Assembly: GCA_018303805.1 (NCBI GenBank) | Contig: JAGVXL010000001.1 | Coordinates: 61,932 to 110,207, forward strand | Direction: 5' to 3' | DNA: 48,276 bases | Source of the DNA: Candidatus Pacearchaeota archaeon | GTDB taxonomy: Archaea > Nanobdellota > Nanobdellia > Pacearchaeales > DTIR01 | Shown: positions 1 to 48,276 of the stretch, piece after piece | Layout: every line of letters starts with the position of its first letter | How positions within the stretch are numbered: position 1 is the stretch's first letter | The notes under the pieces: model-generated | What the model was told of the DNA's origin: nothing | Seen by the model: the letters and a program-made list of their open reading frames with translations, nothing else | Databases searched by the model: none | Made by a program: the position numbers and the translations under genes

Positions 1-450
1 AGGAAACTTCATTCCTGAATCAAGCTTCTCAATGCCTGTTGAGAAAACCTGGAATCTGGGAGTTGGAATGCCATGATACAACAAAACTCTCTTAGTCATG
101 GCTTTGTCAAGGCATATTGCAAGGCAAAGGGGGCTGGAGCCAGAATACGGGATTTGCATGTATTCAAGCAGCAAAGGAATCTGCGCCTCCCTGCTTCTGC
201 CGTAAAGCCCCTCGGCTATATTAAAAACAAAATCCGGCCTGCTTTCCCTGATTTTGAAATATGCGGTTTCATCAGCATTTATAATCTTTGTGTCAATTCT
301 CTTTGTTTTTTTCCCCGCAAAGCTGGCTTCAACCGCTTTCTTTATCGCATTGACAGTCTCAACAGAGTCAAATTCTGCATACTTGTCATGAACCTCCCCT
401 TTTCCATTTCCCGCCCTTTTTTTTATATTGCACAACAACGCAACTTTCAT
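1..450 (-). CDS. ddl: D-alanine--D-alanine ligase-like ATP-grasp protein, N-terminal part (runs off left edge)
   Basis: Reverse-strand reading from ATG at 450: MKVALLCNIKKRAGNGKGEVHDKYAEFDSVETVNAI...FNIAEGLYGRSRRAQIPLLLEYMQIPYSGSSPLCLAICLDKAMTKRVLLYHGIPTPRF, a Ddl-type motif series. No stop inside the window, so it is absent from the ORF track. Confidence 0.85.
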   Translation of the reverse strand, partial: MKVALLCNIKKRAGNGKGEVHDKYAEFDSVETVNAIKKAVEASFAGKKTKRIDTKIINADETAYFKIRESRPDFVFNIAEGLYGRSREAQIPLLLEYMQIPYSGSSPLCLAICLDKAMTKRVLLYHGIPTPRFQVFSTGIEKLDSGMKFP

Positions 451-492
451 GAATTAATTAAATTTATAATCCTTAAAAATATTTGCTAATAT

Positions 493-918
493 ATGGCAGC
501 AGAAACTAAATCAATTAGGGCAGAAAACTGGAAAAGATACAGATTGCTCTCAACATCCCTAGGCAATCTTGTGGTATGCGGCAAGAATGCAGAGCAGAAC
601 GAGGAAGTTGTAAAAAAATTTATGGGGAAGGATAATCTCATTATTCATACAAAAGAGGCAGGAAGCCCTTTCTGCATTCTCTTGGACAAGCCAAAAAAAC
701 CAGGCAAAAAGGATTTGCATGAAACTGCAATCTTCTGCGCAAAATACAGCCGTGACTTTAAGAAAAACAAAAGGGATGTTGAGGTCCATGCATTCATCGG
801 CAAGGACGTTTACAAAGGCAAAAGCATGAAGGCAGGAACTTTTGGAGTAAGGAAAATCAGAAGCAGGATTAAAGTGAAAAAGCAAGAGATAGAAAATTTC
901 AATGACCAGACATGTTAA
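493..918 (+). CDS. NFACT-R (DUF814) RNA-binding domain protein
   Basis: GSPFCIL...DLHETAIFCAKYSRDFKKNKRDVEVHAFIGKDVYKGKSMKAGTF resembles the NFACT-R domain. Confidence 0.7.
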   Translation: MAAETKSIRAENWKRYRLLSTSLGNLVVCGKNAEQNEEVVKKFMGKDNLIIHTKEAGSPFCILLDKPKKPGKKDLHETAIFCAKYSRDFKKNKRDVEVHAFIGKDVYKGKSMKAGTFGVRKIRSRIKVKKQEIENFNDQTC

Positions 919-1691
919 ACCTTCCAGAATCAATCCTTCTTGGAATTGTGCAGGGAATAACAGAATGGCTTCCGGTAAGCAGTTCAGGGCATCTTGTTCT
1001 AGCACAAAAATTTATTGGCATAGACGTTCCAGTTGCCTTTGACATCTGGCTGCATTTGGCAACCTTGCTCGTTATTTTCCTGTTCTTTTGGCAGGACATA
1101 AAAAAGATTTCCAATGCAGCATTAAAATGGCAGACAAAGACAGCAGAATTCAAAACTGCAATCTATATGATAACCGCGACAATTGCCACAGCAATTGTTG
1201 TTTTTCCTTTCAAGAATTTGTTTGAGAGGGCATTTTCTAATTTGCCTGCAGTTGCATTTGGCTTTCTTGCAACAGGCATGCTTCTCTTATTATCAGGCAG
1301 AAGACAAGGAAACAAAAAAATAAACAGCCAGTCAGCAATCTTGATTGGCATTGCGCAGGGGCTTGCGTTCCTGCCGGGGATATCAAGGAGCGGCTCAACA
1401 ATCTCGACTGCCCTGCTCTTAAAAACAAAAAAACTGGAGGCATTCAAATTTTCATTTTTGATAGCCCTGCCCGCAATTTTAGGGGCATTTGTATTAAAAA
1501 TTCCGGAATTGGCAGGCAGCGGCATTCCAGCAGCCACCATGGCGGCAGGATTTATTGCAGCATTTTTAGCCAGCCTTGTTTCCCTTGCAGCATTAAGAAG
1601 GATATTGCTAAAAAACAAATTGCATTATTTTGCTTATTATTGCCTTATTATTGCAGCACTAACTTTAATAACCCATTTCTCCAAAATTTAA
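912..1691 (+). CDS. uppP: Undecaprenyl-diphosphate phosphatase (UppP/BacA family)
   Basis: ILLGIVQGITEWLPVSSSGHLVLAQ and PGISRSGSTIS motifs, multiple TM segments. Confidence 0.93.
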   Translation: MLNLPESILLGIVQGITEWLPVSSSGHLVLAQKFIGIDVPVAFDIWLHLATLLVIFLFFWQDIKKISNAALKWQTKTAEFKTAIYMITATIATAIVVFPFKNLFERAFSNLPAVAFGFLATGMLLLLSGRRQGNKKINSQSAILIGIAQGLAFLPGISRSGSTISTALLLKTKKLEAFKFSFLIALPAILGAFVLKIPELAGSGIPAATMAAGFIAAFLASLVSLAALRRILLKNKLHYFAYYCLIIAALTLITHFSKI

Positions 1692-1703
1692 AATAAACTG
1701 AAC

Positions 1704-1958
1704 ATGAAGCCAATTGGGATATGCACAATGCAGATAGGAAAGAACGGCCTGACAAAAAATATTATAATGGCGATAGGTGACGCCTTTGCAGCTCATGGAA
1801 ACATAAAAATTTCTGTGTTCAAGTCAGCAACACAGGATAAAAGAGAAATTGAAAAAATGGCATTGGAGATATGCACGGCATTGGGCAGGAAATTCACATA
1901 CAGGGTTGTGGGGCACACAATTTTCCTCAAAAAATGGAAAAAACCAATGAGAAGATGA
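1704..1958 (+). CDS. CRM/YhbY-type RNA-binding protein
   Basis: IGKNGLTKNIIMAIGDAF... and VGHTIFLKKW pattern of the YhbY/CRM fold. Confidence 0.65.
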   Translation: MKPIGICTMQIGKNGLTKNIIMAIGDAFAAHGNIKISVFKSATQDKREIEKMALEICTALGRKFTYRVVGHTIFLKKWKKPMRR

Positions 1959-1962
1959 GTTA

Positions 1963-2562
1963 TCAACCCAATAAATCAATCAAGGTATAGCCCTCTAACA
2001 CAACCTTATTGGATTCAAGAAAATCCTCAAGCTCTTTTTTCTTTGAGTAAAAATCAAACTCTCCAATCAAATCAATGCATCTCTTATCTATTAAATCGTC
2101 TTTATACAGAATTTTTTCAACACCCCTAACCAAGATGTCATCAGCCCTTATTACATTCCTCAAATTGGAGGCAATCCCTCCAAGTTTCCCTGCATCAGGA
2201 TATGGCGGCAAAATTCTCACGCCAACATACCTGCCTTCCAATAAATCGCCTTTCTTTATGTGGATTATATAATCTTCATTCGCAGCAGCGCCTGAAACAT
2301 CCCAGTTCTTGTCATGCCCAGCCAATCCAACCCTGTTTCTCAACAATTCAACAATCTCCCCAGAATAATCCTTCTGCCCCTCCAGATCTAAGTCACCGTC
2401 TATAAACACGCCGGGCATTTCAATTTTTCTCTTCAATCTTGCCAGCCCATTAAAAAAGGCATATCTCAAGCCCGGGATGTTGAAATATTTGAAATCCTCT
2501 CTTACGTCATCAATATTCCTCTCCTCAAAATGCACAAACCCCCTTACTTTATCCATAATCAA
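1963..2562 (-). CDS. Hypothetical protein (199 aa)
   Basis: Long ORF with no overlapping + strand gene; coding-like composition. Confidence 0.7.
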   Translation of the reverse strand: MIMDKVRGFVHFEERNIDDVREDFKYFNIPGLRYAFFNGLARLKRKIEMPGVFIDGDLDLEGQKDYSGEIVELLRNRVGLAGHDKNWDVSGAAANEDYIIHIKKGDLLEGRYVGVRILPPYPDAGKLGGIASNLRNVIRADDILVRGVEKILYKDDLIDKRCIDLIGEFDFYSKKKELEDFLESNKVVLEGYTLIDLLG

Positions 2563-2607
2563 GAGATAATGGCAACCTTTTTAAATCATTCTTTTTTAGA
2601 GTTAGAC

Positions 2608-3036
2608 ATGCCAGTAGAAATTGTTTACGAGGTTAGGGCAGACAAGTTTATAGCAGCATTAGCTTCAGAGCTTAAAAAGAAAGAGGAATTCAAGGTGCCT
2701 GACTGGGCCCTTTATGTCAAGACAGGCACTGCAAAAGCGAGGCCTCCGGAAAATGCTGACTGGTGGCATATAAGGGCCGCGAGCATATTAAGGCAATTAT
2801 ACACAAGAAAGGTTGTTGGAGTGAACAGGCTAAGGAATAAATATGGAAGCAAGAAAAACAGGGGAATGAAGCCCCCAAGATTCAAGAAATCAGCTGGAAA
2901 AAATATCCGGATGATTTTACAGCAGGCAGAGCAAGCCGGGCTTGTTGAAAAGATAAAGAGCAGGAGGTCTGGAAGAAGATTAACTGCAAATGGCCATGAA
3001 TTTCTTGATAATTTGGCAAAATCATTGAAGCAATGA
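2608..3036 (+). CDS. rps19e: 30S ribosomal protein S19e
   Basis: PDWALYVKTGTAKARPPENADWWHIRAASILRQLY...GVNRLRNKYGSKKNRGMKPPRFKKSAGKNIRMILQQAEQAGLVE. ORF track opens at 2530; internal ATG at 2608 preferred. Confidence 0.95.
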   Translation: MPVEIVYEVRADKFIAALASELKKKEEFKVPDWALYVKTGTAKARPPENADWWHIRAASILRQLYTRKVVGVNRLRNKYGSKKNRGMKPPRFKKSAGKNIRMILQQAEQAGLVEKIKSRRSGRRLTANGHEFLDNLAKSLKQ

Positions 3037-3058
3037 GGCATTTCTCTCCAAGACAAAA

Positions 3059-3358
3059 ATGGATAATAATACCGCTGATATAGAAAAGCAATTGCAGGAG
3101 CAGGTTGCGTTAACCCAGCAGCTGAAGCAGCAGCTTGCGGCTATAGAGTCTGTAGCAAAACAGAAGATGAGCAGGGAGGCAATAACGAGGTATGGCAACA
3201 TAAAAGTTGCCCATCCAGAAACAGCAGTCAGGGCAATTTCGCTTATTGCGCAGGCGGTTTCAGCAGGGCAGATTAAGGAAACAATGGGCGATGAGGAATT
3301 CAAGACTCTGCTGCAGGCAATCCAGCAGGGCAAAAAGGAATTCAAGTTCAAAAAATAA
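3059..3358 (+). CDS. PDCD5/TFAR19-family DNA-binding protein
   Basis: KQKMSREAITRYGNIKVAHPETAVRAISLIAQAVSAGQIKETMGDEEFKTLLQAI. Confidence 0.85.
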   Translation: MDNNTADIEKQLQEQVALTQQLKQQLAAIESVAKQKMSREAITRYGNIKVAHPETAVRAISLIAQAVSAGQIKETMGDEEFKTLLQAIQQGKKEFKFKK

Positions 3359-3393
3359 GCTCTTTAAAAAAGACCTTGGAGAAAACTAATAAA

Positions 3394-3738
3394 ATGAGAA
3401 AATTTGGGTTATGCCCTGATTATGAAAGAAACCAATGGAAATCATTTTACAATTCACTCAAGCAGGCAAAAGGCAATGCGGGAAAACTCGAGGAGATTTA
3501 TGAAATACAGCTATTTCCTGCAGATGCAATCCGGCAGTCGAGATTCCACATGGTTGTAAGTTACAATGAAAACACAAAACATTTGGAAGACATTTTCAAG
3601 TCAAAGGGGAAGGCAGACAAGATACTGCTAAAAAACAAATTAAATATAGGCATGGCAGAGGTTCTGCCAGTATGGAAAATTTTTAAAGTAAACAAGGCAG
3701 ATAATAACAGGGAAAAGGTTTATGAAGAACAGATATAA
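3394..3738 (+). CDS. Hypothetical protein between PDCD5 and L39e
   Basis: ORF 3376..3738; ATG at 3394 preferred; colinear with the ribosomal cluster. Confidence 0.65.
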   Translation: MRKFGLCPDYERNQWKSFYNSLKQAKGNAGKLEEIYEIQLFPADAIRQSRFHMVVSYNENTKHLEDIFKSKGKADKILLKNKLNIGMAEVLPVWKIFKVNKADNNREKVYEEQI

Positions 3739-3753
3739 ATAATGAATTAAAAA

Positions 3754-3960
3754 ATGCCACACAATAAGATAACAAGCAGGAAAAGGCATCTTGCCAAACA
3801 TGGAAAAAGGACAAACTGGGCTCCGTTCTGGCTTATTCCCAAAGTGTTCGGCAAGGGCAAGAGGATACACCCCTCAAGAATAACTAGGTTAAAGAGAAAC
3901 TGGAGAAAAACAAAAATCCATCTAACGCCAAGGAGGTTAAAACCAGGGCATCTAGGTTAA
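3754..3960 (+). CDS. rpl39e: 50S ribosomal protein L39e
   Basis: MPHNKITSRKRHLAKHGKRTNWAPFWLIPKVFGKGKRIHPSRITRLKRNWRKTKIHL. Confidence 0.9.
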   Translation: MPHNKITSRKRHLAKHGKRTNWAPFWLIPKVFGKGKRIHPSRITRLKRNWRKTKIHLTPRRLKPGHLG

Positions 3961-4018
3961 GAAAAAATCCTAGCATAAATTAACTCCAACAAACTAAAAA
4001 GTAACCAACAAATCTAAC

Positions 4019-4555
4019 ATGGCAAAAAAACAGGAAAAAACAGCTGTCTTGGAAAGAAACTACATAATCCCGTTAAGAAGGGCGTGGCAGAATGTCCCAA
4101 GATACAAAAGGGCAAACAAGGCAATCAAAACAGTAAGGGAATTCCTGGCAAGGCACATGAAAGTCAGGGATGGCATTAAATCAGTCAAGCTCAGCAAATT
4201 TCTAAACCAGGCAGTCTGGAGAAGAAGCATTAAAAAACCGCCGGCAAAAATAGAAGTCAAGGCAACAAAATATTCTACAGGTGAGGTTGAGGCAGAGCTT
4301 GCAAAGCTGGGTAAGCAAGAGGAGATTTTAAAGTCAAGGGAGAAATCTGAACAGGATAAAGCACAAGCCAAAAAGCAGGAGCAGGCAAAACAGGCAGAGA
4401 CAAGGCAGGAAACAGAGAAGAAGGCGGAAGAGGAAAAAAGAGCAGAGCAGCTGAAAGAAGAGGAAAGATTATTGCAGAAGGAAAAGCGGGACATTGAGAG
4501 GGAACTGATAAAGCCCAAGGTAACAGTCCAGCAGAGAAAAGCGCTTGAGAAATAA
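4019..4555 (+). CDS. rpl31e: 50S ribosomal protein L31e with charged C-terminal extension
   Basis: N-half ERNYIIPLRRAWQNVPRYKRANKAIKTVREFLARHMKV...VKLSKFLNQAVWRRSIKKPPAKIEVKA is L31e; about 80 residues of K/E/Q-rich coiled coil follow. Confidence 0.92.
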   Translation: MAKKQEKTAVLERNYIIPLRRAWQNVPRYKRANKAIKTVREFLARHMKVRDGIKSVKLSKFLNQAVWRRSIKKPPAKIEVKATKYSTGEVEAELAKLGKQEEILKSREKSEQDKAQAKKQEQAKQAETRQETEKKAEEEKRAEQLKEEERLLQKEKRDIERELIKPKVTVQQRKALEK

Positions 4556-4723
4556 TCCTGTCAGGGCATTTTCCAATCTGCTGGACTTTTATGAAAATTC
4601 TGGGATAAAAGTTAAAAATACTGTAAAATGCTAAAATTTAGTATACCTCATGAAAGTTTGATAGAAGAACACAATAATTATATCAAGAAAACTAATTATG
4701 ATAAAGCATAAAAAGGGGTTAAA

Positions 4724-5107
4724 ATGACACCAATTGAAATTCTTGCGTTGATATTTGCAATAGGGATTTTAGTTAAAATTATTGCTGTCTTAGTGAATCC
4801 AAAGTCCAATTTGAAGCTTGCCGAGATGATGCTTGAAGGCACAGGTGTTTTGAGAATAATCTACCTGATACTTCTGGCAATAACTGGATACTACCTGCTT
4901 TTAGAGCTGAACATAATCCAAATCTCAGCGGTAATGCTTTTTGCGCTGATTTTAGTGGCATTGGCATTTATACCCTATAATAAGCATGTTCTTGAGATAA
5001 GAAGGGAGCATGCAAAAAGCAGGAAAAAATTCCTGAAGCAGAACTGGCTTCAGCTGGTTATCGGGGCGGCAATTGCAATCTGGACGCTTGTTGCAATCCT
5101 CGCCTGA
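4724..5107 (+). CDS. Small membrane protein (127 aa)
   Basis: Several hydrophobic helices, coding-like. Confidence 0.7.
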   Translation: MTPIEILALIFAIGILVKIIAVLVNPKSNLKLAEMMLEGTGVLRIIYLILLAITGYYLLLELNIIQISAVMLFALILVALAFIPYNKHVLEIRREHAKSRKKFLKQNWLQLVIGAAIAIWTLVAILA

Positions 5108-5111
5108 TTTT

Positions 5112-5417
5112 TTATTTTGCAAGAAAAACCACTTCATTTCGCGGAACATAAAATCTTGACAGCATGTGGTCTCCTGGGTTGTTTATCTCAACAAGAAAGC
5201 CGTTTTTCTGGGAATCAAGCAAATCCACCTTTGCCAAGCCATGCTCCTCGTCAATCTTCTTCACCAAATCACTTTTGTTTATAATGCACCAATCCGCTTT
5301 TTCATCAATAGCATATACATTTTCTGATAAAGCCCTGAAAATTAGGACACATTCCCTTGAAAAACAAATAGGCGCTGTTGGATAATACCTGCATTTCAAA
5401 TACGCCTTTGCCATCAA
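5112..5417 (-). CDS. Hypothetical protein (101 aa)
   Basis: ORF divergent from cbf5, shares its intergenic region. Confidence 0.6.
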   Translation of the reverse strand: MMAKAYLKCRYYPTAPICFSRECVLIFRALSENVYAIDEKADWCIINKSDLVKKIDEEHGLAKVDLLDSQKNGFLVEINNPGDHMLSRFYVPRNEVVFLAK

Positions 5418-5474
5418 AAATAAAGGAAAAAGGGGTTAAAATATTTTTATAAACGCCTTTTTCCTGCAATCCCA

Positions 5475-6332
5475 ATGGAAAAGGATATTGATTTGCACAG
5501 AAGCATAATCGTGATTGACAAGCCGGCAGGCATGACAAGCTTTCAGGTTACTGATTTTGTAAGGAAAGAGCTGGGCATAAACAAGGCAGGGCATTCAGGG
5601 ACTTTGGACCCTGAAGTTACAGGCGTCCTTCCGATTTTGCTAGGCAGGGCATCAAGAATGCTTGACTATTTCATCCATCAGAATAAGGAGTATGTCGGCA
5701 TAGCCCATTTGCATCAGGACATGGAAATTGAGAAAATAAAGAAGACAATCAAGGCAAAATTTCTCGGGAAAATAATGCAGTTGCCGCCTGTGAAATCAAG
5801 AGTAAAAAGGCAGGAGCGCGAGAGAGAAATTGTCAGTTTTGAAATTCTTGAAAAGCATGAAAAGGATATTCTATTCCTGGTAGAATGCGAGGCAGGCACT
5901 TACATCAGAAAACTGATACATAATTTAGGAGAAAAACTGGGCATAGGCATGCACATGTCTGAATTGAGAAGAACCAAGGCATCAATATTCCTAGAAAGCC
6001 AAGCGGTAACACTCTATGACTTTACAAAAGCAGCAGAGGAATTCAATCAGGGAAATCCTGAAAAATTAAGCAGAATGCTTCATCCAGCTGAAATAATAAC
6101 AAAAATCCTGCCAAAAATTGAAGTAAAAACAGAAGCAATAGAGATGCTGAAGCACGGCTCTCCCCTTTTTAGGGAGATGATTAAAAATCATGAAAATTTC
6201 AATAAAGGTGATTTCTTGGCAGTAATGAGCCAGGACAAACTTGTGGAAATCGCGCAGGCAGAATTAGAAAGCAGTTCCATAAAAGATTTGAAGTGCAATC
6301 TTGTCGCAAAACCCAAGACTGTTTTGAATTAA
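5475..6332 (+). CDS. cbf5: RNA pseudouridine synthase Cbf5/TruB family
   Basis: IIVIDKPAGMTSFQVTDFVRKELGINKAGHSGTLDPEVTGVLPILLGRASRM; PPVKSRVKR; EAGTYIRKLIHNLGEKLGIGMHMSELRRTK; C-terminal PUA-like part. Confidence 0.93.
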   Translation: MEKDIDLHRSIIVIDKPAGMTSFQVTDFVRKELGINKAGHSGTLDPEVTGVLPILLGRASRMLDYFIHQNKEYVGIAHLHQDMEIEKIKKTIKAKFLGKIMQLPPVKSRVKRQEREREIVSFEILEKHEKDILFLVECEAGTYIRKLIHNLGEKLGIGMHMSELRRTKASIFLESQAVTLYDFTKAAEEFNQGNPEKLSRMLHPAEIITKILPKIEVKTEAIEMLKHGSPLFREMIKNHENFNKGDFLAVMSQDKLVEIAQAELESSSIKDLKCNLVAKPKTVLN

Positions 6333-6335
6333 AAA

Positions 6336-7118
6336 ATGGATACTCTTGAGGACATTGCTGTGGCAAGGGAGAAAGGGATTGAATTTGTTGATATATTCCA
6401 TGACACAAATGATATCCACAAAAGTGGAGGCGTAGTCCAGGGCATGCACCTTGCCGCCTTGACTTTAAAATCTTCATGGGATTTCTTTAAAGTGGACCCA
6501 TATGCATACATGCACAAATTAGACATAAAATTCAAATCTTTAACTTCATACGATGAAATTCTGTCTATAAAACATCAGAACGGTTTTCATGACAATGGGG
6601 ATGTCTCCATTTTAAGTTCTGGCTATAACTATAAACCAGACAAGAAAGAGTTTATTGAAATGCTGAGGAGATGTTCAAGAAAACCACCAGTCCAGCCAGC
6701 CAGAGAAAATATTGATTCTTATTTTATATACAAAACAGGCATACAAGGCAAATTTAGAAAATTCAAAGAAAATCTGAAAATGAAACCCTTTCTTTCAAAT
6801 TCCAGCCATACAAAGGAATTTTTCCTTTCATGTTTTGTTGCAGGGGCTTTGTGTGAATATATCAACCCTAATACACTGCCTTCTGGAAAAGTGGCAGTTT
6901 GGGCAAAGCAGGAGTTTAATTTTTATGGACTCCCAAAAACAGATGTGGATGATATGGGGGATATGACTATAGCTCTAAACAAGACAAGGGATACAGACAG
7001 GATTGTAATAATAAAAGAACATTTTTACATTGAAAATTCAGAGATTATAGATGGAACCTCTATCTTGTTTAAGGAAGAAAAAAGCAAGATAATGCCTTAT
7101 GAAACAAAAGGCAGTTAA
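6336..7118 (+). CDS. Orphan hypothetical protein (260 aa)
   Basis: Full-length ORF 3 nt after the cbf5 stop; no family recognised; flanked by a cbf5 3'-end duplication. Confidence 0.75.
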   Translation: MDTLEDIAVAREKGIEFVDIFHDTNDIHKSGGVVQGMHLAALTLKSSWDFFKVDPYAYMHKLDIKFKSLTSYDEILSIKHQNGFHDNGDVSILSSGYNYKPDKKEFIEMLRRCSRKPPVQPARENIDSYFIYKTGIQGKFRKFKENLKMKPFLSNSSHTKEFFLSCFVAGALCEYINPNTLPSGKVAVWAKQEFNFYGLPKTDVDDMGDMTIALNKTRDTDRIVIIKEHFYIENSEIIDGTSILFKEEKSKIMPYETKGS

Positions 7119-7132
7119 AGTTAGCAGCAAAG

Positions 7133-7165
7133 GCAAAACCCAAGACTGTATTAAACTGAAAAATG
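7133..7165 (+). repeat. Second copy of the cbf5 3' end
   Basis: GCAAAACCCAAGACTGTATTAAACTGAAAAATG against 6306-6338 GCAAAACCCAAGACTGTTTTGAATTAAAAAATG, 29/33 identical. Confidence 0.85.
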
Positions 7166-7342
7166 CCAAAAACTGAAAAATCCCTGGATGAAAAAATAGA
7201 GCCCCATATAGCATCAGAGATGTTTGAGCAGGCAGCTTTCTTGTACGGCTCACAAAGTGTGAAGGAAACAGTTAGGGTAATGAAGAAACTCGGCTTGGAA
7301 AGGGTTGCCAGGATTGCTTTGGGAGATTATTATACTCAATAG
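7163..7342 (+). CDS. Hypothetical protein (59 aa)
   Basis: MPKTEKSLDEKIEPHIASEMFEQAAFLYGSQSVKETVRVMKKLGLERVARIALGDYYTQ*; below the ORF-track cutoff. Confidence 0.6.
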   Translation: MPKTEKSLDEKIEPHIASEMFEQAAFLYGSQSVKETVRVMKKLGLERVARIALGDYYTQ

Positions 7343-7405
7343 AATCAGCCATTATTATTTCTTTTTAACAGCTGAAAAGAGAAGTCCGGGATATCCAGTT
7401 GAGAT

Positions 7406-7798
7406 TTACTTCAATGAATTAATATCCCCTACAACCTCGTCGATATACCCAATCTCCTTTGCAAAATTGTCTGGGGTATTGCCATACTCCATGGCTTTGT
7501 TCTTATTAGAAAGAGAGTTGTAGACATCAGCCAGCCTCTCGTGCACTATCCCCTGCTTGCGCAGATTTATTATAGCCGCGTATACCCTCTCCCTTGCCTT
7601 TTCTGTGTTAGGGCAGCTGCCAAGTTCGTTCCTTACATTTTCAATCTCATTAACCAGTTCATCAAGCTGCTTTTTGTCATAATAACCAGCAGGGGTTTTC
7701 CATTCAGCTGTTCTTTGTAACTCTTTGAGGGAATTAAACCCGAAAACAGCTGAAACTGCCAAAACCGCAGCAATGCCCAATTTAGTTTTTGTTTTCAT
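7406..7798 (-). CDS. Hypothetical protein with N-terminal signal/TM segment
   Basis: MKTKTKLGIAAVLAVSAVFGFNSL... Confidence 0.7.
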   Translation of the reverse strand: MKTKTKLGIAAVLAVSAVFGFNSLKELQRTAEWKTPAGYYDKKQLDELVNEIENVRNELGSCPNTEKARERVYAAIINLRKQGIVHERLADVYNSLSNKNKAMEYGNTPDNFAKEIGYIDEVVGDINSLK

Positions 7799-7852
7799 TG
7801 CAGGGAATCAATATTCCCTTTTATAAATCTTATCAAATTAAAAAATCTATCC

Positions 7853-8140
7853 CTATGCTGCCTTTTTTAACAACTGATAGAAATACCTTGCCAATTCATC
7901 CAAGCTGAAGCCAAGAAAAACAGCAATGCCGAACAAGGCAAGCTTTGAAAAATCAACCTGTATAAACCCAGCTGAAACAAGAAAAACATAAACGCCATAT
8001 ATGGCAAAACTCAGCACGAAAGCCAGGACATAGTTCTTCCAGTCCCTGAACTTTGCCGCCTTGATTGAGTATTTCATCATTATGCTCGCCCACACGCCAA
8101 GAAAGCCGCCTGCAAAAACCAGGATTGTTTCTGTATTCAT
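7853..8140 (-). CDS. Small membrane protein (95 aa)
   Basis: Three hydrophobic segments. Confidence 0.7.
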   Translation of the reverse strand: MNTETILVFAGGFLGVWASIMMKYSIKAAKFRDWKNYVLAFVLSFAIYGVYVFLVSAGFIQVDFSKLALFGIAVFLGFSLDELARYFYQLLKKAA

Positions 8141-8206
8141 GTTAAAAACAATCTATTCTGGTTTTTAAACTTTAAGGCAGGAAAGCAAGTTTACTGTAAA
8201 GGAGAT

Positions 8207-8638
8207 TTAGTTTGAACTTTCAAAGTATGCTTCTCTCTTTGCAGGGTCAAATATAAGCTTTAATTTATTTTGAATCATGAAATCTACGCCTAATATTGTT
8301 GGTTGGTTACACTCTTTGATTTCATCTACGGGGACCTGAATTGGCAGAATACATTCAAAATAATCACCGAATTTTAATTTAGCGCCATTCAAGATTTTTG
8401 TTTTCACTAAACCCCCGCCGTAGGCTATTGGTTCTTTTTTGCTTTCTAATTTTTGTAATTGTATTTGTGATACCCTCATTCTTTTTAAATCAGGGAGTCC
8501 TAATACAGTTGAAGGGCTCCCAGTATCAACAACAGCTTCAACTACAGCAAATATATGTGGTTCTTTAGATGTTAATAAAAACCTAGTCATAGCCCTTAAA
8601 CCTCCAGCAAATAAATAAACTTGCAGAGGTATTCTCAT
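8207..8638 (-). CDS. Retropepsin-like (clan AA) aspartic protease
   Basis: AVVEAVVDTGSPSTVLGLPDL (D-T-G active site) and TILGVDFMIQNKLKLIFDPAK. Confidence 0.8.
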   Translation of the reverse strand: MRIPLQVYLFAGGLRAMTRFLLTSKEPHIFAVVEAVVDTGSPSTVLGLPDLKRMRVSQIQLQKLESKKEPIAYGGGLVKTKILNGAKLKFGDYFECILPIQVPVDEIKECNQPTILGVDFMIQNKLKLIFDPAKREAYFESSN

Positions 8639-8641
8639 TTT

Positions 8642-8887
8642 TTATAGAAGAAGCGTAAATCCTTTTGGATAAACAAACTCTATGAAAACACATGACGGAT
8701 TTTTTCCTGCTTTTTCCACCATCTTTATAACAACATCAATGTTCTTATCCGCTGCTATAGGTTTTTCATTATGCACTGCAACAAATTTCCCGCTAAAATT
8801 ATTTTCTTGTAACTTATCTATATTATTATGAAACCATCCACTATCTTTTTCAAATTCTCCTAGCAGTTTTAGTTCTTCGTTAGCCAT
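8642..8887 (-). CDS. DUF5678-like protein
   Basis: GKFVAVHNEKPIAADKNIDVVIKMVEKAGKNPSCVFIEFVYP; 3 nt upstream of the protease ORF. Confidence 0.65.
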   Translation of the reverse strand: MANEELKLLGEFEKDSGWFHNNIDKLQENNFSGKFVAVHNEKPIAADKNIDVVIKMVEKAGKNPSCVFIEFVYPKGFTLLL

Positions 8888-9027
8888 CCTTTATCATCTC
8901 TAAATTATTCATCACTTTTTCATTTAAAAATCTTATCTTTTCTTGGGCTGTAAAGTTAACGTCTGGAATTTTGAGGATTGTGTATAAAGGCAAATAAATT
9001 TATAAACAAAAATAAACAACTAAACTA

Positions 9028-9174
9028 ATGGAAAACAGCACATGCCCGAAATGCAAGGGCACTGGAAAAGTCAAGGGAAAAGACGGCACAATACACACAT
9101 GCTGGGACTGCCTTGCGTCAGGGAAACTTGACCAGCATTCAGAGAAAGTTAAAGATTCCGGCGTGAAGATATAA
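9028..9174 (+). CDS. Small DnaJ-type zinc-finger-like protein (48 aa)
   Basis: MENSTCPKCKGTGKVKGKDGTIHTCWDCLASGKLDQHSEKVKDSGVKI*; CxxCxGxG plus CxxC. Confidence 0.65.
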   Translation: MENSTCPKCKGTGKVKGKDGTIHTCWDCLASGKLDQHSEKVKDSGVKI

Positions 9175-9197
9175 AAATTCATGGAAAATTCTGGCAG

Positions 9198-10052
9198 ATG
9201 ATACTCAGGATTCTGAAGTGGCTTGCAGTAACGATTCTCTCAATCATATTTGTCTCGCTTTTGTTTATAATCCCATTCACGCTGTCATTTGCAGAAATAA
9301 CAAAGGTGGAAAATGCCAAGCCGCTCTTTATTTCCCTTTTCATGCCAGCGCTTCAGAAAGATAATGCTAAGAGCAGCCAGCTGCAGAACCAAATTGCATA
9401 TGACTGCAAAAACAAGACAGAGCTGCAGCTGCCTCTGGAAACGGGGGAAAATTCAACAGTGACAATAAACTGCAATGACATCAAAAATGGGAAATCTATA
9501 TGGGGGGCGGTATTAAGCGATTTGTTCAACAAGACATATTACAAGGATTATGAATGCAGTTTCCTGGAATGTTTCAAAAAATCAGGGGAAAAGCCAGAAG
9601 AATCTCCCTTGTTCATATTCTCAAGGATTGCAAATGAATTCTTCACAGCGGCAAGCAAGCAGGTGATAATTGCCGCAATAATCCTAGGGGCACTTCTTAT
9701 CCTGCTTGGGGGGATTAAAACAGTTTCCAAGAACCTTGTAATAGCAGGGCTGCCTTACATCTTCCTTTTGATAGGCAGAGATAGCATATCACAGCAAATT
9801 TCGCAGAATCCAAACTTTAATCCATTGCTGCCTTTATTTACGCCATTGACAGATATTTCAATGAGAATATTCGGAATTTTCCTTGCCGCAGGCATCATTC
9901 TTTTCCTAATCTCTCTTTTATTCAGGAGAAAAGCGGGAAAGCCAGAAAAACCAGCAGAAAAAACAAAACCAAAACAAATAAAAAAGAAAGGGAAATCTAA
10001 AAAAGCGAAGCCAGAAAAAAGGCAAGTGGCAAAGAGAAAACAGGCAAAATAA
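9198..10052 (+). CDS. Membrane protein with basic C-terminal tail
   Basis: Several TM segments; Lys-rich C-terminus. Confidence 0.75.
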   Translation: MILRILKWLAVTILSIIFVSLLFIIPFTLSFAEITKVENAKPLFISLFMPALQKDNAKSSQLQNQIAYDCKNKTELQLPLETGENSTVTINCNDIKNGKSIWGAVLSDLFNKTYYKDYECSFLECFKKSGEKPEESPLFIFSRIANEFFTAASKQVIIAAIILGALLILLGGIKTVSKNLVIAGLPYIFLLIGRDSISQQISQNPNFNPLLPLFTPLTDISMRIFGIFLAAGIILFLISLLFRRKAGKPEKPAEKTKPKQIKKKGKSKKAKPEKRQVAKRKQAK

Positions 10053-10108
10053 TCTGCAAACTCTGCCAACCAAAAACTTAAATAACCTTCCTGATTTTAT
10101 TTCTGATT

Positions 10109-10384
10109 ATGAAAAAAAGATTGCATGTCTGGGTGTATGGGGTTGTGAAGGGCGTGTTCTTCAGGGTTCAGGCAAAAGAGCATGCAGAAAAACTGAATCT
10201 AAAGGGTTTTGCCAGGAACACAGGAGAGGGCGTTGAGGCGGTATTTGAGGGCAATGTTCTAGAGCTTGAACAAATGCTTGAATTCCTGAAAAAAGGGCCT
10301 AAATATTCCAAGGTGGAAAGGGTTGATTCCAAGGAAGAGAATTACACCGGAGAGTTCAAGGATTTCAGGATTATGTCTATCTAA
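10109..10384 (+). CDS. acyP: Acylphosphatase
   Basis: KKRLHVWVYGVVKGVFFRVQAKEHAEKLNLKGFARNTGEGVEAVFEGN. Confidence 0.93.
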   Translation: MKKRLHVWVYGVVKGVFFRVQAKEHAEKLNLKGFARNTGEGVEAVFEGNVLELEQMLEFLKKGPKYSKVERVDSKEENYTGEFKDFRIMSI

Positions 10385-10403
10385 AATTTTATAATTATTC
10401 TCC

Positions 10404-10423
10404 GCAAACTCCTAAGAGTTTGC
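10404..10423. repeat. Perfect 8-bp hairpin GCAAACTC-ctaa-GAGTTTGC before lysS
   Basis: Direct reading; between acyP and lysS. Confidence 0.7.
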
Positions 10424-10433
10424 TGATACTAAC

Positions 10434-12059
10434 ATGGCAAAAAAACAGGAAAGAAAGGCAGAACAAGCGGCAAAATTTGAAGAGCAGGCAAAACCAGCAG
10501 GGAAAGAGGCAGTTGAAAAATACCACTGGGCTGACAGCATAGCAGGGCAGATTTGCAGAACAAAGCCAAAATCAGGGGATAAATTCGTGTGCGCGGCAGG
10601 CATAACGCCGAGCGGAACAGTTCACATTGGCAATTTTCGCGAGATGGTAACAGTAGAACTTGTTGCCAGGGCATTAAAAGACAAAAAGAAAAATGTCAGG
10701 TTTGTCTACAGCTGGGATGATTTTGACAGGTTCAGGAAAATCCCTGCAAACATGCCCAAGCCAGAAACCCTGCAGCAGCATATAGGCATGGCATTGACAA
10801 AAACCCCTGACACATTTGGATGCCACAAGAGCTATGCAGAGCATTTTGAGAAAGAAGTGGAGCAATATCTCCCTGCAGTAGGGATTTCTCCAGAATTTAT
10901 TTATGAGTCAGGCGAATATGAAAAATGCAGATATGCAAATGAGATTAAATTCATTCTCCAGAACAGGGAAAAAATAAAGATGATACTGGACAAGTTCAAA
11001 ACAGAGCCAGCAACAGAAAATTGGTGGCCAGTCCAGATTTATTGCGAAAAATGCGGGAAAGACACAACAAGAATTCTGTCATGGGATAGCAGCTTTACTA
11101 TTGAATATGCGTGCGAATGCAATTACAGGGGCAAGGCTGATTTCAGCAAGAAAGGAATTGTGAAACTTCCCTGGAGAATTGACTGGCCTATGAGGTGGCA
11201 CTATTATCGAGTTGATTTTGAGCCAGGCGGCAAAGAGCATTCAACACCAGGAGGAAGCTATACAACCGCCTCAGAGATAATAAAAGAAGTTTACAGGGAA
11301 AATCCGCCGTTATACCAAAAATATGATTTTATAACATTAAAGGGGCAGGGCGGCAAGATGTCAAAATCTCTGGGCAATGTCATAAACTTAAAACAATGCC
11401 TTGAAATCTATGAGCCGCAAATTCTCAGGTATATGTTTGTAAAGGCAAGGCCGAACACAGAGTTTTCAATAGCATTTGACGGCGATGTCTTAAAGATTTA
11501 TGCAGAATATGACGATCTTGAAATTGCCTATTTTGAAAATAAGCTGGCAAAAAAGCAGAAAAGAATATATGAGCTCTCGCAGATTGATGCAGGAAAAAAG
11601 CCAAAGAAAATTTTTGCTCCAAATTTCAGGCAGTTAGCAGAGCTTGCTCAGATAAAGGACAGCAAGGGAATTCTGGACCATTACAGGCAGGAGATAAAAA
11701 CAAAAGAGGATGAAGCCAGAACCATTAACAGGGCAGGGCTCGTGAGAAACTGGCTGAAGCAAGCCCCTAAAGAATTTATTTTCAAAATTCAGGGAGAGTT
11801 AGACAAAAAAGCGGCAAAAAAGCTTGACAAGAAACTTCTTGGGGCATTAAAAGAGCTTGCAAAAGTCCTTGCAAGGGACCTTTCAGAACAGCAGCTTATA
11901 GAAGGATTCAGAGAAATCTGCGATAAGCAGAAGACAGAGCCAAAGGAATTCTTCAGGGCAGCATATATTGTTTTATTAGGCAAGGAGCAGGGGCCAAGAT
12001 TAAGCAGCCTGATAATGCTTGAAAAAAACAAGGTGAAAAAGCTGCTTGATGAAATTTGA
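10434..12059 (+). CDS. lysS: Lysyl-tRNA synthetase, class I
   Basis: GITPSGTVHIGNFREMVTVELVARAL (HIGN), SWDDFDRFRKIP, GGKMSKSLGNV (KMSKS). Confidence 0.94.
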   Translation: MAKKQERKAEQAAKFEEQAKPAGKEAVEKYHWADSIAGQICRTKPKSGDKFVCAAGITPSGTVHIGNFREMVTVELVARALKDKKKNVRFVYSWDDFDRFRKIPANMPKPETLQQHIGMALTKTPDTFGCHKSYAEHFEKEVEQYLPAVGISPEFIYESGEYEKCRYANEIKFILQNREKIKMILDKFKTEPATENWWPVQIYCEKCGKDTTRILSWDSSFTIEYACECNYRGKADFSKKGIVKLPWRIDWPMRWHYYRVDFEPGGKEHSTPGGSYTTASEIIKEVYRENPPLYQKYDFITLKGQGGKMSKSLGNVINLKQCLEIYEPQILRYMFVKARPNTEFSIAFDGDVLKIYAEYDDLEIAYFENKLAKKQKRIYELSQIDAGKKPKKIFAPNFRQLAELAQIKDSKGILDHYRQEIKTKEDEARTINRAGLVRNWLKQAPKEFIFKIQGELDKKAAKKLDKKLLGALKELAKVLARDLSEQQLIEGFREICDKQKTEPKEFFRAAYIVLLGKEQGPRLSSLIMLEKNKVKKLLDEI

Positions 12060-12135
12060 AAATCCATTTTTGGTGATTAGCAAACATTTATAAATTTGCA
12101 ATCTTATTTGGAAAATACAAAAACAGGAGGAAAAA

Positions 12136-12279
12136 ATGACAGAAGGTTACTGTGTTAAGTGCAAAAAGAAGGTTGAGATAAAGGACGGCAAGGAAAGCAA
12201 GACGTCAAAAGGCGTTAGGATACTGAAAGGAAAGTGCCCTGCATGTTCTATAACTGTATGCAGAATTTTGGGCAAATAA
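12136..12279 (+). CDS. DUF5679-like zinc ribbon protein (47 aa)
   Basis: MTEGYCVKCKKKVEIKDGKESKTSKGVRILKGKCPACSITVCRILGK*. Confidence 0.75.
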   Translation: MTEGYCVKCKKKVEIKDGKESKTSKGVRILKGKCPACSITVCRILGK

Positions 12280-12291
12280 ATCAGCCTGAAA

Positions 12292-12459
12292 ATGGTCAAG
12301 CTTGTTGTTGTGAGCAGCATAAAGAAGGCTGCAAAAAACATAAATATTGCAAGTGACGTGGCAGAGGCCCTGAACAAAAAGATAGAGCAGATTATAAAAG
12401 AGGCAGTTGCAAGGGCGAGGGCCAACAGCAGGAAAACTCTGCAAGGCAGGGATATTTAA
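12292..12459 (+). CDS. Histone-fold protein (short archaeal histone-like, 55 aa)
   Basis: MVKLVVVSSIKKAAKNINIASDVAEALNKKIEQIIKEAVARARANSRKTLQGRDI*; the N-RKTLQ-RD ending is typical of histone folds. Confidence 0.7.
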   Translation: MVKLVVVSSIKKAAKNINIASDVAEALNKKIEQIIKEAVARARANSRKTLQGRDI

Positions 12460-12481
12460 AAAGAAACCTACGGTTTCTTTT
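12459..12481. repeat. Perfect 10-bp hairpin AAAAGAAACC-tac-GGTTTCTTTT
   Basis: Begins at the stop codon of the histone-fold gene; near copy at 15714-15734. Confidence 0.75.
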
Positions 12482-12551
12482 GTACTTCCCTTCTTTTAGA
12501 TTTCCCGTTTTCTATAGAAAATTATATAAACATTATTTTCTTCTATTAAAA

Positions 12552-12863
12552 ATGAAAAATATAGAAAAAGTGGTGGTTGGCTCATTGGTTGCATTAGCAG
12601 TCGTTACAGCAAATGGCTGCACAACAACGCAGAAGGGTGCGGGAATAGGCACTCTGATAGGGGCTGGAACCGGCGCGATTATAGGCCATCAAAGCGGCCA
12701 TGGCGCTGTAGGGGCTCTTATAGGCGGAGCGGTTGGAGCAGCAGGCGGCGCCCTTATAGGCGAGCAGATGGATGTAAAATACTGTCCTGCATGCGGAAAA
12801 TCCTATGACAAATCAGTCGAGTACTGCCAAAAGGACGGCACAAAACTTGAGTACAAGAAGTAA
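12552..12863 (+). CDS. Lipoprotein-like glycine-zipper protein with C-terminal zinc ribbon
   Basis: MKNIEKVVVGSLVALAVVTANGC lipobox-like; GAGIGTLIGAGTGAIIGHQSGHGAVGALIGGAVGAAGGALIGEQ; CPACGKSYDKSVEYCQKDG. Confidence 0.75.
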   Translation: MKNIEKVVVGSLVALAVVTANGCTTTQKGAGIGTLIGAGTGAIIGHQSGHGAVGALIGGAVGAAGGALIGEQMDVKYCPACGKSYDKSVEYCQKDGTKLEYKK

Positions 12864-12972
12864 CTGCCCAAAACAGCCAAAAAGCCAGAAAATTTATTAG
12901 AGCAGGCTATTTAGCAAGATTTTTTAACATCTAATTCTCTCTCTGTAAAATGCCATTCCCAAAGTCAGAAAA

Positions 12973-13959
12973 ATGAAAAAAGGCAGGCTTGACATATCAA
13001 AATTCTGGCTCAACAAAAAGCAGCCAGAAAGCACAAGAAAAAAGAGGAGCAAGGCAATCAAGAAATTGTGGAAAGAGGGCAAATGGAAGCCATGGAACAT
13101 AAACCAGCCATTAACAAAACAGCATAAGCAAAAACTGCAGGCAAGCAACATCCTGAAATGGAAAAATCCAGAATTGAGAAAGTTAATGAGCCAAGTAAAG
13201 AGGGCATACTGGACAAAAGCAAGGGAAAAAGAGCAAGGCAGGAGAATAAAACAATTCTGGCATGAAAATCCTGAAAAACTGGAAAGCATGAGGCAGAAGA
13301 TAATGCTGAAGTACAGGACAAGCGACTGGGAGAAGGAGATAGGGAAAGCAGTCAGGGAATATTACAGGCTCAATCCCGAAGCCAGAATGATGATGGGGAA
13401 AAAACAGAGAGAGCTTTACAAAAACCATCCGACAATGCGGAGAGAAAGACAGGCGGTTGCGGATTTGTATTATGCAACCCATCCTGACGAGAGAAGGCAT
13501 TTCTTTGGCTACAAGGCAAAAAAGACAAGATACAAGACTGCTTTAGGATATGTGAAAAGCAGGATAGAGAAAGCAGTTCTGGACTATCTCAGCAAGCCTG
13601 AAATTTACAAGATTCTGCTGCCGGAGTATGAGCCATTCACACTTTATCTTGACAGGACAAAGCCGATTCCTGATGTTTATCTGAGAAAACTTAACATAAT
13701 AATTGAAATTTACGGCGGGCATCCAAAGGCATGGCAAAGGAAAGTGAAAAAGAACAGGGATTACAGGAAAGCAAGAATCCCTGTCATCTCAATCACCCCA
13801 TCAGAAACATGGAACCTTGACAGATATTTATTGCGGGAGGCAATCAGGATGAGCAAGACACCTCTTGCAAAGAACTTCAATCCGGAAAAATTCATGAAGC
13901 CAAAGCCCGATTGGCTTCATGACTTGAGGAAGCAGGTTTCAGACATTAGAGAGGGATAG
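12973..13959 (+). CDS. NUMOD3-like repeat protein fused to a Vsr/EDxHD-like nuclease domain (homing endonuclease-like)
   Basis: RKKRSKAIKKLWKEGKWKPW and further W/NPE repeats; C-terminal SRIEKAVLDYL...PIPDVYLRKLNIIIEIYGGHPKAW...RDYRKARIPVISITPSETW. Confidence 0.65.
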   Translation: MKKGRLDISKFWLNKKQPESTRKKRSKAIKKLWKEGKWKPWNINQPLTKQHKQKLQASNILKWKNPELRKLMSQVKRAYWTKAREKEQGRRIKQFWHENPEKLESMRQKIMLKYRTSDWEKEIGKAVREYYRLNPEARMMMGKKQRELYKNHPTMRRERQAVADLYYATHPDERRHFFGYKAKKTRYKTALGYVKSRIEKAVLDYLSKPEIYKILLPEYEPFTLYLDRTKPIPDVYLRKLNIIIEIYGGHPKAWQRKVKKNRDYRKARIPVISITPSETWNLDRYLLREAIRMSKTPLAKNFNPEKFMKPKPDWLHDLRKQVSDIREG

Positions 13960-13966
13960 ACAGAAA

Positions 13967-14125
13967 TTAACTTTTAGTTCCCAAAAATATTAATCCTATC
14001 CCTATAGCAGAGATTAGTAGCTTTGATCCTATCCCTATAGGAGAAAACCAAGGTGCTATCAAACAGATAACTCCAATTATCACAGCCATCGCTCTCCCGC
14101 TCATCTCTGTTTTATGTTCTACCAT
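13967..14125 (-). CDS. Tiny membrane protein (52 aa)
   Basis: MVEHKTEMSGRAMAVIIGVICLIAPWFSPIGIGSKLLISAIGIGLIFLGTKS*; overlaps the preceding gene. Confidence 0.55.
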   Translation of the reverse strand: MVEHKTEMSGRAMAVIIGVICLIAPWFSPIGIGSKLLISAIGIGLIFLGTKS

Positions 14126-14417
14126 GCTTTCTACCTCCCTTTGTTTTGTATTTATCTGTAGCAGAAGAGATTAAAGATATACCTGCGATAAATAGAGCAA
14201 TAAACAAAGAAAATTCGTCGATCTGTTTTAAGTAATTAATTTCCAAGGCAAGTCCTACTAAATATAAAAATAAGATAATCCCCGAAGTAAAGGTTATAGA
14301 ATCTATAGACAAATCTAATGGTTTCTTTTTTAGTTTCTTGCGTTTATTAAAAATAGATAGAACAAAAAAAACAAGTACTACAATCAAAATATATATTGCA
14401 CTAAATTTTATATTCAT
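14112..14417 (-). CDS. Small membrane protein (101 aa)
   Basis: Three TM segments; its ATG overlaps the stop of the upstream 40-aa ORF. Confidence 0.65.
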   Translation of the reverse strand: MNIKFSAIYILIVVLVFFVLSIFNKRKKLKKKPLDLSIDSITFTSGIILFLYLVGLALEINYLKQIDEFSLFIALFIAGISLISSATDKYKTKGGRKHGRT

Positions 14418-14536
14418 CTTATAAAACTTATAGCTAAACCCACTAAACCTCCTATTAAAGCTCCTTCAAGAGATCCTGCCGCATAACCTATCACGGCTCC
14501 AATAATCGCAAAACCAATACTCTTTTGACTAATCAT
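14414..14536 (-). CDS. Tiny glycine-zipper membrane protein (40 aa)
   Basis: MISQKSIGFAIIGAVIGYAAGSLEGALIGGLVGLAISFIR*; ATGA overlap with the next gene. Confidence 0.55.
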   Translation of the reverse strand: MISQKSIGFAIIGAVIGYAAGSLEGALIGGLVGLAISFIR

Positions 14537-14567
14537 CTTAGTAATAATCTTCCCCTCTTTTTAAGTT

Positions 14568-15020
14568 TTATCTCCCCCTTTCTTGCCTTGCCTTCAAGCT
14601 CTCTTCAACAATCTTTTTTAACTTCGGAACAATCCTATCCATAAATGCCATAACTTTCTCAGCGTATTCTGTGTTGAATATTTTTCCGTAGTAAAGAATG
14701 CCGTTTCTGAAATATCTGAGTTTGTCCATAAATTCAGCTTCATTTTCAGAAAAATTCAGCTTTTTGAGATAAGCCACCTCTGCCTCATGCGCGCTGTACC
14801 CCTCAAGAAGCAACTTTGCCCTGATTAAAGCCATAAGAACAGCATAATAGTCTTCTATAATATCATTTGCATTCTCATTTTTCAGCCCGATTTTTTTCAG
14901 CATTTCCTTCAAGCTGTTCTCTTTGCGTTCAGCCTCCTGAACCAAATCTCTTGCTCTTGAAACCTGCACAGCCTGTCTCTTAATTACGCCTTTTTTAATA
15001 AATTCCTCAAATGATTTCAT
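14568..15020 (-). CDS. HEPN-like protein, partner of the MNT gene
   Basis: Helical protein with YYAVLMALIRAKLLLEGYSAHEAEVAYL...DKLRYFRNGILYYGKIF; 4-nt overlap with the MNT gene. Confidence 0.7.
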   Translation of the reverse strand: MKSFEEFIKKGVIKRQAVQVSRARDLVQEAERKENSLKEMLKKIGLKNENANDIIEDYYAVLMALIRAKLLLEGYSAHEAEVAYLKKLNFSENEAEFMDKLRYFRNGILYYGKIFNTEYAEKVMAFMDRIVPKLKKIVEESLKARQERGR

Positions 15021-15586
15021 ATTTCAACTCCTCCCGCCAAGAGAATGCCATTTAAGATGCTTTCCCTCAAATTCTTATGAACTTCCTTTAAATTCGGATA
15101 AAAATGAAGAAACACTATTCTTTCAAGACGTTTGTCAAATTTAGTCAAGTCAATTTCCTTTTCTCTTGCTCCAATAATCGCAATGTCAATATCTGATTTT
15201 TCCTTATCTGTCTCATTTGTCAAAATATCTTCCCCTCTTGAATAACTCCCGAAAAGAATAATAGTGCACCCAGGAAATGTTTCTTCTAGAAAATCTGCCA
15301 GCCCGGATTCATACAGCATTTTTAGATTTTCTGCTCTTTTTAATTCTATAACCATTTTATTATCCCGGTTTAGCTCAATAGACCATCTTCCAGAATCCTT
15401 GTCTTTTTGCGCCTTAACAAGATTTTCTTTCTCTAATTCTGGCAATGCTTTCATTATCCCTGGCTGGGAAACTTCAAGCGGTCTTGCCAGCCCTCTTGCA
15501 TTAAAAGACATTCCAGCTTTTATGAAGAGAAATCTTAGAATCTCCTGCTGAAGTATTGTTAACTTTAGTTTATACATGTTAACCAT
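15017..15586 (-). CDS. HTH plus minimal nucleotidyltransferase (MNT) protein
   Basis: N-terminal wHTH (ILRFLFIKAGMSFNARGLARPLEVSQPGIMKALPELEKENLV); IILFGSYSRGED...SDIDIAIIG. Confidence 0.82.
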   Translation of the reverse strand: MVNMYKLKLTILQQEILRFLFIKAGMSFNARGLARPLEVSQPGIMKALPELEKENLVKAQKDKDSGRWSIELNRDNKMVIELKRAENLKMLYESGLADFLEETFPGCTIILFGSYSRGEDILTNETDKEKSDIDIAIIGAREKEIDLTKFDKRLERIVFLHFYPNLKEVHKNLRESILNGILLAGGVEI

Positions 15587-15610
15587 AATTAATATATTTT
15601 AACTTTAGTT
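15561..15610. promoter_or_regulatory. Tandem palindromic operator-like sites AACTttAGTT (x2, 40-bp phase)
   Basis: 15561-15570 and 15601-15610, within 22-nt direct repeats TTAACTTTAGTTTATA(C/A)ATGTT at the MNT start. Confidence 0.65.
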
Positions 15611-15713
15611 TATAAATGTTTCCTCTCCCCTTTCCTCTTCCTCAGCCTTATCTCCCCCTTTTTTACTAACCTATTCTAACTAAAAATCCTAATCTTTTTA
15701 ACCCTATTGGTAT

Positions 15714-15762
15714 AAGAAACCTACGGTTTTTCTTCCGAACTTTTCCCTTTAAGAGTGTTCGG
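15714..15762. repeat. Two-hairpin intergenic element
   Basis: AAGAAACC-tac-GGTTTTTCTT (15714-15734) then CCGAAC...GTTCGG (15735-15762). Confidence 0.6.
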
Positions 15763-15828
15763 CTCCCCCTTCCCTCTCACTGCACCACAACCAAAACCGA
15801 ATATAAGAATTAGAGATAGAGAGAAGAA

Positions 15829-16137
15829 TCAAGCAAGAACTTCTTTTTGAATTGCAGCCTCTGACAATTTTAAGTCAATGGCGAACAATGCTTTTGCTAT
15901 TGGGCTGTCAAGGTTTATCTTGTAAAGCCTGCTCTTCCCTATTTTTCTTGTTTCTATTATTATTCCTTGTTTTATCAGTTTTGGCAACAAATCAATTAAT
16001 GTGGTATATGCTACCTTACTGCCTTCTGCTATCTGTGGTAAGGAAAAATCCAAGGCAAAATTGGCCATTAGGAAATCTAAAATCCTTATTCTAGGATTAT
16101 CCCCTAAATATTGCAAAAAAAATGATTTTTCTTCCAT
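15829..16137 (-). CDS. Winged-helix transcriptional regulator (ArsR-like)
   Basis: RIRILDFLMANFALDFSLPQIAEGSKVAYTTLIDLLPKLIKQGIIIETRKIGKSRLYKINLDSPIAKAL. Confidence 0.75.
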   Translation of the reverse strand: MEEKSFFLQYLGDNPRIRILDFLMANFALDFSLPQIAEGSKVAYTTLIDLLPKLIKQGIIIETRKIGKSRLYKINLDSPIAKALFAIDLKLSEAAIQKEVLA

Positions 16138-16238
16138 TTTTCCTCATCCCCATTCCATAATTAATTTAAATTTCCTTAGTACTATATAGATATATAGACT
16201 TCTTAAATCTTTCGCTTTTAGTATTTAATTTATTTTTA

Positions 16239-16601
16239 ATGTATTTTAATTACAAAGAACATAAGATTTATAAATATTCTCTGGCTGATTATAAAGAGGT
16301 TTTAGTACTCCAAAAGAGAATGAATGGTTATAGCCAATTAAAAGCACAATTATTGTTTAAGCTTTATAGAAAAGGGATTTGGGGCGGCAGGCATACTCCT
16401 ATTAAAAATCTTTTTCATCTGATGGACAATGCAAGCATTAAAGAATCAAGGAAGGTAGCAAAAGAATTGGCAAATATAGGCTGGATTCATATTAAAATTT
16501 CAACAGGTGAAGAGCATATAAGCCTAAATTCACATAAGAGCAAAGAAATCAGAGATTTTATTCTGAAAGTTCTGAAACTAGACCCCGCATTATTGAAATA
16601 A
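16239..16601 (+). CDS. Hypothetical protein (120 aa), possibly HTH-like
   Basis: MYFNYKEHKIYKYSLADYKEVLVLQKR...; coding-like. Confidence 0.6.
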   Translation: MYFNYKEHKIYKYSLADYKEVLVLQKRMNGYSQLKAQLLFKLYRKGIWGGRHTPIKNLFHLMDNASIKESRKVAKELANIGWIHIKISTGEEHISLNSHKSKEIRDFILKVLKLDPALLK

Positions 16602-17086
16602 ATTCTCATCAAAACCTTTAATCACCCAGAATTGCCTTAACCCTTTGTCTATTCTTGCCCCAGCTTTTCCCACTTCAATCACAGCAACGCCTTTACTCTG
16701 GCAAAATTCGATTTTTTCACCTTAAAATTCCTTTATCTTACCACTTGTTTCTTTTTAAGTTTTATCTCCCCCTTTCTTTCTTCAGCTCTAACTTATATCC
16801 TTACCTGCTTTTTATCCCATCTTGCTTTCTCAATTATAGTGGGTAATAAAATTAAGCTTTATGTCTTCCTCAGACATCTGTTTTTTGTTCATATAAACTT
16901 TAAGAATAGGCAATTTATAGATTTTTTGAAAGAATCCCCTAATCTTTTTAACCCTTTTCCCATCAGAAACCCCAAATCAATAAAAAGGAAAATTAAAAGT
17001 AAAAAATTCCCAATTAACCAAAAAATAAAAAATAAAAGAAAAAATAAACTTCTTCGCTCGACTTTTATACAGAGTTCTTAGCTAAA

Positions 17087-17398
17087 CTAATACCTTCTGT
17101 TATAACCATCACCAAAGCTTCTTCTTGGCGGCCTGTGCTTCATAAAGCAATCCCTACAGTATACAGGGCGTCCTTCAGTAGGCTTGAATGGAACCTCGGC
17201 ATCCTTTCCGCATTCAGAGCACTTTATCGTGAACATCTCTCTCTGTGGCTCTTCACTTGTTTCTTTACTTGATTCACTTTCCTCTTCAACAGGCTCTTCA
17301 CTTGTCTCTTCAACAGGCTCTTCACTTGTCTCTTCTGCTTTTTCTTCGTTTCCGAATTCCTCTTTAACTGAAGCTTCCTCAATCTTCTTTTTTGCCAT
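17087..17398 (-). CDS. CxxC-x17-CxxC zinc-binding protein with acidic repeat region
   Basis: CSECGKDAEVPFKPTEGRPVYCRDCFMKHRPPRR; acidic EETSEEPVE repeats. Confidence 0.8.
   Translation of the reverse strand: MAKKKIEEASVKEEFGNEEKAEETSEEPVEETSEEPVEEESESSKETSEEPQREMFTIKCSECGKDAEVPFKPTEGRPVYCRDCFMKHRPPRRSFGDGYNRRY
17283..17330. repeat. Two perfect 24-nt tandem copies encoding SEEPVEET units
   Basis: (TCTTCAACAGGCTCTTCACTTGTC)x2. Confidence 0.9.
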
Positions 17399-17543
17399 TT
17401 AAATCCTCCTTATATCTTGTCTAAAGGGCTTTTGCCTGTTCAGCCAAAACCCTACCAATAATCACATAAATCAGGGTTTTAAAATCTATCGATTTGTTAA
17501 GCTATAAAGTTAGCATCATCTATTTTGGCAAGATTTAAAAATA

Positions 17544-17613
17544 TAAGGAACACATTTCCTTACAGCGAAAACCAAAGGTTTTCGGAGCCACAAAAAGCGA
17601 AAGATTTTTGCGG
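17544..17613. repeat. Three-hairpin array upstream of hjc
   Basis: TAAGGAA-cacat-TTCCTTA; CGAAAACC-aaa-GGTTTTCG; CCaCAAAAA-gcgaaaga-TTTTTGcGG. Confidence 0.75.
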
Positions 17614-17633
17614 TCAATCATTTTGGTTATAAT

Positions 17634-18038
17634 ATGGGAAACAAGGAAAAAGGGGCTGCTGCGGAAAGAGAGCTTTTGCATATGCTGTGCGAGGAAGGAT
17701 TTGCTTGCGTGAGAGTTGCAGGAAGCGGCCTGATGTCGCATTCCTCACAGGCATCAGATGACTCATGTGACTTGCTTGCAGGAAAATTCAAAAGAAAATA
17801 TGCAATTGAGGTGAAATCATGCAAGGCAAAAAAGAAATATCTCTCTAAAGGACAGATTGAGAATTTTCTAATCTTCTCTGAAATTTTCGGCTTGGAGCCG
17901 GTAATAGCAGTAAAATTCAGCAGGCAGGGATGGTTTTTTTTAAAACCGCAGCATATTGAAAAAACAAAAACTGGCTTGGCAATCTCGCTTAGAACAGCAA
18001 AAAAGCACGGAAAAACATTTGAAAAGTTTGTAAAATAA
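17634..18038 (+). CDS. hjc: Holliday junction resolvase Hjc
   Basis: KGAAAERELLHMLCEEGFACVRVAGSG...DLLAGKFKRKYAIEVKSCKAKKKYL. Confidence 0.92.
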   Translation: MGNKEKGAAAERELLHMLCEEGFACVRVAGSGLMSHSSQASDDSCDLLAGKFKRKYAIEVKSCKAKKKYLSKGQIENFLIFSEIFGLEPVIAVKFSRQGWFFLKPQHIEKTKTGLAISLRTAKKHGKTFEKFVK

Positions 18039-18100
18039 ACCAAAGATTTAAGAATATATAAAACTTTAATCAAATAACACTAAAAAATAAAAGAGGGAAA

Positions 18101-19429
18101 ATGGGCAAAAATCAGATTTTATTCTATGCAGCAGTATCCATAACATTAATTCTTGCAGCAGCATTGCTGAATTCCAGCGTTTCAGCGCAGGAAGCAGAGA
18201 ATTCAACAATTACATTGCCTTCAGCAGGAGTCATGCCTGATTCCCCATTCTATGGACTGGAGATGGCATTGGAAAGGATAAGGCTTGCATTGACATTAAA
18301 CAAAGCAGAGAAGGCAAGGCTTGGCTTGGCATATGCAGAGGAAAGACTTTCTGAATTGAAATTGCTTGTAGAAGCAAAAAAATTAAAGGCTGCTGAAAGG
18401 GCAAGAGAGGAGCATCAAAAATTGATGCTGCAAGTGAGAGATAGAATCAAAGAGGTAGAAGAAGAAAATGAAACAAGAGAAGCAGAAGAAAAAATAAAGA
18501 TAGAAAAGAAAATCAGGCAACAAGAAATTGCCTTGGATGAAGTAGAAAGTGGAATAAAAATTAAAGGCAATCTGACAGCAGAGCAGCAGGAATCGCTTGA
18601 CAAGCTAATAGCATCTTTCAAAAACTCAACAGCAGGAGCAAAAATCCAAATAAAGATTAGCATAGGAAAAACTGAGCTTAAGATAAGGCAGAGGACAGGA
18701 AAAAGCGAAGAGGAAATAAAAGAAAGAATACAGAAAATAAGAAATGAAACTGGCTCCATAGAGATTTGTGAAACAAGAAACAAAATGCTTATCAAGAATC
18801 TGGAAGAGAGAATAGGGGCAATTGAGGAAAGGCTTGAAGCTGAAATGCTTTCTGGAATAAACACAACTGCCTTGCAGCAAACTCTTGAGCAGCTTAAGGA
18901 AATAAAAGAAAAAGCAGAAGAAAGGCTTGAAGAGAGAGAAGAGGCATGTGATGAAGCAGAAAAACTTGCTGAGGATGCAAAAGAAATTGCAGGAGATGCA
19001 GCAGAGCTTGAGGAGGAAGGGACAGAAAGAGCTGCTGAAGCAATAGCAAAAATCTTGGAAAGAATGCAAGAAATGAAAGAAGCAGGCGTTAAGGGGATAA
19101 ACAAAAGCAATGTTATAACAAAACTGACAGCAGTAAGGGCATCATTGAGGGAGAAAGCAGAAATAAAAGAGCAGATAGAAAAGACAAGGGAAAAAAGGGC
19201 AGAGATAAATGAAAAACTGCAGGGATTGAAAGAGGTAAAAAGGGAGAGAATTGAGGCATTGAGAGAATTGAAAGAAGCAGGAGAGACAAAGGCATCTGTC
19301 AGGATAAAGGAGCAGGCATCAGAAGAATCAGGAAAGGAAGAAGAGAAAGGGGAAAGGACAATCCAGGAAGCAGAAAAGCCAACAACGCAGATGTCTCAGG
19401 AAACAGCACGAACACAGAGCGCTTATTAG
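18101..19429 (+). CDS. Secreted/anchored coiled-coil protein, DUF5667-like N-terminus
   Basis: Signal segment; LPSAGVMPDSPFYGLEMALERIRLALTLNKAEKARLGLAYAEERLSE; long K/E-rich coiled coil. Confidence 0.75.
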   Translation: MGKNQILFYAAVSITLILAAALLNSSVSAQEAENSTITLPSAGVMPDSPFYGLEMALERIRLALTLNKAEKARLGLAYAEERLSELKLLVEAKKLKAAERAREEHQKLMLQVRDRIKEVEEENETREAEEKIKIEKKIRQQEIALDEVESGIKIKGNLTAEQQESLDKLIASFKNSTAGAKIQIKISIGKTELKIRQRTGKSEEEIKERIQKIRNETGSIEICETRNKMLIKNLEERIGAIEERLEAEMLSGINTTALQQTLEQLKEIKEKAEERLEEREEACDEAEKLAEDAKEIAGDAAELEEEGTERAAEAIAKILERMQEMKEAGVKGINKSNVITKLTAVRASLREKAEIKEQIEKTREKRAEINEKLQGLKEVKRERIEALRELKEAGETKASVRIKEQASEESGKEEEKGERTIQEAEKPTTQMSQETARTQSAY

Positions 19430-19470
19430 AGCAAGAATAAGACAGCAAAAAAGTTTATTTTTTATTCTGG

Positions 19471-19902
19471 CTATTTTTTCCGGTATTTCTCAATATAACT
19501 TTCAATCGTCTTTTTCGTGTAAGGCTCAACATCCATTTTTAACGCTTCATCAACAGAAACCCAGGCATACCCCTGCCCTTCATGGTTCAGTTTTATTTCT
19601 GATTTTTCTGAGGCATCTGTCCTGCATGCAAAATCCAGAAAGATAAAATGCTTTTTCTTCCAGTATGCATTGTCAAACACATGCTCCTGGAACCCAAGAA
19701 ACTTGATATCATGAATATCCAAGCAAGTCTCCTCTTTTATCTCCCTTTTCAGGGCATCTTCAGCAGTCTCGCCAAGTTCAATATGCCCTCCGGGGATGGC
19801 ATACTTGCCATGCCACTTGTGAGACTTGACAAGAAAGAGCTTTCCATCATAATTAAAAATCAATGCACCTACTGCAACTTCGGGTAATTCTCCAGCCATC
19901 AA
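19471..19902 (-). CDS. NUDIX hydrolase
   Basis: GGHIELGETAEDALKREIKEETCLDI, a Nudix box. Confidence 0.93.
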   Translation of the reverse strand: MMAGELPEVAVGALIFNYDGKLFLVKSHKWHGKYAIPGGHIELGETAEDALKREIKEETCLDIHDIKFLGFQEHVFDNAYWKKKHFIFLDFACRTDASEKSEIKLNHEGQGYAWVSVDEALKMDVEPYTKKTIESYIEKYRKK

Positions 19903-19976
19903 ACAGCGTTACAATTAAAACTTATAAAAGTATCCCTGACAAAAACATTTTAAATACAGGCAGGATATAAAGGATT

Positions 19977-20993
19977 ATGCAAGAAAAACTTAAAGAAGCG
20001 CTTTATTACAAAAAGCTGAAAGGCGGGATTGTGCAGTGCCAGTTATGCCCAAAATTCTGCACAATCAAAAATGGTGAAAGAGGAAACTGCGGGGTAAGGG
20101 AAAATCAAAATGGCACACTTTACAGCTTAGTTTATGCCAAAGCATGTTCTGCAAATCTTGACCCAATAGAAAAAAAGCCATTCTACCACTTTATGCCGGG
20201 CGAGCAGGTAATGAGTCTGGCTACGGTAGGCTGCAATCTCCACTGCAAGCAATGCCAGAATTGGCAAATCTCCCAGGTAAGAGTAGAATATTATCCCTCA
20301 ATCTCCTTAACTCCAGAAGAAGTTGTAGAAAAAACCATGGAGGCAGAATGCAAAATTATCGCATACACCTATACAGAGCCGACTGTTTTCTATGAATACA
20401 TGCTTGACATAGCAAAACTAGCAAGAAAACAGGGAATAAAAAATGTTATTGTTAGTAATGGCTTCATAAACCCAGAGCCGCTGAAAGAGCTTTGCAAATA
20501 CATTGATGCTGCGAACATAGACTTAAAGAGCATCACAGATAAATTCTACGGGCAGGTTTGCGATGGCTCACTTCAGCCAATTTTAAAGGCAATAGAAATC
20601 CTGCACGAAAACAAAATCTGGACAGAAATTACAAATTTAATAATTCCTGGCTTTAATGATAAGGAGTCGGAAATCAAGGGGCTTGTGCAATGGGTAAAAG
20701 ACCTTGGCAGGAGCATGCCATTGCACTTTTCTGCTTTTTCTCCCACATACAAGCTGGTTCAATGCAGCCCAACCCCAAAAGAAGCACTGATAAAAGCAAG
20801 GCAGATTGCGCTAAAAGCAGGATTAAAACACGTTTATACAGGCAATGTAGATAATGAAGAGGGAAGCACAACCTTCTGCCCAAAATGCAAAAAGCCATTG
20901 ATAGTCAGGCAGGGGAATTATGTTTTCAAAAATCTCATAGAAAAAGGAAAATGCAAATTCTGCAACGAGAAAATTGCAGGCGTGTGGGAATAA
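19977..20993 (+). CDS. amrS: AmmeMemoRadiSam system radical SAM enzyme
   Basis: CQLCPKFCTIKNGERGNCGVRENQNGTLYSLVYAKACSANLDPIEKKPFYHFMPGEQVMSLATVGCNLHCKQCQNWQIS; CxxxCxxC. Confidence 0.9.
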   Translation: MQEKLKEALYYKKLKGGIVQCQLCPKFCTIKNGERGNCGVRENQNGTLYSLVYAKACSANLDPIEKKPFYHFMPGEQVMSLATVGCNLHCKQCQNWQISQVRVEYYPSISLTPEEVVEKTMEAECKIIAYTYTEPTVFYEYMLDIAKLARKQGIKNVIVSNGFINPEPLKELCKYIDAANIDLKSITDKFYGQVCDGSLQPILKAIEILHENKIWTEITNLIIPGFNDKESEIKGLVQWVKDLGRSMPLHFSAFSPTYKLVQCSPTPKEALIKARQIALKAGLKHVYTGNVDNEEGSTTFCPKCKKPLIVRQGNYVFKNLIEKGKCKFCNEKIAGVWE

Positions 20994-21157
20994 AATTTAA
21001 ATTAATTTTTAATTATACTGCCTTACCCTGATTAACTTAGGGGGATTTTCTCAGCCCTTTTTTACATTTATTCAATGTCATCAAAATAAAAAACATTTGC
21101 AGATAATATCCATTATTCTACAATAATTTTTAAATAGTAACATTTTTTTCTGTTGGT

Positions 21158-22834
21158 ATGAAAAGGGAGAGGGTATTATTAATATTCTTATTAATTATTT
21201 TAGTAAATATTTCATTTGTTTCCGCGTCAGTTGTGATAAATGAGGTGATGCCTCAAGGCGTAGAATGGATAGAAATTTACAACTCCCAGAATGAGGAACT
21301 GAATCTTTCAGAATGGCAAATACAGGATAACCAAGCTACAGACAATATAACCTGCTATACTATCACAAATTGTTCTTTATTAACAAATGCTACATCCTTT
21401 GTTATAATTGATAGGAATATAAATATCTCACAAATAACAAATCTAACAATAAATTATTTTTATGTTGATGACAATGCATTAGGGGGTTCTGGATTGAATA
21501 ATAATGGGGAGAATTTAAGTTTTTTTAATCTAAATTATTCAACAAATTTTACTTACAGCAGTTCAGCTTCAGAGAGATCATGGGCAAGGGCAACAGATGG
21601 AAACTCAACATGGACTTTATGCTCAAATCCAACACCAGCTGCAACAAACAACTGCCCAAGCCCGAACCAGCCGCCAACTGCAAATTTCACTTTCTCGCCG
21701 GCAAATCTAATAACAAATCAAAATATAACATTTGATGCCAGTTCAAGTTCAGATGCAGATGGCAATATAACAGCATACAGCTGGAATTTTGGTGACGGAA
21801 GCACTGCAGCAGGGATTACAGTACAGCATGCCTACGCAACAGCAGGAAATTATTCTGTCAATCTGACTGTAACAGACAGCAATAATGCCTCTGCTTCTTC
21901 AGCAAAAACCATCCCTGTTTCGCAGAACCAAACACAGCAAAATAAAACATCCCTGCTTGAAATAACCTCCTCGCCAGCAGAGGCGTACTTTGGCTCAACA
22001 ATAGATATAAACATAAGCGTTTACAGGAATAGCACGAACAAATACGCTGTTTATCTTTATATAGAGAGCAGCAAAGGGGAGAAAGTCACAGACAAGATAA
22101 CATTTCATGCAGATAATAAATCCTCAAATTACACATTCAACACATCCCTTGAAATAGATGAAATGTGCGATATTGCAAACCTTAGTTTTGCGATAGTGCT
22201 TGAAGGATTGGATGAAAAAATAAACAAATCAATAACACTTAAGGAAAATGATACTCTCTGCCTGCCTGATTTTGAATATTTCATCACGCCAGCAGAAACA
22301 GGGAAAATAAATGAAACCTTCCAAACCAAGGTAAAAATTATAAACAACAAGGATACTGACACAGAATTTGATGTATGGAGCTATGCTTACAGGGGCAGCA
22401 AGTGCTACTCATGTATCGCAGATGACAGAGAGGAAAACAAGCAGCATCTTGCAGTTAAGGCAAAATCCTCTGATGAAGTGTTGCTTTCCAACATTGTAAA
22501 GGATGCAGAGCCAGGGGCTTATTCCCTCAAAATTAAAATTTTGAAAGAAAATCTTAAAACACCAAAAGAGTATACATCTGAAATAGTGCTTGAGGCAAAA
22601 GCAGAGGTAAAAACTGCCTCAAGCCAAACGCAGGCAGAAACTAATTTAAATGCACAAAATATTGCTAATGCAAGCCAGACAAACAAAAGCGTAACAGGAA
22701 AAGCAATATACAAGTCCAAGATTGAGTTTAATAAAAAGCGTGTTGAAATAATATTTGCTTCAACAGTGCTGCTGGCAGCGCTTTACTTTTTGTTCAGGCA
22801 GAAAATAATAATGATGAGGGAAAATGGAGTCTGA
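21158..22834 (+). CDS. Surface protein with lamin-tail and PKD domains and C-terminal TM
   Basis: VVINEVMPQGVEWIEIYNSQNEELNLSEWQIQD (LTD-like); ANFTFSPANLITNQNITFDASSSSDADGNITAYSWNFGDGS (PKD); C-terminal TM. Confidence 0.85.
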   Translation: MKRERVLLIFLLIILVNISFVSASVVINEVMPQGVEWIEIYNSQNEELNLSEWQIQDNQATDNITCYTITNCSLLTNATSFVIIDRNINISQITNLTINYFYVDDNALGGSGLNNNGENLSFFNLNYSTNFTYSSSASERSWARATDGNSTWTLCSNPTPAATNNCPSPNQPPTANFTFSPANLITNQNITFDASSSSDADGNITAYSWNFGDGSTAAGITVQHAYATAGNYSVNLTVTDSNNASASSAKTIPVSQNQTQQNKTSLLEITSSPAEAYFGSTIDINISVYRNSTNKYAVYLYIESSKGEKVTDKITFHADNKSSNYTFNTSLEIDEMCDIANLSFAIVLEGLDEKINKSITLKENDTLCLPDFEYFITPAETGKINETFQTKVKIINNKDTDTEFDVWSYAYRGSKCYSCIADDREENKQHLAVKAKSSDEVLLSNIVKDAEPGAYSLKIKILKENLKTPKEYTSEIVLEAKAEVKTASSQTQAETNLNAQNIANASQTNKSVTGKAIYKSKIEFNKKRVEIIFASTVLLAALYFLFRQKIIMMRENGV

Positions 22835-23333
22835 GATTACTGCTGTACTGGTTATTGAAGTGCTTGGCAGGCCTGCAGAACATGTTGCATCTGCTTTAGA
22901 GCAGCTTGTGGAAAGATTAGGCAAGGAATCAGAAATCCAGGTTGTAAATAAAAAATTCTACAAGCCAAAAGAGTCAGAAAAAACAAAAGGCATGTTCTTT
23001 GCCTTTGCCGAGATTGAAATAAAGACAAGCACCATAACCCGGCTTGCAGAAATATGCTTCTCATATATGCCAAGTTCGGTTGAGATTGTGCATCCATATG
23101 AGCTGAAAATGACGTTGAATGATGCAAATGCCATACTCAACCTGCTGGTTGCAAGGCTGCATAATTATGATGCCATAGCAAAAAGCCTGACAATAGAGAA
23201 TACAATCCTGCAGAATCAGTTAAGGCAGGCGGGGATAATAAGGCAGCAGATTCCACAGGATATCAAGGCAAAACCTGCAAAACAAAAACCCAAGGCAAAG
23301 AAAAAAGCAGCACGAAAAGGCAAAGGGAAATAA
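22824..23333 (+). CDS. Hypothetical protein (169 aa) immediately upstream of ftsZ
   Basis: Overlaps the LTD/PKD gene end; basic C-tail. Confidence 0.75.
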
Positions 23334-23377
23334 TAGCAGGATTATACAGGCTGTCAAGGGCAAAAATTACAATAAAC

Positions 23378-23386
23378 TTTATAAAC
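23378..23386 (+). promoter_or_regulatory. TATA box of ftsZ
   Basis: CTTTATAAAC about 25 nt upstream of the ftsZ ATG (23407), consistent with a leaderless transcript. Confidence 0.6.
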
Positions 23387-23406
23387 TTGGAGCGTTTTTC
23401 TTTAAA

Positions 23407-24501
23407 ATGGCTGATATGAAAGCAAAAGAGGCGAGAGATGTTGATTCAAGAGTCCAGGAGATAGACAAGGAGCTGGAAGAAATCTTGGCTAAGAGAAGAG
23501 CAAATATAAGGGTTGTTGGCTGCGGAGGCGGCGGGGGCAACACACTCAGCAGGATGAAGGAGATCGGCATTAAAGGGGCTGAATTTGTTGCCATAAACAC
23601 AGACGCGCAGGATTTGCTTTATACAGATTCTGATTACAAGATTCTTATAGGAAAAGAGCTGACACAGGGCTTGGGGGCTGGAAGCAATCCAAGAATAGGG
23701 GAGGAGTCAGCAAGAGAATCTGAACATGAGATTAAACAGGTTCTCGCAGGCAGCGACATGATTTTCATAACATGCGGCCTGGGCGGGGGCACAGGAACAG
23801 GGGCGGCTCCCGTAGTTGCAGAGCTTGCAAAAAAGCAAGGCGCATTGACAATCGCTGTTGTCACAATGCCATTTGCCATTGAAGGGCAGAAAAGATATGA
23901 AAACGCATTGTTTGGCTTGGAAAAACTTGAGTCAATTGTTGACACCTTGATTGTTATACCCAATGACAAACTGCTTGAACTTGCACCTGAACTTCCTTTG
24001 CATACTGCATTTAAGGTTGCAGATGAAATCCTGACTAATGCAGTCAAAGGCACAACAGAGGTTATAACAAAGGCAGGATTAGTCAACTTGGATTTTGCAG
24101 ACATCAAGGCAGTAATGTCGGGCGGAGGGGTTGCATTAATCGGCTTGGGCGAGTCAGATTCCCAGGATAGGGCTCAGGAAGCAGTTGAGAAGGCATTGCA
24201 GAATCCACTGCTTGATGTTGATGTTTCAGGCGCTTCAGGGGCATTGGTGAATATTATTGGCGGGCCTGATTTGAGCTTGGATGAGACAAGAAAAATACTT
24301 GAAACAATAAACAAGAGATTAAATCCAGAGGCGAAGCTTATATGGGGCGCGCAGATAAGCGAGGACATGGAAAAAGTAGTAAGGGTTATGCTGATTGTTA
24401 CAGGCGTCAAATCCCCCCAGATTTTAGGCCCGGGCGAGGGCACTCTGGACAAAAAGAAAAGGGAAATTTCAGACGAGCTTGGGATTGAGTTTATTGAGTA
24501 A
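23407..24501 (+). CDS. ftsZ: Cell division protein FtsZ
   Basis: [15 protein letters not shown]...AINTDAQDL...[37 protein letters not shown]. Confidence 0.97.
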
Positions 24502-24526
24502 GCCCGCTTCGGTGAGCCTTGCCTGC

Positions 24527-24570
24527 TTTTCGCGGAAAGAAGAGTCCTTGGGTAGAAGAAAACTACAAGA
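24527..24570. repeat. Repeat family 1, copy A (GCTTTTCGCGGAAAGAAGAG...)
   Basis: Shares GCTTTTCGCGGAAA(A)GAAGAG and the following AGAAGAAAACTA-like tail with 25801-25845. Confidence 0.55.
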
Positions 24571-24621
24571 GAAAAAAGTTTAAATTAAATCTATCAAAAT
24601 CTAGATTTCTTGTAATAAAAA

Positions 24622-25461
24622 ATGGAGTGGGGTTTGGAAAACAGGTTAAGCAGGATAATAAAGCCAGAAACAGGAAGGACAGTAATGCTTGCAGTTGACC
24701 ATGGTTATTTTCTCGGGCCAATTAATAAACTTGAGAATCCGAGGGAAACAGTTTCTCCCTTGCTTGAATATGCAGATGCCTTAATGCTCACAAGGGGCAT
24801 ATTAAGAAATTGCATAGATGCAAAAACTGAAACGCCTATTGTGCTGCGGGTTTCTGGAGGAAACAGCATTTCAAATAAAGAAAAAAGTCCAGAAGAGCTT
24901 GCAAATGAGACAATAACAACATCAACACAGGAAGCAGTCAGATTAAATGCAAGTGCAGTTGCTCTTTCTATCTATGTTGGCACAAAATACGAGCACCAGA
25001 CACTTAAAAATCTGGCAATGCTTGTTGATGAAGGCATGCAGTATGGGATGCCTGTTTTAGCAGTAACAGCAGTGGGCAAGGAGCTTGAAGAAAAAGGCAA
25101 GGATGCAAAGTACCTTGCTTTATCATGCAGAATTGCTGCAGAACTTGGCGCTAGTTTTGTCAAGACATATTATTGCGATGAGCTTGAAAAGGTTGTTAAG
25201 GGATGCCCTGTCCCGGTAGTCATTGCTGGCGGCAAGAAATTAGACAATGAACTTGATGCATTAAAAATTGTTTATGATTCTATTCAGAAAGGGGCTATTG
25301 GAGTTGACATGGGCAGGAATATTTGGCAGTCCGAAAATCCAGCTGCGATGATAAAATCTATTCGTGCAATAGTTCATGGGAATTGCCTTCTTGATGAAGC
25401 ATACCACTTGTTTAATATAGAACAACTAAAAGCAAAAACAGCCAAGCGGCTTTGCACATAA
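24622..25461 (+). CDS. Class I aldolase/LsrF-like (DeoC/FbaB family)
   Basis: VMLAVDHGYFLGP...ADALMLTRGIL...PVPVVIAGGKK...IGVDMGRNIWQSENPAAMIKSIRAIVH. Confidence 0.85.
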   Translation: MEWGLENRLSRIIKPETGRTVMLAVDHGYFLGPINKLENPRETVSPLLEYADALMLTRGILRNCIDAKTETPIVLRVSGGNSISNKEKSPEELANETITTSTQEAVRLNASAVALSIYVGTKYEHQTLKNLAMLVDEGMQYGMPVLAVTAVGKELEEKGKDAKYLALSCRIAAELGASFVKTYYCDELEKVVKGCPVPVVIAGGKKLDNELDALKIVYDSIQKGAIGVDMGRNIWQSENPAAMIKSIRAIVHGNCLLDEAYHLFNIEQLKAKTAKRLCT

Positions 25462-25564
25462 ACATTCGTAAGAGGCAATAATCTATAAGAGGAAAATGTG
25501 CAAAGCCCAGCCAAGCAAAACCTTTAAAAACACCTGTAATTTAACTTTTTTATCCATTAGGAAA

Positions 25565-25747
25565 ATGAAATTTCTAGTTTCGGTTAAAGATTTTATGCTT
25601 AAATGCGCGAGGGTATGGCGAGTATTAAGAAAGCCAAGCAAGGAAGAATTCAAAATCATAGCCAAGGTTTCAATGATAGGAATGCTTATAATCGGCTTTC
25701 TCGGATTTGTTATAGGCGTAATAATGACATTAATGAAAATAAAATGA
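25565..25747 (+). CDS. secE: Sec61 gamma/SecE translocase subunit
   Basis: VKDFMLKCARVWRVLRKPSKEEFKIIAKVSMIGMLIIGFLGFVIGVIMTLM. Confidence 0.85.
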   Translation: MKFLVSVKDFMLKCARVWRVLRKPSKEEFKIIAKVSMIGMLIIGFLGFVIGVIMTLMKIK

Positions 25748-25749
25748 GC

Positions 25750-25822
25750 TCTCTTCTTTAGCAGAGGAAATCAAAGATTTCCTATGCCCCGAAAAGCACG
25801 GCTTTTCGCGGAAAAGAAGAGA
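25750..25822. repeat. Multi-stem structured intergenic element (family 1, copy B)
   Basis: Closing stem TCTCTTCTTT (25750-25759)/AAAGAAGAGA (25813-25822); AGGAAATC-aaa-GATTTCCT (25765-25783); CGAAAAGC-acg-GCTTTTCG (25790-25808). Confidence 0.7.
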
Positions 25823-25882
25823 CTTCGGAGAGAAGAAACTAAGAAACTTCGGAAAGAGAAAAAATAAACGGAAAAAACAGAA

Positions 25883-26368
25883 ATGATTTTTGTGCTTAAG
25901 GTTACAACAAACAAGGAAGACCAGGTTGCGGATTCAATAGCTGAAAAAGCCGGGAAAAAACAGCTGTCAGTTTACAGCATAATCCGGCCGCATGGGCTGA
26001 GAGGCTATATCCTTATAGAGGCAATTGACAAGGAGACAGTAGAGGAAGCATGTTTTAATCTGTCATATGTCAAGGGCATAATCCCCAAGACAGTTTCATA
26101 TGATGAAATAAAGAACCTTCTGGAATACACTCCTGCAACAGTAAAGATGGAAAAAGGGGACATAGTCGAGATAATCGCAGAGCCGTTCAAAAAAGAAAAG
26201 GCAAAGATTATCAGGGTTGACAAAGCCAAAGAGGAGGTTGTTGTTGAGCTGTTGGGAGCCGCAGTCCCAATCCCAGTAACAGTAAAATTTGACAATATAA
26301 GGGTTATAAGGAGAGAGGAAGAAAAGCCAGCAGGAGAAACTCCCGCAGGAGAAAACCAGCCAGAATAA
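25883..26368 (+). CDS. spt5: Transcription elongation factor Spt5 (NusG family)
   Basis: MIFVLKVTTNKEDQVADSIAEKA...SIIRPHGLRGYILIEA...MEKGDIVEIIAEPFKKEKAKIIRVD (NGN plus KOW). Confidence 0.92.
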   Translation: MIFVLKVTTNKEDQVADSIAEKAGKKQLSVYSIIRPHGLRGYILIEAIDKETVEEACFNLSYVKGIIPKTVSYDEIKNLLEYTPATVKMEKGDIVEIIAEPFKKEKAKIIRVDKAKEEVVVELLGAAVPIPVTVKFDNIRVIRREEEKPAGETPAGENQPE

Positions 26369-26413
26369 GGAAAAAGGCACAGCGGCAAATCCTTGTTGTT
26401 TCTTAAGATCAAA

Positions 26414-26521
26414 AAGTCCTTTGCTAGGACTTTAGGATGCAAGGAAATTCTATGAATTTCCTGCACAGAAAATCTGAAAGATTTTCAAGTGCTCAGAAAT
26501 GCGTGACATTTCTGACATAAG
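26414..26521. repeat. Four-hairpin intergenic array, copy C (91-nt core at 26431-26521)
   Basis: AAGTCCT-ttgct-AGGACTT; GGAAATTC-tat-GAATTTCC; GAAAATC-tgaaa-GATTTTC; CAGAAATG-cgtga-CATTTCTG. Core matches 28332-28422 at 86/91. Confidence 0.9.
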
Positions 26522-26574
26522 ATATTTAAATACATGCTAATTTTCTAATCTGCGATATAAATAAAAAAGATGAA

Positions 26575-27912
26575 ATGGTGAAGATATACACAATAGGAGG
26601 TTATAGCGAAGTCGGCAAGAACATGACTGCCCTCGAAATAGGTGATGATGTAATTATTCTTGACTGCGGCTTGTATATGCCAGCGCTTGTTGAAGTAGAG
26701 GAGAGAGAAAAGCTTGTCATGAATGAGAAGAAATTAAGGGGCATAGGGGCGCTGCCTGAGGATACTCTGCTTGAGAGACTTGGCTTGAGAAATAAGGTAA
26801 GGGCTATTCTCGCAAGCCATGCCCATCTGGACCATATAGGGGCGATTCCTTATATCGCGCCAAGATACAGGGCAGAGGTTGTTGCAACACCCTTCTCAAT
26901 TGAAGTACTGAACACAATAATGAGGGATGAGAAAATAAATATCCCCAATCCAATTGTGCCAGTAACCCCTAATTCATCCTACACTGTAAATGGCAAAAAG
27001 CAGTATAAGGTTGATTTCATCAATGTGACGCATTCAACACTCCAAACAGCATTGATGGCAGTTCATACCCCTGAAGGAGTTATTCTTTATGCAAATGACT
27101 TTAAGTTTGACAACACGCCGATACTTGGCAAGAAGCCAAATTACGAAAAATTGAAAGAGATAGCAAAAGAGGGTGTCAAGGCATTGATTGTTGATTCCCT
27201 TTATTCAGCAGAGGAAAGAAAAACGCCGAGCGAAAAAATCGCGAGGGGCTTGCTTGAGGATGTGCTGTTAACAACAAGCAACGAGGATGCCTGCATAATT
27301 GTCACAACATTTTCATCGCATATAGCAAGATTGAAGAGCATTGTTGATTTTGGCAGGCAGCTAAACAGGAAGATTGTCTTTCTGGGCAGAAGCCTTGCAA
27401 AATATGTCAATGTTGCTTCGCGCTTAAAACTTGAGACATTCAGCAGGGGCATTCCCATATGCACATACAAAAACCAGGTAGAATCAATACTGAAAAAAAT
27501 TTCAAAGAACAGGAAGGAATACCTCGTTGTCTGCACAGGGCACCAGGGCGAGCCAGGCAGTATCTTAGACAGACTGTCAAAGAACTTGCTGCCTTTCAAT
27601 TTCATGAGCCAGGACCATGTTATTTTCAGCAGCAGGACAATACCTACGGCAATGAATGTAGCCAACAAGCAGCAGCTTGAAAAAAGATTGAAGACAAAAG
27701 GCGTTAGGATATTCACAGATGTGCATGTTTCGGGGCATGCAGCAAGGGAAGATTTAAGGGATTTCATAAACATGCTCCAGCCAGAGCATATTATCCCTGC
27801 TCATGGAGACATGCAGAAATTAAGCAGCATGGCAGAGCTTGCATCAGAGCTTGGCTACCGGCTTGGAAAAGACTGCCATCTAAAGCAGGACATGCAAAAA
27901 CTGGTGATATAA
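26575..27912 (+). CDS. rnj: Ribonuclease J (beta-CASP family)
   Basis: MVKIYTIGGYSEVGKNMTALEIGDDVIILDCGLYMP; SHAHLDHIGAIPY; FTDVHVSGHAAREDLRDFINMLQPEHIIPAHGD. Confidence 0.93.
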   Translation: MVKIYTIGGYSEVGKNMTALEIGDDVIILDCGLYMPALVEVEEREKLVMNEKKLRGIGALPEDTLLERLGLRNKVRAILASHAHLDHIGAIPYIAPRYRAEVVATPFSIEVLNTIMRDEKINIPNPIVPVTPNSSYTVNGKKQYKVDFINVTHSTLQTALMAVHTPEGVILYANDFKFDNTPILGKKPNYEKLKEIAKEGVKALIVDSLYSAEERKTPSEKIARGLLEDVLLTTSNEDACIIVTTFSSHIARLKSIVDFGRQLNRKIVFLGRSLAKYVNVASRLKLETFSRGIPICTYKNQVESILKKISKNRKEYLVVCTGHQGEPGSILDRLSKNLLPFNFMSQDHVIFSSRTIPTAMNVANKQQLEKRLKTKGVRIFTDVHVSGHAAREDLRDFINMLQPEHIIPAHGDMQKLSSMAELASELGYRLGKDCHLKQDMQKLVI

Positions 27913-27942
27913 TCATAGTAAACCAAAAGTTCAAATTCTAAA

Positions 27943-28233
27943 ATGGTAAACAATGATTTGGTTATTGCAATCAAAAATGCTCTTGAAAGAGGGCAGCATA
28001 TTGAACAGGCAGTAATCAGCCTTGTTAATGCCGGTTATCCCCGAGAGGAGGTTGAAGAGGCATCAAGGCAAGTTCATATGCTTGTTCAACCAAACAGGCA
28101 ATTGCAACTGCCTTCAATTCCTATAAACCAGCAGGCAATGGACAAAAGTACAAAAAAGATTATTACGAGGATAATTATCCTGGGTGTAATAGCAGCCGCG
28201 CTTATAACTTTTCTGGTTGTATATTTAGTTTGA
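27943..28233 (+). CDS. Small protein with C-terminal TM anchor
   Basis: Soluble N-part then IITRIIILGVIAAALITFLVVYLV. Confidence 0.7.
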   Translation: MVNNDLVIAIKNALERGQHIEQAVISLVNAGYPREEVEEASRQVHMLVQPNRQLQLPSIPINQQAMDKSTKKIITRIIILGVIAAALITFLVVYLV

Positions 28234-28251
28234 TGTTTCTATTCCTATAAA

Positions 28252-28356
28252 ATGGAAAATAGTCTTTATCTGCCTGCAGAGGATTCCATAATGCTTGCAA
28301 AAGAGGCTGCAAAATCAGGCAGGCACTTGTTTTTAGGATGCAAGGAAATTCTATAA
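28252..28356 (+). pseudogene. Truncated HemK/PrmC-like methyltransferase N-terminus
   Basis: MENSLYLPAEDSIMLAKEAAKSGRHLFLGCKEIL*; PAEDS is typical of archaeal HemK-type N-termini; the frame ends inside repeat copy D. Confidence 0.6.
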
Positions 28357-28422
28357 ATTTCCTGCACAGAAAATCTGAAAGATTTTCAAGTGCTCAGAAA
28401 TGCCACGCATTTCTGACATAAG
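28332..28422. repeat. Three-hairpin intergenic array, copy D (91-nt core)
   Basis: GGAAATT-ctata-AATTTCC; GAAAATC-tgaaa-GATTTTC; CAGAAATG-ccacg-CATTTCTG; all five differences from copy C fall in loops. Confidence 0.9.
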
Positions 28423-28491
28423 GAAAAACCAACCATAAATTTTTATAGCTAAATTTGCTTGGGATAACAGCTAGGGAGAGGGATTATAAAC

Positions 28492-29712
28492 ATGAAATTT
28501 GCCCATATCGCAGACGTGCATCTTGGGGCTTGGAGAGAGCCAAAGCTGCAAGAGTTGAATTTGGAAACATTCAGGAAAGCGATAGCCATATGCATAGATG
28601 AGAAGGTAGGTTTTGTTATTATTGCAGGGGATTTGTTTGATGTGGCTATGCCAAGCGTTGAAATCCTCAAGGAAGCTGTGTCTGAACTTAAGCGGCTGAA
28701 AGACAGCAGTATAGACTGCTATGTTATTGCAGGAAGCCATGATTTTTCTATTTCAGGCAAAACTTTTCTGGATGTTATTGAAAAAGCCGGCTTGTGCAGG
28801 AATATCTCCAAATTTTCAGAGAGGGATTTAGGCAATGGGGACATATTGACAATGCTTGAAGTGTGCGAGGAAAACAACTGCATTTTTGCAGGCATCCCTG
28901 GAAAAAAGGGGGGGTTGGAAACGAGGACATTCAAAAATCTGCAGATGCAGCCCTTACATGAATATGAGAATAAAATAAAGATTTTCATGATGCATACTAC
29001 ATTGACAGAGGCAAAGCCAAAAGAGCTTTATTTTATTGAGTCTGTTGACACGACAGAGCTGCCTGCTGGTTTTGATTATTATGCAGCGGGGCACCTGCAT
29101 ATTGTTTTTGAGTCAGAGTATAAAGGCAAGCCGGTTATCTATCCAGGGCCTTTATTCCCCAATAATTTCCAAGAGTTAGAGGAATTAAAACAGGGAAGCT
29201 TCTGCATTGTGGATGTTACTAATTCAGGAACAAAAATTGAGCGCAGGAATATCCGGCTGAAAGATGTTCTTCCTGTTCACGTTGATGTTTCAGGCAAAAA
29301 TCCAGAGCAGGCAACACAGGAGATACTGAAAAGCATCAGGGAGCATGATATCAGTGACAAGATTTTAACATTAAAAATTTCAGGCTGCATTGAGGGCAAA
29401 ACCTCTGATATGGACTTTGACAAAATAAACGCAGAAACCACAGGATGCTATGCAATGCTGAGAAACACAAATGACTTGACAAGCTCTAATATAAACATTG
29501 AGATTCAGACAAAAAGCAACAACATACATGACATAGAGAATGAGATAATAAACAGGTATGTCAAGGACGAAAAGGAGTGGGACTTTATCCCCTTCATAAA
29601 CACCCTGCTTCACCTGGACATGGAAAAACAGGAAGGCGAGACAGTCGCGACATTTGAGGCAAGGGTTAATGACGAAGCAGTCAAGATACTTGGCTTGAAG
29701 GAGAAAATGTAA
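28492..29712 (+). CDS. mre11: DNA double-strand break repair nuclease Mre11
   Basis: MKFAHIADVHLGAWREPKLQELNLETFRKAI...FVIIAGDLFDVAMPS...AGSHDFS...YAAGHLHI. Confidence 0.94.
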   Translation: MKFAHIADVHLGAWREPKLQELNLETFRKAIAICIDEKVGFVIIAGDLFDVAMPSVEILKEAVSELKRLKDSSIDCYVIAGSHDFSISGKTFLDVIEKAGLCRNISKFSERDLGNGDILTMLEVCEENNCIFAGIPGKKGGLETRTFKNLQMQPLHEYENKIKIFMMHTTLTEAKPKELYFIESVDTTELPAGFDYYAAGHLHIVFESEYKGKPVIYPGPLFPNNFQELEELKQGSFCIVDVTNSGTKIERRNIRLKDVLPVHVDVSGKNPEQATQEILKSIREHDISDKILTLKISGCIEGKTSDMDFDKINAETTGCYAMLRNTNDLTSSNINIEIQTKSNNIHDIENEIINRYVKDEKEWDFIPFINTLLHLDMEKQEGETVATFEARVNDEAVKILGLKEKM

Positions 29713-29713
29713 G

Positions 29714-29935
29714 GTGAGCCAGCTCGAGCATAAAATCAATACAGAATCAAAAGCAGAAAGCCAAAAGGGCTTGCAGGACTTGTATTTGGCAAACTGCGAG
29801 GACTGCGGCTGCCTTATACATATAGACGTTTACAACCTGCACAAGGCAGACAAAATCTGCAAAAACGGGGGGGTTTGCGGAACATGCTGGAAAAAATATT
29901 ATGATGTTTACATCCAGCAAGGAGATGGAAAATGA
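29714..29935 (+). CDS. Small Cys-rich protein (non-ATG start likely)
   Basis: CEDCGCLIHIDVYNLHKADKICKNGGVCGTCW; lies between mre11 and rad50. Confidence 0.55.
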   Translation: MSQLEHKINTESKAESQKGLQDLYLANCEDCGCLIHIDVYNLHKADKICKNGGVCGTCWKKYYDVYIQQGDGK

Positions 29936-30378
29936 TACCAAAAACAGAATTAAGATACAGCAGAGTATATAATCAGATTTTAAATCCAGAATTTGGAAGA
30001 AAGGATATGTTGAAATTGAAGAGAAATTTCTCAAAATTTGAAGCCCTTTACAAAAAATATATCAGAAAGATATTAAGTTTGATAGAGAAACATAATAATA
30101 AATGGCAGAGAGACTATATTCCAATTTATCTGGTTGCTAAAGCAAAAAGCAGTTTTTCCGACCCCCTAACAATCAAATACAGAGAGAATGAAAAATATCT
30201 TTTAGTTGTTCTTGCACATGAATTGCTTCATAATAATTTAAGAGGCAAATGGAAAAACCCTAAAGAACTCCACAAATATATGAAACCAATTTTGAATAAA
30301 ATTATATCCAAATTGCCAATTAATTTAGAAAAAGAACTTGAGATGTTTAATCTATCTATAAAGAGGATGTACAAATGA
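29932..30378 (+). CDS. Hypothetical protein with HExxH metalloprotease-like motif
   Basis: YLLVVLAHELLHNNLRGKW. Confidence 0.65.
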   Translation: MIPKTELRYSRVYNQILNPEFGRKDMLKLKRNFSKFEALYKKYIRKILSLIEKHNNKWQRDYIPIYLVAKAKSSFSDPLTIKYRENEKYLLVVLAHELLHNNLRGKWKNPKELHKYMKPILNKIISKLPINLEKELEMFNLSIKRMYK

Positions 30379-30387
30379 TAATCAAAA

Positions 30388-30615
30388 ATGAAAAAATGTA
30401 TTTATTGTAATGGAGAATTAAAGTTAGTTGAAGACTTTTTCAAACAACACGGAGAAGAACAATATGATGAATTAAGAAAAGAATTTAGAGAGAACATTGG
30501 TGTTGAAATGAAAAAACTAGAAGATTATAATTGTATAGAGTGTGGAAGAATTTATGATAAGAATTTAGAGCCAACAAAATTTAGTTTAGGATGGTTAGCA
30601 AAAAATGATAATTAA
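30388..30615 (+). CDS. Small two-CxxC zinc-binding protein
   Basis: MKKCIYCNGEL...YNCIECGRIYD. Confidence 0.65.
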   Translation: MKKCIYCNGELKLVEDFFKQHGEEQYDELRKEFRENIGVEMKKLEDYNCIECGRIYDKNLEPTKFSLGWLAKNDN

Positions 30616-32653
30616 AAAAATATATCTTGAAAATATCCGTTCCTATAAAAATGGAGAGATAGATTTTCCAAAAGGCAGCACTCTCCTTTCAGGAGACATT
30701 GGCTCTGGAAAAACTTCTGTTTTATTGGCAATAGAATTTGCCCTGTTTGGCCTGGAGAAGGGCAGCCTGTCTGGAAACAGCCTGCTGAGGATGGGGGAAA
30801 AAACAGGCTCAGTAAGGCTGGAGATGGAAATTGCAGGAAAAAATATTATAATTGAGAGGATGCTGAAAAAAGGCAAAACCTCTGCTGCCCAGGAAGCCGG
30901 CTATATCTCAATAGACAATGAAAAATATGAACTCTCGCCAACGCAGCTCAAGCAGAAAGTGCTTGAGCTGCTTAATTACCCCCCGGATTACCTGACAAAA
31001 ACAAATCTGCTTTACAGGTACACAATTTACACCCCGCAGGAATCAATGCGGGAAATCCTGCTTGAAAAATCAGAGCTTAGGACAGACACCCTAAGAAGAA
31101 TTTTTGGCATAGACAAATACAAGGCAGTTGCCCAAAATCTCGGCATTTTCTCGTCAAAATTGAGAGAGTCCATAAGAAACAAGGAAGGGATGATAATGGA
31201 TTTGGAAAGCAAGAAACAAGAAATTGAAAAAAAACAGCAGGAAATATCAAAATTCAAGGCAGAGCTTGAAACCGCAAAAAAAGAGCTGGAAAACCTGCAG
31301 TCAACATTGAAAGAAAAAAAGGCAGAGCAGGAAAAAATTGAAAAACAAGCAGCAGAGATTGCTGAATTAAAGACAGAGATTGCTGCAAAAAAATCCGGGA
31401 TAAATGCTGCAAAAGAGCAATTGCATCATTTCTTGACAGAGGAAAAAATCCTGAACACGCAAGTTAAAGAGCAGAGAGAAGAAACAAAAAATTTCAGATT
31501 CCAGGACATCGAACAGCCAAGATTGGAAAAAGAAAAATTAATTTCAGGGCTTGAAACAAAAAGACTCAGCCTGGAAAAGGAGATATCTGCATTGAACCAC
31601 GAAAAGAGGCAGAACGAGAATGTAAAGATAAGCATCAGCGAGGTTGATGTCTGCCCCCTATGCAGGCAGGATGTGCCCCATAATCATAAGCTTGGCATAA
31701 TCAGCAAGTCAAATGCAGAGATAGGGAAGCTTGAAGCTAATATAAGGGATAAAAGCCTGCAAAAAGAGGCATTGGACAAAAGCATCTCCCTGCAGAGAAA
31801 GCAGATTTCAGGGCTGCAGACAGCAGAAAAAGAGCAGATAGTAATGAAGAACAAGATTTCCAGAACAGAGGAAAAGGAGAATGACCTGAAAAAGCTGCAG
31901 GATACCCTGGAAAAAACAAGAGATAAGCTCAAGATTTCAGAGGCAGAACTGCAGAAACTTGAGGACAAGACAAGGGATTCTGCGAAATTTGAAGAGGAAT
32001 ACGCAAAATCAAAACATGAAGTGGAAAAAGCCAGGGAGCAGGAGAAACAAGCTGCAATAAGCAAAGCCAGGACAGAGAAGGAGATTGAAAACCTGCAGCA
32101 AACTGCTGTGGACTTGAAAGGGGAGATAGAGCAGAAAGAAAAAATCAAGGCGGATGTTGCTAACCTAAACAAGCTAAGAAAGTGGCTGCAGGACAAATTC
32201 CCTGCTGTTCTATCGGCAATAGAGCAGGCGGTCATGGCAAAGCTGCACGCTGATTTTTCAATGCTTTTCGAGAAATGGTTTTCAATGCTTGTATCAGAGC
32301 TTTCAGTCAGGCTGGACGAGAACTTCACCCCGATAATGGAGTCAAGGGGGCATGAACTGGATTACTCTTTCCTGTCAGGCGGAGAGAGGACAGCAGTTGC
32401 CTTGGCATACAGGCTTGCATTGAACCAGGTTATAAACTCATTTATAAGCAAGATAAGGACAAGAGAGATACTCATACTTGATGAGCCAACCGATGGCTTT
32501 TCATCAGAGCAGCTTGACAAAATGAGGGACGTTCTGATTGAATTGAATGTGAAACAGCTCATTCTTGTCAGCCATGAATTCAAGATAGAAAGCTTTGTCG
32601 AGAACATTATCAGGTTCAGAAAGCATGACGGAATAACGAGCGTGCAGAAATAA
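30605..32653 (+). CDS. rad50: DNA double-strand break repair ATPase Rad50
   Basis: Walker A LLSGDIGSGKTSVL; zinc hook CPLCRQDVPH; FLSGGERTAVALAYRLAL; EILILDEPTDGF. Confidence 0.96.
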   Translation: MIIKKIYLENIRSYKNGEIDFPKGSTLLSGDIGSGKTSVLLAIEFALFGLEKGSLSGNSLLRMGEKTGSVRLEMEIAGKNIIIERMLKKGKTSAAQEAGYISIDNEKYELSPTQLKQKVLELLNYPPDYLTKTNLLYRYTIYTPQESMREILLEKSELRTDTLRRIFGIDKYKAVAQNLGIFSSKLRESIRNKEGMIMDLESKKQEIEKKQQEISKFKAELETAKKELENLQSTLKEKKAEQEKIEKQAAEIAELKTEIAAKKSGINAAKEQLHHFLTEEKILNTQVKEQREETKNFRFQDIEQPRLEKEKLISGLETKRLSLEKEISALNHEKRQNENVKISISEVDVCPLCRQDVPHNHKLGIISKSNAEIGKLEANIRDKSLQKEALDKSISLQRKQISGLQTAEKEQIVMKNKISRTEEKENDLKKLQDTLEKTRDKLKISEAELQKLEDKTRDSAKFEEEYAKSKHEVEKAREQEKQAAISKARTEKEIENLQQTAVDLKGEIEQKEKIKADVANLNKLRKWLQDKFPAVLSAIEQAVMAKLHADFSMLFEKWFSMLVSELSVRLDENFTPIMESRGHELDYSFLSGGERTAVALAYRLALNQVINSFISKIRTREILILDEPTDGFSSEQLDKMRDVLIELNVKQLILVSHEFKIESFVENIIRFRKHDGITSVQK

Positions 32654-32734
32654 GGGGCAAAAATTAATTAAGGTAATAGAACCCCAAATCGCAACCTTTA
32701 TAAACTATAGTAAGTTATATAATTAATATATAAA

Positions 32735-32959
32735 ATGGGAACAACAATACAGGTAAGCAATGAATTGCTGGAAAGATTAAAAGTAATGAAAATAAGCAAT
32801 AATGAAAGTTATGAGTCACTTATATGGGATTTAGTGGAGGATTCCATGGAATTGTCAGAAGAGACAAAAAGAAATATCGCCCAGTCAGAAAAGGAAATCA
32901 GAAAGGGGAAAGTCCATAAATGGGAAGATATAAAAAAGGACCTTAAAATCAATGTATGA
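32735..32959 (+). CDS. Putative antitoxin (VapB/RelB-like)
   Basis: MGTTIQVSNELLERLKVMKISNNESYESLIWDLVED; overlaps a RelE-like toxin gene by 8 nt. Confidence 0.7.
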   Translation: MGTTIQVSNELLERLKVMKISNNESYESLIWDLVEDSMELSEETKRNIAQSEKEIRKGKVHKWEDIKKDLKINV

Positions 32960-33200
32960 AATAATAGTTTCTGATAAGGCAAAAGAGCAGTTAAGCAAAC
33001 TCCCCCAAGAAATCAGAAATAGAATAGGCACAGTTCTAGAAAGGATAAGAATAAGGCCTTTTCATTTTGTAAAAAGGGTTGTTGGGAGCCCTTATTACAG
33101 GTTAAGAGTTTGCGATTATAGGATTATTTTAGACATTAAGCAAGATAAGCTTATCATATTTGTAATTGAAGCAGGGCACAGAAAAAATGTATATAAGTAA
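32952..33200 (+). CDS. relE: RelE/ParE-family toxin
   Basis: MYEIIVSDKAKEQLSKLPQEIRNRIGTVLERI...GSPYYRLRVCDYRIILDIKQDKLIIFVIEAGHRKNVYK. Confidence 0.88.
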   Translation: MYEIIVSDKAKEQLSKLPQEIRNRIGTVLERIRIRPFHFVKRVVGSPYYRLRVCDYRIILDIKQDKLIIFVIEAGHRKNVYK

Positions 33201-33291
33201 GCTACTAAGAAAAATCAGAACCATAACCTTTATAAATCAATCATAACTTAAAAAAACAGAGGTTCTTAATTTGTTTACACTTCTTTGAAAA

Positions 33292-33960
33292 ATGGACGAT
33301 GAATTGAAGAAAAATATCCTGAAAACCGGAACAAGCATACTTGGGATAGTGTGCAAGGACGGCATAGTAATGGCTGCAGACAGGCAGGTGACAGCAGGCA
33401 ACATAGTCATGGCAAAAAATGAGAGGAAAATTTCCCAAATAAATGATTATACCCTTATTGCTGCAACTGGCATGGTTTCTGATTCCCAGATGTTGACTAA
33501 GGTACTCACAGCAGAATTAAAGCTCAAGGAATTAAGAAGCAAGGCAAGGCCAAGCATAAAAGATGCTACAGGATTGTTTTCAATGCTTATATACAGAAAT
33601 ATAAGGCAATTATCCCCAATTATGGGGGTAGTTGGGGCTCTTGTTGGGGGATATAATAGTGATGGCACCTTTGAGTTATATACCCTTGATTTTGGCGGAG
33701 CAATCTACAAAGTGGAGGATTACGACGCAAACTTCGGTAGCGGCATGCCATACATATTAGGAATCTTGGAAAGGGGATACAAGAAAGAAATGAGCGTCAA
33801 GGATGGAATCCAGCTTGCAATTGAATGCATAAAATCTTCTACCCAGAGAGATACAGGAAGCGGGCATGGAATTGATGTTTTTGTGATAACCAAAGATGGA
33901 ATAAGGCAGGAAGTAGAGGAAAGGATAGAGCCGAGATATGTGGCAGAGGAGAGAAAGTAA
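33292..33960 (+). CDS. psmB: Proteasome subunit beta
   Basis: Short propeptide then TGTSILGIVCKDGIVMAADRQVTAGNIVMAKNERKISQI...GSGMPYILGILE. Confidence 0.93.
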   Translation: MDDELKKNILKTGTSILGIVCKDGIVMAADRQVTAGNIVMAKNERKISQINDYTLIAATGMVSDSQMLTKVLTAELKLKELRSKARPSIKDATGLFSMLIYRNIRQLSPIMGVVGALVGGYNSDGTFELYTLDFGGAIYKVEDYDANFGSGMPYILGILERGYKKEMSVKDGIQLAIECIKSSTQRDTGSGHGIDVFVITKDGIRQEVEERIEPRYVAEERK

Positions 33961-34038
33961 TTTTCCAGAAGGAAAATCAGGCTGCCAGAAATCACAGCGG
34001 ATTCATAATCAAAAGTTCTCAAAACTTATGTTTTGATT
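33960..34038. repeat. Hairpin-rich leader before aCPSF1
   Basis: ATTTTCC-agaa-GGAAAAT (33960-33977); AATCAAAA...TTTTGATT (34007-34038) with nested AAGTT/AACTT. Confidence 0.6.
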
Positions 34039-34071
34039 TGAAGAATATTTTTACTTAAAATCTTTTAAAAA

Positions 34072-35964
34072 ATGTCAGATATAATAGGCAGCATTCTTAA
34101 GGAATTGCCTGCCAAGGTTATAAAAGACGCCCAGTTTGAAGGTGCGAACATAGTTCTCTACACAACAGACAGGGATTTTTTCCTTGATTCAGAGCAGAAA
34201 ATAAAGGCGATAGTAGACAAAATCAAGAAAAGAATAGAGCTGAGGGCAGACGAATCAATCCTGCTTGACAAGGAAAAGGCTGAGAAGTTAATCCGCGAGA
34301 CAGTTCCGGCAGAGGCAGAGATTACAAAAATAATCTTTGATGTGCAGAGAAGTGTTGTGATAGTTGAAGTCAAGAAGCCCGGGCTTGCGATTGGCAAGGG
34401 CGGGGAAACCCTTCATGCAATAAGAAAAAATATATTCTGGCTTCCTCAAATCCAGAGAAGCCCAGCCATAAAAAGCAAGATAACAGAGAACATAAGGGAA
34501 GTCCTGTACTTAAACAACAATTATAGGAGAAAGTTCCTGAATGATGTTGGAAGCAGGATATACAAGGACTGGAACCCTGAGAAGATAGAGGAATGGGTTA
34601 GGTTGACATTTCTTGGCTCTGGAAGGCAGGTTGGAAGAAGCTGCCTGCTATTAACTACGCCTGAATCGAAAATCTTGTTTGATTGCGGCATAGATGTTGC
34701 AGCCCAGAGCAATTCAGATAAATTTCCTATCCTTAATGTGCCTGAATTTGACATTAAGAATTTGGATGCAGTTATAGTAAGCCATGCCCACCTTGATCAC
34801 AGCGGATTTGTGCCATGGCTTTACAAAATGGGCTATAAAGGGCCATGTTACATGACAATGCCTACGAGGGACATAACAGCATTGCTTGCTTTGGATTATA
34901 TTGGTGTGGCATACAAAAAAGCTACGCAGCCATTATTCAGCTCAACAGACATCAAGGACATGGTGAAACATTCAATCTGCTTGGAGTATAATGAGGTTTC
35001 TGACATTACTCCAGATGTGAGATTAACACTTTACAATGCAGGGCATGCTTTAGGCTCTGCAATGGTTCATCTGAACATAGGGAATGGCTTGCACAATCTT
35101 TTATACTGCGCTGATTTTAAGTATGGAAGGACAAGACTGCTTGAGCCGGCGATAACGCAGTTTCCAAGATTAGAAACAATGATTATTGAATCAACTTACG
35201 GAAGCAAGCAGGATGTTCTGCCTCCGAGAGAAGAGGCGGAAAATGCCCTGCTCGACGTGATAAAAAGAACAATAGAAAGAAAGGGCAAGGTGTTGATTCC
35301 AGAGTTGGGGTTAGGCAGAAGCCAGGAAACAATGCTTATTTTAGAGCAGGCAATGAGGTCAGGTGTCTTGCCGCAAGTGCCTATATACATAGATGGCATG
35401 ATTTGGGATGTAACTGCAATCCATACAGCATACCCTAACTTCTTGGCGTCAAATGTCAAAGCCCAGATTTTTCAGGACAAGAACCCCTTTGCTTCTGAAG
35501 TTTTCAGGAGAATTGGCTCTGCGCAGGAAAGGCAGGAGGTTGTTTTAGGCGGCCCATGCATAGTTTTAGCCACTTCAGGAATGTTAGTTGGCGGAGCATC
35601 AGTTGAATACTTGAGAGAATTTGCAGATTCAAAGAAGAACAGCATTGTATTTGTTTGTTATCAGGGTGTTGGAAGCCTTGGAAGGCAGGTGCAGGACGGC
35701 GCAAAGGAAGTGAGATTCCAGGTTGATGGCAATGAAGAAGTAACTCCTGTAAATCTTGAGGTTATTAAAATAGATGGCTTGACTGCGCACTCTGGCAGGA
35801 ACCAGCTTCTGGCATTTGTCAATAATTCCATGCCAACACCAAAAAGAATAATTGTCAATCATGGTGAGCAGTCAAAATGCCTGGATTTGGCATCAACAAT
35901 TTATCAGCTTAACAGGATTGAAACCTCTGCGCCGAGAAATCTTGAGACGATAAGATTGAGATAA
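34072..35964 (+). CDS. aCPSF1 beta-CASP ribonuclease (KH-MBL-beta-CASP)
   Basis: KH-like N-part (VKKPGLAIGKGGETLHAIRKNI); VSHAHLDHSGFVPWLYK; LYCADFKYGRTRLLEPA; GLTAHSGRNQLLAFV. Confidence 0.95.
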   Translation: MSDIIGSILKELPAKVIKDAQFEGANIVLYTTDRDFFLDSEQKIKAIVDKIKKRIELRADESILLDKEKAEKLIRETVPAEAEITKIIFDVQRSVVIVEVKKPGLAIGKGGETLHAIRKNIFWLPQIQRSPAIKSKITENIREVLYLNNNYRRKFLNDVGSRIYKDWNPEKIEEWVRLTFLGSGRQVGRSCLLLTTPESKILFDCGIDVAAQSNSDKFPILNVPEFDIKNLDAVIVSHAHLDHSGFVPWLYKMGYKGPCYMTMPTRDITALLALDYIGVAYKKATQPLFSSTDIKDMVKHSICLEYNEVSDITPDVRLTLYNAGHALGSAMVHLNIGNGLHNLLYCADFKYGRTRLLEPAITQFPRLETMIIESTYGSKQDVLPPREEAENALLDVIKRTIERKGKVLIPELGLGRSQETMLILEQAMRSGVLPQVPIYIDGMIWDVTAIHTAYPNFLASNVKAQIFQDKNPFASEVFRRIGSAQERQEVVLGGPCIVLATSGMLVGGASVEYLREFADSKKNSIVFVCYQGVGSLGRQVQDGAKEVRFQVDGNEEVTPVNLEVIKIDGLTAHSGRNQLLAFVNNSMPTPKRIIVNHGEQSKCLDLASTIYQLNRIETSAPRNLETIRLR

Positions 35965-36026
35965 TGTCGAAAGCAAGGCACAGAAAATATAAAAGTCATG
36001 ACTCAAGTTCCTAACAAACATATTTC

Positions 36027-36170
36027 TTATTCAAAAGCAGAATAAGGTATCTTTAAATCCATAAATCTTCCTTTACATTTAGGACATTCCATTTCAAAAT
36101 ATTCGGTTCCGTCTTTTTCTTTGTGTAATTCCCCTTTTATAAGTTCAACATTGCATTTTGGGCATTTCAT
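36027..36170 (-). CDS. Small zinc ribbon protein (47 aa)
   Basis: MKCPKCNVELIKGELHKEKDGTEYFEMECPKCKGRFMDLKIPYSAFE*; adjacent to the HEPN gene. Confidence 0.6.
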   Translation of the reverse strand: MKCPKCNVELIKGELHKEKDGTEYFEMECPKCKGRFMDLKIPYSAFE

Positions 36171-36171
36171 C

Positions 36172-36681
36172 TTATTCTTCTATTATTGTCTTTGTTTTTG
36201 AGATGATTTCTTTTGCTAATTCAAAAAGCTCTTTGTAAAGATTATCCTTAATGGAAAGGCTTGTTCCGTACTGGTATTGCTCCCTGATTTCAACACTTGT
36301 TTTTTCCCTGCTTTTCTCAATATCTAAAGACGCTATCCTGTCTAATAATTCTTTTTCAAAATCTATCTTGCTGTCTTCAATTAAACTATGAATTAATGCG
36401 AATGTGCATTCCTGATTTCCAGATTCATAACCAAATTTCGCAGCAATTGCAAGCAGACAGTGATACATTGAATAGAAAACTGTGCTTACGCTTATATCAG
36501 AGAAATTTCCTTTTTTCAGATAATCAGTTGCCATAAGATAATGTTCTGCTTTCTTTATATATTCCCTTGCTTTCTCTAATTCTGGATTTGTCTTGATAAG
36601 ACCCCTATGCTTTCCTGATTTCTTTAGTTCTCTTTCAGCTTTTTTCAAGCACCAATCAATCTTATTCTTTGCATGGCTCAT
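36172..36681 (-). CDS. HEPN domain protein
   Basis: ELEKAREYIKKAEHYLMATDYLKKGNFSDISVSTVFYSMYHCLLAIAAKFGYESGNQECTFALIHSLIE. Confidence 0.82.
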   Translation of the reverse strand: MSHAKNKIDWCLKKAERELKKSGKHRGLIKTNPELEKAREYIKKAEHYLMATDYLKKGNFSDISVSTVFYSMYHCLLAIAAKFGYESGNQECTFALIHSLIEDSKIDFEKELLDRIASLDIEKSREKTSVEIREQYQYGTSLSIKDNLYKELFELAKEIISKTKTIIEE

Positions 36682-37262
36682 TTTTCAAGCGAACTTATAA
36701 TTTTATCCTCACCAAAAATAACAATGCCCTTTATAGCGTCAAGTAAGGGTTTATCATTCCTTTTAATATTTTTCTTTAAATCCTCTTCTCTTTGGTATAG
36801 CGGATGTAATTTTTTGATATTCACAAGATTAATATTCTCTATCTCTTTTTTCAACCTTGAAAATCCTTTATTATCTATAATCAAAAGAACATCTATATCT
36901 TCAGCTTCTTCACGCTTCTTTAGAATAGAGCCAAATAAAACAGCAGAATCAGCACTTTTAATCTTTTTAAGTTCAGCAACCCATCTTTTTATATAAGCAG
37001 GAGCTTGCTCAGACTCCCTTTTCAGCAAAAATTTAATATATTGCCTTACATAATCATTATTAAAGTTCAGATTGTAGAATTTAGCCTTTCCAAGTTCTCT
37101 TGATATTACTATGTTCTCTTTTTCAAGTCTTTTAGCTATTTTTAGAGCCCCCATTGAGCTGATTCCTATATGCTTCGCTATGCTATTTGCGTTATATTCT
37201 ATCTCAGGGCTTTTGAAGATGCTTAAGACAAAAAGCATCTCATTGTTTGTTATGTCTTCCAT
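36678..37262 (-). CDS. HTH plus minimal nucleotidyltransferase (MNT) protein
   Basis: wHTH SIAKHIGISSMGALKIAKRLEKENIV; SAVLFGSILKKREEAEDIDVLLII; 4-nt overlap with the HEPN gene. Confidence 0.82.
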   Translation of the reverse strand: MEDITNNEMLFVLSIFKSPEIEYNANSIAKHIGISSMGALKIAKRLEKENIVISRELGKAKFYNLNFNNDYVRQYIKFLLKRESEQAPAYIKRWVAELKKIKSADSAVLFGSILKKREEAEDIDVLLIIDNKGFSRLKKEIENINLVNIKKLHPLYQREEDLKKNIKRNDKPLLDAIKGIVIFGEDKIISSLEK

Positions 37263-37265
37263 ATC

Positions 37266-37297
37266 AACTCACAGTTTATACATATAAACTCACAGTT
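37266..37297. promoter_or_regulatory. Tandem palindromic operator-like sites AACTcacAGTT (x2, 21-bp phase)
   Basis: 37266-37276 and 37287-37297, immediately upstream of the MNT start at 37262. Confidence 0.7.
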
Positions 37298-37868
37298 TAA
37301 ATATCTTTTGGTTGTATAAAAGAGACCGGCTCAAGAGAAATAGAGGTGATAGAATACAGCACATTCATAGAAAAACAGTCTGAGATGCTTAGGAAAGCGG
37401 GCAGGCAGTTAAAAAGCTATGGTGAGGGTTTTTAAGCTTTGTGCTATGATAAGAGGGCGATTTAAAACACTTTTCATCAATCTATATTAATGCGGTTTTT
37501 AAGGAAGGATATGCTATAGGGTTTTCTGTATAATTTAATCTTTTCTATGCTTCCAAGATTTCTAACAACCCTCTTAACAAGCTCTTAATAAAACTTGCTT
37601 TTTTTGAATTTTCTCAACGGGGTTTTTGCTGCTGGCTTGATTTTGCCAAAAATAGGCTCTTAACACCCTCTTAACGAAGCCATTAGAGCAAGCTTTAAAA
37701 ACTTAATACCTTTGTATTAAAATAAGGTATTATTAGCAGAAATAAGGTTAAGAAGAAAGATCAAGGCTCCAGATTTCTTAAAGCAGTCAACATGAGGTAA
37801 CCAAGAACTTAGGCTCATTATCAACTTTCTTGTATTTTTCTATTATTACACAGAAACAAATCAAAGCA

Positions 37869-38375
37869 TCAGGATGGGCAACTTATTCTAAAAGTTCCTT
37901 CAGTCAGGCATATAACTTTGTTCCCTTCTATCCTGTAATATTTTATGTCAGGATTGTCAACCTTTGCCTTGCAGCAGAGATTGTTTGCCATATTAGCCGC
38001 AAGCGCATCAAAATTATCTTTTACCTTGCTGAGTTCAGCATCCCTGTCAGATATTGTCTGCCCAAGTTCCTTATTATCCTGCTGCAATAAGCCTGTTTTT
38101 TCCTTGCATTCCAGCATATCGTTGTTGCTCTGCTGCAGATTTGAAAGCAGCTGCTGGCTGAATTCATAGCAGGAGGACAGATTGCTGGTTGATTCTGCCA
38201 GATTGGACCTTAATTCATGGAGATTATTGGTGTATGTTTCGAGGGATTGGTTCAGCTGCTTCATCTGCCCGTAGACACTGTATCCTATTGCAATTGGGCG
38301 GGCAAAAAACATGGCTCCAATTAGCAGAATGTTAATGCATACAAGAAAAACCGCAATTTTTTTCCTGCCTGTCAT
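37869..38375 (-). CDS. Membrane-anchored coiled-coil protein
   Basis: N-terminal TM (IAVFLVCINILLIGAMFFA) then Q/N/S-rich coiled coil. Confidence 0.65.
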   Translation of the reverse strand: MTGRKKIAVFLVCINILLIGAMFFARPIAIGYSVYGQMKQLNQSLETYTNNLHELRSNLAESTSNLSSCYEFSQQLLSNLQQSNNDMLECKEKTGLLQQDNKELGQTISDRDAELSKVKDNFDALAANMANNLCCKAKVDNPDIKYYRIEGNKVICLTEGTFRISCPS

Positions 38376-38461
38376 AGTAACTCCTTTTTATTCATGGCTA
38401 ATTAACTATATAAATATTTTTAAAGTTGTAGTAACTTTGAAATTAACCTAAAAAGGGGAAA

Positions 38462-38947
38462 ATGCGTCTTGTTTATTTGTCTATCCTTGCGATTATCATA
38501 GTAACAGCCGCTGCCTTCTTTCTTGTCCCCTTCAAAAACCCCTTTGTCGTAAAAAACAGCAAGGAAATGCCTTTTGGCTCTTCACAGGAGAAAGCCTCGC
38601 CCTCAAACTATATAAATGCAAGCCAGATTGAAATCCAAGACAGCAGAATAATAATCACAATAGATAATGCAAGCATGGGCAGATTTGCAAACACAAGCAG
38701 CATGATGCCCTTGATTGATGAGGATTCCAACAGCATCAGAATCGTTCCAAGCAGCCCTGAACAAATTCATGTCGGGGATATTATCACTTTTGAGCAGGAT
38801 AATATCCTAATTGTCCATCGGGTTATAGAAACAGGATATGACAGCAATGGATGGTATGCCACAACAAAAGGCGACAACACAGAGCAAAATGACGGCAAAA
38901 TAAGATTCGAGCAAATCAAATATATCACGATAGGGATTTTATATTAG
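38462..38947 (+). CDS. Signal peptidase I-like (S26) protein
   Basis: TM then TSSMMPLIDEDS...QIHVGDIITFEQDNILIVHRVIETG...YATTKGDNTEQNDG. Confidence 0.8.
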   Translation: MRLVYLSILAIIIVTAAAFFLVPFKNPFVVKNSKEMPFGSSQEKASPSNYINASQIEIQDSRIIITIDNASMGRFANTSSMMPLIDEDSNSIRIVPSSPEQIHVGDIITFEQDNILIVHRVIETGYDSNGWYATTKGDNTEQNDGKIRFEQIKYITIGILY

Positions 38948-39901
38948 CTAAAACAGCATCCCCACAAGCCACGCGAGGATGCACGCCGGGCTTAAAAACA
39001 GCATTGCGGGATAGAACTTGCCTTTCTTTGCGAAAGCAAACAAAAGAAATAGAGCAACAGTGGAAATAACTGAGATTAATAAAGCAGGAATCCATCCTGA
39101 AGCCCTTAAAATAACCCCTGCAAATATCAAAGGGAAAGTAACATCCCCCCCTCCTAAAATCGCAAGATTGACCTTTATTTTCAGCCTTTTCAATATTCTC
39201 CCTCTTTCTTTCTGCGGCAATGCCTTAATTCTTGCTATTTTTGCCCTGTCCTTTTTTGCAACATAGGGCACAAAAAAGCCAGTGAAAACTTTAAGCTGCT
39301 GCATCTGGAAATTTGCGAGTTTCTGCATAAAGCCAGAGTGCCAGACAGCATAAACATCATACAAGGCAATGGCAACAAGCAGTCCAGCAGCGGCCCATAT
39401 ATTCAAAATAGGCACAAAAACAGCGGCAATGCCGGGATAAATAAGCAACTCAGTCAGATTATGGGTTATTTTGTTTGGCAGGAAAATTTTATAAAAGGCA
39501 AGCGGAAAAGCCAAAACAAAGGCAAGCATCTGCACATTTGAAAGGAAACTCAATTTTGAGAGGAAGGCATTAAAAACAATTGCCATCGAAATTGTAACCA
39601 CAGAAAATAACCATATCCTTAGGAGAAGGTTTGCTTTCTTTTTCATAAGGAAAAAGAGTATCAGGGTTGCGATAATTATGCTGATTATTATGGATGTAAA
39701 TGCGTCTCTGGGCTGCATTTCAGGAGGCTGCATGCCATAGGGCAGCGGGGGGGTTGTTATAACATCCTCGATTGCCCCGGTTGTGGCATTCACCACTTGT
39801 TCTTGCTGGGGAGAATAGGCATGAATAACCGCTAGACCAAGCAGCTGCGCAAAGAGAAACATTGCCAACAGCAGCAAGGTTATCCTGATATTATGCTTCA
39901 T
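38948..39901 (-). CDS. Presenilin-type intramembrane aspartyl protease (A22)
   Basis: VAIALYDVYAVWHSG (YD) and NLAILGGGDVTFPLIFAG (GxGD), multiple TM. Confidence 0.88.
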   Translation of the reverse strand: MKHNIRITLLLLAMFLFAQLLGLAVIHAYSPQQEQVVNATTGAIEDVITTPPLPYGMQPPEMQPRDAFTSIIISIIIATLILFFLMKKKANLLLRIWLFSVVTISMAIVFNAFLSKLSFLSNVQMLAFVLAFPLAFYKIFLPNKITHNLTELLIYPGIAAVFVPILNIWAAAGLLVAIALYDVYAVWHSGFMQKLANFQMQQLKVFTGFFVPYVAKKDRAKIARIKALPQKERGRILKRLKIKVNLAILGGGDVTFPLIFAGVILRASGWIPALLISVISTVALFLLFAFAKKGKFYPAMLFLSPACILAWLVGMLF

Positions 39902-39947
39902 TTTTTATCATCTCTTTTACGGTTATCCTAGCAGGGAGACAAAAACC

Positions 39948-39955
39948 TTTATAAA
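39948..39955 (+). promoter_or_regulatory. TATA box of trpS
   Basis: ACCTTTATAAA about 25 nt before the ATG at 39977. Confidence 0.6.
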
Positions 39956-39976
39956 TTTATTCTGCCTTGCAGCAAA

Positions 39977-41095
39977 ATGAAAAAAGAGAGCAGGAAGTTT
40001 ACTGTTACGCCATGGAAGATTGAGGGCAATATACAGGAAGAGGATTATGCAAAATTAACCAAGGAATTTGGGACAGAGCCATTAACAAATGAACTGCTTG
40101 AAAGGATAAAAAAGCATACAGGAGAGCTTCATTACCTGTTAAGAAGAAAAATCTTCTTCTCTCATCGTGACTTGAAATGGCTGCTTGACGAGTATGAAAA
40201 GGGCAACAAATTTTTTCTTTACACAGGGCGGGGGCCTTCAGGCAATGTCCATCTTGGGCATCTGCTGCCATGGATTCTGACAAAATGGCTTCAGGACAAG
40301 TTCAAGGCAAAACTTTACTTCCAGATGACAGATGACGAGAAATTTTTAGTAAGCCAGAAACTCAGCCTGGAAGAAACAAGAAACTATGCATATGAAAATG
40401 CATTGGATGTCATTGCCCTTGGATTCAAGCCAGAGCTGACTAAAATAATAATAGACACTGAAAACATAAAGAAACTTTACCCCATTGCACTAAAAGTGGC
40501 AAAAAAGCTTACATTCTCCACAGTCAAGGCGGTTTTTGGATTTGACAATGCGACAAATGTCGGCATGAATTTCTTCACTTCAATTCAATCTGCTCCTTGC
40601 TTCATTGAAAACAAGCCATGCCTGATTCCCTTGGGCATTGACCAGGATCCGCATTTCAGAATTACAAGGGACATAGCGCCGAAACTTGGCTTTATGAAAC
40701 CTGCGTTGCTTCACTGCAAATTCGCTCCTGGTTTGGGTGAGTCTGGCAAGATGTCTGCCTCGCAGCCAGAAACAGCTATATTCACGACAGATTCAGAGAA
40801 GGATGTTGAGTTCAAGATTAGAAACGCATTCACAGGAGGAAGAGAAACAATAGCAAAACAAAAACAGCTTGGAGGCATGCCTGAAAAATGCACAATTTAC
40901 CACTACTTGCTGTATTTCTTTGAGCCGGATGACAAGGCAATGCAGGAAAAGTTTCATGCATGCAGAATGGGGCAGACATATTGCGGGGAGTGCAAGGTAA
41001 AACTCGCTGAAACAATCAACAAATTTTTAAGAGAGCACCAGAAAAAGCGGGAACTTGCAAAAAAACAGCTTGGCAAGTTTCTGATGAAAGATTAA
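39977..41095 (+). CDS. trpS: Tryptophanyl-tRNA synthetase
   Basis: YTGRGPSGNVHLGHLLPWILTKWLQDKF; IQSAPCFIENKPCLIPLGIDQDPHFRITRDIA; KMSAS. Confidence 0.94.
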   Translation: MKKESRKFTVTPWKIEGNIQEEDYAKLTKEFGTEPLTNELLERIKKHTGELHYLLRRKIFFSHRDLKWLLDEYEKGNKFFLYTGRGPSGNVHLGHLLPWILTKWLQDKFKAKLYFQMTDDEKFLVSQKLSLEETRNYAYENALDVIALGFKPELTKIIIDTENIKKLYPIALKVAKKLTFSTVKAVFGFDNATNVGMNFFTSIQSAPCFIENKPCLIPLGIDQDPHFRITRDIAPKLGFMKPALLHCKFAPGLGESGKMSASQPETAIFTTDSEKDVEFKIRNAFTGGRETIAKQKQLGGMPEKCTIYHYLLYFFEPDDKAMQEKFHACRMGQTYCGECKVKLAETINKFLREHQKKRELAKKQLGKFLMKD

Positions 41096-41209
41096 AACCT
41101 TTACAAATTTCTAAAAAACAAAATTAAGTTACCACTTCTAACTAATTACAATACCGAAAGCTTTATAAATAACTGTTACTGCTAAATAATAACAAAATTA
41201 AGGACAAAA

Positions 41210-41434
41210 ATGACAAACACAATATGCAATAAATGCGCTGAATTAAAGAAAAAGCATAATGCACTCATACTTATCTTAGAGCAGGATACTAATAAAGGGG
41301 ATAAAATAAAACAGGAGCAACTTGAATTAAAAAAGAGTTATGTTAAAATGCTTACCGCTGATTTTGTCGGCTATGATAAAATAAACAGCATCCATTACTG
41401 TTATACCGGATGCGATAAGGATATAGGTAGATAA
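41210..41434 (+). CDS. Small Cys-containing hypothetical protein
   Basis: MTNTICNKCAELKKKH...HYCYTGCDKDIGR; TTTATAAA upstream at 41162. Confidence 0.6.
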   Translation: MTNTICNKCAELKKKHNALILILEQDTNKGDKIKQEQLELKKSYVKMLTADFVGYDKINSIHYCYTGCDKDIGR

Positions 41435-41436
41435 AA

Positions 41437-41670
41437 ATGGTAATCTTACAAAAAATCAAGGAAATCTCAACAGCGATTTCAAAGTATTGCAATAAACAGA
41501 GAATAGGGGAATTATTTGATGAAAGCGCAAAAGTAAGCCATAATTACATGATGGATCAGATTTCTTATCTAGACAAATCAAACACCCCCGAATTTATGAA
41601 GGAAATTTACAAGGCAGATGTTATGTCAAGAACACTGGAAGGGAGGGCGTTATTCGCGGATTACATGTAA
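41437..41670 (+). CDS. Hypothetical protein (77 aa)
   Basis: Compact operon position. Confidence 0.6.
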   Translation: MVILQKIKEISTAISKYCNKQRIGELFDESAKVSHNYMMDQISYLDKSNTPEFMKEIYKADVMSRTLEGRALFADYM

Positions 41671-41671
41671 A

Positions 41672-42454
41672 ATGATAATCAAACCAGAATTGCTCAAGAA
41701 AATAAGGCACAGCTTCGGCTTGAACATCTATGAAGCCAAAGTATGGCTGGCATTGCTTTCAAAAGGTGTCGGTTCAGCAGGGGAAATCGCAGAAATTTCA
41801 GGAGTTCCTAGAAGCAGAACCTATGATGTTCTTGAAAGTTTGGAAAAACAGGGCTTTGCCATAGAAAAGATAGGCAAGCCAGTCAAATACATTGCAGTCA
41901 AGCCAAGCATAGTTCTTGAAAAATTGAAGAATAACACATTAAAGGAAGCAGAGGAAAAAGCTGAGACACTTGCCAATTTGAGAGGAACAGCAGAGTATGA
42001 TGAGTTAGAATTATTGCATAAGCAGGGCATCGAGCCGGTTAAATCTACAGACTTGTCCGGGGCTTTGAAAGGCAGGAACAATATCTATACACAGCTTGCA
42101 GAGATGCTTGAAAATGCTGAAAAGGAGATTATTCTTGTCACGACAGAAATAGCATTGCACGATGAACTTAAAGTGCTTAAGCCGATATGCGCAAAACTGC
42201 AAAAGCATGGGATAAAAGTCAAGATAGCAACCAATACAAGCGAGGAAAAAATAAAGCAGTTGAGCAAGGAGCTTGGAACAGAAATCAGGTGCATGAATCT
42301 CAACGCAAGATTTTGCGTTATTGACGGCAAATCTGTAATGTTCATGCTTACTGACAAGGCAAGTGAGAAGGAAGAGGAGCTTGGCATCTGGATAAATTCT
42401 GAGTTTTTCGCAAGTGCATTAAAGCAGTTGTTTGAAATGGCATGGCAGAGCTAG
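41672..42454 (+). CDS. TrmB-family transcriptional regulator
   Basis: FGLNIYEAKVWLALLSKGVGSAGEIAEISGVPRSRTYDVLESLEKQGFAIEKIGKPVKYIAVKP; PLD-like C-part. Confidence 0.9.
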   Translation: MIIKPELLKKIRHSFGLNIYEAKVWLALLSKGVGSAGEIAEISGVPRSRTYDVLESLEKQGFAIEKIGKPVKYIAVKPSIVLEKLKNNTLKEAEEKAETLANLRGTAEYDELELLHKQGIEPVKSTDLSGALKGRNNIYTQLAEMLENAEKEIILVTTEIALHDELKVLKPICAKLQKHGIKVKIATNTSEEKIKQLSKELGTEIRCMNLNARFCVIDGKSVMFMLTDKASEKEEELGIWINSEFFASALKQLFEMAWQS

Positions 42455-42470
42455 AAGTGAGGGGGAGAAA

Positions 42471-42893
42471 ATGAACCACAATAAGAAAAAAGGAGTATTG
42501 GAATTGATGCTTGAAAATGCCGGCAAGGATGCCATAAAAATAGGGCTTATGGCTGCTTCGCCAATAATCGGCAATCTCTCAACAAAATTAAGAGATAGAA
42601 TAGAGAACACATTGGGGGAGGACTGCTATAATCCAGTTATTTCTGGCATGGTAAGCTCTGTTTCAAATGTAGTTTTATACCCTTTGCTTACAAGTAAAAT
42701 CACACATAATGGCTGGCTTGCCGCTGGTGCTTTTGCATATGCACTGCTTGAGCGCTCCATAAGAGATGATAAGTATAATGACAGCGAATTTGGATTTGAT
42801 AGATACCCAGCATCACTGCCTGGCAAAATCCTTTCATTACCAATGGAATACACAGCAAACCTGTATGACAGGGCAAAGGCACAATTAAAGTAA
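42471..42893 (+). CDS. Hypothetical membrane-associated protein (140 aa)
   Basis: Preceded by GAGGGGGAG (SD-like); two hydrophobic segments. Confidence 0.65.
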   Translation: MNHNKKKGVLELMLENAGKDAIKIGLMAASPIIGNLSTKLRDRIENTLGEDCYNPVISGMVSSVSNVVLYPLLTSKITHNGWLAAGAFAYALLERSIRDDKYNDSEFGFDRYPASLPGKILSLPMEYTANLYDRAKAQLK

Positions 42894-42903
42894 TGGAGAG
42901 AAA

Positions 42904-43218
42904 ATGGCAGGACCAAATCTGTTAGAAAAAACCCAAGATGCAGAAAAAGAGGAAATCTTCTGCAACAGGAGCATATACAACAATTGCGAAATCAGGGGAA
43001 GCTACAATAAGGAGATTTATTTTGCAAGGCTGATAGACAGCAAGTCAGGCGAGATAATCAAGGAAGTTCCAGTTCCTATCTTAGAGGTTTTAAAGGGAAG
43101 CAAGGATGAGCATGATTCTTTTGCAAGAATTTATAATTTTGTCCATTCGGATATGACAAAAAATTTTGACATAATATGCCTCCATTCATTGGCTAATATT
43201 TATTCAGGTAAAAAATGA
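42904..43218 (+). CDS. Hypothetical protein (104 aa)
   Basis: Operon; ATGA overlap with the next gene. Confidence 0.65.
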   Translation: MAGPNLLEKTQDAEKEEIFCNRSIYNNCEIRGSYNKEIYFARLIDSKSGEIIKEVPVPILEVLKGSKDEHDSFARIYNFVHSDMTKNFDIICLHSLANIYSGKK

Positions 43219-43409
43219 ACCAATTCAAAACAAATTACAGATTTTTTGAAGCGAGGGCAAAGAAACTAGAAGAGGCAATTGTTAATATGCAAAAAGAAAC
43301 ACACATTGTCTTTGAGATATTGGTTGAATCATCCCGAGAAAAAGCGCAAAAAGGGGATATTGAATATGCACACAATCTGCTAAATAACCTTGCTGTTTAT
43401 GTAAAATGA
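43215..43409 (+). CDS. Hypothetical protein (64 aa)
   Basis: ATGA-coupled on both sides. Confidence 0.6.
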   Translation: MNQFKTNYRFFEARAKKLEEAIVNMQKETHIVFEILVESSREKAQKGDIEYAHNLLNNLAVYVK

Positions 43410-43744
43410 GCAAATTAAAAAATATTCTGGCTGGAGCGACGATTGCAGGGGGGTTAGCGCTTGCTGTAGCAACATTCAATCTGCCCCATCTTTGCAGGGA
43501 GACAGTCACAGCCACGGTAAAAGACAAGGAAGTTAAGAGATACAAGGATAAAGACAAATATCTCATATTCACAGACAAAGGCGTGTTTGAGGACACAGAC
43601 TCATGGGTAGAGCTGAAATTTAATTCTTCTGATTTATATGGAAAATTGGAGAGGGGAAAAAGTTACAATCTGGGAGTGTATGGATGGAGAATACCTTTTT
43701 TGTCCAAATACAGGAATATCACAAAAATTAAAGAGAAAAAATAA
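43406..43744 (+). CDS. Small membrane-anchored protein (112 aa)
   Basis: N-terminal TM (ILAGATIAGGLALAVATF), then OB-like beta-rich region. Confidence 0.65.
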   Translation: MSKLKNILAGATIAGGLALAVATFNLPHLCRETVTATVKDKEVKRYKDKDKYLIFTDKGVFEDTDSWVELKFNSSDLYGKLERGKSYNLGVYGWRIPFLSKYRNITKIKEKK

Positions 43745-43745
43745 A

Positions 43746-44168
43746 ATGAGAAAGCAAGAGAATATAAGAGAAGATGAGAATTCCCCAACCCTCAGAAGCT
43801 ACTTGAATGAGATTTCTAATCAAACAATATCCCAAGCCAGAAAAGAAATTAAACTACAGGACTGGAGAAAGACTTTAATATCCTGTTTCGTGCTGATAAG
43901 GGATTCTTCTTCAAAAACTGGAGGTGCAGAACTGGACAAAATTCTTGAGTTATTTGAGGATGTAAGTGATGGGACAGAGTATATCCGCAAGGAAGGAGTA
44001 ATAAACAGGTTGTATGTTTTTCTTGGGCGTGAATATTTCCCGCAGGGAAAAGCATCAGGACTCCAAAGGGAGTTGGTAAAAATAAAGACAAAATATTTTC
44101 CTGATTCAGCCCACAAAGATGTCGGATATTTTAGAGAGGGGCTAAGGAATTCACCAGGTTCTATTTAG
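43746..44168 (+). CDS. Hypothetical helical protein (140 aa)
   Basis: Start 43746 preferred over the longer ORF at 43638. Confidence 0.65.
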   Translation: MRKQENIREDENSPTLRSYLNEISNQTISQARKEIKLQDWRKTLISCFVLIRDSSSKTGGAELDKILELFEDVSDGTEYIRKEGVINRLYVFLGREYFPQGKASGLQRELVKIKTKYFPDSAHKDVGYFREGLRNSPGSI

Positions 44169-44176
44169 AAAAGACC

Positions 44177-45709
44177 TTGGAGAGAGAATATTACAAAAAG
44201 GTTTTTAAAATCGCTCTGCTTGCTCTCATAATGAATGATAAAGAGGGCATTGCAAGCAGCTTAAGCCCGATTGAAAGGAAAATACTTCCTTTTCTTGAAT
44301 GCAAAAATGTGGAAGAGATAGTAGAAAAGGCAAAAACAGACAAAACTACTGTTCTAAGGGCTTTGGAATTCCTGAGCAACAAGAAGATTGTTGAATTAAG
44401 CTGCAAAAAGCAGAAAAATGTTGTTCTTGGCTCAAATGGCGTTCTCTATACAAAAGACGGGCTGCCAGAGAGAAAACTGCTTAACATATTCTCAGAAGAA
44501 ACTTCATTTAGTTTGGAAGAGGCAGGGAAAGAGTCTAGCTTAAGCGAGAATGAATTCAAGGCAGCTTTAGGGGCATTAAAGAAAAAAGCGTTAGTTAATG
44601 TGGAAAATGGCAGGATAGCATTGCAGGGCACAAAAGAGAATGTTTCAAGAAAAATGCCTGAAGAGGTTTTTCTCGAACAGCTGCCGATTGAAGTTGAAAG
44701 CCTGACAGCAGAACAGAAATATTGCCATGAACATCTGAAAAACAGGAGAGATATCGTCAGAATAGAAGAGCAAAAGGCAATTTCTTTTCAACTGACTGCC
44801 TTAGGCAAGAGCATAGCAAAAGAGCCGCTTAACAGCACATTTGTTGAGCAATTGACCCCTGAAATGCTTCAGAAGGGCACATGGAAGGGCAAGAAATTCA
44901 GGAGATATGACATAATCAGCAGGGTTCCAAGGATTTATGGCGGGAGAAGGCAGCCTTGCTACGAATTCTTGCAGAATGTAAGGGAAAAATTGGTTGCAAT
45001 GGGCTTTGAAGAGATGAATGGAAGCATAATTGAAAATGAATTCTGGAATTATGATGCATTGTTTCAGCCGCAGTTTCATGCGGCAAGGGAATGGAGCAGC
45101 ACTTACTATATAAAGAACAAGCTTAAGCCAGAGCAGATAGACAAGAAAATTCTTGCGAGAGTTAAGCAGCAGCATGAGGCATCATGGCAGTATTCATGGA
45201 AAATTGAAAATGCCCTAAAATATATCTTGAGGCCGCAGGGCACTGTGCTTTCAGCAAGACAACTTGCAAAAGCAAGGATTCCAGGCAAATATTTTGCAAT
45301 AGCAAGATGCTACAGGCCAGATGTGGTTGATGCAAGCCATCTTTCAGAATTCAACCAGGCTGAAGGAATTATAGTGCAGGAAAATTTAACGCTGAGAAAC
45401 CTGTTCTATATCCTTGAACTGTTTGCAGGGGAAATCGCAAATGCCAAGGAAATAAAATTTGTCCCGCATTATTTCCCTTTTACAGAGCCGTCTGTTGAAC
45501 TGCATGCCAAGCATCCAAAATTCGGCTGGATTGAGCTGGGCGGTGCAGGCATTTTCAGAAGGGAAGTTGTTAAACCCTTGCTTGGCAAAGACATAACTGT
45601 TCTGGCATGGGGCTTGGGCATTGACAGGCTTGCAATGTTTAACCTAAACATAAATGACATAAGGCAGCTGTTCAGCCAAGACATTGACTGGCTGAGAGGT
45701 GTGAAATGA
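44177..45709 (+). CDS. pheS: Phenylalanyl-tRNA synthetase alpha subunit
   Basis: LSPIERKILPFLECKNVEEIVEKA...; FQPQFHAAREWSSTYY; ELGGAGIFRREV...AWGLGIDRLAMFNLNINDIRQLFSQDIDWLR. First codon TTG; true start may be ATG near 44231. Confidence 0.95.
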   Translation: MEREYYKKVFKIALLALIMNDKEGIASSLSPIERKILPFLECKNVEEIVEKAKTDKTTVLRALEFLSNKKIVELSCKKQKNVVLGSNGVLYTKDGLPERKLLNIFSEETSFSLEEAGKESSLSENEFKAALGALKKKALVNVENGRIALQGTKENVSRKMPEEVFLEQLPIEVESLTAEQKYCHEHLKNRRDIVRIEEQKAISFQLTALGKSIAKEPLNSTFVEQLTPEMLQKGTWKGKKFRRYDIISRVPRIYGGRRQPCYEFLQNVREKLVAMGFEEMNGSIIENEFWNYDALFQPQFHAAREWSSTYYIKNKLKPEQIDKKILARVKQQHEASWQYSWKIENALKYILRPQGTVLSARQLAKARIPGKYFAIARCYRPDVVDASHLSEFNQAEGIIVQENLTLRNLFYILELFAGEIANAKEIKFVPHYFPFTEPSVELHAKHPKFGWIELGGAGIFRREVVKPLLGKDITVLAWGLGIDRLAMFNLNINDIRQLFSQDIDWLRGVK

Positions 45710-46065
45710 TAAATAAAATTCTAGACAGCATAGAATATATAATCTGGGGCAAAAAAGATTATAACCTTGAGATAAGCCACTCAAATATTTTCATAGAAGA
45801 AGATAAAAAAAAGCTGGAGAAAATTGCAGGATACACAGGCAGTTTTATTGTTACTGAGAAGGGCTATTTGCTCGGCGGGCATGATGACAATCTGCCAGAG
45901 AAAGCATATGCCACAATCTGTAACGCAGAGAAACTGCCGCCAACAATAATCTATGAAAACGGCAATATCAAGGAAATAGTCAGGAATATCTTGGGATTGA
46001 GATTAGCAGAACTAAATTACCAGCAGGAAAGGGAGAAGGCCTGCTGCAAGCTTTCATTTGCCTAA
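45706..46065 (+). CDS. Hypothetical protein (119 aa) between pheS and pheT
   Basis: ATGA overlap with pheS; ends 2 nt before pheT. Confidence 0.7.
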   Translation: MINKILDSIEYIIWGKKDYNLEISHSNIFIEEDKKKLEKIAGYTGSFIVTEKGYLLGGHDDNLPEKAYATICNAEKLPPTIIYENGNIKEIVRNILGLRLAELNYQQEREKACCKLSFA

Positions 46066-46067
46066 AA

Positions 46068-47699
46068 ATGCCAACAATTGAAATTTCGAAAAAGGATTTG
46101 TGCATCTTGACAGGAAAAAATTTCAGCAGCGAGCAGCTTGCAGAGATGCTGCATTACGCAAAAACAACAATTGAATCGGCTGATGCCGATACCCTCAAAT
46201 TAGAAGCAGGAGATGCAAACAGGCCTGACTTGTGGAGTGTTGAGGGCATTGCAAGAACATTGAAAGGGCAGATTGGAAAGGAAACAGGCATGCCAAGGTA
46301 CAGGGCAGAAAACTCTGGCTTTTTATTAAAAAATGCAGGAGTAAAAGCAAGACCATTGATAGCGTGCGCAGTTGTAAAAAATCTCAAGCTGGATTATAAT
46401 GCAATAAAACAGATTATACAATTGCAGGAAAAATTATGCGAGAATTTTGGATTAAAGAGAAAAGAAGCGGCTCTGGGGATATATGACTTTGACAAGATTA
46501 AATGGCCCATAACATACACAGAAGCAAAGCCAGACGCAATAAAATTTGTGCCTTTGGACATGCAAGAGGCATTAACACCAAGAGAGATTCTCCAGAGGCA
46601 TGAGAAAGGCAGGCAATACAGCAATTTGCTTGCTGATGAAAGGGAATATCCGATTATTATTGACTCTGCAAAACAGGTTTTGAGCATGCCCCCAATAATA
46701 AATTCAGATTACACGGGGAAGGTTACAGAAAAGACAAAAAATGTTTTTGTTGAGGTTACAGGTTTTAGCTGGAGATTTATCCTGCCTGTTTTGAACATAA
46801 TGGTATCTGCATTGGCAGAAAGGCAGGGCAAAATTTACTCTGTCAGGGTTGCAGGCAAAAATAAAATCATCACCCCAAATTTCATGCCAAAAGCAACAAA
46901 ACTGAACATTGAATACTGCAACAGGATTATTGGCACACGACTTGCAGCAAAAGAGATTTGCAAACTGCTTGAAAAGGCAAGATTCAGCACAAAATTGCTT
47001 GGGAATTCAATAGAGGTTTCTTATCTCCCTTACAGGCAGGACATAATGGATGAGCGTGACATAATAGAGGATGTTGCGATTGCCTATGGCTATGGCAATC
47101 TTAAGCCAGAAGAGGCAAAGATACCGACAATAGGCAAGGCAAGCGAGTTTATTGCAGCAAGAAACAAACTTACAGAATTGCTGCTTGGCTTGAACATGCA
47201 GGAAATAGCCACCTTTACATTAACAAACAAGGAGACATTGCTTAAAAAAATGAATCTTCCGGAGATAGAAGTTGTAGAGGTTGGCAATCCTGTTTCTGCA
47301 ACTTACAGCTGCATAAGAGATTCCCTTATCCCAAGCATTCTTGATTTCCTAAGCCAGAACACAAAAAAGGAATTTCCCCAAAGAGTTTTTGAGGTTGGAG
47401 AATGCTACGACATAAAAGAGCAGAAAACAAAAAATAGGATTTGCATTGCAGTAACATATAAAGACGCAAACTTCACAGAAGCCAAGCAAGTTATTGATTA
47501 TATAGCCAAGGCATTAAGCTTTGAATGCAATATTCATGAAATAACAGATTCAAGATTCATAGATGGCAGGGCAGGAAGCATAAAGATAAACAACAAAAGT
47601 TCAGGAATCTTGGGGGAAATAAGCCCAAAAGTTCTAAACGCATTCAGAATAGAGATGCCTGTCGCGATGCTTGAGATAGATTTGGATATTTTTAGTTAA
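46068..47699 (+). CDS. pheT: Phenylalanyl-tRNA synthetase beta subunit
   Basis: AGDANRPDLWSVEGIARTLKGQ; DIIEDVAIAYGYGNL; VGNPVSATYSCIRDSLIPSILDFLSQN; FEVGECY. Confidence 0.94.
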   Translation: MPTIEISKKDLCILTGKNFSSEQLAEMLHYAKTTIESADADTLKLEAGDANRPDLWSVEGIARTLKGQIGKETGMPRYRAENSGFLLKNAGVKARPLIACAVVKNLKLDYNAIKQIIQLQEKLCENFGLKRKEAALGIYDFDKIKWPITYTEAKPDAIKFVPLDMQEALTPREILQRHEKGRQYSNLLADEREYPIIIDSAKQVLSMPPIINSDYTGKVTEKTKNVFVEVTGFSWRFILPVLNIMVSALAERQGKIYSVRVAGKNKIITPNFMPKATKLNIEYCNRIIGTRLAAKEICKLLEKARFSTKLLGNSIEVSYLPYRQDIMDERDIIEDVAIAYGYGNLKPEEAKIPTIGKASEFIAARNKLTELLLGLNMQEIATFTLTNKETLLKKMNLPEIEVVEVGNPVSATYSCIRDSLIPSILDFLSQNTKKEFPQRVFEVGECYDIKEQKTKNRICIAVTYKDANFTEAKQVIDYIAKALSFECNIHEITDSRFIDGRAGSIKINNKSSGILGEISPKVLNAFRIEMPVAMLEIDLDIFS

Positions 47700-48276
47700 G
47701 GGCCTCTTGGCTTTTCTTCTATTTCCTTTGCTTTCTTTACTACAATCTTCATGTCAGAAAGATTGTCAGGGTCAAATATCACAGTATATAGATTATACTT
47801 ATCTGTTCCAGGATTGACACATATTGTTTTTCCGATATTTTGCTTGTATTCCCCAGTTAGGCTGTATGACTCATGGATATGCCCATGCAGTGTCAGAAGC
47901 GGCTGATATTTTTCAATGAATTCTCTAATTGCAATCGAGCCAACATGCCTCCAGCCCTCATAAAATCCCGCCCTGTCATGCACTGTATTTGAAGGTGGCG
48001 AATGGATTACCACTATCATCTTTTCTATCCTTTCTGTTCCAACATCTGAAACAAAATTTTCTAAATCTTTTGCAATAGTATCTTTTCTGCAAGCAGGAGT
48101 GTCAAGATTAACGCCGCTTATAATACAGCCCTTATCATTCTTACTACTTTTATAGCCAAAAAAACTGCAATCTCTTTGTGGCTTTTCATCCCTGTCAAAT
48201 TTTTCCCAATCCTTTATCCCAAAAGGAGTCAAAGGGACATAAGAGTAGCCAGCAATGAAAACATCCTTGGAGATCT
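47696..48276 (-). CDS. Metallophosphoesterase, C-terminal part (runs off right edge)
   Basis: LLTLHGHIHESY...NPGTD; frame stays open upstream of 48232 (ISKDVFIAGYSYVPLTPFGIKDW), so the TTG at 48232 is not the true start. Confidence 0.8.
   Translation of the reverse strand, partial: ISKDVFIAGYSYVPLTPFGIKDWEKFDRDEKPQRDCSFFGYKSSKNDKGCIISGVNLDTPACRKDTIAKDLENFVSDVGTERIEKMIVVIHSPPSNTVHDRAGFYEGWRHVGSIAIREFIEKYQPLLTLHGHIHESYSLTGEYKQNIGKTICVNPGTDKYNLYTVIFDPDNLSDMKIVVKKAKEIEEKPRGP

Follow-up and report, generated by a model that had tools for sequence, protein, structure and literature searches.

Rickettsia palindromic elements (RPE) are short palindromic repeats that occur between genes and also in frame within protein-coding genes, which stay open (PMC10969869, PMC6649704). 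Mitochondrial hairpin elements have conserved stems and variable loops; tandem insertion turns them into double and triple hairpins, some of which are found in coding genes without a frameshift (PMC2800124). Chloroplast hairpins undergo minute inversions, a change of the same type as the loop flips reported below (PMC2903610, citing Kelchner and Wendel 1996). Here we report on a repeat pair in a 48,276-nt stretch of the genome of a Candidatus Pacearchaeota archaeon (the window) and on a genuine family of mobile DNA hairpins in DPANN archaea. The family is undescribed in the open literature searched; we found no account of it in open-licence papers.

The archaeal family is similar in behavior to RPE and to the mitochondrial hairpin elements, a likeness of kind that does not imply kinship. 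As with RPE, its palindromic repeats are dispersed over several unrelated genes and spacers, and the element stands in frame in conserved genes whose homologs lack it (GatA and, less sharply, Trm1, U32, and uS13). RPE are bacterial, ~150 bp long, and located in open reading frames (ORFs) in nearly half of cases, whereas the archaeal unit, likened to them by behavior, is a double hairpin of ~54 nt that is mostly intergenic. Rickettsia was absent among the pattern-scan matches listed. The family shares with mitochondrial double-hairpin elements its two adjacent hairpins, conserved stems, and variable loops, but those elements are from sponges and fungi and are unrelated between taxa, whereas one recognizable core runs across the archaeal phylum. 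A ~210-bp unit in one genome (G055) resembles prokaryotic MITEs in being multicopy, noncoding, and sharp ended; unlike MITEs, it has no established terminal inverted repeat and target duplication, and a search for Y1 transposases revealed no parent transposon. REP/REPtron systems differ in their associated Y1 (TnpA-REP) gene, which is absent from two carriers of the archaeal family (the window genome, G000, and G001) and is not flanked by the core elsewhere. As in the chloroplast minute inversions, a loop between inverted arms flips while the stems are unchanged; the chloroplast flips are at single loci (PMC2903610), whereas the archaeal flips occur among dispersed copies of one repeat family.

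The repeat pair and its gene neighborhood

Positions 26431 to 26521 (copy 1) and 28332 to 28422 (copy 2), both on the plus strand, are identical at 86 of 91 nucleotides, and sequence comparison confirmed this match as given in a preliminary description of the window. The similarity (E of ~1e-35 in a one-contig, 575-kb genome) is far above chance, and the two near-identical copies are spaced 1.9 kb apart. Each contains three perfect hairpins side by side, as the same description had claimed, and their loops are 3 to 5 nt long; to these we add a fourth, hp0 (26413 to 26433; AAAGTCCT ttgct AGGACTTT), which is present at copy 1 and has no counterpart at copy 2. In copy 1, hairpin 1 (26442 to 26462) reads AGGAAATTC tat GAATTTCCT. 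Hairpin 2, which is hpA of the family core defined below, spans 26463 to 26492 including an outer GCAC/GTGC stem, the perfect hairpin being at 26468 to 26486, and hairpin 3, which is hpB of the core (26493 to 26515), reads TCAGAAATG cgtga CATTTCTGA and is followed by CAT. The counterparts in copy 2 are at 28343 to 28363 (hairpin 1), 28364 to 28393 including the outer GCAC/GTGC stem (hairpin 2; perfect hairpin at 28369 to 28387), and 28394 to 28416 (hairpin 3; TCAGAAATGC cac GCATTTCTGA). A covariance model of the double hairpin, R1, matched the plus strand of both copies, at 26465 to 26521 (52.9 bits) and 28366 to 28422 (54.2 bits). Folding as single-stranded DNA gave z scores of −6.1 to −8.4 on both strands, with 0 of 200 dinucleotide shuffles equally good.

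The five substitutions had been assigned entirely to loops. This holds for stems of 8 to 9 bp, but some of the changes affect loop-closing pairs. In hairpin 1, copy 1 has a ninth pair (C-G) that closes the loop and that the TATG/TATA substitution abolishes; in hairpin 3, the changes give copy 2 an additional C-G pair.

The neighborhood is archaeal in character; the genome is that of a DPANN archaeon close to MAGs (metagenome-assembled genomes) of Pacearchaeota and Woesearchaeota. Copy 1 has the Spt5 gene (25883 to 26368) on one side and the gene for an RNase J-type nuclease (26575 to 27912) on the other. Copy 2 is placed between a remnant of a hemK2-type methyltransferase gene (28252 to 28356, plus strand) and the gene for an Mre11-like phosphoesterase (28492 to 29712). 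A small ORF lies between the RNase J-type and Mre11-like genes, and a reading of the sequence points to a Rad50-like ORF in the same neighborhood. The remnant comprises 27 codons (MENSLYLPAEDSIMLAKEAAKSGRHLF) and then runs into copy 2, inside which it meets its stop. In a relative, G005, an intact HemK2/MTQ2-family methyltransferase (TIGR00537, above the cutoff) is encoded between the small ORF and Mre11, and a search of the window genome for another hemK2 copy found none. Copy 2 marks a deleted hemK2 and accompanies the loss of most of that gene. Relatives that share the gene order lack arrays at the Spt5/RNase J and small ORF/Mre11 intervals, and no regulatory role of the window copies is evident.

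Definition and spread of the family

The family core is a double hairpin: hpA, a linker of the form nnnTGC, hpB with arms TCAGAAAT and ATTTCTGA, and CAT. The most constant hairpin is hpB, with TGC before it and CAT after it; a second hairpin stands 3 to 8 nt upstream in 70 of 94 nonredundant cores. BLAST against G001, a genome of the same taxonomic family as the window genome, returned 16 matches, which on direct reading are hairpin arrays with conserved linkers. Among 55 genomes of the order, 18 matched the covariance model of the two-hairpin core. The window genome gave 7 matches and G001 gave 43; both strands of one site may figure in these counts, and the palindromic design inflates double-strand matches. 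An even draw across the phylum gave 279 genomes, of which 32 contained the exact hpB pattern and none contained a reversed control pattern. Among the matches listed in public genomes, the pattern was mainly in MAGs of Woesearchaeota, Pacearchaeota, and "Nanoarchaeota."

A third core in the window genome (L274; G000:C1:259541-259594) reads TCAGAAATT aat AATTTCTGA for the first hairpin, tagtgc for the linker, and TCAAGAAT tgaag ATTCTTGA for the second hairpin, followed by cat. Two more tandem-hairpin arrays of similar style, with A-rich 5′ arms and short loops, are found in the window at 17544 to 17610 and 25765 to 25808. The core model scored below significance at both, and they are possibly diverged family members.

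Pattern matches in bacteria were excluded from the family. Most are ATGTCAGAAAT-N-ATTTCTGACAT palindromes, which are symmetric and distinct from the family; perfect examples at L065, L078, L084, L104, L126, L150, and L165 (Pseudomonas, Burkholderiales, and other bacteria) resemble the operator of a regulator, with no relation to the archaeal element. A viral origin was also rejected: the 12 pattern matches in viral contigs, many of them within ORFs, were taken as chance or host derived.

Dispersed units and insertions within genes

Dispersal is seen in G055, which has ~20 copies of the ~210-bp unit, beginning with ATCATAAAAATC and ending with GGCGACATTTTTGTGCA, with sharp ends and unrelated flanks. 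The unit ends are imperfect (ATCATAAAAAT and ATGCACAAAAAT), and no clear target-site duplication was seen. The same genome contains a second repeat family of eight copies.

Most copies of the family are intergenic and few are within genes, which may reflect insertion that spares genes or the purging of insertions there. One reading frame is open across both 180-nt flanks in 6 of the 80 cores with sufficiently long flanks. The sharpest case is gatA of G058, which has an internal 54-nt double hairpin in frame, encoding the peptide MSEIQRISEHAQKPLVFD. Peptides of the GatA insert are MSEIQR and ISEHAQKPLVFDK. The insert is absent from the homologs of seven relatives (49 to 72% identical), and GatA structures (PDB homologs) align on either side of the element peptide with a gap exactly at it. 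GatA is the only empty site resolved to the codon. Other in-frame elements are found in Trm1, a U32-family protein, a large surface-type protein, a membrane protein with a YfhO match, and the N terminus of uS13; the Trm1, U32, and uS13 cases are less sharp than GatA, and for U32 neither the PDB nor the relatives searched yielded a useful full-length homolog.

At the start of the uS13 gene at L142 (706 to 1245), TTTCCGACAT flanks the element on both sides and resembles the element end TTTCTGACAT; target duplication and homology-guided insertion are possible origins of this repeat. At L023 (~1501), a hairpin array lies between repeated pieces of the 3′ end of a tRNA gene (CTGAGGCTTTTAGCCTGAGG), as if insertion at the tRNA had been accompanied by duplication.

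Stems, loops, and competing explanations

The stems either stay the same or change on both sides together; the loops vary. Among 23 copies of hpB in G001 there are 14 distinct loops versus 5 stem types. The stems of the 70 upstream hairpins are nearly all Watson-Crick paired, the exceptions being GT (5), AC or CA (3), and TT (3). In an alignment of 36 cores, 94.2% of cells are paired and 78 double-sided changes were counted, versus 25.5 ± 4.7 in shuffles and 10 to 19 with slid partners; the palindromic design inflates this covariation, and eight hpB pairs are invariant because the search pattern fixes them, which leaves hpA and the inner hpB pairs as the trustworthy variation.

We also compared the loops of matching hairpins among near-identical copies within single genomes. 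One copy in G055 has aaa where its sibling copies have ttt, the hpA loops of G057 show a ttt/aaa flip, and in G058 gta stands against tac. In pairs at least 92% identical, triloops changed at all three positions were always exact reverse complements (three of three families). The window pair is a fourth case: the reverse complement of cgtga, the hairpin 3 loop of copy 1, is tcacg, from which the ccacg of copy 2 differs by one base, and four of five positions fit inversion. The arithmetic by which the preliminary description had derived one flip and one substitution is correct, and its suggestion that loops flip through an inverted-repeat mechanism gains support from the recurrence in three other genomes. 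Loop inversion is real and recurrent. One might argue, from loops that are short (3 to 5 nt), A+T rich, and freely varying in G001, that these differences arose by ordinary substitution and look like inversions by coincidence, but the consistent reverse complementarity of fully changed triloops makes this very improbable.

A structured RNA, acting as a cis regulator or processing signal in untranslated regions with a conserved fold, would suit the strong folding, the paired stem changes, and the position of the window copies between codirectional genes. Against it, copies are oriented at random relative to neighboring genes (16 sense, 19 antisense, 7 convergent, and 8 divergent, by simple ORF calls that include a few chance viral-contig matches), G-U pairs and A-C mismatches are similarly rare, Rfam has no match above the gathering score, and the loops are free to vary or are flipped, whereas in an RNA they are usually what is conserved. 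We rejected the RNA element, which the preliminary description had offered as an alternative, on orientation, the G-U count, and Rfam, and regard it as having little chance of being correct. The other alternative in that description, a small structured mobile element, is supported by the dispersed units of G055 and the in-frame insert of GatA. Its expectation of many dispersed copies in relatives was borne out by the G001 BLAST matches, the pattern scans, and the core model, and its claim of stem conservation by the G001 counts and the double-sided changes, with further copies found and stems varying less than loops. Chance local palindromes duplicated once segmentally in the window genome, with no wider family, would explain why only two near-identical copies lie there, 1.9 kb apart; the core model matches across the order and the exact pattern in the phylum, with its zero control, contradict this idea and make it barely credible.

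Movement by an IS200-like (Y1) transposase, as a repeat of the REP/BIME type, would fit hairpin-forming, dispersed, intergenic repeats, and Y1 genes (PF01797) are present in four of nine carriers (G003, G009, G055, and G058). The window genome and G001, which has the most copies, have none, the core was not found flanking the Y1 genes of carriers, and in one IS200-like Y1 gene (L158, ~2844) the element lies directly behind the MPDHLH motif and disrupts the gene, with its frame shifted. A Y1 mover is not supported, and we think this origin unlikely; no transposase was tied to the family, Y1 being the one family searched.

In our judgment, the window pair quite probably represents two copies of a mobile DNA element that is dispersed in DPANN archaea, with loops flipped and stems re-perfected as DNA. 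Its unit is a double hairpin of ~50 to 60 nt, made of two perfect inverted repeats with loops mostly of 3 to 7 nt and a short linker ending in TGC, then CAT, to which extra hairpins can be added to give arrays of three to five or MITE-like units of ~200 bp. Copies are mainly intergenic, in either orientation, and in occasional cases stand in frame within genes that stay open. The element probably works as DNA, its arms snapping back when single stranded in replication. Template switching also converts imperfect palindromes to perfect ones (discussed in PMC6649704); switching of the polymerase between the arms would account for both the flipped loops that we observed and the perfect stems. Stem conservation need not imply selection on RNA, because template switching is another way for palindromes to stay perfect. 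Copies may be moved by a hairpin-recognizing enzyme that acts in trans, or may arise when replication switches template to a new site. More tentatively, and as a doubtful extension, we speculate that this is an ancient, phylum-wide family without an enzyme of its own, in which template switching in replication accounts for spread and keeps the palindromes, genes are invaded in frame, loops are a natural record of template switches, and stems covary without RNA selection.

Selfish palindromes in protein-coding genes have been described in Rickettsia and organelles, and we found no archaeal report in the open literature. The archaeal palindromes extend to the genes of an amidotransferase subunit and of a ribosomal protein, in hosts whose genomes are very small. 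For repeats of this type, perfect stems and covariation do not on their own demonstrate a functional RNA, and the recurrent loop flips make hairpin template switching directly countable.
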